From Alphaproteobacteria bacterium WMHbin7 (lineage in GTDB: Bacteria > Pseudomonadota > Alphaproteobacteria > Rhodospirillales > WMHbin7): a stretch of 64,000 nt of DNA. Numbering within the stretch: position 1 is the first letter of the stretch; each line of letters starts with the position of its first letter. The stretch is from positions 1 to 64,000 of the forward strand of contig PDZW01000007.1 in assembly GCA_002753155.1 (NCBI GenBank), in the 5' to 3' direction. A program made the position numbers and the translations under genes. Shown one piece after another: positions 1 to 64,000 of the stretch. The notes below the pieces were generated by a model. It saw only the letters and a list, made by a program, of their open reading frames with translations. It ran no database searches and was not told the origin of the DNA.

Positions 1-454
1 GGTCGCGCGTTACCTTGGCCAGAATCGAGGCGGCGGCGATGGACAGCGAGATGCCATCGCCCTTGATCACCGTGCGCACCGGGCAGGGCAAGGGCGAGGG
101 ACGATTGCCATCGACCAGAGCCAGCGAGGCGCTCTCGCCCAGCGCATCATAGGCCCGGCGCATTGCCAGGAACGTCGCCTGCAGGATGTTGAGGGAATCG
201 ATTTCGCCAGAAGACGCCTGGCCGATTCCCACCCTGGCCCAGGGGGCAGCCATCAGTTGCTCGAACAGACTTTCCCGCGTGGCGGCCTTCAGCTTCTTTG
301 AATCATCGAGGGCGGCGGCAATGTCCGGGGGAATGCGGGCGGCGTTTAGAATGACCGCACCCGCCACGACCGGCCCGGCCCAGGGGCCGCGTCCGGCTTC
401 GTCGATGCCGACGACACGCCCGCCCGCAGCGGCTTCCAGAGAGAAATCGGGCAC
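1..454 (-). CDS. rnhB: Ribonuclease HII, 3' part beyond the window edge
   Basis: Endonuclease that removes RNA from RNA-DNA hybrids and misincorporated ribonucleotides. The 151 visible codons include the N-terminal active-site motif [14 protein letters not shown] and the later motif [14 protein letters not shown], both typical of RNase HII. The C-terminal part lies left of base 1. The most likely start is GTG at 454, just downstream of the stop codon (460-462) of the preceding gene on the same strand, with the product beginning VPDFSLEAA. The close spacing suggests cotranscription with the S41 protease gene. Identity is clear from the motifs; the exact start is inferred. Confidence 0.9.
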
Positions 455-459
455 AGGGC

Positions 460-1896
460 CTATTGGGCCAAAGGGGCTGGCAAGGCCGAAGCCTGGGCGT
501 TGCGCATCGCCAGGAAGGGCTTCAGCCCACCCGCCTCGATCAGGGCGACGGCGCAGCCCAGCATCTTATCCTTGGGGTCCAGGGCCGCCGGGCAGGAGGC
601 TTCGGGCAGTTGCGCCTGGGCGTGCGGCCCCTTGGCCTCGCTGGCGGGCAGGGCCTTGGTCAGATCGGCTTCACGCTTGACCTCGGCGGCGTCGCCGGTC
701 ACCAGCAGATCGGGCTCGATGCCCCTGGACTGAATCGAACGGCCAGAAGGCGTGTAATAAAGCGCCGTGGTCAATTTGAGAGCGGCGCCATGGTCAAGCG
801 GCAGGATGGTCTGTACGCTGCCCTTGCCGAAAGAGGTGGTGCCGATGAGAATGGCGCGGCGGTGATCTTGCAGGGCTCCGGCCACGATTTCGCTGGCCGA
901 GGCCGAGCCGGGATTGATCAGCACGGCCAGAGGGCGCCCGCCGATGACATCGCCTGCGCGCGCCTTGTAATGCTCCTCGCCGCTTTTGCGTCCGCGCACC
1001 GAAACAACTTCACCGGTTTCCAGGAAGTCGTCAGAGATACGCACCGCCTGATCCAACAGGCCGCCCGCATTGTTGCGCAAATCCAGCACATAGCCTTTCA
1101 GATTGGGTCCGGCCTGGCGCTCGATTTCGCGCACGGCTGATTTCAAGGCATCGTCGGCATGCTCGTTGAAAGTGGTCAGGCGCAGATAGCCCACATTGGC
1201 TTCCATGTGCCAGCGCACGGGCTGAACTACGATGATGGCCCTGGTGATTGCCACCTGGAAGGGCGAGCCGCTTTCCCGGCGAATGGTGATGCGCACGGTG
1301 GTGTCGGGGGGGCCGCGCAGACGCCTGACCACCTGAGACAGTGTCTGACCCTTGATGGGGGTGCCTTCGACATGGGTGATAACGTCACCCGCTTTCAACC
1401 CCACGCGCGCGGCAGGCGTGCCGTCGATGGGGGAAACCACCTTCACTTCCTCATTCTCCATGGCGATCTCGATGCCAAGGCCGCCGAATTCGCCCCGCGT
1501 ACTGGAGGACAGGTCCTTGTACTGTTCAGGCGTCAGGAAATTGGAATGGGGGTCCAGCGAGGCCAGCATGGTGTTGAGCGCCTTCTCGACCAACTCGCCG
1601 GGTGGCAGCGAGGCTGGTTTCGGCTTCATCTCCTCGACGCCCTTGATGGCGGCATCGACCAGAAGCTTGTTGTCGGCAGGTGTGACGTAGAGATCGTTGA
1701 CGCGCCTTAAGGCGGTCTTGAAAATATCCATCTGTCCGCGCCGCTCCGAAACGGCGGCGGCGGGATCGACATAATGGTCGTAGACCACGGAGAATCTGGC
1801 CATCTCGCGGCTGTTGCCGTCGGCGGGTCCGCCGCAGCCCGTGGGGACCAGGAGAATCAGCAGGAGGCTGGGGAGAAGACGAAAAGGGTGCACCAT
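460..1896 (-). CDS. S41 family carboxyl-terminal processing protease
   Basis: Periplasmic C-terminal processing protease (CtpA/Prc type), 478 residues. It starts with a hydrophobic export signal, [15 protein letters not shown], which resembles a lipoprotein signal although the lipobox PTGC is imperfect. A PDZ domain ([19 protein letters not shown]) is followed by the S41 catalytic core with the serine in [15 protein letters not shown] and the lysine in [13 protein letters not shown], forming the Ser-Lys dyad. Family members trim periplasmic or membrane proteins. The specific substrate cannot be read from the sequence. It is transcribed toward rnhB. Confidence 0.92.
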
Positions 1897-2078
1897 GCTT
1901 CCTATATGTGGCGAGTGGACGTTACGGGCAAGGCTGGGCAGGCTGTTCTTTCCAAGTCAGGCCATCTTGGTCACAACTTGTCAATTTCTCGTTAAACTCC
2001 GGGAAGAGAAAAACGTTCAGATTGCTTTCAGCTTGACTATGAAAAGGTATCACGATGATCAGCGGGGGTTTGAATACC

Positions 2079-3203
2079 ATGAGCAACAAGAACATCCATG
2101 TCTGGGACGTCGAAATCCGCGTCTTTCACTGGCTTTTGCTGATCTCGGTGGCTGGGGCTTGGCTGACTATCCAATTTGGCCCTCCGGGCATGCTGACACT
2201 TCATGAGATTCTGGGCTTTGCCGTTGGAATCCTGCTGATTTTTCGTTTCTTTTGGGGGTTTTTGGGCTCCGAGCACATGCGCTTTGCCGGTTTCGTGCGC
2301 GGCCCCAGGGATGTTCTGGCCCACATGAAATCGCTGCTGACCGGCAATCCCTTGCGCTTCATCGGCCATAATCCCGCCGGTGGCGCCATGATCATCGTCC
2401 TGCTGCTGGTTCTGGCAGGCATCGTGGTGACCGGCATTATGGCCAAGGGGGGCTTTGACAAGACGGGACCCCTGGCGCATTACCTCACCTTCGCCCAGGG
2501 CCGTGCCGCTCGGGAAGTCCATGGAATTCTGGTCAATATCCTGCTGGGGCTGGTTGGCATCCATGTGGCCGGGGTGCTGCTTGAAACCTTCCTGCTGAAA
2601 GAAAATCTGATCGCCTCGATGTGGCATGGGATGAAACCCAGCCACGAGGATGCGCAAGGTGCGGCTCTTCCCCAGCCACTTGCGCGTCCGGCGACAGCCA
2701 CGCTCCTGGCCGTTCTGCTGACCGCAGCGGTGGGTGGGGCCGGTGTGTGGCTGTCACTCCTGCCCCCGCTGGGTGTGCCGCAACTGGCGATGGACCCCAG
2801 CTATGTCAAGGAATGCGGGTCCTGCCACACCCCCCACCATCCTAGCTTGCTGCCCTCTGCTTCGTGGCGTCTGGTGATGGGCGGCCTTGACGACCATTTC
2901 GGCGATGACGCCACCCTGTCCGAGGCCAAGCGTCAGGAATTGGAAAACTGGCTGGTCAGTTCTACCGAACTGGGCTGGGACACCAAGCCCGGACAGCGTA
3001 TTCCCTCGACGCTGAAACCCGATGCGCCGATGCGAATCACCCAGGCCAAATACTGGGAGCGCCGCCATCGGGATATTCCCGAGGCCACTTTCAAGACCAA
3101 AAGCGTCGGCGGTAAGGCCAATTGCAAATCCTGCCATGTCGATGCCGCTCAGGGTCGTTTCTCGAAGCTGGGCATCGCCATCCCAGAGGAAATCAAGCCT
3201 TAA
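2079..3203 (+). CDS. Cytochrome b561 domain fused to a diheme cytochrome c domain
   Basis: A 374-residue membrane electron-transfer protein. Residues about 1-215 form a four-helix cytochrome b561-type domain (RVFHWLLLISVAG near the start, then LHEILGFAVGILLIFRF and later helices with conserved histidines). After a further hydrophobic segment comes a diheme cytochrome c (DHC-type) domain with heme-binding CGSCH (from residue 246) and CKSCH (from residue 349). The ATG at 2079 is preferred over one at 2055 because the b561 domain starts directly after it. The C-terminal domain is paralogous to the next gene. DHC and b-type cytochrome genes are linked in purple bacteria, often with the oxygen-binding SHP protein, which is not present here. 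Confidence 0.88.
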   Translation: MSNKNIHVWDVEIRVFHWLLLISVAGAWLTIQFGPPGMLTLHEILGFAVGILLIFRFFWGFLGSEHMRFAGFVRGPRDVLAHMKSLLTGNPLRFIGHNPAGGAMIIVLLLVLAGIVVTGIMAKGGFDKTGPLAHYLTFAQGRAAREVHGILVNILLGLVGIHVAGVLLETFLLKENLIASMWHGMKPSHEDAQGAALPQPLARPATATLLAVLLTAAVGGAGVWLSLLPPLGVPQLAMDPSYVKECGSCHTPHHPSLLPSASWRLVMGGLDDHFGDDATLSEAKRQELENWLVSSTELGWDTKPGQRIPSTLKPDAPMRITQAKYWERRHRDIPEATFKTKSVGGKANCKSCHVDAAQGRFSKLGIAIPEEIKP

Positions 3204-3286
3204 GTCAGTTCGCGTCGCGGCGCGTGAAACTGCGGCTGGAGTCGTGTATCCTCCTGTCAAATAAAAGCAGAGAGGGAGAAAAAGCC

Positions 3287-3796
3287 GTGAGAGCAATTCT
3301 TCTGACCCTTTTGGGGTTGGGTTGGGCGGCGTCCGCCCTGGCCGACGGGCCGCGCGTCCAGGTTCTTTCCGATCCCCTGGTGGTCAAGGAATGCGGGGCC
3401 TGCCACATGGCCTTCCAGCCCGAATTCCTGCCCGCCCGCTCCTGGAAGAAAATGATGGAACCCAAGGAGCTGGTTAATCATTTTGGCGAGGATGCCCGTC
3501 TGACCGAGGCTGAAAGAACCAAGATCGAGGCCTATTTGACGGCTCATGCCGCCGGTGTCGCGCCGGGCAAGGAATCGGCCAAGGTGGCGGCCAGCGTACC
3601 AGCCCATGAATCGCCCCTGCGCATCACCGAAACACCTCGCTGGCAGCAAAAGCACCGCCCCGGCGAGGTGAATCCTGCCGATTTCCAAAGCCCCAAGGTG
3701 AAAAGCAAGGCGAACTGCCTGGCCTGCCACAAGGGAGCCGATCAGGGGCTTTACGACGACGAAGGTGAAGGCAACTGGCGCTTCTGGAGGCGCTGA
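3287..3796 (+). CDS. Stand-alone diheme cytochrome c (DHC family)
   Basis: A 169-residue exported diheme cytochrome. It begins with a signal peptide (RAILLTLLGLGWAASALA) and carries CGACH (from residue 36) and CLACH (from residue 144). Segments such as VVKECGACH, NHFGEDARLTEAER and PLRITETPRW match the C-terminal domain of the upstream b561 fusion, so the two are tandem paralogues. The GTG at 3287 is chosen because an AGAGGGAG ribosome-binding site lies just upstream and the signal peptide follows directly. It probably exchanges electrons with the upstream membrane cytochrome. Its 3' end abuts the convergent CDSGH-type gene with no intergenic base. Confidence 0.86.
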   Translation: MRAILLTLLGLGWAASALADGPRVQVLSDPLVVKECGACHMAFQPEFLPARSWKKMMEPKELVNHFGEDARLTEAERTKIEAYLTAHAAGVAPGKESAKVAASVPAHESPLRITETPRWQQKHRPGEVNPADFQSPKVKSKANCLACHKGADQGLYDDEGEGNWRFWRR

Positions 3797-4033
3797 TCAC
3801 AATTTCTGATGTGTTCCGTCGCAGAAGGGGGCATTGCCCGTGCGCTTGCAGGCGCACAGATAGGCCGTGCCGGTTTTTTCTGCCTTGAACACCTTGGGCG
3901 TGATGCCGCTGCCCTTGTGCGAGCCATCGCAGAAAGGCTGCTGCGCGCTTTTTCCGCAGGCGCACCAGACATAGACCGTTCCCTCTTCCAGATCGACGGC
4001 AAAGGGGGTTTTGGCGGCTGAAACGGGTTCCAT
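3797..4033 (-). CDS. CDGSH iron-sulfur domain protein with two motifs
   Basis: A 78-residue protein with two CDGSH-type [2Fe-2S] binding motifs: CACGKSAQQPFCDGSH in the first half and CACKRTGNAPFCDGTH in the second. In this family three cysteines and one histidine bind each cluster, and both sets are complete. Tandem-motif proteins of this size are common in bacteria; roles in redox or iron homeostasis are proposed but not settled. No signal peptide is visible, so it is probably cytoplasmic. It is convergent with the diheme cytochrome gene. Confidence 0.9.
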   Translation of the reverse strand: MEPVSAAKTPFAVDLEEGTVYVWCACGKSAQQPFCDGSHKGSGITPKVFKAEKTGTAYLCACKRTGNAPFCDGTHQKL

Positions 4034-4062
4034 GAGGGCGGCTCCTTCTCAAACCGGGGGCG

Positions 4063-6012
4063 CTACTCCCTCAGTTCTGGGCGCTCCTTGAACAAGTCAA
4101 GTGCCTCGGGGTTGGCCAGGGCCTCGACATTCTTGACCGGGCGTCCATGCACCACGTCGCGCACGGCCAGTTCCACGATCTTGCCCGATTTGGTGCGCGG
4201 AATATCCGTCACCTGAACGACGCGGGCGGGCACATGACGCGGCGTGCAATTATCGCGAATGCGTTTCTTGATCAGCGTCGCCAGTTCGTCGCTCAAGGTT
4301 ACGCCGTCGCGCAGGCGTACGAACAGCACCACGCGCACGTCATTGTCCCAGTCCTGGCCGATGACCAGGCTTTCCACCACCTCGTCTAACGGCTCGACCT
4401 GGCGATAGATTTCCGCCGTGCCGATGCGCACGCCACCAGGATTAAGCGTGGCGTCCGAACGGCCGAAGACCACCACGCCGCCATTTTCGGTGATCTCCAC
4501 CCAGTCGCCATGGCACCAGATATTGGGATATTTGGCGAAGTAGGCATTGTGATACTTGGCGCCGTCGGGATCGTTCCAGAATCCCACCGGCATGGAGGGG
4601 AAGGGTCTCGTGCAGACCAGTTCACCCTTTTGACCAATCACGGAATTGCCGGATTCATCGAACACTTCGACCTTCATGCCCAGCCCCAGGCACTGGATTT
4701 CGCCCTTGATGACGGGCAGGGTGGGATTGCCCAGAATGAAACAGGAAACGATGTCGGTGCCGCCGGAAATCGAAGACAGGCAGACATCGTGCTTGATCGA
4801 GCGATAGACGAATTCGAAGCTTTCGGGCGACAGCGGCGAGCCGGTCGAGGTGATAAGCCGAACCGAAGACAGGTCGTGTGTTTTCGCCGGTTCCAATCCC
4901 GCCTTGGCCACGGCATCGATCCATTTGGCCGAGGTGCCGAGCAGAGTGAATTTTTCATCCCGCGCGAAATCGAACAGCACATTGCCCGAAGGATAGAAGG
5001 GTGATCCATCATAGAGCATCAAAACCGCCTGGCTGGCCAAGGCGCTCATCAGCCAGTTCCACATCATCCAGCCCAAAGTCGTGAAGTAGAAGACACGGTC
5101 ATTGGGTCGGATGTCGCAATGAAGCAGATGCTCCTTCATATGCTGAAGCAAGGTGCCGCCGGCACCGTGGCAGATGCATTTGGGCGCCCCGGTGGTGCCC
5201 GAGGAAAATAGGATGTAGAGCGGCTGGTCGAAGGCAAAGCGCTCGAAGGTGATCTCGCTTGGCGCGTGAGGGGCCAGAAAATCCTCGAACAGAACGGCGT
5301 TATCAAGACAAGAAAGATCGGGGATGGCCGACGCATAGGGCACCAGGATCAGCTTTTGCAGTGAAGGCAGGCCCGCCGCAATTTCCTTGAGTTTGCCCAG
5401 GCAATCATGGGTCTTGCCGTTGTAGTGATAGCCGTCCACGCCCAGCAGGATCTTGGGCTCGATCTGGCCGAAGCGGTCGAGAACGCCCTGAACACCAAAA
5501 TCGGGCGAGGCCGACGACCAGATGGCGCCCAGCCCCGATACGGCCAGCATGGCGATGGGGGCCTCGGGCAGATTGGGCAGGTAAGCCGCCACCCGGTCGC
5601 CGGGGCCGATTCCCAGCGCCTTCAAGGCGGCCATCAGGCGGGAGACCTGATCGTAAAGCTGGCGCCAGCTTAGGCGGCGCTTGACCTTGTCCTCCCCCCG
5701 AAAGACGATGGCCTCGCCATCATCCCTGCGGCGCAGCAGATTCTCGGCGAAATTGAGCCTAGCCTCAGGAAACCAGCAAGCACCGGGCATCCTGTCCAGA
5801 TTTTCGACGATAATGCCGCCTTTGTGCCCCCGAATGTCAGCCCAATCCCAAAGCGCATCCCAAAACTGATCCGGGCGCAGGGTGGACCAGTCCTGCAGGG
5901 CCTTGTAATCGGGTAAAGACAGGCCGAACCGTGCGGCTGCCGCCTTGGCAAAGCCGGTCATGGCGGCTTTTTCAATCTGTTCTGGGGTTGGGGTCCATAG
6001 GGGCTGGGTCAT
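4063..6012 (-). CDS. aacS: Acetoacetyl-CoA synthetase (acetoacetate-CoA ligase)
   Basis: A 649-residue adenylate-forming enzyme activating acetoacetate to acetoacetyl-CoA, linking ketone-body or polyhydroxybutyrate breakdown to central metabolism. It shows the adenylation motif [16 protein letters not shown], family-typical [12 protein letters not shown] and [16 protein letters not shown], and the C-terminal catalytic lysine region [15 protein letters not shown]. Length fits acetoacetyl-CoA synthetases. The ATG at 6012 ([13 protein letters not shown]) is preferred to an upstream ATG at 6081, which would add 23 residues of unlikely sequence. It is divergent from thrC. Confidence 0.93.
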
Positions 6013-6118
6013 GGCGCGGCTCTTTGGTTGTTGGTTAACGTCTAGATTAGCATCAGGTTCTTGGCAGTCCAGCCCATGCAAGCTATTGTCCGGGCCATAT
6101 CGCAGAGGAGATAGGACG

Positions 6119-7513
6119 TTGCGTTATGTCAGCACCCGGGGCCGGGCTCCGGCTTTAACCTTCGAAGACGTCCTGCTGGCGGGTCTGGCCCGTGATGGCG
6201 GGCTTTACGTCCCCGAGGAATGGCCCACCCTTTCCAAGGCCGATTTCAAGGCCATGCGCGGCCTAGCCTATGCCGAGGTGGCGGCTCGGGTCATGCAGCC
6301 CTTTGTCGGGCGCGCCATGAAGGCGGCGGATCTTGTGCAAATGACGGCGGAAACCTACGCCGTGTTCGACCATGCCGCCGTGGCGCCGCTGTCGCAGATC
6401 GGGCGCAATCAGTGGGTGATGGAGCTGTTTCACGGCCCGACGCTGGCCTTCAAGGATTTTGCGCTGCAATTGCTGGGGCGCCTGTTCGACCATGTTCTGA
6501 CCAAGCGTGGACAGCGCGTTTGCATCGTCGGCGCCACTTCGGGCGATACCGGCTCGGCGGCCATCGAAGCCTGCAAGGGCCGCAAGTCGATCGATATCGT
6601 CATTCTGCACCCCAGGGGCCGTGTTTCCGAGGTGCAGCGCCGTCAGATGACGACAGTCATGGATTCCAACGTCCACAACATCGCCGTCGAGGGCAGCTTC
6701 GACGATTGCCAGGACATGGTGAAGGCCATGTTCAATGACACGGCCTTCAGGGATTCGATGAATCTGTCGGCGGTCAATTCGATCAACTGGGCCAGAATCA
6801 TGGCTCAGATCGCCTATTACGTCGCAGCCGGGGTGGCCCTGGGGGCGCCTGAGCGCAGCTTCACCTTCGCCGTGCCCACAGGCAATTTCGGCAATGTCTT
6901 CGCAGGTTACGCCGCCCGGAAAATGGGTCTGCCCATCGACAAGCTGGTGGTGGGATCGAACGCCAACGACATTCTTACCCGTTTTCTCGAGACCGGGGCC
7001 ATGACAATGGGCCGAGTCGTTCCCACCTTGAGTCCCAGCATGGATATTCAGGTGTCATCGAACTTCGAACGGTTGCTATTCCTGGCGTTGGCGCGCAATG
7101 GGGCGGCTGTTGAGAAATTGATGGAGGGCTTCAGGGCCTCTGGCGAATTCCGCCTGCCCGCCAAGCCTCTGAAAAGCATTCGCGACCTGTTCGAGGGCCG
7201 ACGTCTTGACGACGGCGCCACCAGGGCGGCGATCAAGGGATTGCACAAATTGACCGGCCAGATCTTGGACCCCCACAGCGCCATCGGCGTTGCGGCGGGT
7301 CTGGAATGCCACGACTACAAGCGTTCGACGCTGGTGGCGTTGGCGACGGCGCATCCGGCGAAGTTCCCCGACGCCATCGAAGCCGCCATTGGCATACGCC
7401 CCCAGTTGCCTGAGCGATTGGCCGGTTTGATGACGAAAGAGGAGCGCTGCACTGCGGCTCCCAACAAACTGTCGGCCGTTCAGGACCTGATCCGCTCGAA
7501 GGTAAAGCCATGA
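6119..7513 (+). CDS. thrC: Threonine synthase
   Basis: PLP enzyme converting O-phosphohomoserine to threonine, 464 residues. The N-terminus [22 protein letters not shown], the PLP-lysine motif [15 protein letters not shown] and the phosphate-binding [11 protein letters not shown] are characteristic. The start is TTG at 6119, set by an AGAGGAG ribosome-binding site at about 6104-6110 and by family alignment; an ATG at 5945 would add unlikely sequence. Its stop overlaps the start of the M16 protease gene (ATGA), a sign of translational coupling. This thrC-M16 pair is common in alphaproteobacteria. Confidence 0.95.
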
Positions 7514-8769
7514 CGGTCAAAATCGATGAGGTGAAACCGGGGCTGAAGCTGGTCACCGACACCATGGACAAGGTGGAGACGGCCACCATCGGTGTTTGGG
7601 TCGAGGCGGGAACGCGCCACGAAAGCCCCGAGATCAACGGCGTTGCCCATATGCTCGAACATATGGCCTTCAAGGGCACACGCAGGCGATCGGCCCGCGC
7701 CATCGCCGAAGAGATCGAGAATGTCGGCGGCCATCTGAACGCCTATACCTCGCGCGAGCATACGGCCTATTACGCCAAGGTGTTGAAAGAAGACGTGGCA
7801 CTGGCTCTCGACATCATCGCCGACATTTTGCAGAACTCGGTCTTTGCCGAAGAGGAACTAACCCGCGAGCGCGACGTGGTGGTGCAGGAAATCGGCCAGG
7901 CCGAGGATACGCCCGACGACATCATCTTCGACCATTTTCAGGCGGCGGCTTTTCCCGATCAGGGGCTGGGTCGCCCGGTTCTGGGCACCGAGAAAATCGT
8001 CAAGGGCCTCGACCGTTCGGCCATTCAGGGCTATATGCGGCGCAATTACGGGCCGCCCCGGTTGCTGGTGGCGGCAGCCGGCAAGGTCGATCATCAGGCC
8101 TTGTCCGATCTGGCCGGACGCCAGTTTGCAGGACTCGATTCCGCAACGCCCGCCAGTTCCGATCCCGCCCGCTATGAAGGTGGCGAATATCGCGAGGAAC
8201 GCGACCTGGAACAGGCCCATATCGTTCTAGGCTTGCCGGGCGTCGATTTCGCAGATCCCGGCTATTACGCCACCTCGGTGCTGGCGACGCTGCTGGGCGG
8301 CGGCATGTCGTCGCGCCTGTTCCAGGAAGTGCGCGAAAAGCGGGGCTTGGCCTATTCCGTATTCGCCCACACCTCGTCCTATGCCGATGGGGGGCTCTTC
8401 TCGGTCTATGCCGGAACCGATCCCGCCCGCTTGGACGAGTTGGTGCCCGTGCTGTGCGAGGAAATCGTCAAGATGTGCGAGCCGGTTTCGGCGCCTGAGC
8501 TGGCGCGCGCGCGCGCCCAGTTGAAAGCCAGTGTGCTGATGAGTCTGGAAAGCACCTCGTCCCGCTGCGAATCCCTGGCTCGTCAGATGCAGGTCTTCGG
8601 GCGGCCGATTCCTCCGGCCGAAATCGTGGCCAAGATCGAGGCGGTGGATGTGCAGGCGGTGGCCAAGGCCGCACAGCACCTGCTGTCGGCCAAACCCACT
8701 TTGGCCGCCCTGGGGCCGCTGGCCCGCCTGGAAAGCTTCGAGTCCGTGGCACAGCGGCTCAAGAATTAA
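7510..8769 (+). CDS. M16 family zinc metalloprotease
   Basis: A 419-residue pitrilysin/mitochondrial processing peptidase-like protein. The inverted zinc motif HMLEH, with the third ligand glutamate in RERDVVVQEIGQ downstream, shows it is a catalytically complete M16B member. The C-terminal half has the usual second M16 domain with RLFQEVREKRGLAYSV. It is cotranscribed with thrC, overlapping by four bases. The natural substrate of bacterial members is generally unknown. Confidence 0.92.
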   Translation: MTVKIDEVKPGLKLVTDTMDKVETATIGVWVEAGTRHESPEINGVAHMLEHMAFKGTRRRSARAIAEEIENVGGHLNAYTSREHTAYYAKVLKEDVALALDIIADILQNSVFAEEELTRERDVVVQEIGQAEDTPDDIIFDHFQAAAFPDQGLGRPVLGTEKIVKGLDRSAIQGYMRRNYGPPRLLVAAAGKVDHQALSDLAGRQFAGLDSATPASSDPARYEGGEYREERDLEQAHIVLGLPGVDFADPGYYATSVLATLLGGGMSSRLFQEVREKRGLAYSVFAHTSSYADGGLFSVYAGTDPARLDELVPVLCEEIVKMCEPVSAPELARARAQLKASVLMSLESTSSRCESLARQMQVFGRPIPPAEIVAKIEAVDVQAVAKAAQHLLSAKPTLAALGPLARLESFESVAQRLKN

Positions 8770-8774
8770 CAAAA

Positions 8775-8796
8775 AAGGCCGGGTTTCCCCGGCCTT
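8775..8796 (-). terminator. Rho-independent terminator of rpmB
   Basis: A perfect 9-bp stem (AAGGCCGGG / CCCGGCCTT) with a four-base loop lies in the 49-bp gap between two convergent genes. Read on the minus strand it is followed by six U residues (A-run at 8771-8776), so it mainly ends rpmB transcription. On the plus strand there is no U-run. Confidence 0.8.
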
Positions 8797-8818
8797 GTGC
8801 CTTCGACTTGGGCCAAGC

Positions 8819-9121
8819 TCAGGCCGCTTTTGCGTCCTTGGCGGCCTTGGCCTTCTCGATCTGGCGCTTGACCTTGAGCGCATCGACCGTCAGTCGGGTG
8901 CTGGGCGTTTCCAACAGATAGGCGTCAAGCCCGCCATTGTGATCGATGGTGCGAAGCCCCTGCATCGACACCTTGAGGCGGACCATGCGGTTCAGAATGG
9001 TGCTGAAAGTCGCGGTTTCCTGCAGATTGGGCAGATAGCGGCGGCGCGTCTTGTTGTTGGCATGGCTGACATTGTTGCCGGCCTGAACGCCTTTGCCGGT
9101 GATGACGCAACGACGGGACAT
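8819..9121 (-). CDS. rpmB: 50S ribosomal protein L28
   Basis: A 100-residue ribosomal protein starting [21 protein letters not shown] and containing [10 protein letters not shown], typical of alphaproteobacterial L28 with a lysine/alanine-rich tail. The ATG at 9121 is chosen because the conserved N-terminus begins there; an ATG at 9184 would add 21 unlikely residues. It is monocistronic, with a clear terminator after the stop codon. Confidence 0.96.
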
Positions 9122-9239
9122 GATACTGCTCCTGAACCTGATCGATCCTTTGGGAAGGCGGGTTTTTACGCGCTTGAGGGGCATGCGTCAAGGCTTAATG
9201 GCCGACTGGTCCGGAATGACGCCAAAAGCCAGAGCGAGA

Positions 9240-9264
9240 TTAATTATAATATACTAAATTAATA
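9240..9264. promoter_or_regulatory. AT-rich divergent promoter region
   Basis: An AT island in otherwise GC-rich DNA lies between rpmB and the metallo-beta-lactamase fusion gene. It contains a perfect TATAAT on the plus strand at 9245-9250 and another on the minus strand at 9243-9248. No good -35 box is visible for either, so the call rests on composition and position. Confidence 0.35.
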
Positions 9265-9324
9265 CCAGAGGCCTTATTGAAATTGGGGGGATATCGGTGT
9301 AGGACATCGCCGGGGAGTGGTGAC

Positions 9325-11943
9325 ATGAAAATCAGGAACATTCAGGTTGCCCGGGGAATTCACTGGGTCGAGATTCAGGATGCGGATCTGAGGATCCTCT
9401 GCGGCTGCCCGGCCGACAGTGTTAAACACCTGATCAAGCGCGGCTTGATCCTGTCCCAGGAAGTGCAAGGCGTGGTCTGCGAGACCGGCCCCAACGCCAT
9501 TCTGCTCTCCGATCTGGCCCTGCAAAACGGCGAATTGGCCAATCTGGCCGAGTTCCCGGTTCTGCAGATGCTCTACAAGCAGGGCATGATTTTGCCGGGC
9601 CACCCCAACAATACCGGCAAGAAGCCGATGCTGATCGGCCTGCCCGAACAGGTTTCGGCGCAGATGCGCTATATTTATCGCGGCAATTACGGGCTGATCT
9701 CGAAGGAAGAGATCATGCAGACCGGGGTTGGGGAGGCCGAGGCCGAGGAGATGATGCGCCTTAAGCTGAAATTCGCTTTCGGGCGGATTCAGCCGACCGA
9801 GGAATTGCTGGAATGGCGCATGATCGACAATGATCTGGCCGAACCAGCCCCTGGCGTCTTGTTGCGCCGGTTGGACACCAATGTCTTCGAGATTTCCTTT
9901 GCGGGCGAGAGCGTGGTGATCGACCTTAATCTGGCGCCCGACGAGACCTATGAATCGGCCTATCCCCTGGGTTTTCGCCGTTACGATCCGGAATATTTCT
10001 CGGTCATTCATTCCGGCGAGGGCGACGGCTGGGACGTCAGCCGCCCCAGCATGTCGAGCATCCTGACCTATCAGGGACGCCTTTACCTGATCGATGCGGG
10101 CCCCAATCTGGCGCATATTCTGGCCGCACTGGGGATCGGCATCGACCAGGTCGACGGCATCTTTCACACCCATGCCCATGACGATCATTTCGCTGGGCTT
10201 ACCGCCCTCATGCGCTCGGGCCATCGCATCCGTTATTTCGCCACACCGCTTGTGCGCAGCACGGTGGCCAAGAAACTGTCCGCCCTGCTTGACGCAGAGG
10301 AGGATCATGTCATTCACGATTATTTCAAGGTCCATGACCTGGCGCTGGGTCAGTGGAACGACATCGACGGGCTCGAGGTCAAACCGGTTTTCTCGCCCCA
10401 TCCCGTAGAGACCACGCTTTTCATGTTCCGAGCCCTTTGGGGTGACGGCTATCGCAGCTACGGACACTTTGCCGATGTGGTGTCGCTGGATGTGCTGAAG
10501 GGCATGGTGGTGTCCGGCTCGGGCTTGCCGGGCCTGAGCCAGGAAATGTTCGAGACGGTCAAATCGGCCTATCTGGTTCCTGCCGATGTGAAGAAGATCG
10601 ACGTGGGCGGCGGTCTGATCCATGGCGCGGCCAAGGATTTCAAGAACGATGGTTCCGGGCGCATTCTGCTGGCGCATCGGGCGGGCGATCTGACGCCCGA
10701 GGAAAAGGAAATCGGTTCCAGCGCGGCTTTCGGCACATCGGATGTTTTGATCCAAGGGCAATCCGAGGGCTTGCGCCGCTTCGCCTATGCGCTTTTGGAA
10801 AAGCATCTGGTGGGTGTGCCTGTGCAGCATCTAAGGACGCTGCTCAACCATGCCGTGGTGGAAATCAATCCGGGCGCCATCTTCTTGAAGGAAGGCGAGA
10901 TGCCGGGAGAGATCATTCTGATCCTTTCGGGCATCGTGGAAAAAATCCGAACGCGAGATGGCATCTTCGCGGCACTCTCGGCGGGTGCCTTGATCGGCAG
11001 CATCTCGGCTTTGACCGGACACTCCTCGCACCACACCTATCGGGCCGCCTCTTTCGTGCAGGCGCTGCGCTTTCCGGCCTCTCTGTTCGTCGAAATCGTG
11101 CGCAGAAACGGTTTGCTAGATCGGATGCAGAATTCGTTCGATCTGCGCGCCTTTCTGGAGGCGACGAATATCTTTGGCGAGGGCATCCCCGCCGTCACCA
11201 TGCATCATATGATCGAAGGTGCCAAAACGCATCGGTTCGAGGCGGGCATGGTCATTCCCAGCGAGGATCTGGACACGCTCAACCTCATCCGCAAGGGGCG
11301 GGTGGAGCGCAGTGCGGGCGGCGTGGTGCTGGATGTGCTTGAACGTTTTGATCACTTCGGCGAGGAAGAGGCCATCTTCAAAGTGCCCTGCCAATTCCGC
11401 CTGACCGCCCTGGAGGCGACGGATGTCGTCCAGATTCAGGGCTCTCTTTTGTCCGACGTGCCAATCGTGCGTTGGAAGCTCTTTGAAAGCTACCAGCGGC
11501 GCACCAAGCAGATTGCCCATCATCTCAGCGCCAAGGGCTCCTTCATCAATTGGCGCGACACTTTCTCGGTCCGCATCGCCCACATGGACATGCACCACAA
11601 AAAGCTGATCGAGATCGGAAATGCTGTTCTGGAAAACCTAAGAACCGACAAGCGCGGCGTTGCGACCATGCGCGCCCTCGACGCGCTGGCCGACTATGTC
11701 CACTATCATTTCGATGCCGAAGAAGAGTTGATGGATCTTTACGCCTATCCGGGTGCTGCCCAGCACAAGGAGCGCCACCGCGAACTGACGCTGCAGGCCC
11801 ATGATTATCTGAAGCGCATTCATACCGGCGAGAAGCCCAGCGAGGCCGAGTTCCGCCACTTCTTCGAATCCTGGCTCATTCACCATATTCTGGGCGAAGA
11901 CAAGAATTACGGCGCCTACCTGAACTCAAGAGGCGTTTTCTAA
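9325..11943 (+). CDS. Metallo-beta-lactamase / cyclic-nucleotide-binding / hemerythrin fusion
   Basis: An 872-residue multidomain, probably soluble protein. An N-terminal region (about 1-220) precedes a metallo-beta-lactamase-fold domain whose metal motif HAHDDH (H283, H285, D287, H288) is intact. A cyclic-nucleotide-binding-like domain follows (about 510-610: FLKEGEMPGEIILILSGIVE). The C-terminus (about 745-872) is a bacteriohemerythrin with all ligand motifs: HMDMHHKKLIE, YHFDAEEELM, HKERHREL and HILGEDKNYG. The combination suggests a diiron sensor or enzyme responding to O2 or NO; this is inference. The ATG at 9325 is preferred because plausible domain sequence begins there. The stop overlaps the convergent CoA-transferase stop. 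Confidence 0.85.
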   Translation: MKIRNIQVARGIHWVEIQDADLRILCGCPADSVKHLIKRGLILSQEVQGVVCETGPNAILLSDLALQNGELANLAEFPVLQMLYKQGMILPGHPNNTGKKPMLIGLPEQVSAQMRYIYRGNYGLISKEEIMQTGVGEAEAEEMMRLKLKFAFGRIQPTEELLEWRMIDNDLAEPAPGVLLRRLDTNVFEISFAGESVVIDLNLAPDETYESAYPLGFRRYDPEYFSVIHSGEGDGWDVSRPSMSSILTYQGRLYLIDAGPNLAHILAALGIGIDQVDGIFHTHAHDDHFAGLTALMRSGHRIRYFATPLVRSTVAKKLSALLDAEEDHVIHDYFKVHDLALGQWNDIDGLEVKPVFSPHPVETTLFMFRALWGDGYRSYGHFADVVSLDVLKGMVVSGSGLPGLSQEMFETVKSAYLVPADVKKIDVGGGLIHGAAKDFKNDGSGRILLAHRAGDLTPEEKEIGSSAAFGTSDVLIQGQSEGLRRFAYALLEKHLVGVPVQHLRTLLNHAVVEINPGAIFLKEGEMPGEIILILSGIVEKIRTRDGIFAALSAGALIGSISALTGHSSHHTYRAASFVQALRFPASLFVEIVRRNGLLDRMQNSFDLRAFLEATNIFGEGIPAVTMHHMIEGAKTHRFEAGMVIPSEDLDTLNLIRKGRVERSAGGVVLDVLERFDHFGEEEAIFKVPCQFRLTALEATDVVQIQGSLLSDVPIVRWKLFESYQRRTKQIAHHLSAKGSFINWRDTFSVRIAHMDMHHKKLIEIGNAVLENLRTDKRGVATMRALDALADYVHYHFDAEEELMDLYAYPGAAQHKERHRELTLQAHDYLKRIHTGEKPSEAEFRHFFESWLIHHILGEDKNYGAYLNSRGVF

Positions 11944-13160
11944 ATTATCCCCTTGGTGCGCAGGCCGGAAATATCGGCTTCATCAAGGCCAAGATCGCGC
12001 AAGACGCTTTTTGTGTGCTGGCCCAGGGTTGGCGGTGCATGGCGATAACTGGGCGGCGTGGCCTCCATCTTGATCGGGCTGGCCACCAGCTGCACCGGTG
12101 CCGGTGCGAGGGGATGATCAAGGCTGCAGACCATCTGGCGGTGTTTTACTTGAGCATCCTCGAAGACCTGATCGATGCGGTTGACCGGGCCTGAGGGAAC
12201 GCCAGCCTCGGCGAGCGCTTCCAGCCAATCGCTCACACGGCGCTGTTTCAGAATATCGCCGATCAGGGGAACCAGTGTCTCGCGGTTCAGAACGCGGGCA
12301 CGATTGGTGGCAAAACGGGGATCGGTTGCAAGTTCGGGCCTGCCCGCCAACGCGCAGAATTTGACGAACTGCGACTCATTGCCCACGGCCAAAATCAGAT
12401 GGCCGTCCGAAGCCGCGAAGACCTCGTAGGGCACGATGCTGGGATGCCCGTTGCCGAGACGCGGCGGCGGTGCGCCCGAGGTCAGGTAATGCTGGGCCTG
12501 ATAGGACAGCCAGGCGACCTGGCAATCCAGAAGCGAGATATCGATCCTCTGGCCCTGGCCGGTGGCGTCGCGATGCCTGAGTGCTGCCAGAATGGCGACG
12601 GCGGCATACATGCCGGCCATGAGATCGGAAATCGCCACCGCCGTCTTCATGGGCTGTCCGCCGATTTCCCCGGTCAGACTCATGATGCCGCCCATGCCCT
12701 GGGCCAGATAGTCGTAGCCGGGGCGCTGGGCATAGGGACCATCCTGTCCAAAGCCGGTGACCGAGCAATAGATCAGGCGCGGGAATTCCTGCTTAAGACT
12801 TGCCCAATCAAGCCCGAAGCGGGCCAGGTCGCCGACTTTGAAATTCTCGACCAGGATGTCGCACCCTTCTAGCAGGCGGCGGATCAGGGCCTGGCCCTCA
12901 GGCTTTGAAATATCCACCGCCACCGAGCGCTTGTTGCGGTTGGCTGACAGATAATAAGCGCTCTCCGTCGTATCCTGGCCTTGGCCGTCCTTAAGGTAAG
13001 GCGGCCCCCATTGGCGCGTGTCGTCGCCCGCCCCTGGCCGCTCGATCTTGATCACATCGGCCCCCAGATCGCCCAGCAACTGGGTGCAGGCGGGACCCGC
13101 CAGCACGCGCGACAGATCGAGAATGCGAACAGCTTGAAGGGCGTTGGGCGCGGGCGTCAT
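11940..13160 (-). CDS. CaiB/BaiF family (type III) CoA-transferase
   Basis: A 406-residue family III CoA-transferase that moves CoA between carboxylic acids. The N-terminus ILDLSRVLAGPACTQLLGDLGADVIKIE and the region with the catalytic aspartate, GYDYLAQGMGGIM, are diagnostic. The substrate cannot be told from the sequence; related proteins use formate/oxalate, succinate/mesaconate or carnitine. Its start overlaps the stop of the upstream AEC transporter gene (ATGA), so uptake of an organic acid and its CoA activation may be coupled, which is inference. Confidence 0.9.
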   Translation of the reverse strand: MTPAPNALQAVRILDLSRVLAGPACTQLLGDLGADVIKIERPGAGDDTRQWGPPYLKDGQGQDTTESAYYLSANRNKRSVAVDISKPEGQALIRRLLEGCDILVENFKVGDLARFGLDWASLKQEFPRLIYCSVTGFGQDGPYAQRPGYDYLAQGMGGIMSLTGEIGGQPMKTAVAISDLMAGMYAAVAILAALRHRDATGQGQRIDISLLDCQVAWLSYQAQHYLTSGAPPPRLGNGHPSIVPYEVFAASDGHLILAVGNESQFVKFCALAGRPELATDPRFATNRARVLNRETLVPLIGDILKQRRVSDWLEALAEAGVPSGPVNRIDQVFEDAQVKHRQMVCSLDHPLAPAPVQLVASPIKMEATPPSYRHAPPTLGQHTKSVLRDLGLDEADISGLRTKGII

Positions 13161-14074
13161 GGCGAGAATCCAAAAAAGATGAGCAGAAGCGGCATGCTGA
13201 CCATCGCCAGAATTGTTTGAACGCTGATGATATTGGCCATCAAGGGCGCATCGCCGCCCATCTGGCGGGCCAGCACATAGGACGAGGCCGAGCAGGGCAG
13301 CGTGGCATAGAGAAAGCCCACCGCCAAGGCCTCACCCCCAAGCCCGAAGGCTTTGAGCAGCAGGAAGGTCAGAAGAGGCAGGGCAAGCAGCTTGAGCAGG
13401 GAGCTGACAAGAACCTCGATGCCCGTTTTGAAAAGGGCCTGGAAATGAATGCCAGCACCCACCGCCAGCAGGCCCATGGGCAAGGAGGCCCCGGTCAGAA
13501 TATCCAAGAATCGATCCAGGGCGAGCGGGAGGGGCAGGGCTAGCTTGTTCAGCAACAGGCCCAGCAGGCAGGCATTGATCAGCGGATTGGCAATCACGGG
13601 CTTCAGGAAGGGAATGAACCCTTTTGGCTTATCGCCCTCTCCATAAATCAGCACGGCGCCGACGCTGAAAAGATTGACCAGAGGCACCACGACGGCAACG
13701 CAGACAGCGGTCAAAGCGCTTCCGCTCTGTCCATAAAGCGTGGCTGCTGCCGCCAGACCGACATAGGTATTGGGCCGGATCGTGCCCTGAAAGACCGAGG
13801 AGAAAGCCGGGCCGTGTTTAAGCAGGGGGCGCAAGGCCAGTGCCAGCACAGCCACCCCCAGGACGCCCAGCCCCATGGACAGGGCCAGGGGAAGCGCCCC
13901 TTCAAGGGGGGCGCGGCGGCAATTCTGAAAAAGCAGGGCGGGGAAAAAGATGAAATAGGTCAGCTTTTCAATCGGGGGCCAGACCAGATCGGGAACGAAG
14001 CGGCTGGTTCGCAGCCCCAGGCCCAGGGCGATCAGTAAAAAGACGGGAATGAGAGAGGCCAGGATGGTTGCCAT
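13157..14074 (-). CDS. AEC family transporter
   Basis: A 305-residue, strongly hydrophobic protein with about ten membrane segments, matching the auxin efflux carrier/malonate-malate permease family (for example IRPNTYVGLAAAATLYG and ATLPCSASSYVLARQMGGD). It is predicted to sit in the inner membrane and carry an organic anion. It overlaps by four bases and is cotranscribed with the downstream CoA-transferase gene, which hints at a dicarboxylate or similar substrate. Confidence 0.88.
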   Translation of the reverse strand: MATILASLIPVFLLIALGLGLRTSRFVPDLVWPPIEKLTYFIFFPALLFQNCRRAPLEGALPLALSMGLGVLGVAVLALALRPLLKHGPAFSSVFQGTIRPNTYVGLAAAATLYGQSGSALTAVCVAVVVPLVNLFSVGAVLIYGEGDKPKGFIPFLKPVIANPLINACLLGLLLNKLALPLPLALDRFLDILTGASLPMGLLAVGAGIHFQALFKTGIEVLVSSLLKLLALPLLTFLLLKAFGLGGEALAVGFLYATLPCSASSYVLARQMGGDAPLMANIISVQTILAMVSMPLLLIFFGFSP

Positions 14075-14116
14075 GAGGTGACTTAAGCGGTTTTTGGCCG
14101 GTGGGGCAAGCCCCGG

Positions 14117-14584
14117 TCAGAAGCGCCCCAGACCATCCAGCGCCCCTTGCAGAATCCATACGGCGGCCAGCTTGTCCTTGAGGTTTGAGCGCTTCTTGCG
14201 GCTGATATCGGCTTCCCTCACCATCATCCGCTCGACCGCGCTGGTGGACAGGCGCTCGTCCCAGAAGGCGATGGGCAGGTCCCTAAGCTCGATCAGGTTG
14301 GCCGCAAACTGGCGCACCGACTGGCAGCGCGGACCCTCGGCCCCGCTCATTTCCACGGGCAGGCCGATGACCAGCCCCCCCACCCCGTGCCGGTCCATCA
14401 GGCCCAACAGATGCTTGGCATCCTGGGTGAACTTGGTTTTTTCGATGGTTTCCAGGGGCGAAGCCACCATCAGCAGAACGTCGGAAAGGGCCAGGCCGAG
14501 GGTTTTCGTGCCGTGATCCAGCCCCATCAGGCGCTGGCCAGCAGACAGATGCGCTTTCAGTTCGGCAAGGTTGCAGATGGGCAT
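14117..14584 (-). CDS. ruvX: Putative pre-16S rRNA nuclease / Holliday junction resolvase RuvX
   Basis: A 155-residue YqgF/RuvX family protein with the RNase H-like motifs LMGLDHGTKTLGLALSD, LVIGLPVEMSG and FWDERLSTSAVERMM. In E. coli YqgF matures the 5' end of 16S rRNA; a role in Holliday junction resolution was also proposed. It is divergent from gatC with a gap of about 50 bp that must hold both promoters. Confidence 0.93.
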   Translation of the reverse strand: MPICNLAELKAHLSAGQRLMGLDHGTKTLGLALSDVLLMVASPLETIEKTKFTQDAKHLLGLMDRHGVGGLVIGLPVEMSGAEGPRCQSVRQFAANLIELRDLPIAFWDERLSTSAVERMMVREADISRKKRSNLKDKLAAVWILQGALDGLGRF

Positions 14585-14636
14585 GGCGGGTGCTAGGTTT
14601 CGGCTCTTTTTCGATACATCCCAAGGACGTTAGCCG

Positions 14637-14927
14637 ATGTCGCTCGACAAAGCCACGGTCCAGAAAATCGCTTATCTGGCCCGTATCGAGGTTAAGGACG
14701 AAGAGTTGGAGCCGCTTGCCAAGGAGCTTTCGGGCATCTTGCACTGGGTCGAGCAACTGAGCGAGGTGAACACAGAAGGCGTGGCCCCCATGACCAGTGT
14801 TGCGGGCGACCTGGCGTTGCCAATGCGCGAGGACAAGGTCAGTGATGGCGGCTACCCCGAGAAAGTGCTGCAGAACGGGCCGGAAACCACCAACGGATTC
14901 TTCCTGGTGCCCAAGGTGGTGGAGTAA
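14637..14927 (+). CDS. gatC: Aspartyl/glutamyl-tRNA amidotransferase subunit C
   Basis: A 96-residue subunit of the GatCAB complex, which amidates Glu-tRNA(Gln) and/or Asp-tRNA(Asn). The sequence IAYLARIEVKDEELEPLAKELSGIL and the central HWVEQLSEVNTEGVAPM are typical. GatC wraps around GatA and stabilises the complex. It is followed after three bases by gatA; gatCAB form one operon here. Confidence 0.95.
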   Translation: MSLDKATVQKIAYLARIEVKDEELEPLAKELSGILHWVEQLSEVNTEGVAPMTSVAGDLALPMREDKVSDGGYPEKVLQNGPETTNGFFLVPKVVE

Positions 14928-14930
14928 GCC

Positions 14931-16397
14931 ATGAGCGATGTGACGCGCCTTACCATGACCGAAGCGCTGGCCCTGCTGAACAAGGGTGAGGTGACCTCGG
15001 TCGATCTGACCAAAGCGCATCTGGCAGGCATGGAGAGTGCCAGAAACCTTAACGCCTATATCACCGAAACGCCCGAGAAAGCCCTTGCCATGGCGGGCGA
15101 GTCCGACAAGCGCCGCAAGGCGGGGCAGACGGGCCTGCTGGAAGGCATTCCCCTGGCCATCAAGGACCTGTTCTGTACCGAAGGTGTGCAGACCACGGCG
15201 GGTTCGCACATTCTGGAAGGCTTCAAGCCAGCTTACGAATCGAGCGTCACCACGAATTTGTGGAACCAGGGGGCGGTGATGCTGGGCAAGGCGAATCTCG
15301 ACGAGTTCGCCATGGGGTCATCGAACATGACCAGCTATTACGGCGCCGTGAAGAATCCCTGGAAACGCCAGGGCGATGATCGGGATCTGGTGCCCGGCGG
15401 TTCCTCGGGCGGCTCGGCCGCTGCGGTGGCCGCCTGTTTGGCTATGGGTGCCACCGGCACCGACACCGGCGGCTCGATCCGCCAGCCCGCCGCCTTCTGC
15501 GGCATCGTCGGCATCAAGCCCACCTATGGCCGCTGCTCGCGTTTCGGCATCGTGGCCTTCGCTTCCTCGCTCGATCAGGCGGGGCCGATGACCCGCACGG
15601 TCGCCGACGCCGCCCTGATGCTGAAGGCAATGGCGGGGCATGACCCCAAGGATTCGACCTCGGCCCCCCAGTCTGTGCCCGATTTCACCAAGTCGGTGGG
15701 AGCCTCGATCAAGGGCCTCAAGGTCGGTGTGCCCAAGGAGTACAAGCCCGATGGCCTGTCGGCGGAAATCATCGGCGCCTGGGACAAGGGGCTCGCCTGG
15801 CTGAAGGAGGCCGGCGCCGAAATCGTCGAGGTGTCGCTCCCCCATACCAAATATGCGCTGGCCACCTATTACATCGTGGCGCCGGCCGAGGCGTCGTCCA
15901 ATCTGGCGCGCTATGACGGCGTGCGTTTCGGCCTGCGCGTGCCCGGCAACTCCCTGGACGAGATGTATATGAAGACGCGCGCCGAAGGCTTCGGGCGCGA
16001 GGTGAAGCGGCGCATTCTGATCGGCACCTATGTGCTGTCGGCGGGCTATTATGACGCCTACTACGCCAAGGCGCAGAAGCTGCGCACCCTGATCGCTTCG
16101 GATTTCAGGCAGGCCTTCGAGAGGGCCGACGTGCTGCTGACACCCACAGCGCCCACGCCCGCCTTTGGGCTTGGCGAAAATCTGGACGACCCGATCACCA
16201 TGTATCTGAACGACGTCTTCACCATTCCCACCTCGCTGGCCGGGTTGCCCGGCCTGTCGCTGCCCGTTGGACTGTCGAGTGATGGGCTGCCGCTGGGCCT
16301 GCAACTGATCGGTCGGCCCTTCGACGAGGAAACGGTGTTCAAGGCGGCCCATGTGATGGAAACAGCGGCCCAGTTCAAGCGGTGGGAGGCTCGGTAA
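14931..16397 (+). CDS. gatA: Aspartyl/glutamyl-tRNA amidotransferase subunit A
   Basis: A 488-residue amidase-signature enzyme that releases ammonia from glutamine for GatB. The catalytic Ser-cisSer-Lys triad is visible: lysine in PLAIKDLFC, and serines in [11 protein letters not shown] and [15 protein letters not shown]. It is the second gene of the gatCAB operon and is separated from gatB by two bases. Confidence 0.97.
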
Positions 16398-16399
16398 CC

Positions 16400-17854
16400 A
16401 TGGCTTATCTGATCGAGGGCGACACGGGGCCCTGGGAAATCGTGGTGGGTCTTGAAGTTCATGCCCAGGTGGTTTCCAACGCCAAGCTGTTTTCGGGTGC
16501 GGCCACCGCCTTCGGGGCCGATCCCAACAGCCAGGTCAGTTTCGTCGATGCGGCATTTCCCGGCATGCTGCCGGTCATCAATGAAATCTGCGTCGAGCAG
16601 GCGGTGCGCACGGGGCTGGGCTTGAAGGCCCAGATCAATCTGGAAAGCGTGTTCGCCCGCAAGAATTATTTCTATGCCGATCTGCCGCAGGGCTATCAGA
16701 TCAGCCAGTACGAAAAGCCCCTGGTGGGCGAGGGCCAGGTGATCGTCGATCTCAATGACGGTCGCTCGACCGTGGTCGGCATCGAGCGGCTGCATGTCGA
16801 GCAGGATGCGGGCAAGAGCATGCACGACCAGCACCCGACCAAATCCTGCATCGATTTGAACCGTTCGGGTGTTGCGCTTATGGAAATCGTTTCCAGGCCC
16901 GATATCCGCTCGCCCGACGAGGCCGGGGCCTATTTGCGCAAACTGCGTTCGATCCTGCGCTATCTCGGCACCTGCGACGGCAATATGGAGGAAGGCTCGA
17001 TGCGGGCCGACGTCAATGTCTCGGTGCGAAAGAGCGGTGAGGAATATCGAACCCGCTGCGAGATCAAGAACGTCAATTCGGTGCGCTTCGTCATGCAGGC
17101 GATCGAGGTCGAGGCGAGGCGCCAGATCGAACTTTACGAATCAGGTGGCACGGTCTTGCAGGAGACCCGCCTGTTCGATCCGGGCAGGGGCGAGACGCGC
17201 TCGATGCGCTCGAAGGAGCATGCCCACGATTACCGCTATTTCCCCGATCCCGATCTGCTTCCCTTGAAGCTGTCGCCGGATTTCGTGGCCCAAATCAAGG
17301 CAAGCCTGCCTGAACTGCCCGACGAAAAGAAGGACCGTTTCGTGCGAGATTTCGGCCTCACGCCCTATGACGCAGGTGTGCTGGTGGTGGACCGCGCCTC
17401 GGCAGATTTCTTCGAAAGCGTGGCCAAGGGCAGGGATTCCAAACTGGCCGCCAACTGGGTGATGGGCGATCTGTTCGGAGCCCTGAACAGCACCGGCAAG
17501 ACCATCGACACCAGTCCCGTTTCGGCGGCCCATTTGGGCGAGCTGATCGATCTGATCACCGACGGCACACTTTCCGGGCGCCTGGCCAAGGACGTTTTTG
17601 CGCTCATGGTGGAAAGCGGCAAGGCACCCTCGGTTCTGGTGGAAGAGAAGGGTTTGAAACAGGTCACCGATACCGGCGCCATCGAGACGGTGATCGATCA
17701 GGTGATGGCGGCCAATGCCGACAAGGTGGCGGAATACCGCTCGGGCAAGGACAAGCTGTTCGGCTTTTTCGTGGGCCAGGTGATGAAGGCGAGTGGGGGC
17801 AAGGCCAATCCCGGCCTGGTCAATGATCTGTTGAAATCAAAACTGGCAGGATAG
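16400..17854 (+). CDS. gatB: Aspartyl/glutamyl-tRNA amidotransferase subunit B
   Basis: A 484-residue kinase/transamidase subunit that activates tRNA-bound Glu or Asp and adds the ammonia. The hallmark [13 protein letters not shown] occurs near the N-terminus, followed by [15 protein letters not shown] and [11 protein letters not shown], with a C-terminal YqeY-like helical tail that binds tRNA. The ATG at 16400, directly after the gatA stop, is used rather than an in-frame codon at 16382 inside gatA. Confidence 0.97.
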
Positions 17855-17864
17855 GAGTTTCCCC

Positions 17865-18218
17865 GTGAACGACAATCTTCCGCAGCAGCTTGCCTCTTAC
17901 CCCCTTGATGCCAATTCGGCCAGACATCTGGCGGGGATTCTGGCGAATGCCGATGGCAAACACTCGCTGGAGCGCCTGCTGGGAGAGCTTGGTCTGCTGC
18001 CCGGATATGAGGTGGTTCACCAGGACAATGGCATGGCCTCGTTGTCGCGCCTGGGTGGCGAGGAGTCGCTGCTGCTTGTGCCCAGCGTGGCGATGATCCC
18101 CATGCTGGCCCAAACCATTCTGAAATTTATGGTGCCCTCTGCCCTGCACGCGCAGGTGAAGCCCGGCATGAGCGAAGCCGAAACTGCCTTTCTGCTGTCC
18201 GGTGGGAAATCGTCATAA
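17865..18218 (+). CDS. Uncharacterised 117-residue protein after gatB
   Basis: I do not recognise the family. The product is about 117 residues, leucine- and alanine-rich, without signal peptide or clear membrane helix. The start is GTG at 17865, preceded by an AGGAG ribosome-binding site ten bases upstream, which with the tight spacing after gatB (ten bases) supports a real gene in the same operon. Sequence such as HSLERLLGELGLLPGYEVV and AETAFLLSGG shows no known catalytic motif. Confidence 0.65.
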   Translation: MNDNLPQQLASYPLDANSARHLAGILANADGKHSLERLLGELGLLPGYEVVHQDNGMASLSRLGGEESLLLVPSVAMIPMLAQTILKFMVPSALHAQVKPGMSEAETAFLLSGGKSS

Positions 18219-18341
18219 ATTCAGCTTTTGCCAATTTGTCTCTTACCCAGCAGGAGGGGGGCTATTGCATGGCCTTCACCACTCAGCGAATATCCACAAC
18301 CGCTAGGAAACCACTAACTGATATATTTAAGTAAAGTATAC

Positions 18342-18370
18342 TTGCATAATTTTAAATATTTTAGTATATT
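18342..18370 (+). promoter_or_regulatory. Putative sigma-70 promoter giving a near-leaderless transcript
   Basis: A -35 like TTGCAT (18342-18347), an exact 17-bp spacer and a -10 like TATATT (18365-18370) lie in a strongly AT-rich stretch. The -10 box ends only six bases before the ATG at 18377, so the mRNA would begin at or very near the start codon. No Shine-Dalgarno sequence is present, which fits leaderless translation. Confidence 0.5.
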
Positions 18371-18376
18371 CTGACC

Positions 18377-19819
18377 ATGAAAATTCAGAAAGAGCAACTT
18401 GCTGCAGTTTTGGGTCAGTTTAATCCATGGTGGAGGAGGGAATCTATTCCCGATCTGCCTAGCTGGCATCGCGCCTCGTTCGGAGAGCTGTACAACTGGA
18501 TAACGACCCCCCCCCTGCCTCGTGCGGTGTTTTTGTCTGGGGCGCGACAGGTTGGAAAAACAACTCTGTTGATGCAGGCGATCGAGCGCCTTCTTGCTTC
18601 GGGTGTCGCCCCTGCAAACATTCTTTACGTAACCTTTGACCATCCAATTTTAAAGCTCGCTGGAATCGACGAGGTTATTGAGGCGTGGCGCGAACGCGAG
18701 ACGCAAACGGGCGGAATTGAATACGTCTTTCTTGACGAGGCCCAGTTCATCAGGGATATGGGAACCTGGATCAAACATCAAGTTGACTTCGTCAAGCAAA
18801 GGCGCTTGGTCTTCACCGGTTCGGCAATGCCCATCCTTCGAACCGATCAGGAATCGGGCTTGGGCCGTTGGCATACGATCAAACTTACAACCCTTTCTTT
18901 CTACGAATATCTGCAGCTTAGGGAAACGAAGCTTCCAACATTGCCCACAATAAAATCTCTGAAAGATGTCATTGAATGGTCGTCGTCTGAAATTGCACGT
19001 GTTGGTGAAATTGCCAGCCCCTATGTCGCCCATTTTCACAATTACTTGATTTTTGGCGGCTTCCCTCAAATCGCACGCATGGATTCGATTACGCAGGCGC
19101 AAAAGCTTTTGCGGGAAGACATTGTTGACAAAGCCATTAAGCGCGACATGACGGCAACATTTGGCGTGCGCCGCGTCCTGGACCTCGAGCAGACGTTTTT
19201 ATACATCTGCTTACACGATGGCGGACTAATGGAAATGTCGTCTCTTTGCAGCAACCTTCAGGTAACTAGGCCCACGGCGCAAAACTTTATCGAGCTGCTT
19301 GAGGCGACGCACCTGATATATAGATTGCCTCCGTTTGGTTACGGAAAGGACGTACTGCGAGGTCGCCACAAGATTTATCTGGCGGATGCAGCCATTGCCC
19401 CGGCTGTTATGCTTAGGGGGCGATCCGTTCTTGACGATCCTGACGCGCTAGGCGTGGCAGCAGAAGCCGCTGTCCTCAAGCACTTGTTCGCGCGATACTA
19501 TAGGCAGAACGTTCGGTTTACCTACTGGCAAGGCAAGAACAAGCTTGAAGTCGATCTCGTTGCGGAAGTGGCAAATCAAGTCATTCCGTTCGAGGTCAAA
19601 TACCGATCGCAACCTTCTGAGCTAAAAAAACTCAAGGGACTGTTGGAGTTTTGCTCTGAACGGAAACCGGATCGTGGCTATGTCATAACAAAGTCGTTGT
19701 CGGATTTTGGGCGCCTTAATACAGGAAGCAAAACGATGCAGCCCATCTTTCTTCTCCCAGCAACTTTATTATGTTACTGGATGGGCGAGATGGAATTACA
19801 TCAGTTTGAAGAAGCGTAG
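18377..19819 (+). CDS. AAA family ATPase with DUF4143 (AAA_14/DUF4143 type)
   Basis: A 480-residue ATPase. Walker A is GARQVGKTTLL and Walker B is EYVFLDEAQFIRD, followed by FTGSAMPIL. The C-terminal half has the DUF4143 nuclease-like region, with EVDLVAEVANQVIPFEVKYRSQ resembling a PD-(D/E)XK core. Proteins of this build are widespread, patchily distributed and of unsettled function. The gene and its upstream region are clearly richer in AT than neighbouring genes, and its codon use differs, suggesting horizontal acquisition. It sits alone between gatB and a diguanylate cyclase gene. Confidence 0.85.
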   Translation: MKIQKEQLAAVLGQFNPWWRRESIPDLPSWHRASFGELYNWITTPPLPRAVFLSGARQVGKTTLLMQAIERLLASGVAPANILYVTFDHPILKLAGIDEVIEAWRERETQTGGIEYVFLDEAQFIRDMGTWIKHQVDFVKQRRLVFTGSAMPILRTDQESGLGRWHTIKLTTLSFYEYLQLRETKLPTLPTIKSLKDVIEWSSSEIARVGEIASPYVAHFHNYLIFGGFPQIARMDSITQAQKLLREDIVDKAIKRDMTATFGVRRVLDLEQTFLYICLHDGGLMEMSSLCSNLQVTRPTAQNFIELLEATHLIYRLPPFGYGKDVLRGRHKIYLADAAIAPAVMLRGRSVLDDPDALGVAAEAAVLKHLFARYYRQNVRFTYWQGKNKLEVDLVAEVANQVIPFEVKYRSQPSELKKLKGLLEFCSERKPDRGYVITKSLSDFGRLNTGSKTMQPIFLLPATLLCYWMGEMELHQFEEA

Positions 19820-19850
19820 GCTTTCGGCAGAGCGGCTCCAGGCAGCCGCC

Positions 19851-21284
19851 CTACCCCACCACCACGCGATTGCGTCCGGCGTCTTTTGCGGCGTAAAGGG
19901 CATGGTCGGCGCGACTGAGCAGCGTGTCGTGGGTGTCGCCCGGGCGGTATTGGGCAATGCCAAAGCTGGCCGTTGTCTGAATGACCTTGTCCTCATGGGT
20001 GATGGTCGCCTGGGCAATGGTAACGCGCATCTTTTCGGCCAGATGCAGCGCATCGGCTTCGCTGCACTTGCTGAGCAGCACGATATATTCCTCGCCGCCC
20101 CAGCGGCAGACGATGTCGGAAGCGCGCAGGCTGGATTTGGCAAGCTCTCCGACGGCGGTGATGACGTGGTCGCCCGCCAAATGGCCGAAGCGGTCGTTGA
20201 TGGTCTTGAAATTGTCGATATCGAACAAGGCCAGGGATAAAGCCTCGCCCGTGCGCTGCGTGTCCTTCATCGCCTGGGCCATCAGCAAATCATAGGCCTG
20301 GCGGTTGGCAAGACCGGTCAGCTTGTCGGTGGTGGCCATTAGTTCAAGGCGTCTTTGGAACGAGTTCACCGTATAGGTGGCGGCCGCCAGAATCAGCAGG
20401 CTGACCAGCAGGCTGATGGCAAGATTGGTGTATAATGTCTGGCGAATGCCGGTGAGGGCCTCGTCCTCGACCTTCTCGACGACAAGATACCAGTTGAGAT
20501 CGGGAATGAAGCGCACATTGGACAGATGGGTATGGCCCTTATACTCATACTGATAGTCGCCCCGCTTGGCCGCCAGGACCTGAGAGGCGATCTCCTTCAT
20601 GCCTTCACGGTGCATGAGGCTTTCCTCGCCAACCCCGCTGTCATTGCCGGAAAAGACGATCTTTCCCGCCTTGTCGACGAAATAGACGATGCGTCCGTAC
20701 TTCTGCTGATAATTATTGATAAGCTGGCGCATCGCGGAAACAGTGAGGCCGACGCCCGCCACGCCGATATATTGCTGATCATAGCCGAAGACGCGATAAT
20801 TGATGAAGATGGTCATGGCGTCCTGATGGGCCATGTCGGGATCGACATTGATCTCGTAGGGTTCGTTCATCTGGCGCACACGGAAATACCAGACATCCCT
20901 GGGTTCGTCCTCGCGCACCGTCTTCAAGATGCCGTCGGCGTAGTAATAGGTGCGGGTGCTTTCGGAAATGAAGAAGCTGGTGAAGGCCCCGTAGCGGGTC
21001 TTGATCTCATTGAGATAGCGGGTGATCTGGGTGGCGTCCTTTTCGCCCGCCAGCACCCAGTCGCGCAAGAACGTATCGTTGGCCATCATCGAGGAAACGA
21101 AGATGGGGCGAAGCAGATCGTGCTGAATTTCTGAATAGATATTGTCGGAGGTGAGCGGCAGTTCGGTTGCCACGATCGACTGGTGCATGCTTCTGCGGGC
21201 GACGAAGTAACCCAGGAGACTGGTGGCCAGGAATCCGCCGATCAGCAGAACGCCAAGAAGGGCGATCAGGCGGCGCTTATCCAC
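19851..21284 (-). CDS. Membrane diguanylate cyclase with periplasmic Cache-type sensor
   Basis: A protein of about 477 residues predicted to make cyclic di-GMP. An N-terminal transmembrane helix (LIALLGVLLIGGFLATSLLGYF) and a second one near residue 310 bracket a periplasmic domain with dCache-like features (TYYYADGILKTVREDEPRDVWYF). The GGDEF domain has the active-site motif RWGGEEY preceded by the inhibitory-site motif RASD, so product inhibition is expected. The start is uncertain: GTG at 21284 gives a normal N-terminus, whereas an ATG at 21365 would add 27 residues before the membrane anchor. Confidence 0.85.
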   Translation of the reverse strand: MDKRRLIALLGVLLIGGFLATSLLGYFVARRSMHQSIVATELPLTSDNIYSEIQHDLLRPIFVSSMMANDTFLRDWVLAGEKDATQITRYLNEIKTRYGAFTSFFISESTRTYYYADGILKTVREDEPRDVWYFRVRQMNEPYEINVDPDMAHQDAMTIFINYRVFGYDQQYIGVAGVGLTVSAMRQLINNYQQKYGRIVYFVDKAGKIVFSGNDSGVGEESLMHREGMKEIASQVLAAKRGDYQYEYKGHTHLSNVRFIPDLNWYLVVEKVEDEALTGIRQTLYTNLAISLLVSLLILAAATYTVNSFQRRLELMATTDKLTGLANRQAYDLLMAQAMKDTQRTGEALSLALFDIDNFKTINDRFGHLAGDHVITAVGELAKSSLRASDIVCRWGGEEYIVLLSKCSEADALHLAEKMRVTIAQATITHEDKVIQTTASFGIAQYRPGDTHDTLLSRADHALYAAKDAGRNRVVVG

Positions 21285-21520
21285 AACTCCACCGACTCGG
21301 AGTGACCCTAACACGCTGACTCCCCTCAAGTTTACAGCAAGGGGCACGGCGGGCATTCCCGCCATCCCGCTGATAAGTTAAGATAATTAAGCATGCGCGG
21401 CAAGAAGATTGCGCCCCCGCCTGGGCAAGGTTGCGCCATCCGCCGGTCTTGCTATATGAATAGCCCTGAAGCTGGGGCGCATTCCTTAGCCCTGGCATAT
21501 CCATCCCTGGGATGACGCAC

Positions 21521-22285
21521 ATGGCCAGAAGACGGCAGATTTATGAAGGCAAGGCGAAGGTTCTGTTCGAGGGGCCTGAGCCCGGGACGCTCGTGCAATA
21601 TTTCAAGGACGACGCCACGGCCTTCAACAACAAGAAGAAGGGCACGATCACCGGCAAGGGGGTGCTGAACAACCGCATCTCTGAATTTCTGATGATCAAG
21701 CTGGCCGAAATCGGCATTCCCACGCATTTCGTGCGCCGCCTCAATATGCGCGAGCAGCTGGTGCGCGAGGTCGAGATCATCCCGCTCGAGGTCGTGATCC
21801 GCAATATCGCTGCGGGCTCGCTGTCGCAGCGCTTCGGCGTTCCCGAGGGCACGTCCCTGCCGCGCTCGATCATCGAGTATTATTACAAGAACGACGAGTT
21901 GGGCGACCCTATGGTCAGCGAAGAGCACATCACCGCCTTCGGCTGGGCCAACACCCATGATCTTGACGAAATGATGGGGCTATCCTTACGCATCAACGAC
22001 TTCCTGACCGGCCTGTTCCTGGGCGTGGGCATCCGTCTGGTCGATTTCAAACTGGAATTTGGCAGGCTTTGGGAAGGCGAAGATATGCGCATCGTGCTGG
22101 CCGACGAGATCAGCCCCGACAATTGCCGTCTGTGGGACTTGAAGACCAACGAGAAGATGGACAAGGACCGTTTCCGGCGCGATCTCGGCGGTGTCGAGGA
22201 AGCCTATCAGGAAGTGGCGAGACGCTTGGGCATTCTGCCTGAAGGCGGCCCCAGGGACCTTAAGGGTCCCGCCACCATGCAATAA
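21521..22285 (+). CDS. purC: SAICAR synthetase (phosphoribosylaminoimidazole-succinocarboxamide synthase)
   Basis: A 254-residue enzyme joining aspartate to CAIR in purine synthesis. [18 protein letters not shown] at the start, plus [28 protein letters not shown] and the C-terminal [10 protein letters not shown], are diagnostic. The ATG at 21521 matches the family N-terminus better than the one at 21512. It is followed 14 bases later by purS. Confidence 0.96.
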
Positions 22286-22299
22286 GGGAGCTTTCGGCT

Positions 22300-22539
22300 A
22301 TGAAGGCGAAGGTGCATGTTACGCTGAAGCACGGCGTTCTCGATCCCCAGGGCAAGGCGGTTGGCCATGCCCTGGAATCCCTGGGCTTCAAGGGAGTAGG
22401 CGAGGTGCGGGTCGGTCGTTTCATCGAGGTCGAACTGTCCGAGAACGATCCCGCCAAGGCCAAGGCCGAGGCCGAGGATATGTGCCGCAAGCTTCTGGCC
22501 AACACCGTGATCGAGAATTTCTCGGTCGAAGTAATTTAG
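22300..22539 (+). CDS. purS: FGAM synthase subunit PurS
   Basis: A 79-residue small subunit of formylglycinamidine ribonucleotide synthase, which works with PurQ and PurL. MKAKVHVTLKHGVLDPQG and the ending VIENFSVEVI are typical, and length is normal. purQ and purL, which usually follow, are absent: the next item downstream is a 136-bp palindromic element whose terminal TAG provides the purS stop codon, then a convergent gene. Confidence 0.93.
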   Translation: MKAKVHVTLKHGVLDPQGKAVGHALESLGFKGVGEVRVGRFIEVELSENDPAKAKAEAEDMCRKLLANTVIENFSVEVI

Positions 22540-22676
22540 AGCGGGTCGTCTGAAATCGGAGCCGTATGGCGGCTCCGATTGAAGGCGTGAATCCGCTCTA
22601 CATACTTGTTTTAGCGAACGATTCACGTTTAGCCCCGAGTCACCCGAGTGACTCGGGGCTAAACGATCGTGCGCTA
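22537..22676 (-). repeat. 136-bp TA-flanked palindromic element, copy A
   Basis: One of two copies in the window. In minus orientation it aligns without gaps to copy B at 43884-44023, with about 118 of 139 compared bases identical. A 38-base arm (22627-22664) forms a perfect 17-bp stem with a four-base loop. A second compound arm has outer stem TAGAGCGG/CCGCTCTA and inner stem AATCGGAGCCG/CGGCTCCGATT. Both ends are flanked by TA, and the TA plus the element's terminal G gives the TAG stop codons of purS (plus strand) and of the convergent SpoIIAA-like gene (minus strand). It may also act as a two-way terminator. Confidence 0.85.
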
Positions 22677-23036
22677 AGCGCGGCCTTTGACCCAAATCCA
22701 GGCTTCGCGGCGCTCTTTGGCGGTGAAGTAGCGGACATCCGATTTGCTAAGCGCATTGAAGGCGACGGCTGAGGCCTTTTCCCAGGCCGTGTCGCCGATC
22801 AGGGCGCAGCGCTCGAAATCGTTCCAGTGGCGCACACCCAGAATGAAATCCTCCCAGGCGGCCCCCATCGTCATGCCCTCGAAGGCGGTCATGTCGATCA
22901 GGCAGCGCACGCATCCATGCTCGGCCACCAGGGCATCCAGATGCGGACAGAATCTTTTGTAATCGCCATCGGTAAGCTTGCCGACGACGCACAGGCTTAA
23001 GAAATTGCCTTGGCTTTCCGGCTGAATTTCGAACAT
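22674..23036 (-). CDS. SpoIIAA-like / STAS-fold domain protein
   Basis: A 120-residue cytoplasmic protein of the SpoIIAA-like family seen in proteobacteria. The pattern NFLSLCVVGKLTDGDYKRFCPHL, CLIDMTAFEGMTMGAAWEDF and RCALIGDTAWEKA fits this family, whose role is unclear. The start at 23036 is set by a GGAGG ribosome-binding site eight bases upstream of ATG. It is convergent with purS; its TAG stop overlaps the end of the palindromic element. Confidence 0.82.
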   Translation of the reverse strand: MFEIQPESQGNFLSLCVVGKLTDGDYKRFCPHLDALVAEHGCVRCLIDMTAFEGMTMGAAWEDFILGVRHWNDFERCALIGDTAWEKASAVAFNALSKSDVRYFTAKERREAWIWVKGRA

Positions 23037-23229
23037 GGAGCGCCTCCAGGCCACACCACCCGGGGGGATATTATCATAATTGATAATTTAGAGAGCCTGC
23101 AAAGATTGCGGAGCAGCTATTCGCCCAGCCGCTTCTTTTTGGATCAAGGGGATAAGGGCGACCTTGAGCCTTCGGGGCTTATCGGGCATTCTGTGCCACC
23201 TTATCCACAGACCATCAGGCATCCGGTCC

Positions 23230-24834
23230 ATGTCCGACAAGCGCGTATATCTTTATGACAGCACCCTGCGCGACGGCGCGCAGACGCAAGGCGTCGATTT
23301 TTCGGTGGCCGACAAGATCGCCATTGCCGCCGAGCTGGACCGTCTGGGCATCGACTATATCGAGGGCGGCTGGCCGGGGGCCAATCCCACCGACGACACG
23401 TTTTTCGCAAGTCTTCCAGCCCTCTCCAGGGCGCGCTTCACCTCGTTTGGCATGACGCGCCGCCAGGGCCGCTCGGCCGAGAACGATCCGGGCTTTCAAG
23501 CCCTGTTCGCACCGGGAATTCGCGCGGTCACCATGGTGGGCAAAAGCTGGGATTTCCAGGTCGAGGTGGCGCTTGGCATCGAACTGGCCGAGAATGTGCG
23601 CATGATTTCCGACTCGGTGGCCTATGCCAAGACCCGGGTCGATGAGGTGATGTTCGACGCCGAACATTTCTTCGATGGCTTCAAGGCCAATCCCGATTAC
23701 GCCCTGTCCTGCGTCGAGGCGGCCTATCAGGCCGGAGCGCGCTGGGTCGTGCTGTGCGACACCAACGGCGGAGCACTTCCCCACGAGATCGAGGAGATCG
23801 TGACCAAGGTCTCGGCCCGCGTTCCTGGAACACATCTAGGCATCCATTGCCATAATGACAGCGACAATGCGGTGGCCAACTCGCTGGCCGCCGTGCGGGC
23901 GGGGGCTAGGCAGGTGCAGGGCACGCTGAACGGGCTGGGCGAGCGCTGCGGCAACGCCAATCTGATCAGCATCGTGGCCAATCTGGTCTTGAAGATGGGC
24001 TATGAAACCAGCATCACGCCCTCGGACATGACGCGGCTTAAGCATGTCAGCCGGGTCTTGGACGAGCGCTTGAACCGCGCCCCCGACCGCAGGGCCCCTT
24101 ATGTGGGCGGCAGTGCCTTCGCCCATAAGGGCGGCCTGCATGTCTCGGCGGTCGAAAAGGACCCGCGCTGCTACGAGCATATCTCGCCGGAACTGGTGGG
24201 CAATCATCGCCATGTCGTGGTGTCGAATCAGTCCGGGCGCTCGAATATTCTGGCGACGCTGCGCGATCTGGGGGTCGATGTCGACAGCACCGATCCCAAA
24301 GTGGCCCGCATGCTGGAAGAGGTCAAGCAGCGCGAATATGACGGCTATGCCTATGACGGGGCCGAGGCCAGCCTGGAATTGCTGGTGCGCCGGTCCTTCG
24401 GCCAGGTTCCCGCCTATTTCGATCTGAAAAGCTTTCGCGTCATCACCAGACGCGAATGGCAGACGGATGGCAGCTTTGCTCTGGTCAGCGAAGCCACGGT
24501 CAAGGGCCGCGTGCAAGGCGATGATCTGATGGAAGTGGCCGAGGGCAACGGCCCGGTCAATGCGCTGGATGCGGCGTTGCGCAAGATGCTGCGCCCCTTC
24601 GCCGCCCATCTGGAGGATTTGAAGCTGGTCGATTACAAGGTGCGCATCTTTACGCCGGGAGCGGGCCCCGGCGACGGCACCGATGCCGTAACCCGCGTCA
24701 TGATCGAAAGTGCGGACAAGCAGGGGCGGCGCTGGTCCACGGTGGGGGTGTCCACCAACGTCGTCGATGCCTCGTTCGATGCGTTGTCGGACAGTTTTAC
24801 CTATAAGCTGCTTAGGGACGGCGCTTTGTCGTGA
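23230..24834 (+). CDS. cimA: Citramalate synthase
   Basis: A 534-residue enzyme of the LeuA/homocitrate synthase superfamily making citramalate from pyruvate and acetyl-CoA, the threonine-independent route to isoleucine. It shows LYDSTLRDGAQTQGVDFS, the metal-binding HCHNDSDNAVANSLAA and NGLGERCGNANL, and a C-terminal regulatory LeuA-dimer domain that typically senses an amino acid. The ATG at 23230 is used; an in-frame codon at 23164 would add improbable sequence. Its stop overlaps the GTG of trmJ. A homologous 2-isopropylmalate synthase is less likely given the DGAQTQG and GGWPGANPTDD signatures. Confidence 0.92.
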   Translation: MSDKRVYLYDSTLRDGAQTQGVDFSVADKIAIAAELDRLGIDYIEGGWPGANPTDDTFFASLPALSRARFTSFGMTRRQGRSAENDPGFQALFAPGIRAVTMVGKSWDFQVEVALGIELAENVRMISDSVAYAKTRVDEVMFDAEHFFDGFKANPDYALSCVEAAYQAGARWVVLCDTNGGALPHEIEEIVTKVSARVPGTHLGIHCHNDSDNAVANSLAAVRAGARQVQGTLNGLGERCGNANLISIVANLVLKMGYETSITPSDMTRLKHVSRVLDERLNRAPDRRAPYVGGSAFAHKGGLHVSAVEKDPRCYEHISPELVGNHRHVVVSNQSGRSNILATLRDLGVDVDSTDPKVARMLEEVKQREYDGYAYDGAEASLELLVRRSFGQVPAYFDLKSFRVITRREWQTDGSFALVSEATVKGRVQGDDLMEVAEGNGPVNALDAALRKMLRPFAAHLEDLKLVDYKVRIFTPGAGPGDGTDAVTRVMIESADKQGRRWSTVGVSTNVVDASFDALSDSFTYKLLRDGALS

Positions 24835-25610
24835 GCGTAACCTCCGGCACTGATCACACCAAAAAGAGCGCGCCAGATCCCCAAGCCCCCGCCGTCATTC
24901 TGGTGGCGCCGCAATTGGCGATGAATATCGGTACTGCGGCCCGCGCCATGGCCAATTGCGCCCTTTACGATCTGCGCATCGTGAACCCTCTGCCGCGCTG
25001 GCCCAACGAATTGTCGCGCCGGGCCTCGTCGGGGGCTGAATCGATTCTCGATCAGGCGCGCATTTGCGCCAGCACCAGCGAAGCCATCGCCGATCTTACC
25101 CGCGTCTACGCCACGACAGGGCGCACAAGGCGCATGACCAAGCGCATCGTAACCCCCAGACAGGCGGGTTTGGAGGCCAGAGAGGCCAGTGCTGTGGGCG
25201 AGAAAGTCGGATTTTTGTTTGGCCCGGAACGCACGGGGCTTGAGAACGACGATCTGGCCCTGTGCGACGCGCTGATCAATGTGCCCCTCAATCCCGCTTT
25301 CGCTTCGCTCAATCTGGCCCAGGCCGTGCTGATGGTGGGCTATGAATGGTTTCAGTCGGGCGATGCCACAGCGCCCAGCCGTCTGGCTTCGGGCGATTCC
25401 AAGCCTGCCAGCAAGCAGGAGCTGGAGAATTTCTTTTTGCATCTCGAGCGCGAGCTTGATCACTGTGGCTTTCTGCGCGTGGCCGACAAGCGCCCGACCA
25501 TGGTGCGCAATATCCGCAACATCTTTCAGCGGGCGGGCATGACCGAACAGGAAGTGCGCACCCTGCACGGCGTGGTGGCGGAATTGGTCAGGGGGCCCCG
25601 CAATCCATGA
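24831..25610 (+). CDS. trmJ: tRNA (cytidine/uridine-2'-O-)-methyltransferase TrmJ-like
   Basis: A 259-residue SPOUT methyltransferase that 2'-O-methylates position 32 of the tRNA anticodon loop. VILVAPQLAMNIGTAARAMANC, FGPERTGLENDDLALCD and the knot motif VPLNPAFASLNLAQAV are typical, and the C-terminal extension with LHLERELDHCGFL is characteristic of TrmJ. It starts with GTG overlapping the cimA stop (GTGA) and overlaps the next gene as well, forming a coupled series. Confidence 0.9.
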   Translation: MSVTSGTDHTKKSAPDPQAPAVILVAPQLAMNIGTAARAMANCALYDLRIVNPLPRWPNELSRRASSGAESILDQARICASTSEAIADLTRVYATTGRTRRMTKRIVTPRQAGLEAREASAVGEKVGFLFGPERTGLENDDLALCDALINVPLNPAFASLNLAQAVLMVGYEWFQSGDATAPSRLASGDSKPASKQELENFFLHLERELDHCGFLRVADKRPTMVRNIRNIFQRAGMTEQEVRTLHGVVAELVRGPRNP

Positions 25611-26128
25611 TGGCGGTGTCGCATGTGGTGGTGGGCGGCGCCGTCTGGGCGGGCGTCTCCCAAGCACTGGGTCAGCCGACGGCGCCGGAAGCTCTGGGCC
25701 TGGCCGCCCTGGGGGCTCTGCTGCCCGACATCGACCACCCCAAATCCTGGGTAGGTAAGCGCCTAGCCCTGGTCTCGGTGCCTCTGGCTGCCTTGATCGG
25801 GCATCGCGGGCTTACCCATTCCCTGTTGGCCGTGCTGGCTTTTTCCCTGTTTCTGGGATTTGCCGGAACCTCGTCTCTGGCCGCCCCCCTGGCCGTGGGC
25901 TATCTCTCCCATCTGTTGGCTGACGGCTTCACCCTTTCCGGGGTACCCCTGTTCTGGCCTCTGAAGCGAACCTATGGCATTCCCCTGATCCGCACGGGCA
26001 GTCCGCTCGAGATTGCCCTGCTGGCGCTTTTGGCCAGCCTGATGGCCGCCCTGGGGGCAGAAAACGGCGATTTAGCGCAGGCCAGCCAGGCCTTCCACAA
26101 GCTTTTGCGGCTGGCGAAATTCAATTGA
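25607..26128 (+). CDS. YdjM-type membrane metal-dependent hydrolase family protein
   Basis: A 173-residue, strongly hydrophobic protein (about four membrane segments) of the DUF457/YdjM family. Conserved metal-binding-like motifs [18 protein letters not shown] and [11 protein letters not shown] are present near the cytoplasmic side. E. coli YdjM is LexA-regulated but its activity is not well established. It starts at an ATG overlapping the trmJ stop; a second ATG follows directly. Confidence 0.82.
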
Positions 26129-26210
26129 CAAGGTGGCGGGGCGCTACTATGTTCCGCCCTCTCGTGGCGGGCCTGTGGCACGCCGCGCCTCAATATTTGA
26201 CAGGTGGGTC

Positions 26211-26513
26211 ATGTTCGCAGTGGTCAAGACGGGCGGCAAGCAATACAGGGTCGCCGAGAACGATACCATCACGGTGGAAAAGCTGTTGGGCGAGCCCGGT
26301 TCGCCCGTGAAGCTGGACCAGGTCCTGATGGTGGGCGGCAAGATTGGCAGGCCCCTGGTGGCGGGCGCTTCGGTTAGCGCCGAAATCGTCGAGCAGACCC
26401 GTGGGCCCAAGCTCATCATCTTCAAGAAGCGCCGCCGCAAGAGCTCGCGTCGCAAGAACGGGCATCGTCAGGATCTGACGGTGCTGAAGATCACCGGCAT
26501 CGCGGCCGGCTGA
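26211..26513 (+). CDS. rplU: 50S ribosomal protein L21
   Basis: A 100-residue ribosomal protein beginning [20 protein letters not shown] and ending with the basic [19 protein letters not shown] region that contacts rRNA. The ATG at 26211 is given by the conserved N-terminus; an in-frame codon at 26133 is rejected. It is followed 22 bases later by rpmA, the usual operon. Confidence 0.97.
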
Positions 26514-26535
26514 TCGGACATCGGAGGGTTCTGAA

Positions 26536-26793
26536 ATGGCACATAAAAAGGCTGGCGGCAGTTCACGCAACGGTCGCGATTCAAACGCCCAGCGTCTGGG
26601 CGTCAAGCGCTTCGGCGGTCAGGCGGTTTTGGCCGGCAACATTCTGGTGCGCCAGCGCGGCACCAAGTTCCATCCCGGCGCCAATGTCGGCATCGGCAAG
26701 GATCATACGCTGTTCGCCCTGATCGACGGCAAGGTGGGCTTCGCCACCGGAATCAAGGGCCGCATGTTCGTTTCGGTCGCAGCCGCAGAATAA
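26536..26793 (+). CDS. rpmA: 50S ribosomal protein L27
   Basis: An 85-residue ribosomal protein with the typical N-terminus [20 protein letters not shown] and [19 protein letters not shown]. It lies after a GGAGG ribosome-binding site and ends the rplU-rpmA unit, with a strong terminator downstream. Confidence 0.98.
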
Positions 26794-26817
26794 GGCGTAG
26801 CGCCTCGAACTGTTGCG

Positions 26818-26845
26818 AAGGGGAAGGTGCTGCCTTCCCCTTTTT
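26818..26845 (+). terminator. Rho-independent terminator after rpmA
   Basis: A 10-bp perfect stem (AAGGGGAAGG / CCTTCCCCTT) with a five-base loop is followed by a T-run. It separates rplU-rpmA from obgE, which must have its own promoter or depend on read-through. Confidence 0.85.
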
Positions 26846-26869
26846 GCTTTTTAATTTTAAGGTTTTGCC

Positions 26870-27874
26870 ATGAAATTTCTGGACGAGTGCAAAATCTTTC
26901 TTAAAAGCGGCGACGGCGGAGCCGGTTGCTGTTCGTTCAGGCGCGAGCGCTTCATCGAATTCGGAGGTCCCGACGGCGGCAATGGCGGGCGCGGCGGCGA
27001 TATCGTTTTCGTGGGCAAGCAGAATCTCAACACCCTCATCGATTTTCGCTATCGCCAGCATTTCAAGGCCGAAAAGGGCCATCACGGCATGGGCAACAAC
27101 CGCACGGGTGCGGATGGCGAAGGGCTTGAGATCGCCGTGCCGGTGGGAACGCAGATTCTGACCGAGGACAAAGAAGAAGTGCTGGCCGACATCACTGAAG
27201 ACGGTCAGCGTGTTCTGCTGCTGCGCGGCGGCGACGGCGGCTTTGGCAACATGCACTTCAAGAGTTCGACCAATCAGGCGCCGAGACGGGCCGACGAGGG
27301 CTGGCCAGGGCAGGAATTGTGGGTGTGGCTGCATCTGAAGCTGATTGCTGATGTGGGGTTGGTCGGTCTGCCCAATGCCGGTAAATCGACTTTTCTGGCC
27401 GCCGTTACGCGGGCCCGGCCCAAGATCGCCGCCTATCCCTTCACTACCTTGCATCCCAATCTGGGTGTCGCCCATGTCGACGAGCGCGAATTCGTGATCG
27501 CCGACATTCCCGGCCTGATCGAGGGAGCGCATGAGGGGGCGGGGCTGGGGGATCGCTTTCTGGGCCATGTCGAGCGTTGCCGGGTGTTGTTGCATCTGGT
27601 CGATGCGACCGAGGAAAATGTGGTGGAAAGCTGGCGCACGGTGCGCCATGAATTGAAGGCCTATGGCAACGGATTGGACAAGAAACCCGAGATCACAGCG
27701 CTGAACAAGATCGACGCCCTGACGCCGGAAGACATCGAAGCCAAGCGGGCCGCCCTTGCCAAGGCGACCAGAAGGGCGGTCTATCCTATTTCGGGCGTTG
27801 CCGGAAGCGGGGTGCAAGACGTGTTGCGCCACCTTGATCAGCGGATTCAGAAGGCCAAGGGGAAGTTGGCATGA
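26870..27874 (+). CDS. obgE: GTPase Obg
   Basis: A 334-residue ribosome-assembly and stress-linked GTPase. The glycine-rich Obg fold comes first ([30 protein letters not shown]), then the G domain with [30 protein letters not shown] and NKID. No C-terminal OCT domain is present, as in many proteobacteria. Its stop overlaps the proB start (ATGA). Confidence 0.97.
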
Positions 27875-28992
27875 CGGCCAATCCCTTAAGAGCCGCCAAG
27901 CGCGTTGTTGTCAAGATCGGTTCGTCCCTTCTGGTTGACGAAGCTACGGGCCATGTCCGGCGCAAATGGCTGGACTCGCTGGCCGACGACATCGCCGCCC
28001 TCAAGGCGCACCAGACAGATGTCATCGTCGTAACATCGGGGGCCATTGCCGTGGGTCGCCGTCCGCTGGGCTTCAAGCCCGGCCCCTTGCGGCTTGACGA
28101 AAAGCAGGCGGCGGCGGCGGCGGGCCAGATTCGCCTGGCGCATGCCTATCAGGAATCTCTGGCGCGTCACGACATCGTGGCGGCGCAGATTCTGCTGACC
28201 CTGGATGACAGCGAGAACCGCCAGCGCTATCTGAATGCGCGCACCACCCTGGTGACCCTGATGGCGCAAGGGGCCGTTCCCGTCATCAACGAGAACGACA
28301 CCGTTGCTACCCAGGAAATCCGTTTCGGCGACAATGACCGGCTGGCGGCGCGCGTTGCCGAAATGGTGGGGGCCGATGTGCTGGTGCTTTTCTCGGATAT
28401 CGATGGGCTTTACTCGGCCGATCCGCGCAAGAACGCGGACGCCCGGTTCCTGGCGGAAATTCGTGACATTACGCCCGAGATCGAAGCCATGGCGGGCAGT
28501 GTCGGCTCCAGCCTGGGTTCGGGCGGCATGGTAACCAAGTTGATGGCGGCCAGAATCGCCATGGGGGCGGGATGCCGAATGGCGATCGCCCTTGGTGATC
28601 GACTCAATCCCCTCTCGGCTATCGAGAAGGGCGGGCGCTGCACCTGGTTCTTGCCGTCATCCGAGCCCAGGCAGGCCCGCAAAAGCTGGATCGCGGGCTC
28701 GTTAAGCGTGGCGGGGACGCTGATTCTGGATGATGGCGCCGTTGGCGCCCTCGCCAAGGGCCGCTCGCTATTGCCCGCAGGCGTCGCGGGCGTGGACGGC
28801 GGTTTCCAAAAGGGCGACTGCGTTGCCTTCGCGGATCGGCAAGGGCGCATTCTGGGGCGTGGCCTGGTCGCCTACGGCGCCGATGAAGCCAGGCGCATTG
28901 CCGGTCATCAAAGCGGTGAGATCGAATCGATTCTGGGCTATTGCGGCAAGGACGAGTTGGTCCATCGCGACGATATGGTGCTGGAAGTCTGA
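27871..28992 (+). CDS. proB: Glutamate 5-kinase
   Basis: A 373-residue enzyme phosphorylating glutamate in the first step of proline synthesis. The amino-acid-kinase domain has [22 protein letters not shown]-type sequence [15 protein letters not shown] and [17 protein letters not shown], and the C-terminal PUA domain ([21 protein letters not shown]) is present. Proline feedback is usual for this family. It overlaps obgE by four bases; the obgE-proB order is typical of alphaproteobacteria. Confidence 0.96.
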
Positions 28993-28995
28993 GGA

Positions 28996-30183
28996 TCAGG
29001 CAGGCAGTAGCACGTCCTCGTCGGTAAAGGTGCAGCGCGCCTTTCCGCTCGTTTTTGACTGATACATGCGCTTGTCGGCCAGTTCCACCAGTTGCGGCCA
29101 ATCCTCGACCTTGTCGCGGGTGCGCTCGGCAACGCCGATGCTGGCCGTCACCGGCCCGCCGCCGGGATTAGTTCCCAGCCATTCGTGCATCACGCGCTGC
29201 ATGGCGATGTGGACACCGTCGGCGCTTGATCCCGTCATCACCACCACGAATTCCTCGCCCCCCCAACGAATAACCGAATCGCCTTGGCGCAACAGACGTC
29301 CCAATTTGGCCACCGCATCGCGCAGAACCTTGTCGCCCGCATCATGGCCATGCACGTCATTGATGGATTTGAAGTTGTCGAGGTCGAAAAAAGCCACGGA
29401 TAACGGCAAATCCTGCTCGACGCTGGTGCGAAACTGATTATCCAGAAGTTCCATGCCGCTGCGCCTTGTAAAGGCCCCGGTCAGCGTGTCGTGGCTGGCT
29501 CGGCGCAAGAGCGCGATCATGTAATTCAACTGAATCATGCCAGCAAAGGCATAAATGCCGAGAATCACCACCATCACCCATAAGGTGGTCAATTCGCGGG
29601 CCATCTCGAAGCGGCCCGCCAGAACAGGCCCCAGGATCGCCAGCACAAAGACAACCAGAGCAAAAAGCAGGCCCTCGACCACGACCAGGGGAAAGACCGA
29701 AAGTCCCGCCAGAACAATAAAGGGAAGGGCGTCATACAGGCGGACATTGATCAGCGCCAGCCCGCCTAGGACATCATCTTGGAAAAGGAATTGGGCGGCC
29801 AGGAAGAAACTTAAGGGAATAGCCAGGATGATCGACAGAAGAAACAAGGCGCCACGCAGATTCCAGGCACGCTTGTGCGGAAAGGCCACGAAGGCGAAAA
29901 CGCCGGAGGCAGCAGCGCGGATGCAGCCCAAAACGCCCCATTCCGGCCAGGGCAGGGTGAGGGCATCCAATCCGATCCAAAGAAAGGTTAATACGGAAAA
30001 AGCCGCCGCCACCATGCGCGTGCGCATGACGATGGCATCGATCCGATGACGTGTGAGATAGGGCGAATGCTCGGTGGCGACCAGAACATCCTTCATCTGG
30101 GTTTGCATGTATTGGCGGACGGATGATCTGATTCTGCCCACTTCCCTGGCCCCAAATTTTCGAATCAAGAATCTTAGAATCAT
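28996..30183 (-). CDS. Membrane-bound diguanylate cyclase
   Basis: A 395-residue protein with about six hydrophobic segments in residues 50-220 (for example MVAAAFSVLTFLWIGLDAL) followed by a GGDEF domain. The active site RWGGEEF and the upstream inhibitory site RQGD are intact, so it should make cyclic di-GMP with product inhibition. The membrane part resembles a multi-helix sensor of unknown ligand. It converges with proB, leaving a gap of only three bases. Confidence 0.88.
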   Translation of the reverse strand: MILRFLIRKFGAREVGRIRSSVRQYMQTQMKDVLVATEHSPYLTRHRIDAIVMRTRMVAAAFSVLTFLWIGLDALTLPWPEWGVLGCIRAAASGVFAFVAFPHKRAWNLRGALFLLSIILAIPLSFFLAAQFLFQDDVLGGLALINVRLYDALPFIVLAGLSVFPLVVVEGLLFALVVFVLAILGPVLAGRFEMARELTTLWVMVVILGIYAFAGMIQLNYMIALLRRASHDTLTGAFTRRSGMELLDNQFRTSVEQDLPLSVAFFDLDNFKSINDVHGHDAGDKVLRDAVAKLGRLLRQGDSVIRWGGEEFVVVMTGSSADGVHIAMQRVMHEWLGTNPGGGPVTASIGVAERTRDKVEDWPQLVELADKRMYQSKTSGKARCTFTDEDVLLPA

Positions 30184-30445
30184 TCAGAGCCCCCTGCAAA
30201 CCCTGAAAAAAACTCCCGAGGCCGCACTGCAGCAAATTAGGCTAGTTTCAGCTTCAAATCCACTTCCTTGAATATGCGGCTGTTTTGAACTAAGGCGGGA
30301 ACAAGCCCTTCTTGTCGCATGGATGCCGGGAGCCGTGGATGCAGCCAATTAAACTCTTGAATAAATCTTGGGAAGTGATAATTGCCATACAGGGCAGGGG
30401 GCTCTTATAGTGTCGGAAATCTGAAAAAGAGGGGGGGCGGGATTT

Positions 30446-31504
30446 ATGGAATACCCCGAGAAGTTCGAGCAGGCGCTGTCCTATGCCGGGCAGGCGTTCG
30501 ACTTGATGAAAAAGCATCAGGTGCCGGCTCATCCTGGGAATTTTGCGGTGTGGTACACCTATGTTTCAGGGAATTATCCCGACCTGAAGCGCGCGGTTGA
30601 TATTCTGATCAGCAACAAGATGGAATTCGACGAGCGGGTCTCGATGGATCTGCGCCAGAAATTCTTTGGCCACGAAAGCGAAAGCCAGGCTTTGCACAAG
30701 GCCACGCAGCGCATCGAAGGCATGCTGGGCCAGATGATGGGCTTTTTGGGGGATGCCGTTCAGGGAGCCAACAGCTATGGCGAGACTCTGAAATCTTTCT
30801 CCGACACGCTGACCGACAAAGACAAGATGGGCGACATCCGCGACATGTTGCGGACGGTGATGACCGAAACCCGCTCGATCGCCGAGGCCAACCAGGAGCT
30901 TGAGGTCAAGCTTGATTCCTCGGCCAAGGAGATCAAGCAGCTTCGCGAGAATCTGGACGAGGTAAAGCGCGAGTCGATGACGGATGCGCTGACCACGATT
31001 GCCAACCGGAAATTGTTCGACATCGTGCTGCGCGAATCGGCCATGCAGATCATGGAGACCGGCGAGCCGCTTTGCCTTGCCATGATCGACATCGATTTTT
31101 TCAAGAAGTTCAACGACACCTATGGCCATCAGATGGGCGATCAGGTGCTGAAACTGGTGGCCCGCACCCTGGTCGACAGCGTCAAGGGCCAGGACACGGC
31201 GGCCCGCTATGGCGGCGAGGAGTTCTCGGTCATCTTCCCGAAGACGGACCTGAAGAACGCTCTGGCGGCAGCCGAGAACATTCGCAACAATGTCGCCAAC
31301 AAGCAGGTGACCAACAAGCGCACGGGCCAGAGCCTGGGACAGATCACCCTGTCCATCGGCGTTTCCGAATATTCCCTGGGCGAGCCCTTGAGCCAGTTCA
31401 TACAGCGGGCCGACGAGGCGCTGTATCTTTCCAAGCGCTCGGGCCGCAACCGTGTGTCGTCAGAAACCGATCTTGAACATTCCAAGCTGGAACTTAAAGA
31501 GTAG
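30446..31504 (+). CDS. Soluble diguanylate cyclase without an intact inhibitory site
   Basis: A 352-residue cytoplasmic protein. Residues about 1-170 are helical with coiled-coil character (EVKLDSSAKEIKQLRENLDEV), and the C-terminal GGDEF domain has the active motif RYGGEEFSVIFPKT. The position normally holding the RxxD inhibitory site reads KGQD, so product inhibition may be weak or lost; this is inference. The N-terminal region (YAGQAFDLMKKHQVPAHPGNF) is similar in build to other alphaproteobacterial GGDEF proteins but has no named sensor domain that I can identify. A GGGGGG ribosome-binding site precedes the ATG. Confidence 0.88.
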   Translation: MEYPEKFEQALSYAGQAFDLMKKHQVPAHPGNFAVWYTYVSGNYPDLKRAVDILISNKMEFDERVSMDLRQKFFGHESESQALHKATQRIEGMLGQMMGFLGDAVQGANSYGETLKSFSDTLTDKDKMGDIRDMLRTVMTETRSIAEANQELEVKLDSSAKEIKQLRENLDEVKRESMTDALTTIANRKLFDIVLRESAMQIMETGEPLCLAMIDIDFFKKFNDTYGHQMGDQVLKLVARTLVDSVKGQDTAARYGGEEFSVIFPKTDLKNALAAAENIRNNVANKQVTNKRTGQSLGQITLSIGVSEYSLGEPLSQFIQRADEALYLSKRSGRNRVSSETDLEHSKLELKE

Positions 31505-32144
31505 CGAGTACCTCGTAGACTTTTGCCGTGCGCATGTCCTTGTCTTCGATGTCTCGGGTCGTGGGCACGTCGTAGCTACCCAGCAGAGCAAGGCCGGATT
31601 GCGGCAGATAGGCCCGGCCCGGATCGCCCAGCAGGATGCGCGCCCCCTGGCTCTGCAAGGTCAAAAGCCAGTCGAAGACGCGCTCAGCCATCGGGCGTTC
31701 GTAGCAGACATCGCCCGCCAAGACGACGTCCCAGCGACGCTTCGATCCCACCAGATCTTCCAGGAAGACACTCACGGCCACGCCGTTGGCGCTGGCGTTA
31801 AGGGATATGGCGGCACCGGCGAAGGCGTCGATCTCGGCGGCTTCCACAAGGGCAGCACCCGCCAGGGCGGCGGCAATGCCTGCAACACCCGAACCGGCCG
31901 CGAAATCGAGTACGCGCAAGCCCCGCACGATTTCGGGATGGTCCAAAAGATGGCGTGCCACCGCCTGACCGCCCACCCAGGCAAAGGCCCAATAGGGCGG
32001 CGGCAATCCCTCTTTTTGAAGCGTTGCCTCGGTGGCCTCCCAGAGCGGCGTCACCTGGCTTGCCAGATGCAGGCTGATTTCGGGAAGCAGGGGTGTGCGG
32101 TCCAGGCGGGTGTTGGCAAGCACGAATGGGATGGGATCGCTCAA
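31494..32144 (-). CDS. Class I SAM-dependent methyltransferase (ETFB-lysine/L11 methyltransferase-like)
   Basis: A 216-residue methyltransferase of the group annotated as nicotinamide N-methyltransferase-like or ETFB lysine methyltransferase. PPYWAFAWVGGQAVARHLL and the SAM-binding RVLDFAAGSGVAGIAAALAGA are diagnostic, and DVVLAGDVCYE corresponds to the catalytic region. The start TTG at 32144 overlaps the ubiA stop (TTGA), which decides it: further upstream the frame lies inside ubiA. Target protein is not evident. The 3' end overlaps the convergent diguanylate cyclase gene by 11 bases. Confidence 0.82.
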   Translation of the reverse strand: MSDPIPFVLANTRLDRTPLLPEISLHLASQVTPLWEATEATLQKEGLPPPYWAFAWVGGQAVARHLLDHPEIVRGLRVLDFAAGSGVAGIAAALAGAALVEAAEIDAFAGAAISLNASANGVAVSVFLEDLVGSKRRWDVVLAGDVCYERPMAERVFDWLLTLQSQGARILLGDPGRAYLPQSGLALLGSYDVPTTRDIEDKDMRTAKVYEVLATL

Positions 32145-33061
32145 GCCATCACCCGGCCTGCAATGATTCCCGCCAGCACCAGCCAGCCGAACAGGCGGTT
32201 TGATTTGAACTTCTGAAGGCAATCGGCTGAATCGTCGATTTCAAGGTCGCTGACTTGCCACAGGCTTTGCAACCAAGCGGCACCTAGAAACAGGAAGAAG
32301 GGCCAGGCGAGGCCAGCCAGCCAGCCGGACAGGCCGATCAGAAGGACCGCTAGGGCAAAGAAGACAAGAAGCCAGGGCCTTGTATGGCCGCCCAGGCGAA
32401 GCGCCGTCGATTTGACGCCGATCAGCGCGTCGTCTTCCTTGTCTTGATGGGCGTAGATGGTGTCGTAGCCCAGCGTCCAGAACAGGCCCGCGACATATAA
32501 GATCATGGGCGGCCAGGAAAGGGCGCCCGTCACCGCCGCCCATCCCAGCAAAGCGCCCCAGTTGAAGGTAAGACCCAGCCAGGCCTGGGGCCAATAGGTG
32601 ATGCGCTTCATATAAGGATAGGGAAAGACCAGCAGCAGCGAGGCCGCGCCAACCAGAATGGCGAAGGAATTGAATTGCAACAGAATGGCCAAGCCGACCG
32701 TCAGTTCGAAGGCGAGAAACAGCAAGGCCAGGTTGGGTGAGATGGCGCCCGATGGAATGGGGCGCACCTTTGTGCGCTCGACCTTGGAATCGAAATCCCG
32801 GTCTGCCCAATCATTGAAAGTGCAGCCTGCGCCGCGCATGATCATGGCGCCGACGCCAAAAAACAGCATCAGCTTCCAATCTGGCCAGCCCTCGGAAGCC
32901 ATGGCCAAGCTCCACCAGCCGGGCAACAGCAAAAGCCATGTTCCAATGGGGCGATCAAGGCGCATCAGGCGCGCATAGGGGCGCAGCCGGGTGGGCAAGT
33001 GCCTGTCCACCCAATTGCCGATCGGAATGTCGCCAGCCAGTGTTTGTTCCATAACTTTCAT
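32141..33061 (-). CDS. ubiA: 4-hydroxybenzoate octaprenyltransferase
   Basis: A roughly 306-residue membrane prenyltransferase that attaches the polyprenyl chain to 4-hydroxybenzoate in ubiquinone synthesis. The first aspartate-rich motif NDWADRDFDSKVERTK and the second DTIYAHQDKEDD are complete, with LMRLDRPIGTWLLLLPGWW near the N-terminus. The start is ATG at 33061 or 33052; the former is listed, without a clear ribosome-binding site to decide. It is coupled to the downstream methyltransferase. Confidence 0.93.
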   Translation of the reverse strand: MKVMEQTLAGDIPIGNWVDRHLPTRLRPYARLMRLDRPIGTWLLLLPGWWSLAMASEGWPDWKLMLFFGVGAMIMRGAGCTFNDWADRDFDSKVERTKVRPIPSGAISPNLALLFLAFELTVGLAILLQFNSFAILVGAASLLLVFPYPYMKRITYWPQAWLGLTFNWGALLGWAAVTGALSWPPMILYVAGLFWTLGYDTIYAHQDKEDDALIGVKSTALRLGGHTRPWLLVFFALAVLLIGLSGWLAGLAWPFFLFLGAAWLQSLWQVSDLEIDDSADCLQKFKSNRLFGWLVLAGIIAGRVMA

Positions 33062-33089
33062 TCTTGGCAATTCCAGGTGATGCGCAAGC

Positions 33090-34010
33090 TCATTTTGCCG
33101 GCGTGAGCGGGGTTGGTCCGCTGGGCGAAAGCTTGGGCAGAACGATGGGGCCCTGGCCGTCTTGCAAAATCTCCTCATCCAACTCGGACGGAAGCTTCAG
33201 CTTCGTTGAGGATGGCTTTGCCTGGGAATTGTTCAGGATCGAGATCAGGGGGGTGGCCCCCTTGTCTGACTGGGCAGGGGAGATGGGGCAAAGATTGCTC
33301 GCCTGCTGGCGTGTGATCGTCACCGCAGGGAGAATGGGAAAGGCGTATTGGGTGCGGCTGGCGATGGCGTCGATAGCCACCAGATCGCCCTCCTTGACGC
33401 GAGACATCGGACCATACAGAGCCGTGCGCTTGATCAGAAAAATCAATCGGACATCGTTGGGAATCGGCATGATGCTCTGCAAGCTGCCGCCCGCGCCCAG
33501 AATATCCTGCGTCATGCCGTGCGAAATGCCGGTCTCACTCAAAGGTGTACAGGGCGGCGGTGGCGCAGGCTGTTTACTGCGCTTGGCCTCGAGCTCGGCC
33601 AGGGCCTCGGCGGCACGCCTGCGTTCGAACGAGCGCTTTTCCTCCATCTCGATCATCTTGCGCCGAAGCTCGCGGTCAAGGCGGCTCATCTCGCACAGGC
33701 CATAGGCTTTGTCAGTGGGCGGGCATTCCGGCAGGGTCTCGCTGATGGCGGGGCCGGGCTTGGCGCGCTCACCCTTATCCACTGATCCGGGTGCGCCCAG
33801 CAGCAGGGGCGGCATGTAGGGATCGCAAAAGAATCGTACGGTCAATCCGTCAATCTCGGTCAGAACGGAATCGTATTTCTGCGTTGCGCATAACTCCAGA
33901 ACCTTGTCCTTGCTGGCCTTGGCTTCGCGGGGATTTTGTTGTGCCATGAGAGCGCCAGGGATCAGCAAGGTCATCAGGCAGGCAAGAAATCCTTTGATGA
34001 AAAGCGGCAT
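33090..34010 (-). CDS. Uncharacterised exported protein
   Basis: A 306-residue protein I cannot assign. A signal peptide (FIKGFLACLMTLLIPGALMAQ) predicts export. The middle contains a charged helical stretch (DRELRRKMIEMEEKRSFERRRA) ending in a proline run, and the C-terminus is proline-rich. Conserved-looking cysteines occur at CATQKYD, FFCDPYMPP, ECPP and LCEMSR. Its ATG overlaps the stop of the upstream gene by one base (TAATG), so the two are translationally coupled and may act together. Confidence 0.7.
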   Translation of the reverse strand: MPLFIKGFLACLMTLLIPGALMAQQNPREAKASKDKVLELCATQKYDSVLTEIDGLTVRFFCDPYMPPLLLGAPGSVDKGERAKPGPAISETLPECPPTDKAYGLCEMSRLDRELRRKMIEMEEKRSFERRRAAEALAELEAKRSKQPAPPPPCTPLSETGISHGMTQDILGAGGSLQSIMPIPNDVRLIFLIKRTALYGPMSRVKEGDLVAIDAIASRTQYAFPILPAVTITRQQASNLCPISPAQSDKGATPLISILNNSQAKPSSTKLKLPSELDEEILQDGQGPIVLPKLSPSGPTPLTPAK

Positions 34011-35731
34011 TATTTCTTAAAGCCCGCCTTGGCAAGCAGCAGATGAAATTGGCGCAACATCTGCTCGGCCTCGGCCCCGTCGGCGATGCCTTCGATGAAC
34101 TTCGGGACGAAGTCGGGTTGACGCAGCAACGACTGGGTTCGATCCCGCGCGATGGAAAGCGCCTTGCCCTCCAGCAGCACGCCGGAAGCGCAGAACTGCA
34201 CCAGCCGTTCCGCGCGCAGGCGCAAGGGATCGCTGGCATGATCCAGTTTCTCAACGATGCCCTCCCGATGGACATAGTCGGCCAGCAGATCATCGATTTT
34301 ATCGACAAGTTTCCTCTTGATGGGTTGCGGCAGGGCGCTCTCCAGAATCTCAGTCTGAATCTGAGTGCCTTCGGCCAGTCGCCTGGCCTGATTGCCGCGC
34401 GGATAGGTGACTTCCTCCAGCGTCTTCAGGCTCAAAATGGCATTGCCCAACCGATTGATGACCACATCGAGATTTTTCTGGCCAAAGGCGGTCACCGCCA
34501 GATTGACCAGAAAACGGATGCGCGCCCGCGTTTCTGCGATCAGCCGCACCATCGAATCCAGTGTGCGCTTGGGCTCGGGCGGCATGTCGGGTTCGGCGTA
34601 CACGCGCCCAGCCCGATCCATCAGCGCTTCCAGCATGGGCACACCTTCTGGGAAGCGCCCTGTCCCATCGTGCAGGGCGACGACAAGCTGCGCAAAGGCG
34701 CTGGCTTCATCCTCGCCCTCAGGCGCTAAGCGCCTGCCTGTGGCAAGCTGGCGGCGAACGCGGTCATAAAGTGTTGCCCGGCAAGCGGGCATCACGGACT
34801 TGGCGAACAGCGCATCGATGCGGCCCAGTAGACCGGGCGGGGGCCGCCCCCCCTCAGCCATCTTGCCCGATGCAAGGCGGATGATGGAGACCAGGGCGGC
34901 TCCCAAGCTTTGCTGGGCGCCCAGCAGATCTTGAATAACCGTCGCACCGTCCAGCACTTCCGCCAGAATTTCGTCAAGCAGGGCAGCCAAATTCTCGGGC
35001 AGATCCGGTTTCAGCAGATCGAGAATCTTTTCCAGCTTGACATCCCAGCTTCTGCCGCCGGACAGATACAGCGACAACGAGGTCATCAGCATGGGAACGC
35101 GCTCGTCGGGTCCGGCCACCTCGTCAACTTTCCGGGCAAGGGCCGCCAGATCCTCGCCGTCGAAATCGGGCACCCGGTAGTCGTCCGACCATTGGCGCGC
35201 GCGCGCCGTGATGCGATCGACCATCTGGTAGATTTCATCCTTGCGCACCCTGGCGTCAAGGCCGGGCGGCGCTCCCGGCGCCTTGACCTGAAGATTGGCC
35301 ACCTTGTCCGCAGCACTCGGCAACAAGGTGTCGCTGTCCTCGATGCGGCGTAGAGCGCGGTAGCTGTAAAGAAGCTCTGTCGGCGTCAGAAAGACGGTAT
35401 CCAGATATTTGCGCAAAAGGCGCCCCAGCATCAGGCGGCTGTCGCGCCCATAGGCCTCCTCGACCGTGGCGCACCAGGGTGCTTGATCGATATTGGAGAT
35501 GGTGGCAGATATCGGCCCGCCTTCCTGCTCCTGGGTGAAGACAACCTTTTCGCCGGTCAGGCCGTCGCCGCGCATCCAGGAGCGCACGACGCGCACCGCC
35601 TCGTAGTCGCGTTTGGTCTTGATGGCGGCCTGCGCCTCTCTGGTGGCAGAAGTCTGAGTCTCGTGGACGGTCAGAACCGTCCAGCGCTTTCCCTGCAGCA
35701 CCTGAACTTCGAAATTTTCGCGCCCGGCCAT
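34010..35731 (-). CDS. Uncharacterised 573-residue helical protein
   Basis: A long protein, mostly alpha-helical by composition, without signal peptide or membrane segments. It begins MAGRENFEVQVLQGKRWTVLTV, a small beta domain, then long helical stretches such as LPQPIKRKLVDKIDDLLADYVHREG. No enzyme motif is visible and I do not recognise the family; similar unnamed proteins may occur in related bacteria. The ATG at 35731 is preferred over one at 35851. It sits directly upstream of and coupled to the exported protein gene at 33090-34010. Confidence 0.72.
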   Translation of the reverse strand: MAGRENFEVQVLQGKRWTVLTVHETQTSATREAQAAIKTKRDYEAVRVVRSWMRGDGLTGEKVVFTQEQEGGPISATISNIDQAPWCATVEEAYGRDSRLMLGRLLRKYLDTVFLTPTELLYSYRALRRIEDSDTLLPSAADKVANLQVKAPGAPPGLDARVRKDEIYQMVDRITARARQWSDDYRVPDFDGEDLAALARKVDEVAGPDERVPMLMTSLSLYLSGGRSWDVKLEKILDLLKPDLPENLAALLDEILAEVLDGATVIQDLLGAQQSLGAALVSIIRLASGKMAEGGRPPPGLLGRIDALFAKSVMPACRATLYDRVRRQLATGRRLAPEGEDEASAFAQLVVALHDGTGRFPEGVPMLEALMDRAGRVYAEPDMPPEPKRTLDSMVRLIAETRARIRFLVNLAVTAFGQKNLDVVINRLGNAILSLKTLEEVTYPRGNQARRLAEGTQIQTEILESALPQPIKRKLVDKIDDLLADYVHREGIVEKLDHASDPLRLRAERLVQFCASGVLLEGKALSIARDRTQSLLRQPDFVPKFIEGIADGAEAEQMLRQFHLLLAKAGFKK

Positions 35732-35808
35732 CCCATTCCCTGCATATGTTTGAAGCAAGTGTAGCCTGAAGGAAAATAAAGGTCTATTAACAGGTAAAGA
35801 TAAAGGGG

Positions 35809-36258
35809 TTATTGCGCCAGTTTCCAGCCGGATTTCTCGTCTTGCTGCCAATATTCCAGTTGGTGGCCCGCTTCTTTGGCGGTTTTCCAGCGCTGGCGCG
35901 CGGCGTCAAGGGCCGCCTCATCATGTCCATCGAACAGATCGATGCAGCGGGCGTAACTGTCCAGTTTTTCGGATGTCATGGAATCAATCAGCACCAGCAC
36001 ATCCGCCCGGTTGGGGTTTTCGTCGGCATCCGAGAGCCAGATGGGCTGCAACTCGGGATTTCCCTCGCGGCTCCAGCCATGCGGCAGCCAGGAATCGGGA
36101 TCGAAGCTCCAAAGCAACGCATCAAGCGCTGCCACGCGCTCCTTGCTGCCGCACAGGACCAAGCAGCGGTTTCCCGCCCCAAGGGCTTTGCCCAGGATTT
36201 TGGGCAGCGCCGATTCCAAGGGGCTTCTGGTCAGGTGATAGAAGCCGATACGGCTCAT
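35809..36258 (-). CDS. holC: DNA polymerase III chi subunit
   Basis: A 149-residue clamp-loader accessory subunit that binds SSB and psi. MSRIGFYHLTRSPLESALPKIL, the nucleotide-binding-fold-like RCLVLCGSKERVAALDALLWSF and LVLIDSM are typical of HolC. Its start overlaps the pepA stop (ATGA). The pepA-holC order is common across proteobacteria. Confidence 0.92.
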   Translation of the reverse strand: MSRIGFYHLTRSPLESALPKILGKALGAGNRCLVLCGSKERVAALDALLWSFDPDSWLPHGWSREGNPELQPIWLSDADENPNRADVLVLIDSMTSEKLDSYARCIDLFDGHDEAALDAARQRWKTAKEAGHQLEYWQQDEKSGWKLAQ

Positions 36259-37751
36259 CGATTCTCGTAATTCTCGGCAAGGAAGCGTTCCAGAAGGCGC
36301 ACGCCAAATGCGGACGCACCCTTGGGCACGGTCGCCAAGTCCTTCTTGGTCCAGGCGGTGCCTGCGATATCAATGTGCGCCCAGGGCACGTTGTTGGTAA
36401 AGCGCTTGAGGAATTGGGCGGCCGTGATACTGCCTGCCTTGCCATCTCCGACATTCTTCATGTCGGCGATATCGGATTTGATCAGCTTGTCATAGGAATC
36501 ACTGAGTGGCAGGCGCCACAGACATTCGCCCGTTGCCTCGCCAGCCCTGACAAGGCCGTCGGAGAGTTTGTTGTCGGTGACGAACAGCCCGGCATATTCC
36601 GAGCCCAGTGCGATCATAATGGCCCCGGTCAGCGTGGCCAGATCGATCATGGCCACGGGTTTGAAGCGGTTCTGGCAGTACCAAAGCGCATCGGCCAGCA
36701 CCAGGCGCCCTTCGGCATCGGTGTTGATGACTTCGATGGTCTGGCCCGACATCGAGCGGACCACGTCGCCCGGTCGTTGCGCCGTGCCCGAGGGCATGTT
36801 TTCGACCAGACCGGCAATACCCACCACATTGACCTTGGCCTTGCGCCCCGCCAGGGCCTTCATCAGGCCGAACACGACGGCAGCGCCCGACATGTCCCAC
36901 TTCATATCTTCCATGCCGCCCGAAGGCTTGATGGAAATGCCGCCGGAATCAAAAGTAACGCCCTTGCCGACGATGGCGACCGGCTTGGCGCCCTTGTTCC
37001 TGGCACCCATCCAGCGAAAGACGACCAGCTTTGATTCGCGAGCGCTGCCCTGGCCAACCCCTAAAAGCGCGTTCATGCCCAGCTTCTTCATTCGGGCTTC
37101 GCCCAAAATTTCGACGGATACGCCGAGCTTGGTCAGTTCCCGAGCCCTGGCGGCCATGCTTTCGGGATGAATGACATTGGCGGGTTCGCTTTGCAATTCG
37201 CGCGTCAGTTCGATGCCCTCGGCCAAAGCGACCAGTGGCGCGAAGGCGCGCCTAGCTTGCGTCACCTCGCCGGTCAGCAAGGTCAGGTTCTTCAGCTTGG
37301 GTTTGTCGTCGGTCTTTTCCTGCGTCAGGTAGCGGTCGAACCGCCAACTGCGAAGGCGTGCCCCCAGGGCCATGTGGGCCGCCATCTCGCCCAAGCCCAG
37401 CTTGCAGCCAGCAATGGCGTCAACCGCCAGGGCGACATCGCTTTCCTGGCTGGCAACCGCTTCCAGGGCAGCCTTGGCGCCAAAGGCTTCGAGGCCCAGG
37501 GCATTGACCTCGGCGCCCTTGCCAAGGCCGATGGCGATGATGCGCGAAAGTCTTGTTCCCGGAGGTGCCAGCAGGATGGCAACCTGATCCTTCTTTCCGT
37601 CGAATCGCGAGGCTTCAAAGACTCGCTTCAAGGCGCCGTGCGTCTTGGCATCGATGGCCTGAGCGGTCGGCAGCAGCTTGCGTCCTTCAAGCACACCGAC
37701 GACCAGAGCGCCTTTGGAAGGCATGGCAGGCTTGGCGAAGATGAGCTTCAT
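36255..37751 (-). CDS. pepA: Leucyl aminopeptidase
   Basis: A 498-residue M17 dizinc aminopeptidase that removes N-terminal residues from peptides. The signature NTDAEGRLVLADAL and metal-binding GKGVTFDSGGISIKP and MKWDMSGAA are intact. Some family members also bind DNA. It is cotranscribed with the flippase-like gene upstream and holC downstream, each overlapping by four bases. Confidence 0.96.
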   Translation of the reverse strand: MKLIFAKPAMPSKGALVVGVLEGRKLLPTAQAIDAKTHGALKRVFEASRFDGKKDQVAILLAPPGTRLSRIIAIGLGKGAEVNALGLEAFGAKAALEAVASQESDVALAVDAIAGCKLGLGEMAAHMALGARLRSWRFDRYLTQEKTDDKPKLKNLTLLTGEVTQARRAFAPLVALAEGIELTRELQSEPANVIHPESMAARARELTKLGVSVEILGEARMKKLGMNALLGVGQGSARESKLVVFRWMGARNKGAKPVAIVGKGVTFDSGGISIKPSGGMEDMKWDMSGAAVVFGLMKALAGRKAKVNVVGIAGLVENMPSGTAQRPGDVVRSMSGQTIEVINTDAEGRLVLADALWYCQNRFKPVAMIDLATLTGAIMIALGSEYAGLFVTDNKLSDGLVRAGEATGECLWRLPLSDSYDKLIKSDIADMKNVGDGKAGSITAAQFLKRFTNNVPWAHIDIAGTAWTKKDLATVPKGASAFGVRLLERFLAENYENR

Positions 37752-38734
37752 CGTTTTTCCTCTTGTTCAAGCGGTTCCTCAAGGGGGGCGCTGGCGGCCT
37801 CGCGCGCCACCTGACGGTCGGGCGACAGAAACCAGAGCAGTCCTGCCGGAAGACACACCACCGTTCCCAAAAGCCCCAGCAGGATCGACAGGACCAGGGC
37901 GGCGGCGTCGGGGACGCCGATAAAGCCAAAGGCCGTGACCATGGCGGTTTCGCGCACACCCCAGCCGGCGATGGAAATGGGCAGCGTCATGATCAAAAGC
38001 ACCGGGGGAACCAGAACCAAGCAGTCGATCACGCCAACATCAATATCCAGTCCACGGGCCAGACAATAGACGACCAGCGAATAATTGACATGTCCGAAGA
38101 CGGCCAGCAGCATGACGGGAACGGCGTGGCGTGGCTTCAAGAACAGCTTTCGGGTGTCCTGGGCCAGTTGCATGATGCCGCGCACGATCCGCCATTTGTT
38201 CAAATGGCCAGGCAGGCGGTCGAGGACCATGATGAAGATCACGCCGCCGACAGCACCCAGCGACAAGAGGGGGAAGATCCAGCGCAGCCCCTCGCTTGCG
38301 ATGCGGGAATAAAGCAAAGGCTGCGTTGCCGCTACCAGAAGAACGAGGGCCAGAACGGTAACGATGCGTTCCAGCATGACGCCATTAATGGCGGCCCCCA
38401 GCTTCAGGCCCGACTTATGCGTCATCCAGACGCGCACGGCGTCGGCGCCGACGGCGCCCGGCAGCACCAACCCGAAGAAGGTGCTGATGTAATAAAGGCG
38501 GAACATGCGGCCAATGGACAGGCCCTGCTCGATGGCGACGGTTACGGCCCGCCAGCGCAAAGCCCCCACGAAAATCTGCACGACGAACAGAGCCGAGGCG
38601 GCGATGAGCCAGAGGACATCGACATTCTTGGCCTTTTCCCAGGAATGGCTGAGATCGACCTTACCCAGAAGATAGGCAACGAGCGCGGCCGACAGCGCGA
38701 ATTTCAGCGCATAGACCAGGCTTTTCTTCGACAT
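37748..38734 (-). CDS. Flippase-like / lysylphosphatidylglycerol synthase TM-region family protein
   Basis: A 328-residue integral membrane protein with about eight hydrophobic segments, matching the UPF0104/lysylphosphatidylglycerol synthase TM-region family. Segments such as LPGAVGADAVRVWMTHKSG and LPISIAGWGVRETAMV are conserved in this family. It lacks the catalytic C-terminal domain of MprF, so it may be a lipid or hopanoid-related transporter; the role is open. It is the first gene of a coupled series with pepA and holC. Confidence 0.85.
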   Translation of the reverse strand: MSKKSLVYALKFALSAALVAYLLGKVDLSHSWEKAKNVDVLWLIAASALFVVQIFVGALRWRAVTVAIEQGLSIGRMFRLYYISTFFGLVLPGAVGADAVRVWMTHKSGLKLGAAINGVMLERIVTVLALVLLVAATQPLLYSRIASEGLRWIFPLLSLGAVGGVIFIMVLDRLPGHLNKWRIVRGIMQLAQDTRKLFLKPRHAVPVMLLAVFGHVNYSLVVYCLARGLDIDVGVIDCLVLVPPVLLIMTLPISIAGWGVRETAMVTAFGFIGVPDAAALVLSILLGLLGTVVCLPAGLLWFLSPDRQVAREAASAPLEEPLEQEEKR

Positions 38735-38800
38735 GTCGGGCTCCGGGGCCGTGCGACGGGACTATCTCTTGTGTGTTTACCTTTCTTATGCCCTGGGCGC

Positions 38801-38837
38801 AACCCGCCCCATAAGCATCCGGGGCTGGTTTTTTTTT
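38801..38837 (+). promoter_or_regulatory. Terminator-like hairpin upstream of folD
   Basis: An imperfect stem (AACCcGCCCC / GGGGCtGGTT) with a loop of about ten bases is followed by nine consecutive T residues. No plus-strand gene lies upstream within several kilobases, so it cannot be an ordinary gene terminator; it may be a leader hairpin in the folD 5' untranslated region, or chance. Confidence 0.4.
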
Positions 38838-38887
38838 AAAAGGAGGGCTAATTTTCGCGCGCCATCCCCAGCCCGAAGGACGATTCC

Positions 38888-39760
38888 ATGACCGAGACCG
38901 AGATCATCGACGGCAAGGCCTTTGCCGAAACCCTGCTGGCCCAGGTGGCCAAGGACGTGGCCAACCTCAAAGCGTCCAGCGGGAAAACGCCGGGTCTGGC
39001 GGTGGTGATTGTCGGTGAGGACCCGGCCAGTCAGGTCTATGTCCGCAACAAGGTCGAAAAGACCAAGGCCGTCGGCATGGTTTCCGTTCACCATATTCTG
39101 CCCGCCGATACCAGTCAGGCCGATCTTCTGGCCCTGGTCGAGCAATTAAACCAGGATGAGGCCGTGAATGGCATTCTGGTTCAACTGCCTCTACCCAAGC
39201 AAATCGATGAATCGGCGGTGATCAACGCCATCAGTCCCGACAAGGATGTCGACGGCTTTCATGTCGTCAATGCGGGCAGGTTGGCTACGGGCCAAGATGC
39301 CCTGGTGCCTTGCACGCCCACCGGATGCCTGATGCTGCTGAAGGATCGGTTGGGAAGCCTAAGCGGCCTGAATGCCGTGGTGATCGGGCGCTCGAACATC
39401 GTGGGCAAGCCCATGGCGGCTTTGTTGCTGGCTGAAAGCTGCACGGTAACGATTGCCCATTCCAAGACCAGGGACCTGCCCGCTTTGTGCCGTCAGGCCG
39501 ATATTCTGGTGGCTGCCGTGGGACGGCCCGAGATGGTCAAGGGCGACTGGATCAAACCGGGCGCCGTGGTGATCGATGTCGGCGTCAACCGCATTCCCGC
39601 CGAGGGCGGCAAGACGCGCCTGGTGGGCGATGTCGCCACCAAGGAGGCCATGGGCACCGCTTCGGCCATCACGCCGGTTCCGGGCGGCGTCGGTCCCATG
39701 ACCATCGCCTGCCTGTTGTTCAACACCCTAAGAGCGTCTCGCATGCAGTGGGGGAAGTAG
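38888..39760 (+). CDS. folD: Methylenetetrahydrofolate dehydrogenase/cyclohydrolase FolD
   Basis: A 290-residue bifunctional enzyme interconverting methylene-, methenyl- and formyl-tetrahydrofolate. [21 protein letters not shown] has the family lysine/tyrosine region and [18 protein letters not shown] the NADP-binding loop, and [16 protein letters not shown] the C-terminal signature. Convergent with the dehydratase gene at 39767. Confidence 0.97.
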
Positions 39761-39766
39761 AGCGGC

Positions 39767-40651
39767 TTATCCAGCCTTGACCTGAGCCGTCATGGCGACC
39801 TGACCATCGGGGGCCAGGGCCCACAACTCGGCTCCCTCGGCCGTGGCGCGACCGCGAAGTTGGAAGGGCGCCGTGTCGAACAAGGGCGACTGGGCGCGGT
39901 AGGAAAATTCCGAAAGCTCCACTCCCGGATTGTGGCGCAGATAAAGATCGGCCAGCAGGGTGGCGATCAGCGGGCCATGCACGACAAGACCCGGATAGCC
40001 CTCGTGGTTCAGACAGTAATCGCGGTCGTAATGAATGCGGTGGGCATTGAAGGTCAGGGCCGAATAGCGGAACAGCAGCACAGGATCGGGCGCAATGGTC
40101 CGCTCCCAATCGAAGTCCCGCGAGGGGGGCGTGTGCAGCGAGATGGTGTTGTCGTCCTTGCGGGCCGGGCCACGATAGACCAGATCCTGACGCTCGCGGA
40201 TGGCTAGGCCCTTGCTGTCCTCCAGGCGGTGATCAATGGTCACGAAAAGCAGGGGGCCCGAGCGGCCCTGCTTTTCGCTGACCTCCGTAATCACCGAGGA
40301 GCGGCGAAAGACCGATCCCAAGCGCACCGGATGATGAAAGGAAAGCGAGCCGCCTGCCCACATGCGCCTGGGCAGGGCCGTGGGCGGAAGAAAGCCGCCC
40401 CGCCTTTCATGCCCGTCGGTATCCAATGCCGTCTGGCGCGTGCGGTTCAGGCAATAAAACCAGTGCGCCAGAGGGGGTAGCACGCCCGAAGGCCAGGGAG
40501 CGGTTTCGTGATCCAGCAGGGCGGCCAGGGCCGCAATCGGCCCTGCCGTGACCAGATCGACGGCCTCCTCGCGCTTTCCGACCCAGGTCTTGAGGTCGAG
40601 ACTTTCGGTTTGACTGGAGAGAGCTGCTTCCACGCCCGTTTCCCTGAACAA
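39767..40651 (-). CDS. HTD2/MaoC-like acyl-CoA dehydratase (mesaconyl-C4-CoA hydratase-like)
   Basis: A 294-residue two-hot-dog protein similar to the HTD2/FAS1-like dehydratase group. The N-terminal half has RMWAGGSLSFHHPVRLGSV and the C-terminal half the MaoC-like RYSALTFNAHRIHYDRDYC, with the catalytic His-containing pattern. Members hydrate or dehydrate enoyl-CoA substrates; mesaconyl-C4-CoA hydratase and itaconate-route enzymes belong here. Substrate is unassigned. No partner gene nearby clarifies the pathway. Confidence 0.82.
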   Translation of the reverse strand: MFRETGVEAALSSQTESLDLKTWVGKREEAVDLVTAGPIAALAALLDHETAPWPSGVLPPLAHWFYCLNRTRQTALDTDGHERRGGFLPPTALPRRMWAGGSLSFHHPVRLGSVFRRSSVITEVSEKQGRSGPLLFVTIDHRLEDSKGLAIRERQDLVYRGPARKDDNTISLHTPPSRDFDWERTIAPDPVLLFRYSALTFNAHRIHYDRDYCLNHEGYPGLVVHGPLIATLLADLYLRHNPGVELSEFSYRAQSPLFDTAPFQLRGRATAEGAELWALAPDGQVAMTAQVKAG

Positions 40652-40753
40652 TTCTTCCAGTCAGATTAGGCTTGGCAGCGTTAATGTCAATACACGTCTA
40701 AAAAACTACATATTATGTTGAAAAGACACCGAAATTAGAAAGAGGCAGGGCTT

Positions 40754-41164
40754 TTATCGCACAACAGGGCGGCCCAGGAGCAAAGGGCGCATTTTCATAT
40801 CCTCTCTGAAGACGTGGCTAACGATCCAGTCATGCAGAAACCTTCCCGCCTCCTCAAGCGAGAGGCGGGGCTTCTCCGGATCGCTCAAACTCGCATTGAA
40901 CGCTTCGAGTTGTCTGACCAGTTCCCGATGCTCCTGGAGATGTTCTCGGGCCTGAGGGAAGGCGATGGCTTCCTGGAGCTTTTCCTCGCGCTCGAAGTGC
41001 CCGGCCGTATATTCAAAAAGCCCCTGAAAGGCCATTCTCAATTCGAAAAGATTGTGCTTGGCGATGGCGTCTTCATACAGATTGACCAGCATGAACAGTT
41101 TTTTATGGTCCTCGTCGATCGCCTCGCTGCCGACCGACATGGCGTCGCGCCACTGAATGGCCAT
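40754..41164 (-). CDS. Bacteriohemerythrin
   Basis: A 136-residue single-domain diiron O2-binding protein. The ligand motifs are all visible: DEDHKKLFMLVN, YTAGHFEREEKL, HLQEHREL and HVFREDMKM. It is expected to be cytoplasmic and to bind oxygen reversibly, for storage, delivery or sensing. It is divergent from the STAS and chemoreceptor genes downstream, and a second hemerythrin domain occurs in the fusion at 9325-11943. Confidence 0.93.
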   Translation of the reverse strand: MAIQWRDAMSVGSEAIDEDHKKLFMLVNLYEDAIAKHNLFELRMAFQGLFEYTAGHFEREEKLQEAIAFPQAREHLQEHRELVRQLEAFNASLSDPEKPRLSLEEAGRFLHDWIVSHVFREDMKMRPLLLGRPVVR

Positions 41165-41364
41165 TCTTGCCTCCTGCCAGGTGGTTGCATCGATGTTTTA
41201 TGCGATCGCGCCGAAACATTCGACACAAAAACCAAATAAGCGAAGATTGCGCGTATCATTTGCCCCGCTTAAAGAGAATTGACGAATTACATGCAAAAGG
41301 CGTTATAATGCGCCGCAGCATGATCGGGGTCAGCTTAAGCACATGAAAGGGCCATGGTGGGTAG

Positions 41365-41667
41365 ATGGAATTCAGCACACAAACCCAGGGCTCGGATCTG
41401 GTCTTCGTTCTATCTGGACGCATGACGTTCAAGGACCATAAGCTGTTTCGTGAAATCCTGCTGGATGTTGCCAAGAAGACCTTTCAGCGCACCGTGTTCG
41501 ATCTCAACCGCCTAGACTTTATCGACAGCTTCGGCGTCGGCATGCTGCTGATCGTCAAGGATGCCGCCGAGAACCGCTCGAAAAGCGTTGTCCTGCGCAG
41601 GCCCCAGGGTCAGGTCGAGCATATGGTGCAAATCGCAAAATTGGCGAAGCTGTTCACGATCGAATGA
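41365..41667 (+). CDS. STAS domain (anti-sigma factor antagonist-like) protein
   Basis: A 100-residue STAS domain protein: [42 protein letters not shown]. The serine in DSFGVGM is the position phosphorylated in anti-sigma antagonists. It is immediately followed by a chemoreceptor gene (35 bp), suggesting a joint signalling role. No kinase/phosphatase partner is nearby. Confidence 0.88.
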
Positions 41668-41701
41668 ATATCCCAGGAATTTGCGCTTCAAGGAGGAACG
41701 G

Positions 41702-43066
41702 ATGTCGTTGCTAGGGCAAAGGGCTGCCTCACTGGATCAGACGGTGCAGGCGGACTCCGCAAGCAATCTCGACACCGCTCTTCAGGCCATCGATGCCCTG
41801 ATCAAGGGAGCCTATGCCTCCGTTCCCGAGGCGGAAGATCGGCTGCTTGCCAAACTGGCCGAGTTGTCGCGCTGCCTTGAAGGCCGCAGCCTTAAATCGC
41901 TTCAGCAGACCGTTGGCATGTCGGTTCTGATGAATGACGTCGTCATGCGCGCCGTCGACACCATGCGCAGCGTGCGCGAGCTGACCAGCCGCACCACCAC
42001 GATCTCGGCCTCGACCGAGGAATTGGTTACGGCTGTGCAGGCGATCAGCCGTACTTCCGAGCTGGCAGCGGCGAATGCCCAGAGCGTGCAGACCATTACG
42101 GTGGAAGGGGCCAAGGAAGCCGAACATGCGGTCTCGGCGGTGCGGGCCATCGTTGAAACGGTCAAGAAGGCGTCAGAGGGCGTTTCCCGTCTGGCCGATG
42201 CGGCGGGGCGCATCTCCGCCATCGTCGAACAGATCGAGACCATCGCCAAGCAGACCAACATTCTAGCACTTAACGCCACCATCGAGGCGGCGCGTGCGGG
42301 CGAGGCTGGAAAGGGCTTTGCCGTGGTGGCGCACGAGGTCAAGACCCTGGCCAATCAGACATCGGCAGCAACGCTGGATATCCGCAGACGCATTGCCGCC
42401 CTGAACACGGAAACAGAGGCGATCCTGGGGGCTATGACCGAGGGCACGCAGCGCGTCGAAGAGGGCGAGAGTGTCGTGCTGTCGACGGTGGGTAAGATGA
42501 ACGAGGCGGAAAGGGAAATCCGCGACGTCACCAGCCTGATGCAGGATATCTCGAACCATCTGGTGCAGCAGCGTTCGGCGGCGGGCGAGATTGCCCAAAG
42601 CCTTGAAGCCATTTCCCAGACCTCGTCCAAGGACTCGCAAGCCATCAGCGCGCTGCTCGATGTGTCGGAAAAGGGCGGCGTGCAATTGGCAGAAATGCTG
42701 AGCGATCTCGCCACACTCGATTTGCGCAACAAGGTGGCGCATCTGGCCAAATCGGATCATATGGTGTGGCGCCGCCGCCTGGCGGAAATGCTGGTGGGAC
42801 GCGCCAAGCTCAATCCCAGCGAGTTGGCCGACCATAATTCCTGCCGTCTGGGCAAGTGGTACAATGCGGTCGAAGACAAGCACTACCGCAACCATCCTGC
42901 CTTCAAGGCGCTGGTGGCGCCGCATGCAGAGGTTCACAAGCATGGCATCGAGGCGGCAAGGCTTTACAATGCGGGCGATTTCGACGGAGCGGTCGATGCC
43001 ATCGCCAAGATCGAACAGCCGTCGCTGGAAGTTCAGCGGCTGCTGGATGAATTGACGGCGCTGTGA
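41702..43066 (+). CDS. Soluble methyl-accepting chemotaxis protein with zinc-binding CZB domain
   Basis: A 454-residue cytoplasmic chemoreceptor with no membrane segment. The signalling domain includes the hairpin-tip sequence [30 protein letters not shown] (shown in parts: [16 protein letters not shown]). The C-terminus (from about 355) is a CZB domain with the ligand pattern [19 protein letters not shown] and HAEVHKHG, which binds zinc in known members. The ATG at 41702 follows an AAGGAGG ribosome-binding site; an earlier in-frame ATG inside the STAS gene is rejected. Confidence 0.92.
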
Positions 43067-43091
43067 CCGGCTGACGGGGCACCAACAGGCA

Positions 43092-43757
43092 ATGCCCCCC
43101 CGCTTTCATCTTATCGGCGATGCCGCCCTGAATATCGAATGGCCCCAGGGTCCGCAGGCCAATGCGCTGGCCCGCGGCCTTCACGCCAGCCTGATGGCCG
43201 ATCCGCCCATTGGATACCAAGAAAGCCTGCCCGCCCTGCAAAGCCTTCTGCTGCGTTTCGATCCTCTGACAACCGATCCCCAGCAGCTTGAGCTTGCGCT
43301 GACAAAGCGCCTTCAAGGGCTTGCCTCCACAGTGCTGAAACCTGGGCGTCTGTGGCGCATTCCGGTCTGCTATGATCCAAAATTCGGTCTGGATATCGAG
43401 GCTCTGGCCGCCGCCAAGAAAATGACCCCCGAAAGGCTGGCGGAACTTCATGCCGCAAAAACCTATACGGCGCTGTTTTTAGGATTCCTGCCGGGTTTTG
43501 CATATCTGGGCGGCTTGGACGAAGCCTTGACGGCGCCGCGCCACGATATGCCAAGAACAAAAGTGCCCTCGGGCTCGGTTGCCCTGGCGGGCGAATTGAC
43601 CGCCATTTATCCTTTGGAAAGCCCCGGCGGCTGGCAGATCATTGGCCGGACGCCAGTTAAAATGTTCGATGTGGCAAGGCCTGAACACAGCCTTCTGGCG
43701 CCCGGTGACGAAATTCAATTTTTCCCCATCACGCTTGCAGCCTTCGCATCGTCATGA
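43092..43757 (+). CDS. pxpB: 5-oxoprolinase subunit B (KipI-like)
   Basis: A 221-residue subunit of the ATP-dependent 5-oxoprolinase PxpABC, which opens pyroglutamate to glutamate. The cyclophilin-like fold shows LGFLPGFAYLGGLDEAL and KVPSGSVALAGELTAIYP. The stop overlaps the pxpC start (ATGA). All three subunits are encoded here in the order B, C, A. Confidence 0.94.
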   Translation: MPPRFHLIGDAALNIEWPQGPQANALARGLHASLMADPPIGYQESLPALQSLLLRFDPLTTDPQQLELALTKRLQGLASTVLKPGRLWRIPVCYDPKFGLDIEALAAAKKMTPERLAELHAAKTYTALFLGFLPGFAYLGGLDEALTAPRHDMPRTKVPSGSVALAGELTAIYPLESPGGWQIIGRTPVKMFDVARPEHSLLAPGDEIQFFPITLAAFASS

Positions 43758-44899
43758 CGCTGCTGGTTCGCCAACCCGGTCTTATGACCAGCTTGCAAGA
43801 CCTTGGGCGCCTGGGGCATCTGGCCCAGGGCGTTCCACCTTCGGGAGCGCTCGATTGCGAAGGCTTGATGCTGGCCAACGCGCTAGCGCAGGATCGTTTA
43901 ACTCCGAGTCACCCCGGTGACACGGAGTTAAACGTGAATCCTTCGCTAAAACAAATTTCTAGAGCGGATTCACGCCATCAATCGAAGCCGTTTAATGGCT
44001 TCGATTTCAGGCGACCCGCTCTAGCGGGCAACAGCCAGGATACTGTCGCGCTGGAAATGATCGGCCACGGCCCAACGCTGGAGGTAGAGGCCAATTCGCT
44101 ACGCATCGCCCTGGTGGGGTTCGTTCAGGCCAGCCTGGATGGAAAACCTCTGGCCTCCTGGCGCTCGCATCTGCTGAGGAAGGGTCAGCTTCTCAAGCTG
44201 GGGCCGGTCGAGCAGGGTCATGTCGCCTATCTGGCGGTGGCGGGCGGCTTCGATGGGCCTTTGGTTCTGGGCAGTCGCTCCACCTATCTTCGGGCGGGCG
44301 TGGGACTTAAGCTGGAGCCAGGAAAAAAGCTTGCGACGCATCTGGGAGATGCGCCATCCGGCCCTCTATTGCAGATGGCCGTTCCTTCCAACTGGATTTG
44401 CCCAAGCTTGCGCGTTGTCGAGGGGCCGGAAATAGGAATGCTGGGCAAAGCGGCGCGGGATGATTTTTTCAAGGCCAAATGGCGGATTTCGGATCAGGCC
44501 GACCGCATGGGCATCAGGCTGGATGGTCCCAGGCTGGCGCACAGTCAAAAATCGGAAATCGCGCCCTCAGGGCTGGTGCGGGGCTGCATTCAAGTGCCGG
44601 GCGACGGGCGGCCCATACTTTTGCTGGCCGATCATCAGACCACGGGCGGCTATCCCCGCGTCGCCTGCGTCATCACGGCCGACCTGCCCTTGGCCGGGCG
44701 TTTGGCGCCAGGAAGCGAAATCTGTTTCGAATGCGTCACTTGGGCCGAGGCAAAAACGGCACTGGCGGATAGAAAAGCAGCCTTTCAGGCCTTGCTGTCC
44801 TCGATCCGGCCAATCCCGGGGCTTGACCTCGATGCCCTCTCGGGGGTCAATTTGGTGTCGGGCGCGGTGGATGCGCTTGCCTTGGACGATATGCCATGA
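43754..44899 (+). CDS. pxpC: 5-oxoprolinase subunit C with an in-frame palindromic-element insertion
   Basis: A 381-residue subunit, longer than the 310 residues of E. coli PxpC. Residues about 45-90 are entirely encoded by the palindromic element at 43884-44023. Removing those 46 residues joins LANALA directly to GNSQDTVALEM, which lines up with the E. coli sequence LVGNDANAPALE. The rest of the protein shows normal family features: HVAYLAVAGGFDG, DQADRMGIRL and TTGGYPRVACVITADL. Whether the insert impairs activity is unknown; the frame stays open throughout and the operon overlaps are intact, so the gene may still work. Confidence 0.9.
   Translation: MTLLVRQPGLMTSLQDLGRLGHLAQGVPPSGALDCEGLMLANALAQDRLTPSHPGDTELNVNPSLKQISRADSRHQSKPFNGFDFRRPALAGNSQDTVALEMIGHGPTLEVEANSLRIALVGFVQASLDGKPLASWRSHLLRKGQLLKLGPVEQGHVAYLAVAGGFDGPLVLGSRSTYLRAGVGLKLEPGKKLATHLGDAPSGPLLQMAVPSNWICPSLRVVEGPEIGMLGKAARDDFFKAKWRISDQADRMGIRLDGPRLAHSQKSEIAPSGLVRGCIQVPGDGRPILLLADHQTTGGYPRVACVITADLPLAGRLAPGSEICFECVTWAEAKTALADRKAAFQALLSSIRPIPGLDLDALSGVNLVSGAVDALALDDMP
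43884..44023 (+). repeat. 136-bp TA-flanked palindromic element, copy B, inside pxpC
   Basis: Second copy of the element, in plus orientation within pxpC. Its first arm (43896-43933) is an 11-bp plus 5-bp stem interrupted by one A-A mismatch. The second has outer stem CTAGAGCGG/CCGCTCTAG (from 43959 and 44016) and inner stem AATCGAAGCC/GGCTTCGATT (43980-43989 and 43997-44006). Flanking TA at 43884-43885 and 44022-44023 lies inside a longer direct repeat CTAGCG (43883 and 44021), 138 bp apart, an exact multiple of three. Five of six reading frames contain stops; the open one is the one read by pxpC. Confidence 0.88.
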
Positions 44900-45633
44900 A
44901 ACTCGATCTCAACGCGGATGTCGGCGAGGGGATGAAAACGGATGCCGCCCTTCTGGGGGTCGTGACATCTGCCAATATCGCCTGCGGGGCACATGCCGGC
45001 GATGAAGCCAGCATGCAGGCAACTGTGGCCTTGGCGCTAAGAAAGGGTGTTGGTATCGGTGCCCATCCGGGCTATGCCGACCGCAGGAATTTCGGGCGCC
45101 TGTTTTTGAACCTGCCTCTGGCCGAGGTTACAAGCCTGGTGGCGGATCAGGTCAGCGCCTTGATGGCGGTGGCGATTCAGGCCGGAACACGGCTTGCGCA
45201 TGTCAAGCCGCACGGAGCGCTTTCCAATCAGGCCATGGTTGATTCCGATCTCGCACTTGCCGTGGCACGGGGAATTCTGCTGGTTGATCAGGGATTGGTC
45301 TTTCTGGTTCCATCGGGAACTGCGATGGCCAGGGCAGGGCGCTCGCTGGGGATGCGCGTGGTCGAGGAAATCTTCGCCGACCGGGCCTATGATGATCGGG
45401 GGCTTTTGGTGCCTCGCGATCAGCCGGGAGCGGTCTTGCACGGGGCAGAGGTGATTGCTGATCGCATTTTGAAATGGCTGGAAAGCGGGCGCATGACAAC
45501 CCATTCGGGCGGTTCGATCATGCTGTCGGCGCAATCGGTTTGTGTGCATGGCGATACTGAAGATGCGGTGGTGATTGCAGCCCTTTTGCGCCAGCGGCTG
45601 GAACAGGCGGGCGTTGTGATCAGCTCATTCTAA
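44896..45633 (+). CDS. pxpA: 5-oxoprolinase subunit A (LamB/YcsF family)
   Basis: A 245-residue subunit of the 5-oxoprolinase complex. Family motifs are clear: KLDLNADVGEGMKTD, NIACGAHAGDEASM, GAHPGYADRRNFGR and VKPHGALSNQAM. The ATG overlaps the pxpC stop. It closes the pxpBCA operon and overlaps the end of a convergent peptidoglycan-binding gene by four bases. Confidence 0.95.
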   Translation: MKLDLNADVGEGMKTDAALLGVVTSANIACGAHAGDEASMQATVALALRKGVGIGAHPGYADRRNFGRLFLNLPLAEVTSLVADQVSALMAVAIQAGTRLAHVKPHGALSNQAMVDSDLALAVARGILLVDQGLVFLVPSGTAMARAGRSLGMRVVEEIFADRAYDDRGLLVPRDQPGAVLHGAEVIADRILKWLESGRMTTHSGGSIMLSAQSVCVHGDTEDAVVIAALLRQRLEQAGVVISSF

Positions 45634-45911
45634 CTTCGCGTCTTCTTTGCCAGTAATTCGTAGAGTTCGGGCGTCAGGCGGCCATCGGCCTTCAGTCCCT
45701 GGTCGTTTTGAAAGCGCTTGATGGCCTCGCGGGTGCGTGTTCCCAGATGTCCGTCGTCCTGTCCCTGGCTCAGATATCCGGCATCGACCAGCATTTCCTG
45801 CACGATCTTCACGAATTGGCGGTTCTCGTCGCCAGCCCAGGCCGGCAGGGCCGACAAGGCCAGCAGAAAAACGATCAGGAAAAGCGTTGATGCAAATTTG
45901 CGGCCCATCAT
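45630..45911 (-). CDS. Exported peptidoglycan-binding domain protein
   Basis: A 93-residue protein: signal peptide (KFASTLFLIVFLLALSALPAWA) followed by a single PG_binding_1 domain (VQEMLVDAGYLSQGQDDGHLG, TREAIKRFQNDQGLKADG). It should be periplasmic and bind cell wall. It is likely cotranscribed with the aminotransferase, whose stop overlaps its start region. Confidence 0.85.
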   Translation of the reverse strand: MMGRKFASTLFLIVFLLALSALPAWAGDENRQFVKIVQEMLVDAGYLSQGQDDGHLGTRTREAIKRFQNDQGLKADGRLTPELYELLAKKTRS

Positions 45912-47074
45912 CCGGGCTTTCCGAAAAATCGCCCCAGCCTGTGCAGCGCTTCATCGATGGCTTCGTCTTGCTTGGCAAAGCAGAAGCGGGCGAAATGATC
46001 GGGCGGATCGCTTTGATAGAAAGCGCTGATTGGAATGGCCGTCACCTTGGCTTGTTCGGTGATGTAGCGGCAGAAATCGTCGTCCTTGCCGTTGAAACCC
46101 AGCGGCCTGAAATCGGCGGTAAGAAAATAACTGCCCTTGGCTTCCAGCGTTGCAAAGCCGATGCGCTGCAGCCCCGCCTTCAGCTTGTCGCGACGGTTTG
46201 CCAGATCGGTTTTCAGTTTGGCAAAAAATTCGTCAGGCAGGCCCAGCCCAAAAGCCACGGCGTTTTGCAGCATGGGCGGCGTGGTGAAGGTGAGAAACTG
46301 ATGCGCCTTGATGATGGGTTGCAGCAGCTTGGGGGCTGCCACCACCCAGCCGATTTTCCAGCCGGTCAGCGAGAATATTTTTCCCGCCGAGCCGATGCGC
46401 GCACAGCGCTCGCGCATGCCGGGCAGGGTGATCAGGGGCACATGGTCAAGCCCGTCATAGATCAGATGTTCATAAACCTCGTCGCATACCGCATAGGCGT
46501 CGTATTTATCCAATAGCGTTGCGATGAAGGTCAGTTCGTCGCGGTCGAAAACGCGCGCTGCCGGATTCATCGGTGTGTTGAGCAGAATAAGTTTGGTCTT
46601 GTCGCTGAAGGCGTTGGCCAGTTCCTCGCGGGGCAGGTCCCACAGCGGCGGCTTCAGCCTGACCAGCTTTGCGATGCCGCCAGCACGGCGGATGATAGGC
46701 AGATAGCTATCGTAGAGGGGCTCGATCAGCACGACTTCGTCGCCGGGTTCGATCAAGCCGAGAAGACAGTCGGCCAGGGCCTCGGTAGCGCCCGAGGTCA
46801 CCATGACTTCGCTTTGCCAGTCGAGCTTCAGCTTGTAGAAACGTTCGGCATGGGCGGCGATGGCCTGGCGCAATTCGGGCGTACCCAGCATGGACGGATA
46901 TTGATGCGGCCCGGCCCTGGTGGCGCGGATGCAGGCCTCGATCACTTCGGGGCATTCCAGCCCCTCAGGAAAGCCTTGGCCCAGATTGACCGCCTGATGC
47001 TGGGCCGCCAGCCGGGACATGGTCTCGAAGATGGTTGTTCCGTATCCGGAAAGAATGCTGTTGCCGGGTTTCAC
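45908..47074 (-). CDS. PLP-dependent class I/II aminotransferase (YbdL/KAT-like)
   Basis: A 388-residue fold-type I aminotransferase close to the YbdL/kynurenine aminotransferase group, which uses methionine or aromatic amino acids with an oxoacid. AVNLGQGFPEGLECPEV near the start, MVTSGATEALADCLLGL and the PLP-lysine region SAGKIFSLTGWKIGW are typical. The GTG at 47074 is the likely start, because GGGAGG lies seven bases upstream; an in-frame TTG at 47089 would overlap that site. Substrate specificity is not determinable here. Confidence 0.9.
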   Translation of the reverse strand: MKPGNSILSGYGTTIFETMSRLAAQHQAVNLGQGFPEGLECPEVIEACIRATRAGPHQYPSMLGTPELRQAIAAHAERFYKLKLDWQSEVMVTSGATEALADCLLGLIEPGDEVVLIEPLYDSYLPIIRRAGGIAKLVRLKPPLWDLPREELANAFSDKTKLILLNTPMNPAARVFDRDELTFIATLLDKYDAYAVCDEVYEHLIYDGLDHVPLITLPGMRERCARIGSAGKIFSLTGWKIGWVVAAPKLLQPIIKAHQFLTFTTPPMLQNAVAFGLGLPDEFFAKLKTDLANRRDKLKAGLQRIGFATLEAKGSYFLTADFRPLGFNGKDDDFCRYITEQAKVTAIPISAFYQSDPPDHFARFCFAKQDEAIDEALHRLGRFFGKPG

Positions 47075-47220
47075 GCCAGAACCTCCCAATAATCCGGCCT
47101 AAACATTAACACAGACCGGAAAAATTCAAAATCTGCCCCATGTTTGGGCAATCTGCCCTTTGGATGGGCATATCCGCCAATCGCCCTGGCAAAATCGGCG
47201 GATTTTTCCGGTTTCCGGTC

Positions 47221-47236
47221 TGGCACAAACCGTGCT
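47221..47236 (+). promoter_or_regulatory. Putative sigma-54 promoter of glnB-glnA
   Basis: The sequence TGGCACAAACCGTGCT matches the RpoN consensus TGGCAC-N5-TTGCW with GG and GC 12 bases apart and one mismatch. It lies 66 bp before the glnB ATG at 47302. Nitrogen-regulated, NtrC-dependent transcription of glnBA from such promoters is known in Azospirillum and Rhodospirillum; I do not see a convincing NtrC site. Confidence 0.65.
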
Positions 47237-47238
47237 AG

Positions 47239-47640
<402 letters not shown>

Positions 47641-47726
47641 CCTATGTGACTCTGTTCTGCGGGTGGAGCGCCCCGCAGCGTAAGTTTCATATTTTCGCAA
47701 CCCACCTCCCAACTAGGAAGACCGAC

Positions 47727-49133
47727 ATGTCCGCTAAGAAAGTCTTGGAGATGATCAAGGAAAACGACGTCAAGTATGTCGATTTCCGTTTCACCGATCC
47801 CCGTGGCAAGTGGCAGCACACCGCCCAGCATGTCAGCACCGTCGATGACGCCATGCTGACCGAGGGCATCATGTTCGACGGCTCCTCGATCGCGGGCTGG
47901 AAGTCGATCAACGAGTCCGACATGATCCTGATGCCCGATTGCTCGACCGCCGTCATGGACCCGTTTGCCGCTCAGCCGCAGATGATCGTTTTCTGCGACA
48001 TCATCGAGCCCGCCACCGGCCAGCTCTATCACCGCGACCCGCGTTCGATCGCCAAGAAGGCCGAAGCCCATCTCAAGGCGACCGGCATCGGCGATACCGC
48101 TTTCTTCGGACCCGAGGCCGAGTTCTTCGTGTTCGACGATGTGCGCTTCGGTTCGGGCATCAACCATTCCTACTATCACCTGGAATCGGACGAAGGCTCC
48201 TGGTCGTCGGGGCGCGAGTTCCCTGAAGGCAACTGGGGGCATCGTCCCTCGGTCAAGGGCGGCTATTTCCCCGTTCCTCCGGTGGACAGCCATGTCGACC
48301 TCAGAGCCGAGATGCTGACCGTGATGGGCGAGATGGGCCTGCCCATCGAAAAGCACCACCACGAAGTGGCCTCCTGTCAGGACGAACTGGGCTGCAAGTT
48401 CGCCCAGATGCTGAAGGCCGCCGACGACATGCAGATCTACAAATACGTCGTCCACAATGTGGCCCACAGCTACGGCAAGACGGCGACCTTCATGCCCAAG
48501 CCCCTGTTCGGCGACAACGGTTCGGGCATGCATTGCCATCAGTCGATCTGGAAGGACGGCAAGCCACTGTTCGCTGGTTCGGGCTATGCCGATCTGTCGG
48601 AAAAGGCGCTTTACTACATCGGCGGCATCATCAAGCATGCCAAGGCCATCAACGCCTTCACCAATCCGCTGACCAACAGCTACAAGCGCCTGATCCCCGG
48701 CTTTGAAGCCCCCGTGCTGCTGGCCTATTCGGCCCGCAACCGCTCGGCCTCCTGCCGCATTCCCTACGCTACCAACCCCAAGGCCAAGCGCGTTGAGGTT
48801 CGTTTCCCCGATCCGGGTGCGAACCCCTATCTCGCTTTCGCTGCCATGCTGATGGCCGGCCTCGATGGCATCGAGAACAAGATCCACCCCGGCGATCCGA
48901 TGGACAAGAATCTCTATGACCTGCCGCCCGAAGAGTTGAAGGGCGTGCCCACCGTGTGCGGAAGCCTGCGCGAGGCGCTTGAGGCCCTGAAGGCCGATCA
49001 TGCCTTCCTGACCAAGGGCGAGGTGTTCTCGGCCGACTTCATCGAGAGCTATATCGAGCTCAAATATGAAGACGTCTATCGCTTCGAACACACGCCGCAT
49101 CCGGTCGAGTTCCAGATGTACTACTCGGTCTGA
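47727..49133 (+). CDS. glnA: Glutamine synthetase type I
   Basis: A 468-residue enzyme assimilating ammonium into glutamine as a dodecamer. [28 protein letters not shown]-type ATP-site sequence ([15 protein letters not shown]) and NRSASCRIP are typical. Tyr397 in [11 protein letters not shown] is the adenylylation site, so GlnE-type control is expected. The ATG at 47727 is fixed by family alignment and by an AGGAAG sequence 11 bases upstream, even though the frame is open further upstream. Confidence 0.97.
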
Positions 49134-49163
49134 TCCTTCCGATCAGACTACCGGCTTACAGCG

Positions 49164-49190
49164 AACCCCCGCCTTCCGGCGGGGGTTTTG
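49164..49190 (+). terminator. Rho-independent terminator after glnA
   Basis: A perfect 10-bp stem (AACCCCCGCC / GGCGGGGGTT) with a TTCC loop is followed by TTTTG and more T. It lies 30 bases after the glnA stop codon and closes the glnBA unit. Confidence 0.88.
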
Positions 49191-49261
49191 CTTTGGGGGG
49201 GCACAAGCGGCTGTGGCAGTCTTTGCCAATCTATGCCATTATATTGGGAACGGAGGTGCCC

Positions 49262-49495
49262 ATGGCGACAATGAACGTATCCCTGCCCGACCCCATGCGC
49301 GATTGGGTAGAAACCCAAGTCAAAGGCGGCGTCTACGCCAATGCCAGCGATTATATCCGCGATCTCATCCGCCACGACCAGCAGCGCAACCAAGCCCTAA
49401 AGGCGGCGATTGCCGAAGGTCTTGCCAGTGGACGCAGCACCAAAAAAGCGGGGGATGTGATGAAAGCGGCCAAGGCGCGGTTGAGGAAAGCTTAG
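49262..49495 (+). CDS. ParD-family antitoxin, apparently without its toxin
   Basis: A 77-residue ribbon-helix-helix antitoxin: MATMNVSLPDPMRDWVETQV with GGVYANASDYIRDLIRHDQQ. A GGAGG ribosome-binding site precedes the ATG. ParD is normally followed by an overlapping ParE toxin gene; here no such frame follows, only a palindromic intergenic repeat and a gene on the other strand. It may be a solitary antitoxin or a remnant. Confidence 0.86.
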   Translation: MATMNVSLPDPMRDWVETQVKGGVYANASDYIRDLIRHDQQRNQALKAAIAEGLASGRSTKKAGDVMKAAKARLRKA

Positions 49496-49502
49496 ACAAT
49501 TT

Positions 49503-49545
49503 TGACGTCATGCGCGGACTTGATCCGCGCATCCACCCTCCACCC
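49503..49545. repeat. GLDPRIH-type intergenic palindrome
   Basis: Contains the inverted repeat TGCGCGGA (49511-49518) / TCCGCGCA (49524-49531). Read on the plus strand it encodes the string VMRGLDPRIHPP, which recurs in spurious translations of a widespread alphaproteobacterial intergenic palindrome. It lies between the parD gene and the convergent restriction-endonuclease-like gene, where it may act as a terminator-like structure. Confidence 0.7.
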
Positions 49546-49560
49546 TGAAGTCGGGTAGAT

Positions 49561-50526
49561 TTAGGCAAGTTTACTCTCAATCCATTGACCAAGTCCAAGC
49601 CGCACTGCTAGCTGAGCCAAAGTATCTCTTTCCCAAATCTGCACCGGCAAATCGTTGGGGGGAGTAATATTTCCTTGGGTTGTATGTACGGCAAAGATCA
49701 TCCTGGCATAACGGTCTCGGCGCTGCGAGAACCGCGCGACATAATCGTTGAAGACGGCCTGTGATGAAACCCCCTTGATTTGAACAAAAGCGATCTCTCC
49801 AACAGCAAAGTTTTCAACTTCTATGTCAACACCCTCCTGTGTTCCGCCAAGCTGAGAAATTCTTGTCCAGCTTGTCCGCGCTAGAATCAAGTCGATCAAC
49901 TGTTCAAAATCCTGCCATGTCAATTTTTCGATCATTCTACCGACTGCGGCTTCATATACCGCACGAGCTTCTGCCGATTGTGACGCGTTCATATCCTTCT
50001 GATCTCGAAGGAGCCTTAAAATTTCATTTGACCCACCAGGCGTACAAACCGTGCCTTTAAACCCCGCGACAGCACTGACAATCCCAGGCAAGCTCGCCTG
50101 ATCGAAAACACGGCCACCTGGAGATTGTTTTGCCCAGGGAGTGGCACAGGTAAGCCAGAAGTACCCCCTCTCAATTTCTTCTCCTAATGGATTCATTGTC
50201 ACTTGGTCGTGAACTGTACACCACCACATACAACCTTCTTCGAAAGTGACCCATATGTGTTGACTCGGCTTGTCCAAAAGAGTTTTAAGCTGTTTAAATT
50301 GGTTTGTGGCTACGTTCTGATTCCTTCCCATTTGTTGTCGGAATCCGCGGAGAACTTGTTGGATTGCAGGAAAATCGATTGGAGTTGCCAATAACTTTTC
50401 TGGGACATTTGACCAGCCCACATGTATCTGACTATTTTCTTTGGCTGAGGGCCACCAACGACCACCAGCCCCGTTCTTTACATATCGCACTGAATCGAAA
50501 GTATCCGGCATCTTTCCTCGTCTCAT
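49561..50526 (-). CDS. Restriction endonuclease-like (Mrr-type PD-(D/E)XK) protein
   Basis: A 321-residue protein. The C-terminal half (from about 210) has a PD-(D/E)XK-type core: EQLIDLILARTSWTRIS, GGTQEGVDIEVENF and AFVQIKGVSS, the last two giving the D and Q-x-K of an Mrr-like nuclease. The N-terminal half (GGRWWPSAKENSQIHVGW, WCTVHDQ and GYFWLTCATPWAK) is rich in aromatic residues and recalls EVE/PUA-like modified-base readers; this is a guess. Base composition is lower in GC than its neighbours. The start is ATG at 50526 or 50511. Confidence 0.7.
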   Translation of the reverse strand: MRRGKMPDTFDSVRYVKNGAGGRWWPSAKENSQIHVGWSNVPEKLLATPIDFPAIQQVLRGFRQQMGRNQNVATNQFKQLKTLLDKPSQHIWVTFEEGCMWWCTVHDQVTMNPLGEEIERGYFWLTCATPWAKQSPGGRVFDQASLPGIVSAVAGFKGTVCTPGGSNEILRLLRDQKDMNASQSAEARAVYEAAVGRMIEKLTWQDFEQLIDLILARTSWTRISQLGGTQEGVDIEVENFAVGEIAFVQIKGVSSQAVFNDYVARFSQRRDRYARMIFAVHTTQGNITPPNDLPVQIWERDTLAQLAVRLGLGQWIESKLA

Positions 50527-50539
50527 CGAATCCCCCCCC

Positions 50540-50827
50540 TTACATCCTTGCCGCTTTACGCAGCGCCTGATTGATTCGCGTCTGCCAGCCGGTGCCGGTT
50601 GCCTTGAAATGCGCGAGTACGTCGGCATCCAGGCGGATCGAGGTGGCGATTTTCGTCGTCTCACTTTTGGGCCGACCTCGTGTGCGCTTCCAGGCCGCCA
50701 CCACGCCCGGCACCACTTCGCTGGCAGGACGCATGCGCTTGAAGTCGGCGGCGGTCAATCAGCGCACTTCGCCGTTCATGTCGGTTAGCGGCTTTGTCGC
50801 CTTACTCTTCATCACAGGATTGCTCAT
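50540..50827 (-). pseudogene. BrnA-like antitoxin with an in-frame stop codon
   Basis: The frame from ATG at 50827 reads MSNPVMKSKATKPLTDMNGE and is then broken by TGA at 50761-50759, after which it continues LTAADFKRMRPASEVVP, an RHH-type part with TSIRLDADVLAHFKATGTGW. A TTG codon (50758) directly follows the stop, so translation might restart and give a 72-residue product. The C-terminal half is a normal BrnA-type ribbon-helix-helix domain. No BrnT toxin gene is adjacent. Listed as a pseudogene, though reinitiation is possible. Confidence 0.7.
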
Positions 50828-50853
50828 CGTTTCTGATTGGGGGGCTATGGCTA

Positions 50854-51345
50854 TCACGCTGCCCGCTTCGGTCTGCCCGCCGGAGCACTTGGCCGATAAA
50901 GTGCCGACAGCATCACCCGGTCATGTTCCAGCACCCGGCAGGTCATGGCAACAGAATGGGGAATGGGCGCCTTTGCGCTGCGGTAATCTTTGATCGAGGA
51001 AAGCGAGCGGCCCAGCATGTCGGCGGCCTCGGGGTTCGACAGCTTCAGTTTTTCCTGCCAGGCGACGAAATCCTGGGCCTTCATGCCGCGCTGCGCCTCG
51101 GCCAGGCGGGCCAGCGTGTCGGGCGCATAATCAAGGCCATTCGGCCATTCGATGCCCCAGCCCCATTTTGCCAGCTTCACCCGCTTGAATTCGGCTAAAT
51201 CGCGCAAGGGTTCAAAAGCCGCTTCGCGCATCACAACGCCTGTGAAATCGACGGCCTCCTTGCGCCCGTCTTCCCAAGTTACGGCAATCACATAAGGTGC
51301 CTGGGTGGGCTTGACGGATTTCAAACGGGGAAGTGCGGTAGTCAT
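50854..51345 (-). CDS. DUF2442 protein with C-terminal helix-turn-helix
   Basis: A 163-residue protein. The N-terminal part (PYVIAVTWEDGRKEAVDF, EFKRVKLAKWGWGIEW) is a DUF2442 domain, and the C-terminal part (LSNPEAADMLGRSLSSIKDYRS, SVAMTCRVLE) looks like an XRE-type helix-turn-helix. DUF2442 often follows DUF4160 in toxin-antitoxin-like pairs, as here, with a four-base gap. It could be the antitoxin and autoregulator. Confidence 0.8.
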   Translation of the reverse strand: MTTALPRLKSVKPTQAPYVIAVTWEDGRKEAVDFTGVVMREAAFEPLRDLAEFKRVKLAKWGWGIEWPNGLDYAPDTLARLAEAQRGMKAQDFVAWQEKLKLSNPEAADMLGRSLSSIKDYRSAKAPIPHSVAMTCRVLEHDRVMLSALYRPSAPAGRPKRAA

Positions 51346-51349
51346 GAAC

Positions 51350-51583
51350 TCAGCCTTTCGGATTGAACTGATGCCAAGCTGCCAGCAACCGGGCTTGGTG
51401 CGAAGCGATCCAGGCAAGTGCCCGTCTGCGATGCTTGACCGGCAGTTCGCCTGCCAGCAGGTCGCCGCTCTCGATGGCAATCACAGCGGCGAAGTCGGCC
51501 CCAAGCACATGAACATGCGGGATGCCATGCTCGCCCGCATAAATGCGCAGGATAAACGCACCCAGATCGAAGATCGTCGGCAT
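51350..51583 (-). CDS. DUF4160 protein
   Basis: A 77-residue protein with the DUF4160 pattern: IFDLGAFILRIYAGEHGIPHVHV and HRRRALAWIASHQARLLAAW. In other genomes this family is paired with DUF2442 and is a candidate toxin, without proven activity. It is the first gene of a likely four-gene minus-strand unit ending with the restriction-endonuclease-like gene. Confidence 0.8.
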   Translation of the reverse strand: MPTIFDLGAFILRIYAGEHGIPHVHVLGADFAAVIAIESGDLLAGELPVKHRRRALAWIASHQARLLAAWHQFNPKG

Positions 51584-51646
51584 GAATAAAACTAGGCCAG
51601 AAACTGGCCTGCGTCAAGGGGGCAAGGCCTCTCTCAGGCCCCCCCT

Positions 51647-52363
51647 CTACCCCGTACCGCGCCGGGCCTTGGCGGGTTTCCAGCCTTTACACAGGCTTTG
51701 GGTATAGCGATAGCTTTCGGGGCTATCCAGCTTGGCATGATCGCGCTCGGCCTGGGCATGCATCTCGTCCATCAGGGGCTTGATGACGCGCGAGGCCTCG
51801 GCCATGAATTGCTTGGTCACCGCCTGCTCGCTGTTGCCCGAGGCCGAGCCATAGCGAGCCACCGCCTCGTTCAGAGTTGACTGAATCTTGCGGGCATAGA
51901 GGTCCATGTTGCGTCTGAAGATGGCGACATGATGATTCTCGTGGTCCAGAACGGCCGTATATTCGCAAGAGCCCGGACGGTACTCGCCCGCCACATTGAC
52001 CACCATGCTTTTGAAGAAGACGCGCACCTCGATCTGGCTCAGCCAGCCGCAATAATAAACGCCGCGCTTCAAGGGATAGATCATGGTCTGCACCGAGGTC
52101 TGATAGCCGCCCTCGGCCCGGGTCAGCCCCGCCGTTACCGGCTCGCGCTGTTTGTTGTAGCTGGTGCGCCGCTGCTTGGTGTGCAGATCGCCCAGATCGG
52201 CCTGCATCAGGTCGTTGCGATAGACGGCCTGGCCGGGCTCGATGCTTAAAACCACTTTGGGAGTCTGGCGGCCCTTGGTCGGGCAGGATTGCGACTGGGC
52301 CAGGGCGGGGCCGACGCAGCCTAGCAGGCACAAGACGGCCAGCAGGAGTGGGCGGCCCGGCAT
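51647..52363 (-). CDS. Exported DUF922 putative zinc-dependent protease
   Basis: A 238-residue protein with a signal peptide (LLLAVLCLLGCVGPALA) and the HExxH-like motif in VLDHENHHVAIFRRN, which fits DUF922 secreted putative zinc proteases. Two cysteines flank the domain. It is coupled to the upstream response-regulator gene through a shared base (TGATG), which suggests a regulatory link. Activity is unproven. Confidence 0.78.
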   Translation of the reverse strand: MPGRPLLLAVLCLLGCVGPALAQSQSCPTKGRQTPKVVLSIEPGQAVYRNDLMQADLGDLHTKQRRTSYNKQREPVTAGLTRAEGGYQTSVQTMIYPLKRGVYYCGWLSQIEVRVFFKSMVVNVAGEYRPGSCEYTAVLDHENHHVAIFRRNMDLYARKIQSTLNEAVARYGSASGNSEQAVTKQFMAEASRVIKPLMDEMHAQAERDHAKLDSPESYRYTQSLCKGWKPAKARRGTG

Positions 52364-53436
52364 CAGGCAGTGACCGAGAAGCGCTCGATGGCAAGCTTCA
52401 AGGCTTTCATAAGATCAAGGCCCAGTTGGCCGCCGTCGCCCGCCACATGGTCCCGGATGACGGCGCGCATGGAATCGATATGAGACTTCACGATTTCCAG
52501 AGAATTGTCATCCTCGCGGCAGCCCGGCTGGGTATAGTCGTAGAGCATCTTGGCGAAAATCGAGATCAGCGGATAGCCGAAGGTTCCGCCCTGACCGCGC
52601 AATTCGTGAGCGATCAGGTTGATCTCGTCGAAGTAATGGCGTCGCGCGGCGGCTGGCTTTAGCAGGCACTCGGCGCACTGATTGGCCAGCTTCGCGATAT
52701 AGCTCATGGCCCAGTCGGCGAAGTCGAGCGCGTCGCGCTCCAGCGCCTTCTCGGCCATATCCAGAATATCCTTGGGCAGCTCGCCGCCCTCGTTGAACTT
52801 CAAGCCGCCGCCCACTTTTTCCTTCAAGCGGTTGGGCAGGCGGAAATACCAGACGTCGGTGGGGGTGGTGGGCTTCACGGTCTTCTCTGGCGAATAGACG
52901 ACGGCGACGTCCTTGTCCTGGTTCTTGCGCCGCTCCTCGCCCTCGGGTGCGGCGCCAAATTTGCGCCTGCGATCAGGGCCCAGATACTCATGAGTCACCA
53001 CGAATTGTCGGGGATTGTCGATCAGCAGCAGCAGCTTCTGGTAGATGCTTTGCACCGAAAAGGGCTTGGCCAGGAATTCGGTGGTGCCCAGGTCGCGCGA
53101 CTGTTCGACATAGGCCCGGTCGGCAGCGCCTGAGAGCATAATGAAGGGCATGAAGCGGTTGGGCGAGTCCTTGCTGGTGCGCACCCAGCGCAGCAGCAAC
53201 AGGCCGTTGATCGGGCTCATGACGAGATCCGAGATGATCAAGTCGATTCCCATGGTTCCGCTGGCGCTGTGCTTGCCTGCGACCAGACGCAGGAACTCCA
53301 CCGCATCCTGTCCATTCTTGGCCGTCGCTACCCAGCCGAAGCCGAGTGTCTTCAAAAGACTTTCCAGGATATCGCGGATATAGGCGTTATCCTCGACCAG
53401 CAGAACCGATAACCGCTCCAGGTTATAAAAGGCCAC
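52363..53436 (-). CDS. Response regulator receiver protein with C-terminal Hpt-like helical region
   Basis: A 357-residue protein. An N-terminal receiver domain (residues about 1-135) has the acidic pair LLVEDNAYIRD, the phosphoacceptor aspartate in LIISDLVM and the lysine in FLAKPFS. A linker with YLGPDRRRKFG follows, and the C-terminal helical region contains INLIAHELRGQGGTFGYP, which resembles a histidine phosphotransfer domain (histidine in AHELRGQ). It could relay phosphate. The partner kinase is not in the window. Confidence 0.82.
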   Translation of the reverse strand: MAFYNLERLSVLLVEDNAYIRDILESLLKTLGFGWVATAKNGQDAVEFLRLVAGKHSASGTMGIDLIISDLVMSPINGLLLLRWVRTSKDSPNRFMPFIMLSGAADRAYVEQSRDLGTTEFLAKPFSVQSIYQKLLLLIDNPRQFVVTHEYLGPDRRRKFGAAPEGEERRKNQDKDVAVVYSPEKTVKPTTPTDVWYFRLPNRLKEKVGGGLKFNEGGELPKDILDMAEKALERDALDFADWAMSYIAKLANQCAECLLKPAAARRHYFDEINLIAHELRGQGGTFGYPLISIFAKMLYDYTQPGCREDDNSLEIVKSHIDSMRAVIRDHVAGDGGQLGLDLMKALKLAIERFSVTA

Positions 53437-53518
53437 GCGCTCGTTATCCCCAGCTTGAATCCCTCATTGTACCCTTGGGGCGTTTACACTTCCTTTACGG
53501 GGCGATCAACAAAGACCA

Positions 53519-55198
53519 TCAGCGGGCCAGAGGCTTGTATTTGATGCGATGCGGCTGGTCTGCCTCGGTGCCCAGGCGGCGATGGCGGTCGGCCTCGTAA
53601 TCCTGGTAGTTGCCTTCGAACCAGACGACCTGGGAATCGCCCTCGAAGGCCAGGATATGGGTGGCCAAACGGTCCAGGAACCAGCGATCATGGCTGATCA
53701 CCACGGCGCAGCCGGGGAAATCGGCCAGGGCCTCTTCCAGGCCGCGCAGCGTATCGACGTCGAGATCGTTGGTGGGTTCATCCAGCAGAATGACGTTGGC
53801 GCCGGTTTTCAGCATCTTGGCCAGATGGACGCGGTTGCGCTCGCCGCCAGAAAGCTGCCCCACCTTCTTTTGCTGGTCGCCGCCCTTGAAGTTGAACTGG
53901 CCGACATAGGCCCGGCTGGGAATGGTTTTCTTGCCCATTTCCAGCACGTCGAGCCCCCCTGAGATTTCCTCCCAGACATTCTTGTTGGCGTCCAGGGTGT
54001 CGCGGCTTTGATCGACATAGCCCAGCACCACCGTTTCGCCGATGCGCAAGCTGCCGGAATCAGGCTTTTCCTGTCCGGTCAGCATGCGAAACAAGGTGGT
54101 TTTGCCCGCCCCGTTGGGGCCGATGATGCCCACGATGCCGCCGGGGGGCAATTTCATGGACAGATTCTCGATCAAAAGGCGGTCGCCATAGGATTTCGAC
54201 AGATTTTCGGCCTCGATGACCAGATCGCCCAGCCTGGGGCCGGGGGGGATGAGAATTTGGGCCTGGCCCACATCCTGCTTGCCTGCCTGGGCCACCAGGC
54301 TGTCGAAGGCGGTGATGCGCGCCTTGCTTTTGGCCTGGCGGGCCTTGGGGCTGGAGCGGATCCATTCCAACTCGTGCTTGATGGTACGCGAGCGGGCCGA
54401 TTCTTCCCGGGCCTCCTGCTCAAGCCGCTTTTCCTTCTGTTCCAGCCAGGACGAGTAGTTGCCCTCATAGGGAATGCCCTTGCCGCGGTCGAGCTCCAGA
54501 ATCCAGCCTGTCACATTATCCAGGAAATAGCGGTCGTGGGTGACCACCACCACCGTACCTTCGTACTCCTTCAAGAAGCGCTCGAGCCAGGCCACCGATT
54601 CGGCATCCAGATGGTTGGTGGGCTCGTCCAGAAGCAGCATGTCGGGGCGCGAGAGCAAAAGGCGGCAAAGTGCGATGCGGCGCTTCTCGCCACCCGACAG
54701 CTTGGACACATCGGCATCACCCGGTGGGCATCGCAGCGCATCCATGGCGATCTCGATGGTGCGGGTCAGCTCCCAGGCGTTCAGATGGTCGATCTTTTCC
54801 TGAAGCTCGGCCTGTTCGGCCAGGAGAGCCGTCATCTCGTCGTCGCTCATCTCCTCGGCAAATTTAGCGGAAATTTCGTCGAAACGGTCCAAGAGGGCCT
54901 TGGTGGAAGCCACCCCGTCCATCACATTGCCCAGCACGTCCTTGGCCGGGTCAAGCTGCGGTTCCTGCTCCAGATAGCCGATACGCACACCCTCGGCCGA
55001 CCAGGCCTCGCCGCCGAAATCGGTATCCAGCCCGGCCATGATCTTCAAAAGGGTGGACTTGCCCGCCCCGTTGTAACCCAGTACGCCGATCTTGGCGCCC
55101 GGCATGAAGGACAGCCAGATGCCTTCCATGATTTTCTTGCCACCGGGATAGACCTTGGACAAGTTCTTCATCACGTAGATGTACTGGTAGGAAGCCAT
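53519..55198 (-). CDS. ettA: ABC-F ATPase EttA (energy-dependent translational throttle)
   Basis: A 559-residue soluble twin ABC protein that binds the ribosomal E site and gates translation by ATP/ADP ratio in E. coli. Two Walker A motifs ([11 protein letters not shown] and [11 protein letters not shown]), two signatures ([12 protein letters not shown] and [12 protein letters not shown]) and the EttA-type arm between them are visible. The ATG at 55198 ([20 protein letters not shown]) is preferred to an upstream codon at 55252. Confidence 0.94.
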
Positions 55199-55268
55199 TG
55201 GGTCGCGTCTCCTGGATATGGGCGGCCCCGTTGTAGCGCAGGCGGCGTCCAAAGGCTAGACTGTGCGC

Positions 55269-55634
55269 ATGGCTAAGGACCGCACCCCCCTGATCGAGCT
55301 TTACCGCCAGATGGCGGAGCTGACCCTGCCGGTTTGCGCAACCTGCCGGAATCCTTACAATTGCTGCCATCCGGCGATCTGCCTGACCGTGATCGCCTGG
55401 GCCAGGGAAAAATGGGGGGTTGAGCTAACCCCCGCCGATCATCCCCGCCTGCCCCTGATGGGACCAAAGGGCTGCATCGCTGACCCCCATCTGCGCCCGG
55501 TCTGCTCGGTGCATTGCTGCCCGATGGTGGAGCATGGCGAAAAGCCGAATGATCCCGACTGGACGCGGGCCTATGCCGAACTGCTGGCCGAGATCAAGGA
55601 GATCGAGGACCCCAAGGAACAGATCTTGGGGTGA
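55269..55634 (+). CDS. Uncharacterised cysteine-rich protein
   Basis: A roughly 121-residue protein with clustered cysteines in two groups: VCATCRNPYNCCHPAIC and CIADPHLRPVCSVHCC. The spacing suggests metal or iron-sulfur binding, but I recognise no named family. No signal peptide is visible, so it should be cytoplasmic. The ATG at 55269 or a GTG at 55263 could be the start. It is divergent from ettA and convergent with the RTX gene. Confidence 0.72.
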   Translation: MAKDRTPLIELYRQMAELTLPVCATCRNPYNCCHPAICLTVIAWAREKWGVELTPADHPRLPLMGPKGCIADPHLRPVCSVHCCPMVEHGEKPNDPDWTRAYAELLAEIKEIEDPKEQILG

Positions 55635-55638
55635 TATC

Positions 55639-58600
55639 TCAGACGAATTCGATATCACCAATGGCGATCGAAGCGTCAGCCGTGGCGATCACGGTGTAGC
55701 CTGCCACGGTGTAGTCGGCGTCATAATACAAAGTGTTCGTGGAATCGACCACAAGATAGGCAGTCTGGGTGGCGATGCCAGAGTTTGTGCCGTTGAACGC
55801 ACTGCCGATGGTAAAGAAATTTGTGTTGGTCGTCAGGTTTGAGAGCGAACCAAAGCCAGAACTGGTCAGCCTGATCTTATCGGCACCGGAGACGAAGCCG
55901 TTGACGGAGTCGTAAGAGCCGGCGGTAAAGGTGAAGGCGGCGTCGGTGAGGCTTGAGATACAGTCGCTGGTGCTGGTGTAGACGAAGGTATCGCTGCCCA
56001 GCCCGCCATACAGGGTGTCGCAGCCGCCGCCACCTTGCAGGAAGTCGGCGCCCAGCTGTCCGATCAGCGTGTCAGCACCCGAACCGCCATAGAAGGTGTC
56101 GTTGCCGGTCGTGCCGGTCAGCGTATCGTTGTTGGTGCCGCCATAGACGAGTTCGATGCTGTTGACGGTATCGGTGTAGGCCGTGCCCGAAACGGTCATC
56201 TGCGAATAGCTGTTTGCCAGATCGACGGTGACAGAGACGGTGACGGCGGAATAATCCAGCGTGTCATTGCCATCGCCGCCATAGATGGCGTCGTTGCCAA
56301 AACCGCCAAGGGTTGTTCCACCGACATTGGTGTAGGTGTCGGGAGAGATGACATCGTCGTCGGCGCCGCCATACAGGCTGTCATTGCCAGACATGCCCCT
56401 GATGGTGTCGGCCCCAGTATCGCCATAGACCACGTCGCCCTGAGCCGTGCCGGTGATGGTGTCGCCGCCGTCCAGGCCAAAAAGGATCGAGCCGATGGGG
56501 CTGGGGAAATAGCCGGCCGATGTCACCGAGGCGTCGATCACGTCGGCGGTGGAGGAGCCCGAGGCCGTGCCGGCGACGATATAGCCGTAATTGCCGGGAT
56601 TGTCGACGATGCCGCCGCTCGAACTGCTCTTCATGGCGTTGGTCAACACCACGCCCTCTGAAAGGGTGCCGGTCGAGGCCTGGATGTCCTCGATCGCGGT
56701 CGAGATCGAGATGGCCGTGTCGTAGGCGACACCAGCGACCAGCGAACCGCCGCTGGCCGACATCGGAGCCGCCGTGCCGTTGACATAACCGTCGCCGCTG
56801 GTCGAATCTTGCAAGATCAGTTTGACCAGCGCCAGATTGGTGAAGGTGATGCGGTCGCTGGTGGTGGTGCCGCTATCGGTCAGCACGTCGGCGCCGCCCA
56901 GGGCGGCCTGCGAAATCACAAAATCCGTATTGGCGCTGCCGCCCACCAGGGCATCGCTGCCCGTGGTGCCGAACAGCGTGTCGGCAAAGACCGTGGTGCT
57001 GGTGGCGGCAGAGGTGACGCCGGAATTGTCGACATAGGTGGCGAGGTTGGCGAAGGTGGTCTGAGCCGCGATTTGAGCCGCGATCTGCGCGGCCACCTGG
57101 GCCGCGATCTGGGAAGATATCTGGTCAAAACCGAAATTCCCCACGGCTCCTGCAATGCCCTGCGAAATCATTTGCTGAACATTGAAGCCGCCGGGCATGG
57201 CGCCGAAACTCATCACGCCCATCTGGTTGGTCGCACCGCTGAAAGTGCCAGCTCCGCCCGAGCCAAAGAAGCTGGTAGGGCCGAAGCCGCCGCCGGGAGC
57301 CCCGAAACCGCCCGCCGTGCCGAATCCGCCTGCAGCACCAAAGGCCGCCTGAGCCGCCGCCGCCCCAGCCGCCGCCTGTTCTGGCGTTGCGCCAAATCCG
57401 ATGGCGGTTGCAATGCCCGCCTGTGCTGCTGCGCCGAAGGCCTGCGGGGCGTTGGCTCCGCCCGCGATGGCGGTTGCTGCGGCATTGGCCGCCGCCCGGT
57501 TGGCGGCACCCGCCTGTTCAATCGTTGCCCCTTGGGCCATGGCCGCCTGTCCGGCGGCACCCATTGCGGCCAAGCCAGCCTGCGCCGCTGCCGGTCCCTG
57601 TCCTGGTCCAGCCCCCATCACCATGATGCCCGTATTGCTGACACTGCCCTGCCCCGTCGCCATGACGGCGAAGGGATTGATGTTCCCACCTCCGGCGCCT
57701 GGTGCACCCCCTGCCGCCCCGGCGGGCGGGGCAGCGGTCAGAAGTCCTACCTGCATGGCGGCCTGTCCGGCTGCCGCCAGGGCCTGCTGCGGCGGCGCCC
57801 CTTGCGACATCGCCGTGTTGAAGGCGGCCTGCACATTCATGGCGGCGGCTTGCGCCTGCTCGATGGAAGCGCCACCCGCCAAGGCCTGGTCAATCGCCAC
57901 CTGGGCCGCTGCCGAAAACATCTGCGCCGCCTGGGTCTGCTGCCCGGCAATTCCTGCTGGACCCGCCGGACCAGCCGGACCGCCCGGGGGGGTGGCCCCG
58001 ACGGCAATCAATCCAAAGGCAACGCCACCTGCCTGAGGGGCTGCTCCACCTCCCGGCTGGCCTTCGCCCTGCGCTGCCGCAGGTGCCGCCTCGCCGGGTG
58101 TTCCGGGGGCTTGTGCACCCGGGGCGCCCGGTGTGCCCGGAGCTTGCGCCCCCGCTGCACCTGGAGCTTGAGGGCCGGTTTGCGGGGCGGCTGGGCCTCC
58201 TGCCGCTGGGGCCTGTGCTGCCGGGGCCATGTTTTGAATCTGCTGAACAGCCTGCGCTGCCCCCGGCGAAGCCGAGGTGGCGGGCAGGCTGGACAGCACC
58301 TGGGCCAACGATGAACTGGCGAATTGCTGCGCCGTGAAGGAAAAGGCGGGGGGGGGTGCATTGAAGAAGCTGGTGACCATGATGGCCGAATTGGCCGTGT
58401 TGATGGTCTGGGTTCCGGCGGCGTTCGAGATGGTCACTTCGCCGACCCCGTTGGCCCCTTCCGACAGAACGGCGACGGTCAGCCCTTGAGCGGGCGTATA
58501 GCCGCCTGAACCCAGGGTGCCGCGAATGCCGATGGTGGCGACAGGGGTGCGCACCACCATGGCGTCGGGCGAGGATTTCGAAATCTGGCCTGAGACGAAG

Positions 58601-59214
58601 GAGAAGGTGCCCTGCACCAGAGAGAAGGCCGACTTGCCGGTACCCGACGAGGGGTCGAAGACCATCTGGTCCAACACCATGCGTCCTTCGCCGCCCAGCG
58701 ACATCGAGGTTTTGTCGACGAACAGCACACCGACCGAAGCCCCCTTGGCGGTCTGCATCACATCGCCCTGGAAAACGGCGTCACCCTTGTGAAGAACGCC
58801 CTTGGAGCCGTCGGCATGGATCACATTGACCGAGCCGTTCAAGGTTTCGACCTGGCCGATGGATAGGCGGGAGGCCCCGCCCGCTCCGGCCTGGGCATAT
58901 TGACCGGGAGCCATCGGGCCTGCCAGCGTCTCGGCCAGGCTGCCCGCAATCCTTGCGCCATCCTCGGCCACCAGATCGGGTGGCGAATCGGTCAGAAAAT
59001 AATCGGTGACCAGCACCTGTTCGCCATCGGGGCCGGTGATCAGAAGATCAAGCCCCTGGCGGGCATAGTCGCCCTGGGTAAGCAGGCTGGCCTTGGGCAC
59101 CTGAACCGCCCAGCCATTCTCGGGCGACACAAGATGCAGCGGTGGCGGCGCCGCTTGTGGGGTTTGTGCCGCCTTGGTCAGGGCCAAGCTTTTGGGATCG
59201 CTCTGCGCGTTCAT
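55639..59214 (-). CDS. Large FecR-domain RTX/hemolysin-type calcium-binding protein
   Basis: A 1191-residue, probably type I-secreted surface protein. A FecR-like domain lies at about residues 110-260 (GQVETLNGSVNVIHADGS, VGVLFVDKTSMSLGGEGRMVL). A long glycine/alanine/proline-rich, partly collagen-like and repeated region spans about 330-720, then a QIAAQIAAQ repeat. The C-terminal third has RTX nonapeptides such as GGFGNDAIYGGDGNDTLDY and GGSGADTLIG and a typical end without cysteine. No N-terminal signal peptide is visible, which agrees with C-terminal type I secretion. It lies downstream of, and on the same strand as, two glycosyltransferase genes. Confidence 0.88.
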   Translation of the reverse strand: MNAQSDPKSLALTKAAQTPQAAPPPLHLVSPENGWAVQVPKASLLTQGDYARQGLDLLITGPDGEQVLVTDYFLTDSPPDLVAEDGARIAGSLAETLAGPMAPGQYAQAGAGGASRLSIGQVETLNGSVNVIHADGSKGVLHKGDAVFQGDVMQTAKGASVGVLFVDKTSMSLGGEGRMVLDQMVFDPSSGTGKSAFSLVQGTFSFVSGQISKSSPDAMVVRTPVATIGIRGTLGSGGYTPAQGLTVAVLSEGANGVGEVTISNAAGTQTINTANSAIMVTSFFNAPPPAFSFTAQQFASSSLAQVLSSLPATSASPGAAQAVQQIQNMAPAAQAPAAGGPAAPQTGPQAPGAAGAQAPGTPGAPGAQAPGTPGEAAPAAAQGEGQPGGGAAPQAGGVAFGLIAVGATPPGGPAGPAGPAGIAGQQTQAAQMFSAAAQVAIDQALAGGASIEQAQAAAMNVQAAFNTAMSQGAPPQQALAAAGQAAMQVGLLTAAPPAGAAGGAPGAGGGNINPFAVMATGQGSVSNTGIMVMGAGPGQGPAAAQAGLAAMGAAGQAAMAQGATIEQAGAANRAAANAAATAIAGGANAPQAFGAAAQAGIATAIGFGATPEQAAAGAAAAQAAFGAAGGFGTAGGFGAPGGGFGPTSFFGSGGAGTFSGATNQMGVMSFGAMPGGFNVQQMISQGIAGAVGNFGFDQISSQIAAQVAAQIAAQIAAQTTFANLATYVDNSGVTSAATSTTVFADTLFGTTGSDALVGGSANTDFVISQAALGGADVLTDSGTTTSDRITFTNLALVKLILQDSTSGDGYVNGTAAPMSASGGSLVAGVAYDTAISISTAIEDIQASTGTLSEGVVLTNAMKSSSSGGIVDNPGNYGYIVAGTASGSSTADVIDASVTSAGYFPSPIGSILFGLDGGDTITGTAQGDVVYGDTGADTIRGMSGNDSLYGGADDDVISPDTYTNVGGTTLGGFGNDAIYGGDGNDTLDYSAVTVSVTVDLANSYSQMTVSGTAYTDTVNSIELVYGGTNNDTLTGTTGNDTFYGGSGADTLIGQLGADFLQGGGGCDTLYGGLGSDTFVYTSTSDCISSLTDAAFTFTAGSYDSVNGFVSGADKIRLTSSGFGSLSNLTTNTNFFTIGSAFNGTNSGIATQTAYLVVDSTNTLYYDADYTVAGYTVIATADASIAIGDIEFV
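55970..56490 (-). repeat. RTX nonapeptide repeat array in the FecR/RTX gene
   Basis: The encoded protein contains several copies of the calcium-binding pattern GGxGxDxUx (for example GDTGADTIRG, GGDGNDTLDY, GGSGADTLIG, GGLGSDTFVY). In known RTX proteins these form a beta-roll that folds on calcium binding after secretion. Confidence 0.8.
57280..58230 (-). repeat. Glycine/alanine-rich repetitive region in the FecR/RTX gene
   Basis: The translation is dominated by G, A, P and Q. It includes collagen-like GxY runs (GPAGPAGPAGIAG, APGTPGAPGAQ) and about five units of roughly 22-25 residues with a core like GA[ST]xEQA, for example QGATIEQAGAA and FGATPEQAAAG. Low-complexity coding of this kind is prone to copy-number change. 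Confidence 0.7.
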
Positions 59215-59350
59215 AACTTACCACCCATAGACGCCTGTCAACCCCCGGGCGCATTCGGACCGGGAAGATTCGAGCATCAATTATTGGATCATATTCTTAA
59301 GAAAATGCTGTGTCCAGCATCACAGGGCGTAAAAAGGTGATATACCCGCC

Positions 59351-60682
59351 CTAGTTTCTTGCGCCGTGGGCGATGCTGTTCAGTCGCTCGTAAAAGGATT
59401 TTTGCAGGGCTTCCAGGGGTGCCTGCCAGTCGCCATAGCGCGTTTGGCGAAACAGGCGCAGACTGGCATACCAGGGCGATGTTTCGCTCTCGGGCCCCCA
59501 GCGCCAGTCTGAATAATACAGCAGCATCAAGAAGGTGGGGATTCCCATGGCGCCTGCCAGATGGGCCGTGGCGGTGTCGATGGTCACCAGCAGATCAAGC
59601 TGGGCCAGCAGGGCGGCTGTATCGGCAAAATCTTGGATGGCAGGCGACAGGTCGGCGATCAGCGGGCGGGCATGAAGTTTTTCGATATCGTCCTTGCGCG
59701 GGCCAATTTGCAGGCTGACCAGCAGAACCTTGGGATCGGCCGCCAGGGGCAGCAGGCGCTCCAATTCTATCGAGCGGTCCCTGGGCGTCATCTTGCCCGC
59801 CCAGACCAGCCCCACCTTGAAGCGGTCCTGGCCGATCAGCCGAGCCTTGGGTTCCGAAACCGCTTTCAGATAGGGGGTTGCGGGCATCAGGTCATCGGTG
59901 CCAAGGCCCAGGATTCCAGGAAGGCTGAGCAGGGGCGCCCAATAATCCGCGCGCTCGATATGCGTCCCTCTGGGCACGACCCGCGCCACGCCGGGCAGGG
60001 CCTTGAACAGCCTTGCCAGTTCGGGCTGGCATTCCATCACGATGCGCGCGCCTTGAGCGGCCAGAAGCGAGACGAAGCGAGCGAACTGAAGCGCGTCGCC
60101 AAAGCCTTGTTCGTCGTGAAGGAAAAGAACTTTTCCTGCCAGAGGCTCGCCCTGCCAGCGAGGATAGGGATAGGTGCGGGGCGGACTTTTCTCAAGGCGC
60201 CAGCGGCTTTCATAGGCCGGAAAGCCGTTCTTGTAATCGTTCAGCATCATCAGGGTCAGCGCCCGGTCCCAGGCGGCTTCCGGATAATCGGGGCGAATCG
60301 ACAGAGCCTTGTCGAGGGCGCTTAGGCATTCCTTGGGGTGATTGGCATCGCGCCAGACCAGCCCCAGATTGTTCCAGTATTCAGCCGCCTCGGGCTTGAT
60401 CTCGACCGCCTTCCTGAGCACCGCCTCCGCTTCGGCCAGTCGCCCGCAATCCCTGAGCGCGTTGCCCAGATTGGACAGAGTTCCGGGATCATTGGGATGA
60501 AGCGCCAGGGCGCGCAACTGGCAGGCCAGGGCCGCCGGAGCATGGCCTTGGCTGCGTAGCGCCACCCCCATATTGCCCCAGGCCGCATGAAGCTGGGAAT
60601 CCAAGGCCAGGGCCTTGGCATAGCGTTCGATGGCGCCGTCCAAATCGCCCCGGCGCTGGCAGGCGACGGCCCCCTCCAGCAA
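59351..60682 (-). CDS. TPR protein with glycosyltransferase family 9-like domain (second)
   Basis: A 443-residue protein. Residues 1-160 are tetratricopeptide repeats (YAKALALDSQLHAAWGNMGVAL and similar), followed by a glycosyltransferase-like domain (LFLHDEQGFGDALQFARFVSLL, FKVGLVWAGKM, LLVTIDTATAHLAGAMGIPTFL). The last pattern is typical of heptosyltransferase-like GT9/GT41-related proteins. The start is TTG at 60682: there is no ATG or GTG in frame before an upstream stop. It follows the DUF6165 gene after 22 bases. Confidence 0.82.
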   Translation of the reverse strand: MLEGAVACQRRGDLDGAIERYAKALALDSQLHAAWGNMGVALRSQGHAPAALACQLRALALHPNDPGTLSNLGNALRDCGRLAEAEAVLRKAVEIKPEAAEYWNNLGLVWRDANHPKECLSALDKALSIRPDYPEAAWDRALTLMMLNDYKNGFPAYESRWRLEKSPPRTYPYPRWQGEPLAGKVLFLHDEQGFGDALQFARFVSLLAAQGARIVMECQPELARLFKALPGVARVVPRGTHIERADYWAPLLSLPGILGLGTDDLMPATPYLKAVSEPKARLIGQDRFKVGLVWAGKMTPRDRSIELERLLPLAADPKVLLVSLQIGPRKDDIEKLHARPLIADLSPAIQDFADTAALLAQLDLLVTIDTATAHLAGAMGIPTFLMLLYYSDWRWGPESETSPWYASLRLFRQTRYGDWQAPLEALQKSFYERLNSIAHGARN

Positions 60683-60704
60683 CGTCTTGGTATCCGGAAC
60701 GGAG

Positions 60705-61103
60705 TCAGTAGGGGGCGTAGGATTTCTCCTCGATCAGACGCGATCCCATCAGCAGATTGATCTCGCGCTTGAGATTGGCCCGCTCGTCATTGGTGATATA
60801 GACGGCGCGGGCCAGTTCGATGAAACGAGAGCCGAAATCCTTGGCCCGCTCGCAATCGCGGATGTCGTCCTCGATCACCCACAGGGCCTCGTTGACGGAT
60901 TTGAGCTTGGCTGTAAGCGCTGCCAGTTCCGCCGACGCCTTCATCGCCTGATCGCGCGTTTGGGCCAGGGTTGCCAGTTCGGCCCGGATATTGACCAGCT
61001 TGGCATCGTCATGGATGCGCTCGGCCTTGATTTCCAGGATGGTGATTTTGTCGATCAACTCGCCTGCGGGAATCTCGACCAGGATGGAAGCATTGTTCGT
61101 CAT
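60705..61103 (-). CDS. DUF6165 family protein
   Basis: A 132-residue protein beginning MTNNASILVEIPAGELIDKI with ITILEIKAERI, the DUF6165 pattern, and otherwise helical with coiled-coil-like heptads (LAALTAKLKSVNEALWVIEDD). The family often sits next to TPR-glycosyltransferase genes. Here it lies between two of them, overlapping the upstream one by four bases (ATGA). Function is unknown. Confidence 0.83.
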   Translation of the reverse strand: MTNNASILVEIPAGELIDKITILEIKAERIHDDAKLVNIRAELATLAQTRDQAMKASAELAALTAKLKSVNEALWVIEDDIRDCERAKDFGSRFIELARAVYITNDERANLKREINLLMGSRLIEEKSYAPY

Positions 61104-62878
61104 GGCGGCGGACTATCCGGGAAACGCCGGGCAATTGCAACAGCCAGACTTTGCACCACCCCCGACCAATCGCCGGGCGTGGTCTGGCGGAAAAGTCTCA
61201 GGCTGGGATACCAGGGGGTCGCATCGCCCGTTCTCCCCCAGCGCCAGTCCGGGGCCGAGGAGAGCATGACCCAGCCTTCAAGGCCCAAGGCACCCGCCAG
61301 ATGGGCTACGGCGGTATCCGAGGTGATGACGAGATCGAGAGTCTCAAGAAGGGCCGCCGTCTTGTCGAAATCGCCGCCGGTCATGGGGTCGGCGCCATCG
61401 CCCAGATCCTCGATGAATTCGCCCAGGCCAAGATCGAACAGGTCCTGCCTGAAAGGATCGCGCTGCAGGGACAGCCAGCGCAGTTGCGGATTGGCGCGCA
61501 CCAGACTGTCCAGGGGGGCCAGTCCGGGAGCGCGGCGCTTTTCTCCCTTGAACCCGGCATTGCCCCGCCAGACTAACCCGATTTTCGGCCCCCCCTGGCC
61601 CAGCCGGTTTTTCCAGGCCGAGACAAGGGTGGTATCGGCCTTCAGATAGGGCATGTCGGCCGGGATGGTGTCGATTCGCGTGCCCAGCCGATGGCCCAGG
61701 CTGGCCACCGCCAGCCAGGCAGCATAGGGGGGGGCGGGAGTATCTTGGGAAATCACACGGGCCTGATCTGCAAATGAACGCGCCACCAGCCCCGTCAGGC
61801 TGTCCTGGCAGCGAATGACCACCTCGACCCCGCGCCTTGCCAGAAGGGGGACATAACGCAAAAAGTGAAGTGTGTCGCCGAAGCCCTGCTCGGCTTGAAT
61901 CAATAAGGGGCCGTTTAAGGGAATCCGTCCGTCCCAGACCGGGCCGTCCAGGTGAAAGCCCTGCATGTCCTTCAAGGTGAACCGGCCCTCCCAACCTTCC
62001 CATCCCCGCTCGTAATCGCCCATCAACAAATGGGCAAAGCCCCGGTTGAAGCGGGCATTGGCCAATTCCGGCTTAAGCTCCAGCGCCTGGTCATAGGAGC
62101 GCAGCGCCGCCTCGATCTGCCCCAGGCCCAAGAGCACATTGCCCAGATTGCCCGCCGCCTCGGCATAGGTCGGCTTCAAAGTGAGTGCTTGTTCGAAGGC
62201 TGCCTTGGCTTCCACCGCGCGTTCAAGATCGTTCAGCACGACGCCCCGGTTGTTGTGGGCCTCGGGCGAGGAAAAATCGATTCGCAAGGCCGCTTCCAGG
62301 GATGCCAGCGCGTCTTCAAGTTTCCCCACTTCCTTGAAGGCGCCAGCCCGGCCCAGATGCAGATCGATGCGCTGGGGGGCGGCGGCAACGGCGACGTCAT
62401 AGGCCGCCAGGGCTTCCTCGAAGCGCCCGGTGGCTTTCAGCAAAAGGGCCAGATTGCCCAGGATGCCGGGATCGCCCGGCTTTAGCGCCAGGGCCTCCAT
62501 ATAGGCCAACTCGCCCTCGGCGAACTGGCCCAGCTCCTGAAGTGCCGCTCCCAGATTAAGGCGTACGTCCGGGTAATCGGCACCCAGACGCAAGGCCAGA
62601 CGATAGGCGGAAACGGCGCCGCGCCAATTGCCCAGGGATTGGCGGGCAACACCCAGATTATAGGCGGCGTCGGCATGTCCGGGCGAGAGCGAAAGCACAC
62701 GGGCCAAATGGGTTTCGGCCTCAGCAGCGCGGCCAAGCTGAACCAGCAGCACACCCAGAAGATACTGAACATCCGCCCTCTCGGGCGCATGCGCCGCCAT
62801 GCCCCGATAGGCCTGTTCCGCCTCGGCCAATCGCCCCGTCTGGTGCCATTGGAAGGCGCGCGCGAGTTCTTCCGTCAT
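61100..62878 (-). CDS. TPR protein with glycosyltransferase family 9-like domain (first)
   Basis: A 592-residue protein with about nine tetratricopeptide repeats in its N-terminal half (WHQTGRLAEAEQAYRGMAA and successive 34-residue units) and a C-terminal glycosyltransferase-like domain (LLIQAEQGFGDTLHFLRYVPLL, IGLVWRGNAGFKGEKRRA, LVITSDTAVAHLAGALGLEGW). It is similar in plan to the shorter protein at 59351-60682. The start is ATG at 62878, or ATG at 62893. Acceptor is unknown; surface proteins or polysaccharides are typical for such enzymes. Confidence 0.83.
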   Translation of the reverse strand: MTEELARAFQWHQTGRLAEAEQAYRGMAAHAPERADVQYLLGVLLVQLGRAAEAETHLARVLSLSPGHADAAYNLGVARQSLGNWRGAVSAYRLALRLGADYPDVRLNLGAALQELGQFAEGELAYMEALALKPGDPGILGNLALLLKATGRFEEALAAYDVAVAAAPQRIDLHLGRAGAFKEVGKLEDALASLEAALRIDFSSPEAHNNRGVVLNDLERAVEAKAAFEQALTLKPTYAEAAGNLGNVLLGLGQIEAALRSYDQALELKPELANARFNRGFAHLLMGDYERGWEGWEGRFTLKDMQGFHLDGPVWDGRIPLNGPLLIQAEQGFGDTLHFLRYVPLLARRGVEVVIRCQDSLTGLVARSFADQARVISQDTPAPPYAAWLAVASLGHRLGTRIDTIPADMPYLKADTTLVSAWKNRLGQGGPKIGLVWRGNAGFKGEKRRAPGLAPLDSLVRANPQLRWLSLQRDPFRQDLFDLGLGEFIEDLGDGADPMTGGDFDKTAALLETLDLVITSDTAVAHLAGALGLEGWVMLSSAPDWRWGRTGDATPWYPSLRLFRQTTPGDWSGVVQSLAVAIARRFPDSPPP

Positions 62879-62992
62879 GCTCCCCCGAAACATGGGCTAA
62901 AATCAAAGCCGACTTTCCGCCGCTCGATCCATGCTCAGGGGATCATGCCTGAAATTGTCACCTTCTTGTACCCCCGCAATATTCAGGCCCAT

Positions 62993-63002
62993 GGGGGGGG
63001 GG
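62993..63002. repeat. Ten-G homopolymer
   Basis: An uninterrupted run of ten G upstream of sdhC, in a non-coding stretch of about 258 bases. Such runs can vary in length by slippage. Confidence 0.9.
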
Positions 63003-63081
63003 CGGGGGCAGGGCAAGCGAGCGTTATCGCAGATTCAGTAGCGGGTAGGGCATAGCCTGCCTTCCCGGGTGGTAGTTGGCG

Positions 63082-63108
63082 TTGACTTCGCGTTTGCGAA
63101 GGGATAAA
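63082..63108 (+). promoter_or_regulatory. Possible sigma-70 promoter upstream of sdhCDA
   Basis: A -35 like TTGACT (63082-63087) and a -10 like GATAAA (63103-63108) are spaced 15 bp apart, about 30 bp before the sdhC ATG. Position and order fit the sdh operon. The spacing is short, so the call is weak. Confidence 0.35.
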
Positions 63109-63136
63109 CCTGACTCCTGCCCAGAGAAGCTTGCCG

Positions 63137-63544
63137 ATGTCTAATGAGGCCAGAAATCCGATGCCCAGCCCCACCCGGCCCCTGTCGCCCCACTTGCAGG
63201 TCTACAAGCCGCAAATTACGAGCCTTTTGTCGATTCTGCACCGCCTGACCGGGGTTGCGCTGGCCGGGGGCCTGCTGATCTTCGCCTGGGCGCTGGGGGC
63301 TGCCGCCTATGGCCCCGACTCCTACGAGACTGTTCGGGCCATTCTTGGCTCCTGGTTTGGCCGTCTGGTGCTGTTTTGCTGGTCGGCAGCCCTGTTCTAT
63401 CATCTGTGCAACGGCATCCGGCATCTGTTCTGGGATTTCGGCTATGGCTTTGCGAACGACCAAGTCACCAAGTCGGGCTATGCCGTGCTGGCGGGTACCG
63501 CGTTCTTGACCCTGGCGGCCTGGGCCGCCGCTCTGGCCGGTTAG
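63137..63544 (+). CDS. sdhC: Succinate dehydrogenase cytochrome b556 subunit
   Basis: A 135-residue membrane anchor of complex II. RPLSPHLQVYKPQITSLLS and the helix with heme-ligand histidine (LFYHLCNGIRHLFWD) are characteristic, with three hydrophobic helices. The ATG at 63137 is chosen over an in-frame TTG at 63131. It starts the sdhCDA(B) operon. Confidence 0.95.
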   Translation: MSNEARNPMPSPTRPLSPHLQVYKPQITSLLSILHRLTGVALAGGLLIFAWALGAAAYGPDSYETVRAILGSWFGRLVLFCWSAALFYHLCNGIRHLFWDFGYGFANDQVTKSGYAVLAGTAFLTLAAWAAALAG

Positions 63545-63550
63545 GGGGCG

Positions 63551-63940
63551 ATGAAAATGACTGTCATGCGCTCTCCTCTGGGACGTGCCCGCGGCCTTGG
63601 TTCCGCCAAAAGCGGGTTGGCCTCCTTTCTGGCCCTCAGAATTACCGCGATCGCTCTGGTGCCGCTTCTGCTTTGGTTCGTGACGGCGGTCATTCGCCTG
63701 TCGGGGGCCGATCATGACGGCCTGCGCAACTTCTTGGGCGAGCCCGGAAATGCCGCAGCCTTCGTGCTTTTGATTCTGGCGGCGTTTCATCATGCCCAAC
63801 TGGGCATACAGGAAGTCATCGTCGATTACGTCCATGGCAAAGCGGCCCAAACTGCGCTGCTGTTGGGTGTTCGATTTCTCGCAGCGCTGATGGCGGTGTT
63901 CCTGGTGCTGTCCGTCATCAAGCTTGGTTTCGGAGTTTAG
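63551..63940 (+). CDS. sdhD: Succinate dehydrogenase membrane anchor subunit
   Basis: A 129-residue membrane anchor of complex II. GSAKSGLASFLALRITAIALVPLL and FHHAQLGIQEVIVDYVHGK, with the heme-ligand histidine, are typical of alphaproteobacterial SdhD, with three predicted helices. It follows sdhC after six bases and precedes sdhA by six bases. Confidence 0.95.
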   Translation: MKMTVMRSPLGRARGLGSAKSGLASFLALRITAIALVPLLLWFVTAVIRLSGADHDGLRNFLGEPGNAAAFVLLILAAFHHAQLGIQEVIVDYVHGKAAQTALLLGVRFLAALMAVFLVLSVIKLGFGV

Positions 63941-63946
63941 TCGCCC

Positions 63947-64000
63947 ATGCCTTCCTACAAGATCATCGATCACACCTATGACGTTGTGGTGGTGGGTGCT
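63947..64000 (+). CDS. sdhA: Succinate dehydrogenase flavoprotein subunit, 5' end only
   Basis: Only 18 codons are inside the window: MPSYKIIDHTYDVVVVGA, which is the start of SdhA including the first part of the FAD-binding GxGxxG fold. The gene continues beyond base 64000. Confidence 0.93.
   Translation, partial: MPSYKIIDHTYDVVVVGA

Follow-up and report, generated by a model that had tools for sequence, protein, structure and literature searches.

The element at positions 22537-22676 of the window (the whole stretch of 64,000 nucleotides analysed here) is one copy, referred to as copy A, of a dispersed family of repeats that insert at TA, preferably within CTAG, and duplicate the TA only. 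Taken as a whole, the data are probably best explained by a non-autonomous, TA-inserting, MITE-like element, copy A of which was inserted into a TA shared by the stop codons of two convergent genes.

Copy A and its flanking genes

The first-pass annotation placed copy A between purS and a convergent SpoIIAA-like gene, and the sequence, the open reading frames and the Pfam profiles agree with this placement (E = 1.2e-32 for PurS and E = 2.9e-25 for the SpoIIAA-like protein). The features of the region are as follows.

22300-22539, plus strand: purS (open reading frame, Pfam PF02700); its stop TAG at 22537-22539 is the TA target plus the element G
22537-22676, plus strand: copy A, comprising both target TAs and 136 element bases (22539-22674), as defined by shared ends and by empty sites elsewhere
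22537-22538: left target TA of copy A, bases 1-2 of the purS stop (duplication shown at other copies)
22537-22600, plus strand: arm 1 hairpin (fold; covariation on 30 copies)
22589-22593: GANTC site GAATC, intact in 28/30 copies
22610-22677, plus strand: arm 2 hairpin (fold; covariation on 30 copies)
22620-22624: GANTC site GATTC, intact in 30/30 copies
22650-22654: GANTC site GACTC, near the arm 2 loop, intact in 26/30 copies
22675-22676: right target TA of copy A, bases 1-2 of the SpoIIAA-like stop on the minus strand
22674-23054, minus strand: SpoIIAA-like gene (open reading frame, Pfam PF11964); its stop TAG at 22676-22674 is the TA target plus the element G

The terminal TAGs of the element had been described as the stop codons of both genes. 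Their positions are exact, but the element supplies no more than the G of each; the TA is duplicated target. They had also been described as reading TAG outward, whereas on the strand of each gene the TAG reads inward, into the element. The left end of copy A is T-TA-G and the right end is C-TA-A. When copy A is excised in silico the sequence becomes GTA ATT TAA GCG, so that purS would close with TAA and the convergent SpoIIAA-like frame, read on the opposite strand, with GCT TAA, and the two would overlap by 4 bases (TTAA). In view of this overlap, there was most likely no intergenic region for the element to replace, contrary to the earlier suggestion that it had replaced all of it.

The comparison of purS 3' ends in relatives, proposed at the first pass, gave orthologs of 79 aa in congeners which end at the same codon, with stops TAA, TGA and TGA and never TAG, so the outcome named at the first pass as refuting did not occur. 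Orthologs of the SpoIIAA-like gene are present in three congeners. We also note that in G004, a genome of the same family, a PurQ-like frame comes after purS, the usual operon arrangement; in this genome, as in G001 and G003, that place is taken by a convergent gene.

The element family

When searched against the genome that contains the window (2.98 Mb, 87% complete), the element matched about 40 places, most of them whole copies, with E values for the other copies down to 1e-46, certainly more than chance would give. The TA-to-TA unit is mostly 138 bases long, as it is in copy A. When aligned in one orientation, with a slash marking the boundary between target and element, the copies read nTA/GAGCRGRTCG...hairpin...GTGAATCYGCTCT-linker-TTTTAGCGAACGATTCACG...hairpin...CGATCSTGCGC/TAn, and the ends read TAGAGCGGATCG...GATCGTGCGCTA. 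The outer bases beside the TA are variable; the inner G and C are near-constant across copies. The two ends share only a short terminal similarity with each other.

The RNA fold of copy A has z scores of -10.9 on the plus strand and -11.1 on the minus strand relative to shuffles. Pairing within the arms is borne out by covariation among 30 copies: double-changed cells number 62, compared with 15 in shuffles, and the signal is lost when the pairing is shifted by a single base. The element carries 3.15 GANTC sites per copy compared with 0.57 in shuffles, and a RAMA-domain methylase is encoded in this genome. Both the folded arms and the GANTC sites are probably under selection, perhaps for mobility or for its control by methylation.

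Other families of the order and class carry diverged relatives whose arm sequences differ; the named records include Tistlia, Aquibaculum, an uncultured Rhodospira and Rhodospirillaceae bacterium LM-1. Relatives of 108 to 119 bases were picked up by the model used to search for the element. No Rfam family matched the element at gathering score, and the plasmid and phage collections gave no match. A second, unrelated dispersed repeat of about 75 bases (...GGCAAGGCCCGCGCGCAAACCTCCTGGTTTGCG...) is found dozens of times in this genome and in the congeners; L118 and L091, both copies of the element, lie within or beside it.

Target site and mode of insertion

The mode of insertion was established by joining the flanks of individual copies and searching for the empty sites in congeners. 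The site of L007 is empty in G001, where it reads ...GACGCTAA... at 97% identity, with CTAA in the relative; the filled site reads ...GACGCTA/G...C/TAA.... Comparison of the two shows that TA alone is duplicated and that G and C are bases of the element. L093 and L098 have empty sites in G003, each with a single CTAG. Orthologous sites free of the element were likewise found for L026, L002, L100 and L106; in these the target bases have since changed.

Among 69 independent copies from all genomes in which both TAs are intact, the target was CTAG in 41, TTAG in eight, ATAG in six, TTAA in five, CTAA in four and some other sequence in the remaining five. The 41/69 share of CTAG compares with 5.2% of the non-coding TAs in this genome (p about 1e-34).

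Two other descriptions of the target were rejected. A 4-bp YTAR duplication of the IS5 kind is ruled out, the outer bases on the left and right varying independently (for example, TTAG...CTAA); it is also contradicted by L007, in which the empty site is CTAA or CTAA-like and the filled left end is CTAG. A general preference for terminator loops or inverted repeats was discarded, flank complementarity being no higher than in shuffles. Three or four copies in this genome nevertheless look as though they had been inserted into a terminator loop or inverted repeat. Some copies, such as L006, L010 and L015 at about 1500, occupy the loop of what looks like a Rho-independent terminator or a perfect palindrome. 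With the element removed, L006 reads CGCCTCGGCTTTAGGCCGAGGCGTTTTTT.

Origin of copy A

On the interpretation that we favour, purS (...ATT TAA) and the SpoIIAA-like gene (...GCT TAA on the other strand) would originally have overlapped by TTAA with one shared TA, and the predicted element-free join is ...GAAGTAATTTAAGCGCGG.... A single insertion into this TA would have given both genes a TAG stop and placed the whole unit between them, which would explain why both stops are TAG and why there are no further intergenic bases. A TA shared between stops was present in 5/61 convergent pairs sampled from 464 kb of this genome. Against this interpretation, the chance of hitting a TA common to two stops is low, at about 0.3 to 1.3% of targets. 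Stops on both sides were observed for 2/20 copies in this genome and 2/81 overall, against an expectation of about 0.3% per copy. For the second two-sided copy (L030), one of the two genes has no detectable homolog in congeners.

As no DDE_3 transposase was found in this genome or in its congeners, the mobiliser can only be inferred; movement may have been driven in trans by a transposase of the IS630/Tc1-mariner type that is now lost or absent from the assembly. A search for an autonomous parent element found none, and the partial matches were also without an autonomous copy.

An empty site for copy A itself was not found in G001 or G003, in which the gene order differs. In both genomes a distance of about 40 kb separates purS from the SpoIIAA-cimA block, and the two lie in other surroundings and on the same relative strands. 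The block (22692-25588 here) lies between purS and the following genes in this genome; in the two congeners it is found beyond those genes, which amounts to a relocation of about 2.9 kb.

Copy A thus sits at a synteny breakpoint, and recombination between copies is a possible origin. Two copies, one at the purS stop and one at the SpoIIAA-like stop, would have recombined, the DNA between them being removed or moved, and the TA would never have been shared. Besides the breakpoint and the distance of about 40 kb between the genes in G001 and G003, this account gains from the fact that copies on a single stop are common, which makes two such copies not improbable. Against it, neither gene has a copy at its end in G001 or G003, a single deletion leaves unexplained the change of neighbour on the other side of the SpoIIAA-cimA block, and copy A carries no visible footprint of recombination. 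We regard such an origin as unlikely and prefer insertion into a shared TA.

It had also been suggested that the element could end transcription in both directions, and retention as a bidirectional terminator or as a stabiliser of 3' ends would suit the very stable hairpins that occur on both strands, exactly between convergent gene ends, with arms that covary. Hairpin stability is by itself uninformative on termination, however, and no terminator-like site was found in 22250-22950, with no T-tract after either arm. Other copies lie within genes, and some occupy the hairpin of an apparent terminator. A role of this kind is thus very improbable as the explanation of copy A.

That the TAG ends are just a fixed consensus, the use of stops at copy A being unrelated to the mode of insertion, fits the background rate of stop overlap in this genome (3/20 against 17%), but is scarcely credible given the empty sites, which identify TA as the target and show stops conserved through insertion, and the excess of copies on stops in other Rhodospirillales described below.

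Reuse of stop codons

Since the element opens with G on either strand, a target TAA or TAG becomes TAG at the same codon. For one congener copy (L104) the filled gene ends ...RLKAVED-TAG and the empty ortholog ends ...RLKAAED-TAA; for another (L113) the corresponding ends are ...GVQVPA-TAG and ...GVQVPA-TGA. These element-free orthologs, which stop at the same codon, bear out the first-pass proposal that a mobile palindrome of this kind can land at gene ends without harm. The rule accounts for the harmless build-up of a mobile hairpin at the ends of genes.

We surveyed stop overlap among non-genic copies with enough flanking sequence; the rates are approximate, since gene calling relied on a simple codon model that the window had been used to train. 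Such a check of other copies had been asked for by the first-pass annotation. A gene's own stop was occupied by 28/81 copies, compared with about 17% expected. In the window's own genome, a stop was occupied on at least one side by 3/20 copies against 17% expected, about the background from target choice. The congener loci contributed 2/7 copies on stops, and the remaining loci, mostly from other Rhodospirillales, 23/54 (16.5% expected, p=6e-6). The excess may reflect survival rather than targeting.

A broader reading can be offered tentatively, and we hold it to be rather doubtful: the CIR-like family may survive at, or target, native stops preferentially, with the TA and invariant G rebuilding the stop in one phase, another phase supplying an open frame that adds about 46 residues, and GANTC methylation perhaps controlling movement. 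If so, the palindrome would be shaped for tolerance both at gene ends and inside genes.

Each copy on a stop codon places a very stable hairpin at the stop, and effects on the termination of translation and on mRNA decay become testable. Arm 1 of copy A begins at the purS stop codon itself; according to work cited in PMC5082802, a REP hairpin lying no more than 15 nt from a stop causes ribosomes to stall.

Copies inside genes

A second copy in the window, copy B, lies in frame inside a PxpC/KipA-like open reading frame (43754-44899).

43884-44023, minus strand: copy B, an 85%-identical inverted repeat of copy A

It adds 46 codons in frame to this carboxyltransferase gene. The consensus of the element has one open frame (LAHDRLTPSHSGDSELNVNRSLKQIGRADSRLQSKPFNGFDFRRPAL, minus strand), which is kept by 13/31 copies. 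Four further copies in this genome (L002, L005, L019 and L026) are in frame in conserved genes, and for L026 and L002 orthologs without the element were found. The in-frame hosts other than that of copy B include an aminopeptidase P-like peptidase, an N-formylglutamate amidohydrolase and a dihydropteroate synthase; in a histidine kinase gene the in-frame copy uses the plus-strand frame.

Comparison with known repeats

The nearest known kind appears to be the CcrM-associated intergenic repeats (CIR) of alphaproteobacteria. We term the element CIR-like rather than CIR since the likeness is one of described features. As outlined in a 2008 review (PMC2229807) that covers Chen and Shapiro 2003, CIR occur in Caulobacter, Brucella and other alphaproteobacteria and have two arms and a linker, TA ends, GANTC sites and a length of about 110 bases. 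The element is likewise alphaproteobacterial and dispersed, with two hairpin arms, a linker and TA at both ends; it has conserved GANTC sites, one near a hairpin loop, and a host that, like Caulobacter, encodes a RAMA-domain methylase. It differs in length (138 bases), the CIR length being a description in the review and not clearly a criterion. It also has copies inside genes and one open frame, whereas the review gives, as an unpublished statement, that CIR are absent from genes and have stops in all six frames; this too is not clearly a criterion. The target duplication is TA for the element, whereas the review lists that of CIR as unknown and their mobility as an open question. If the element belongs to the CIR kind, its empty sites, TA/CTAG target and in-frame copies would reveal how CIR insert.

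Insertion at TA with duplication of TA is established for ISY100 of the IS630 family (PMC2170065), and a target TA in CTAG is given for IS630 by the title of Tenzen and Ohtsubo 1991, cited in the same paper; the preference of the element for CTAG agrees with what is reported for IS630. RUP and other MITEs that are flanked by TA and moved by transposases of the IS630 family resemble the element in being small and structured, without a transposase gene and with TA duplicated. The element differs in that no partner IS was found and that it forms two separate hairpins, not one long end-to-end inverted repeat.

The Rickettsia palindromic elements (RPE) are, like the element, palindromic and in frame in conserved protein genes, to which they add about 46 residues (PMC10969869). 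The element, in contrast, has free-living Rhodospirillales relatives as hosts, and many of its copies are intergenic or at stop codons; its sequence and target appear to differ from those of RPE as far as tested. Finally, the MITEs QMITE1 and QMITE2 of Coxiella burnetii also reach a few bases into functional genes at their 3' ends, but they alter the C-terminus, whereas the element keeps the position of the stop, in copy A on both sides (PMC5896051).
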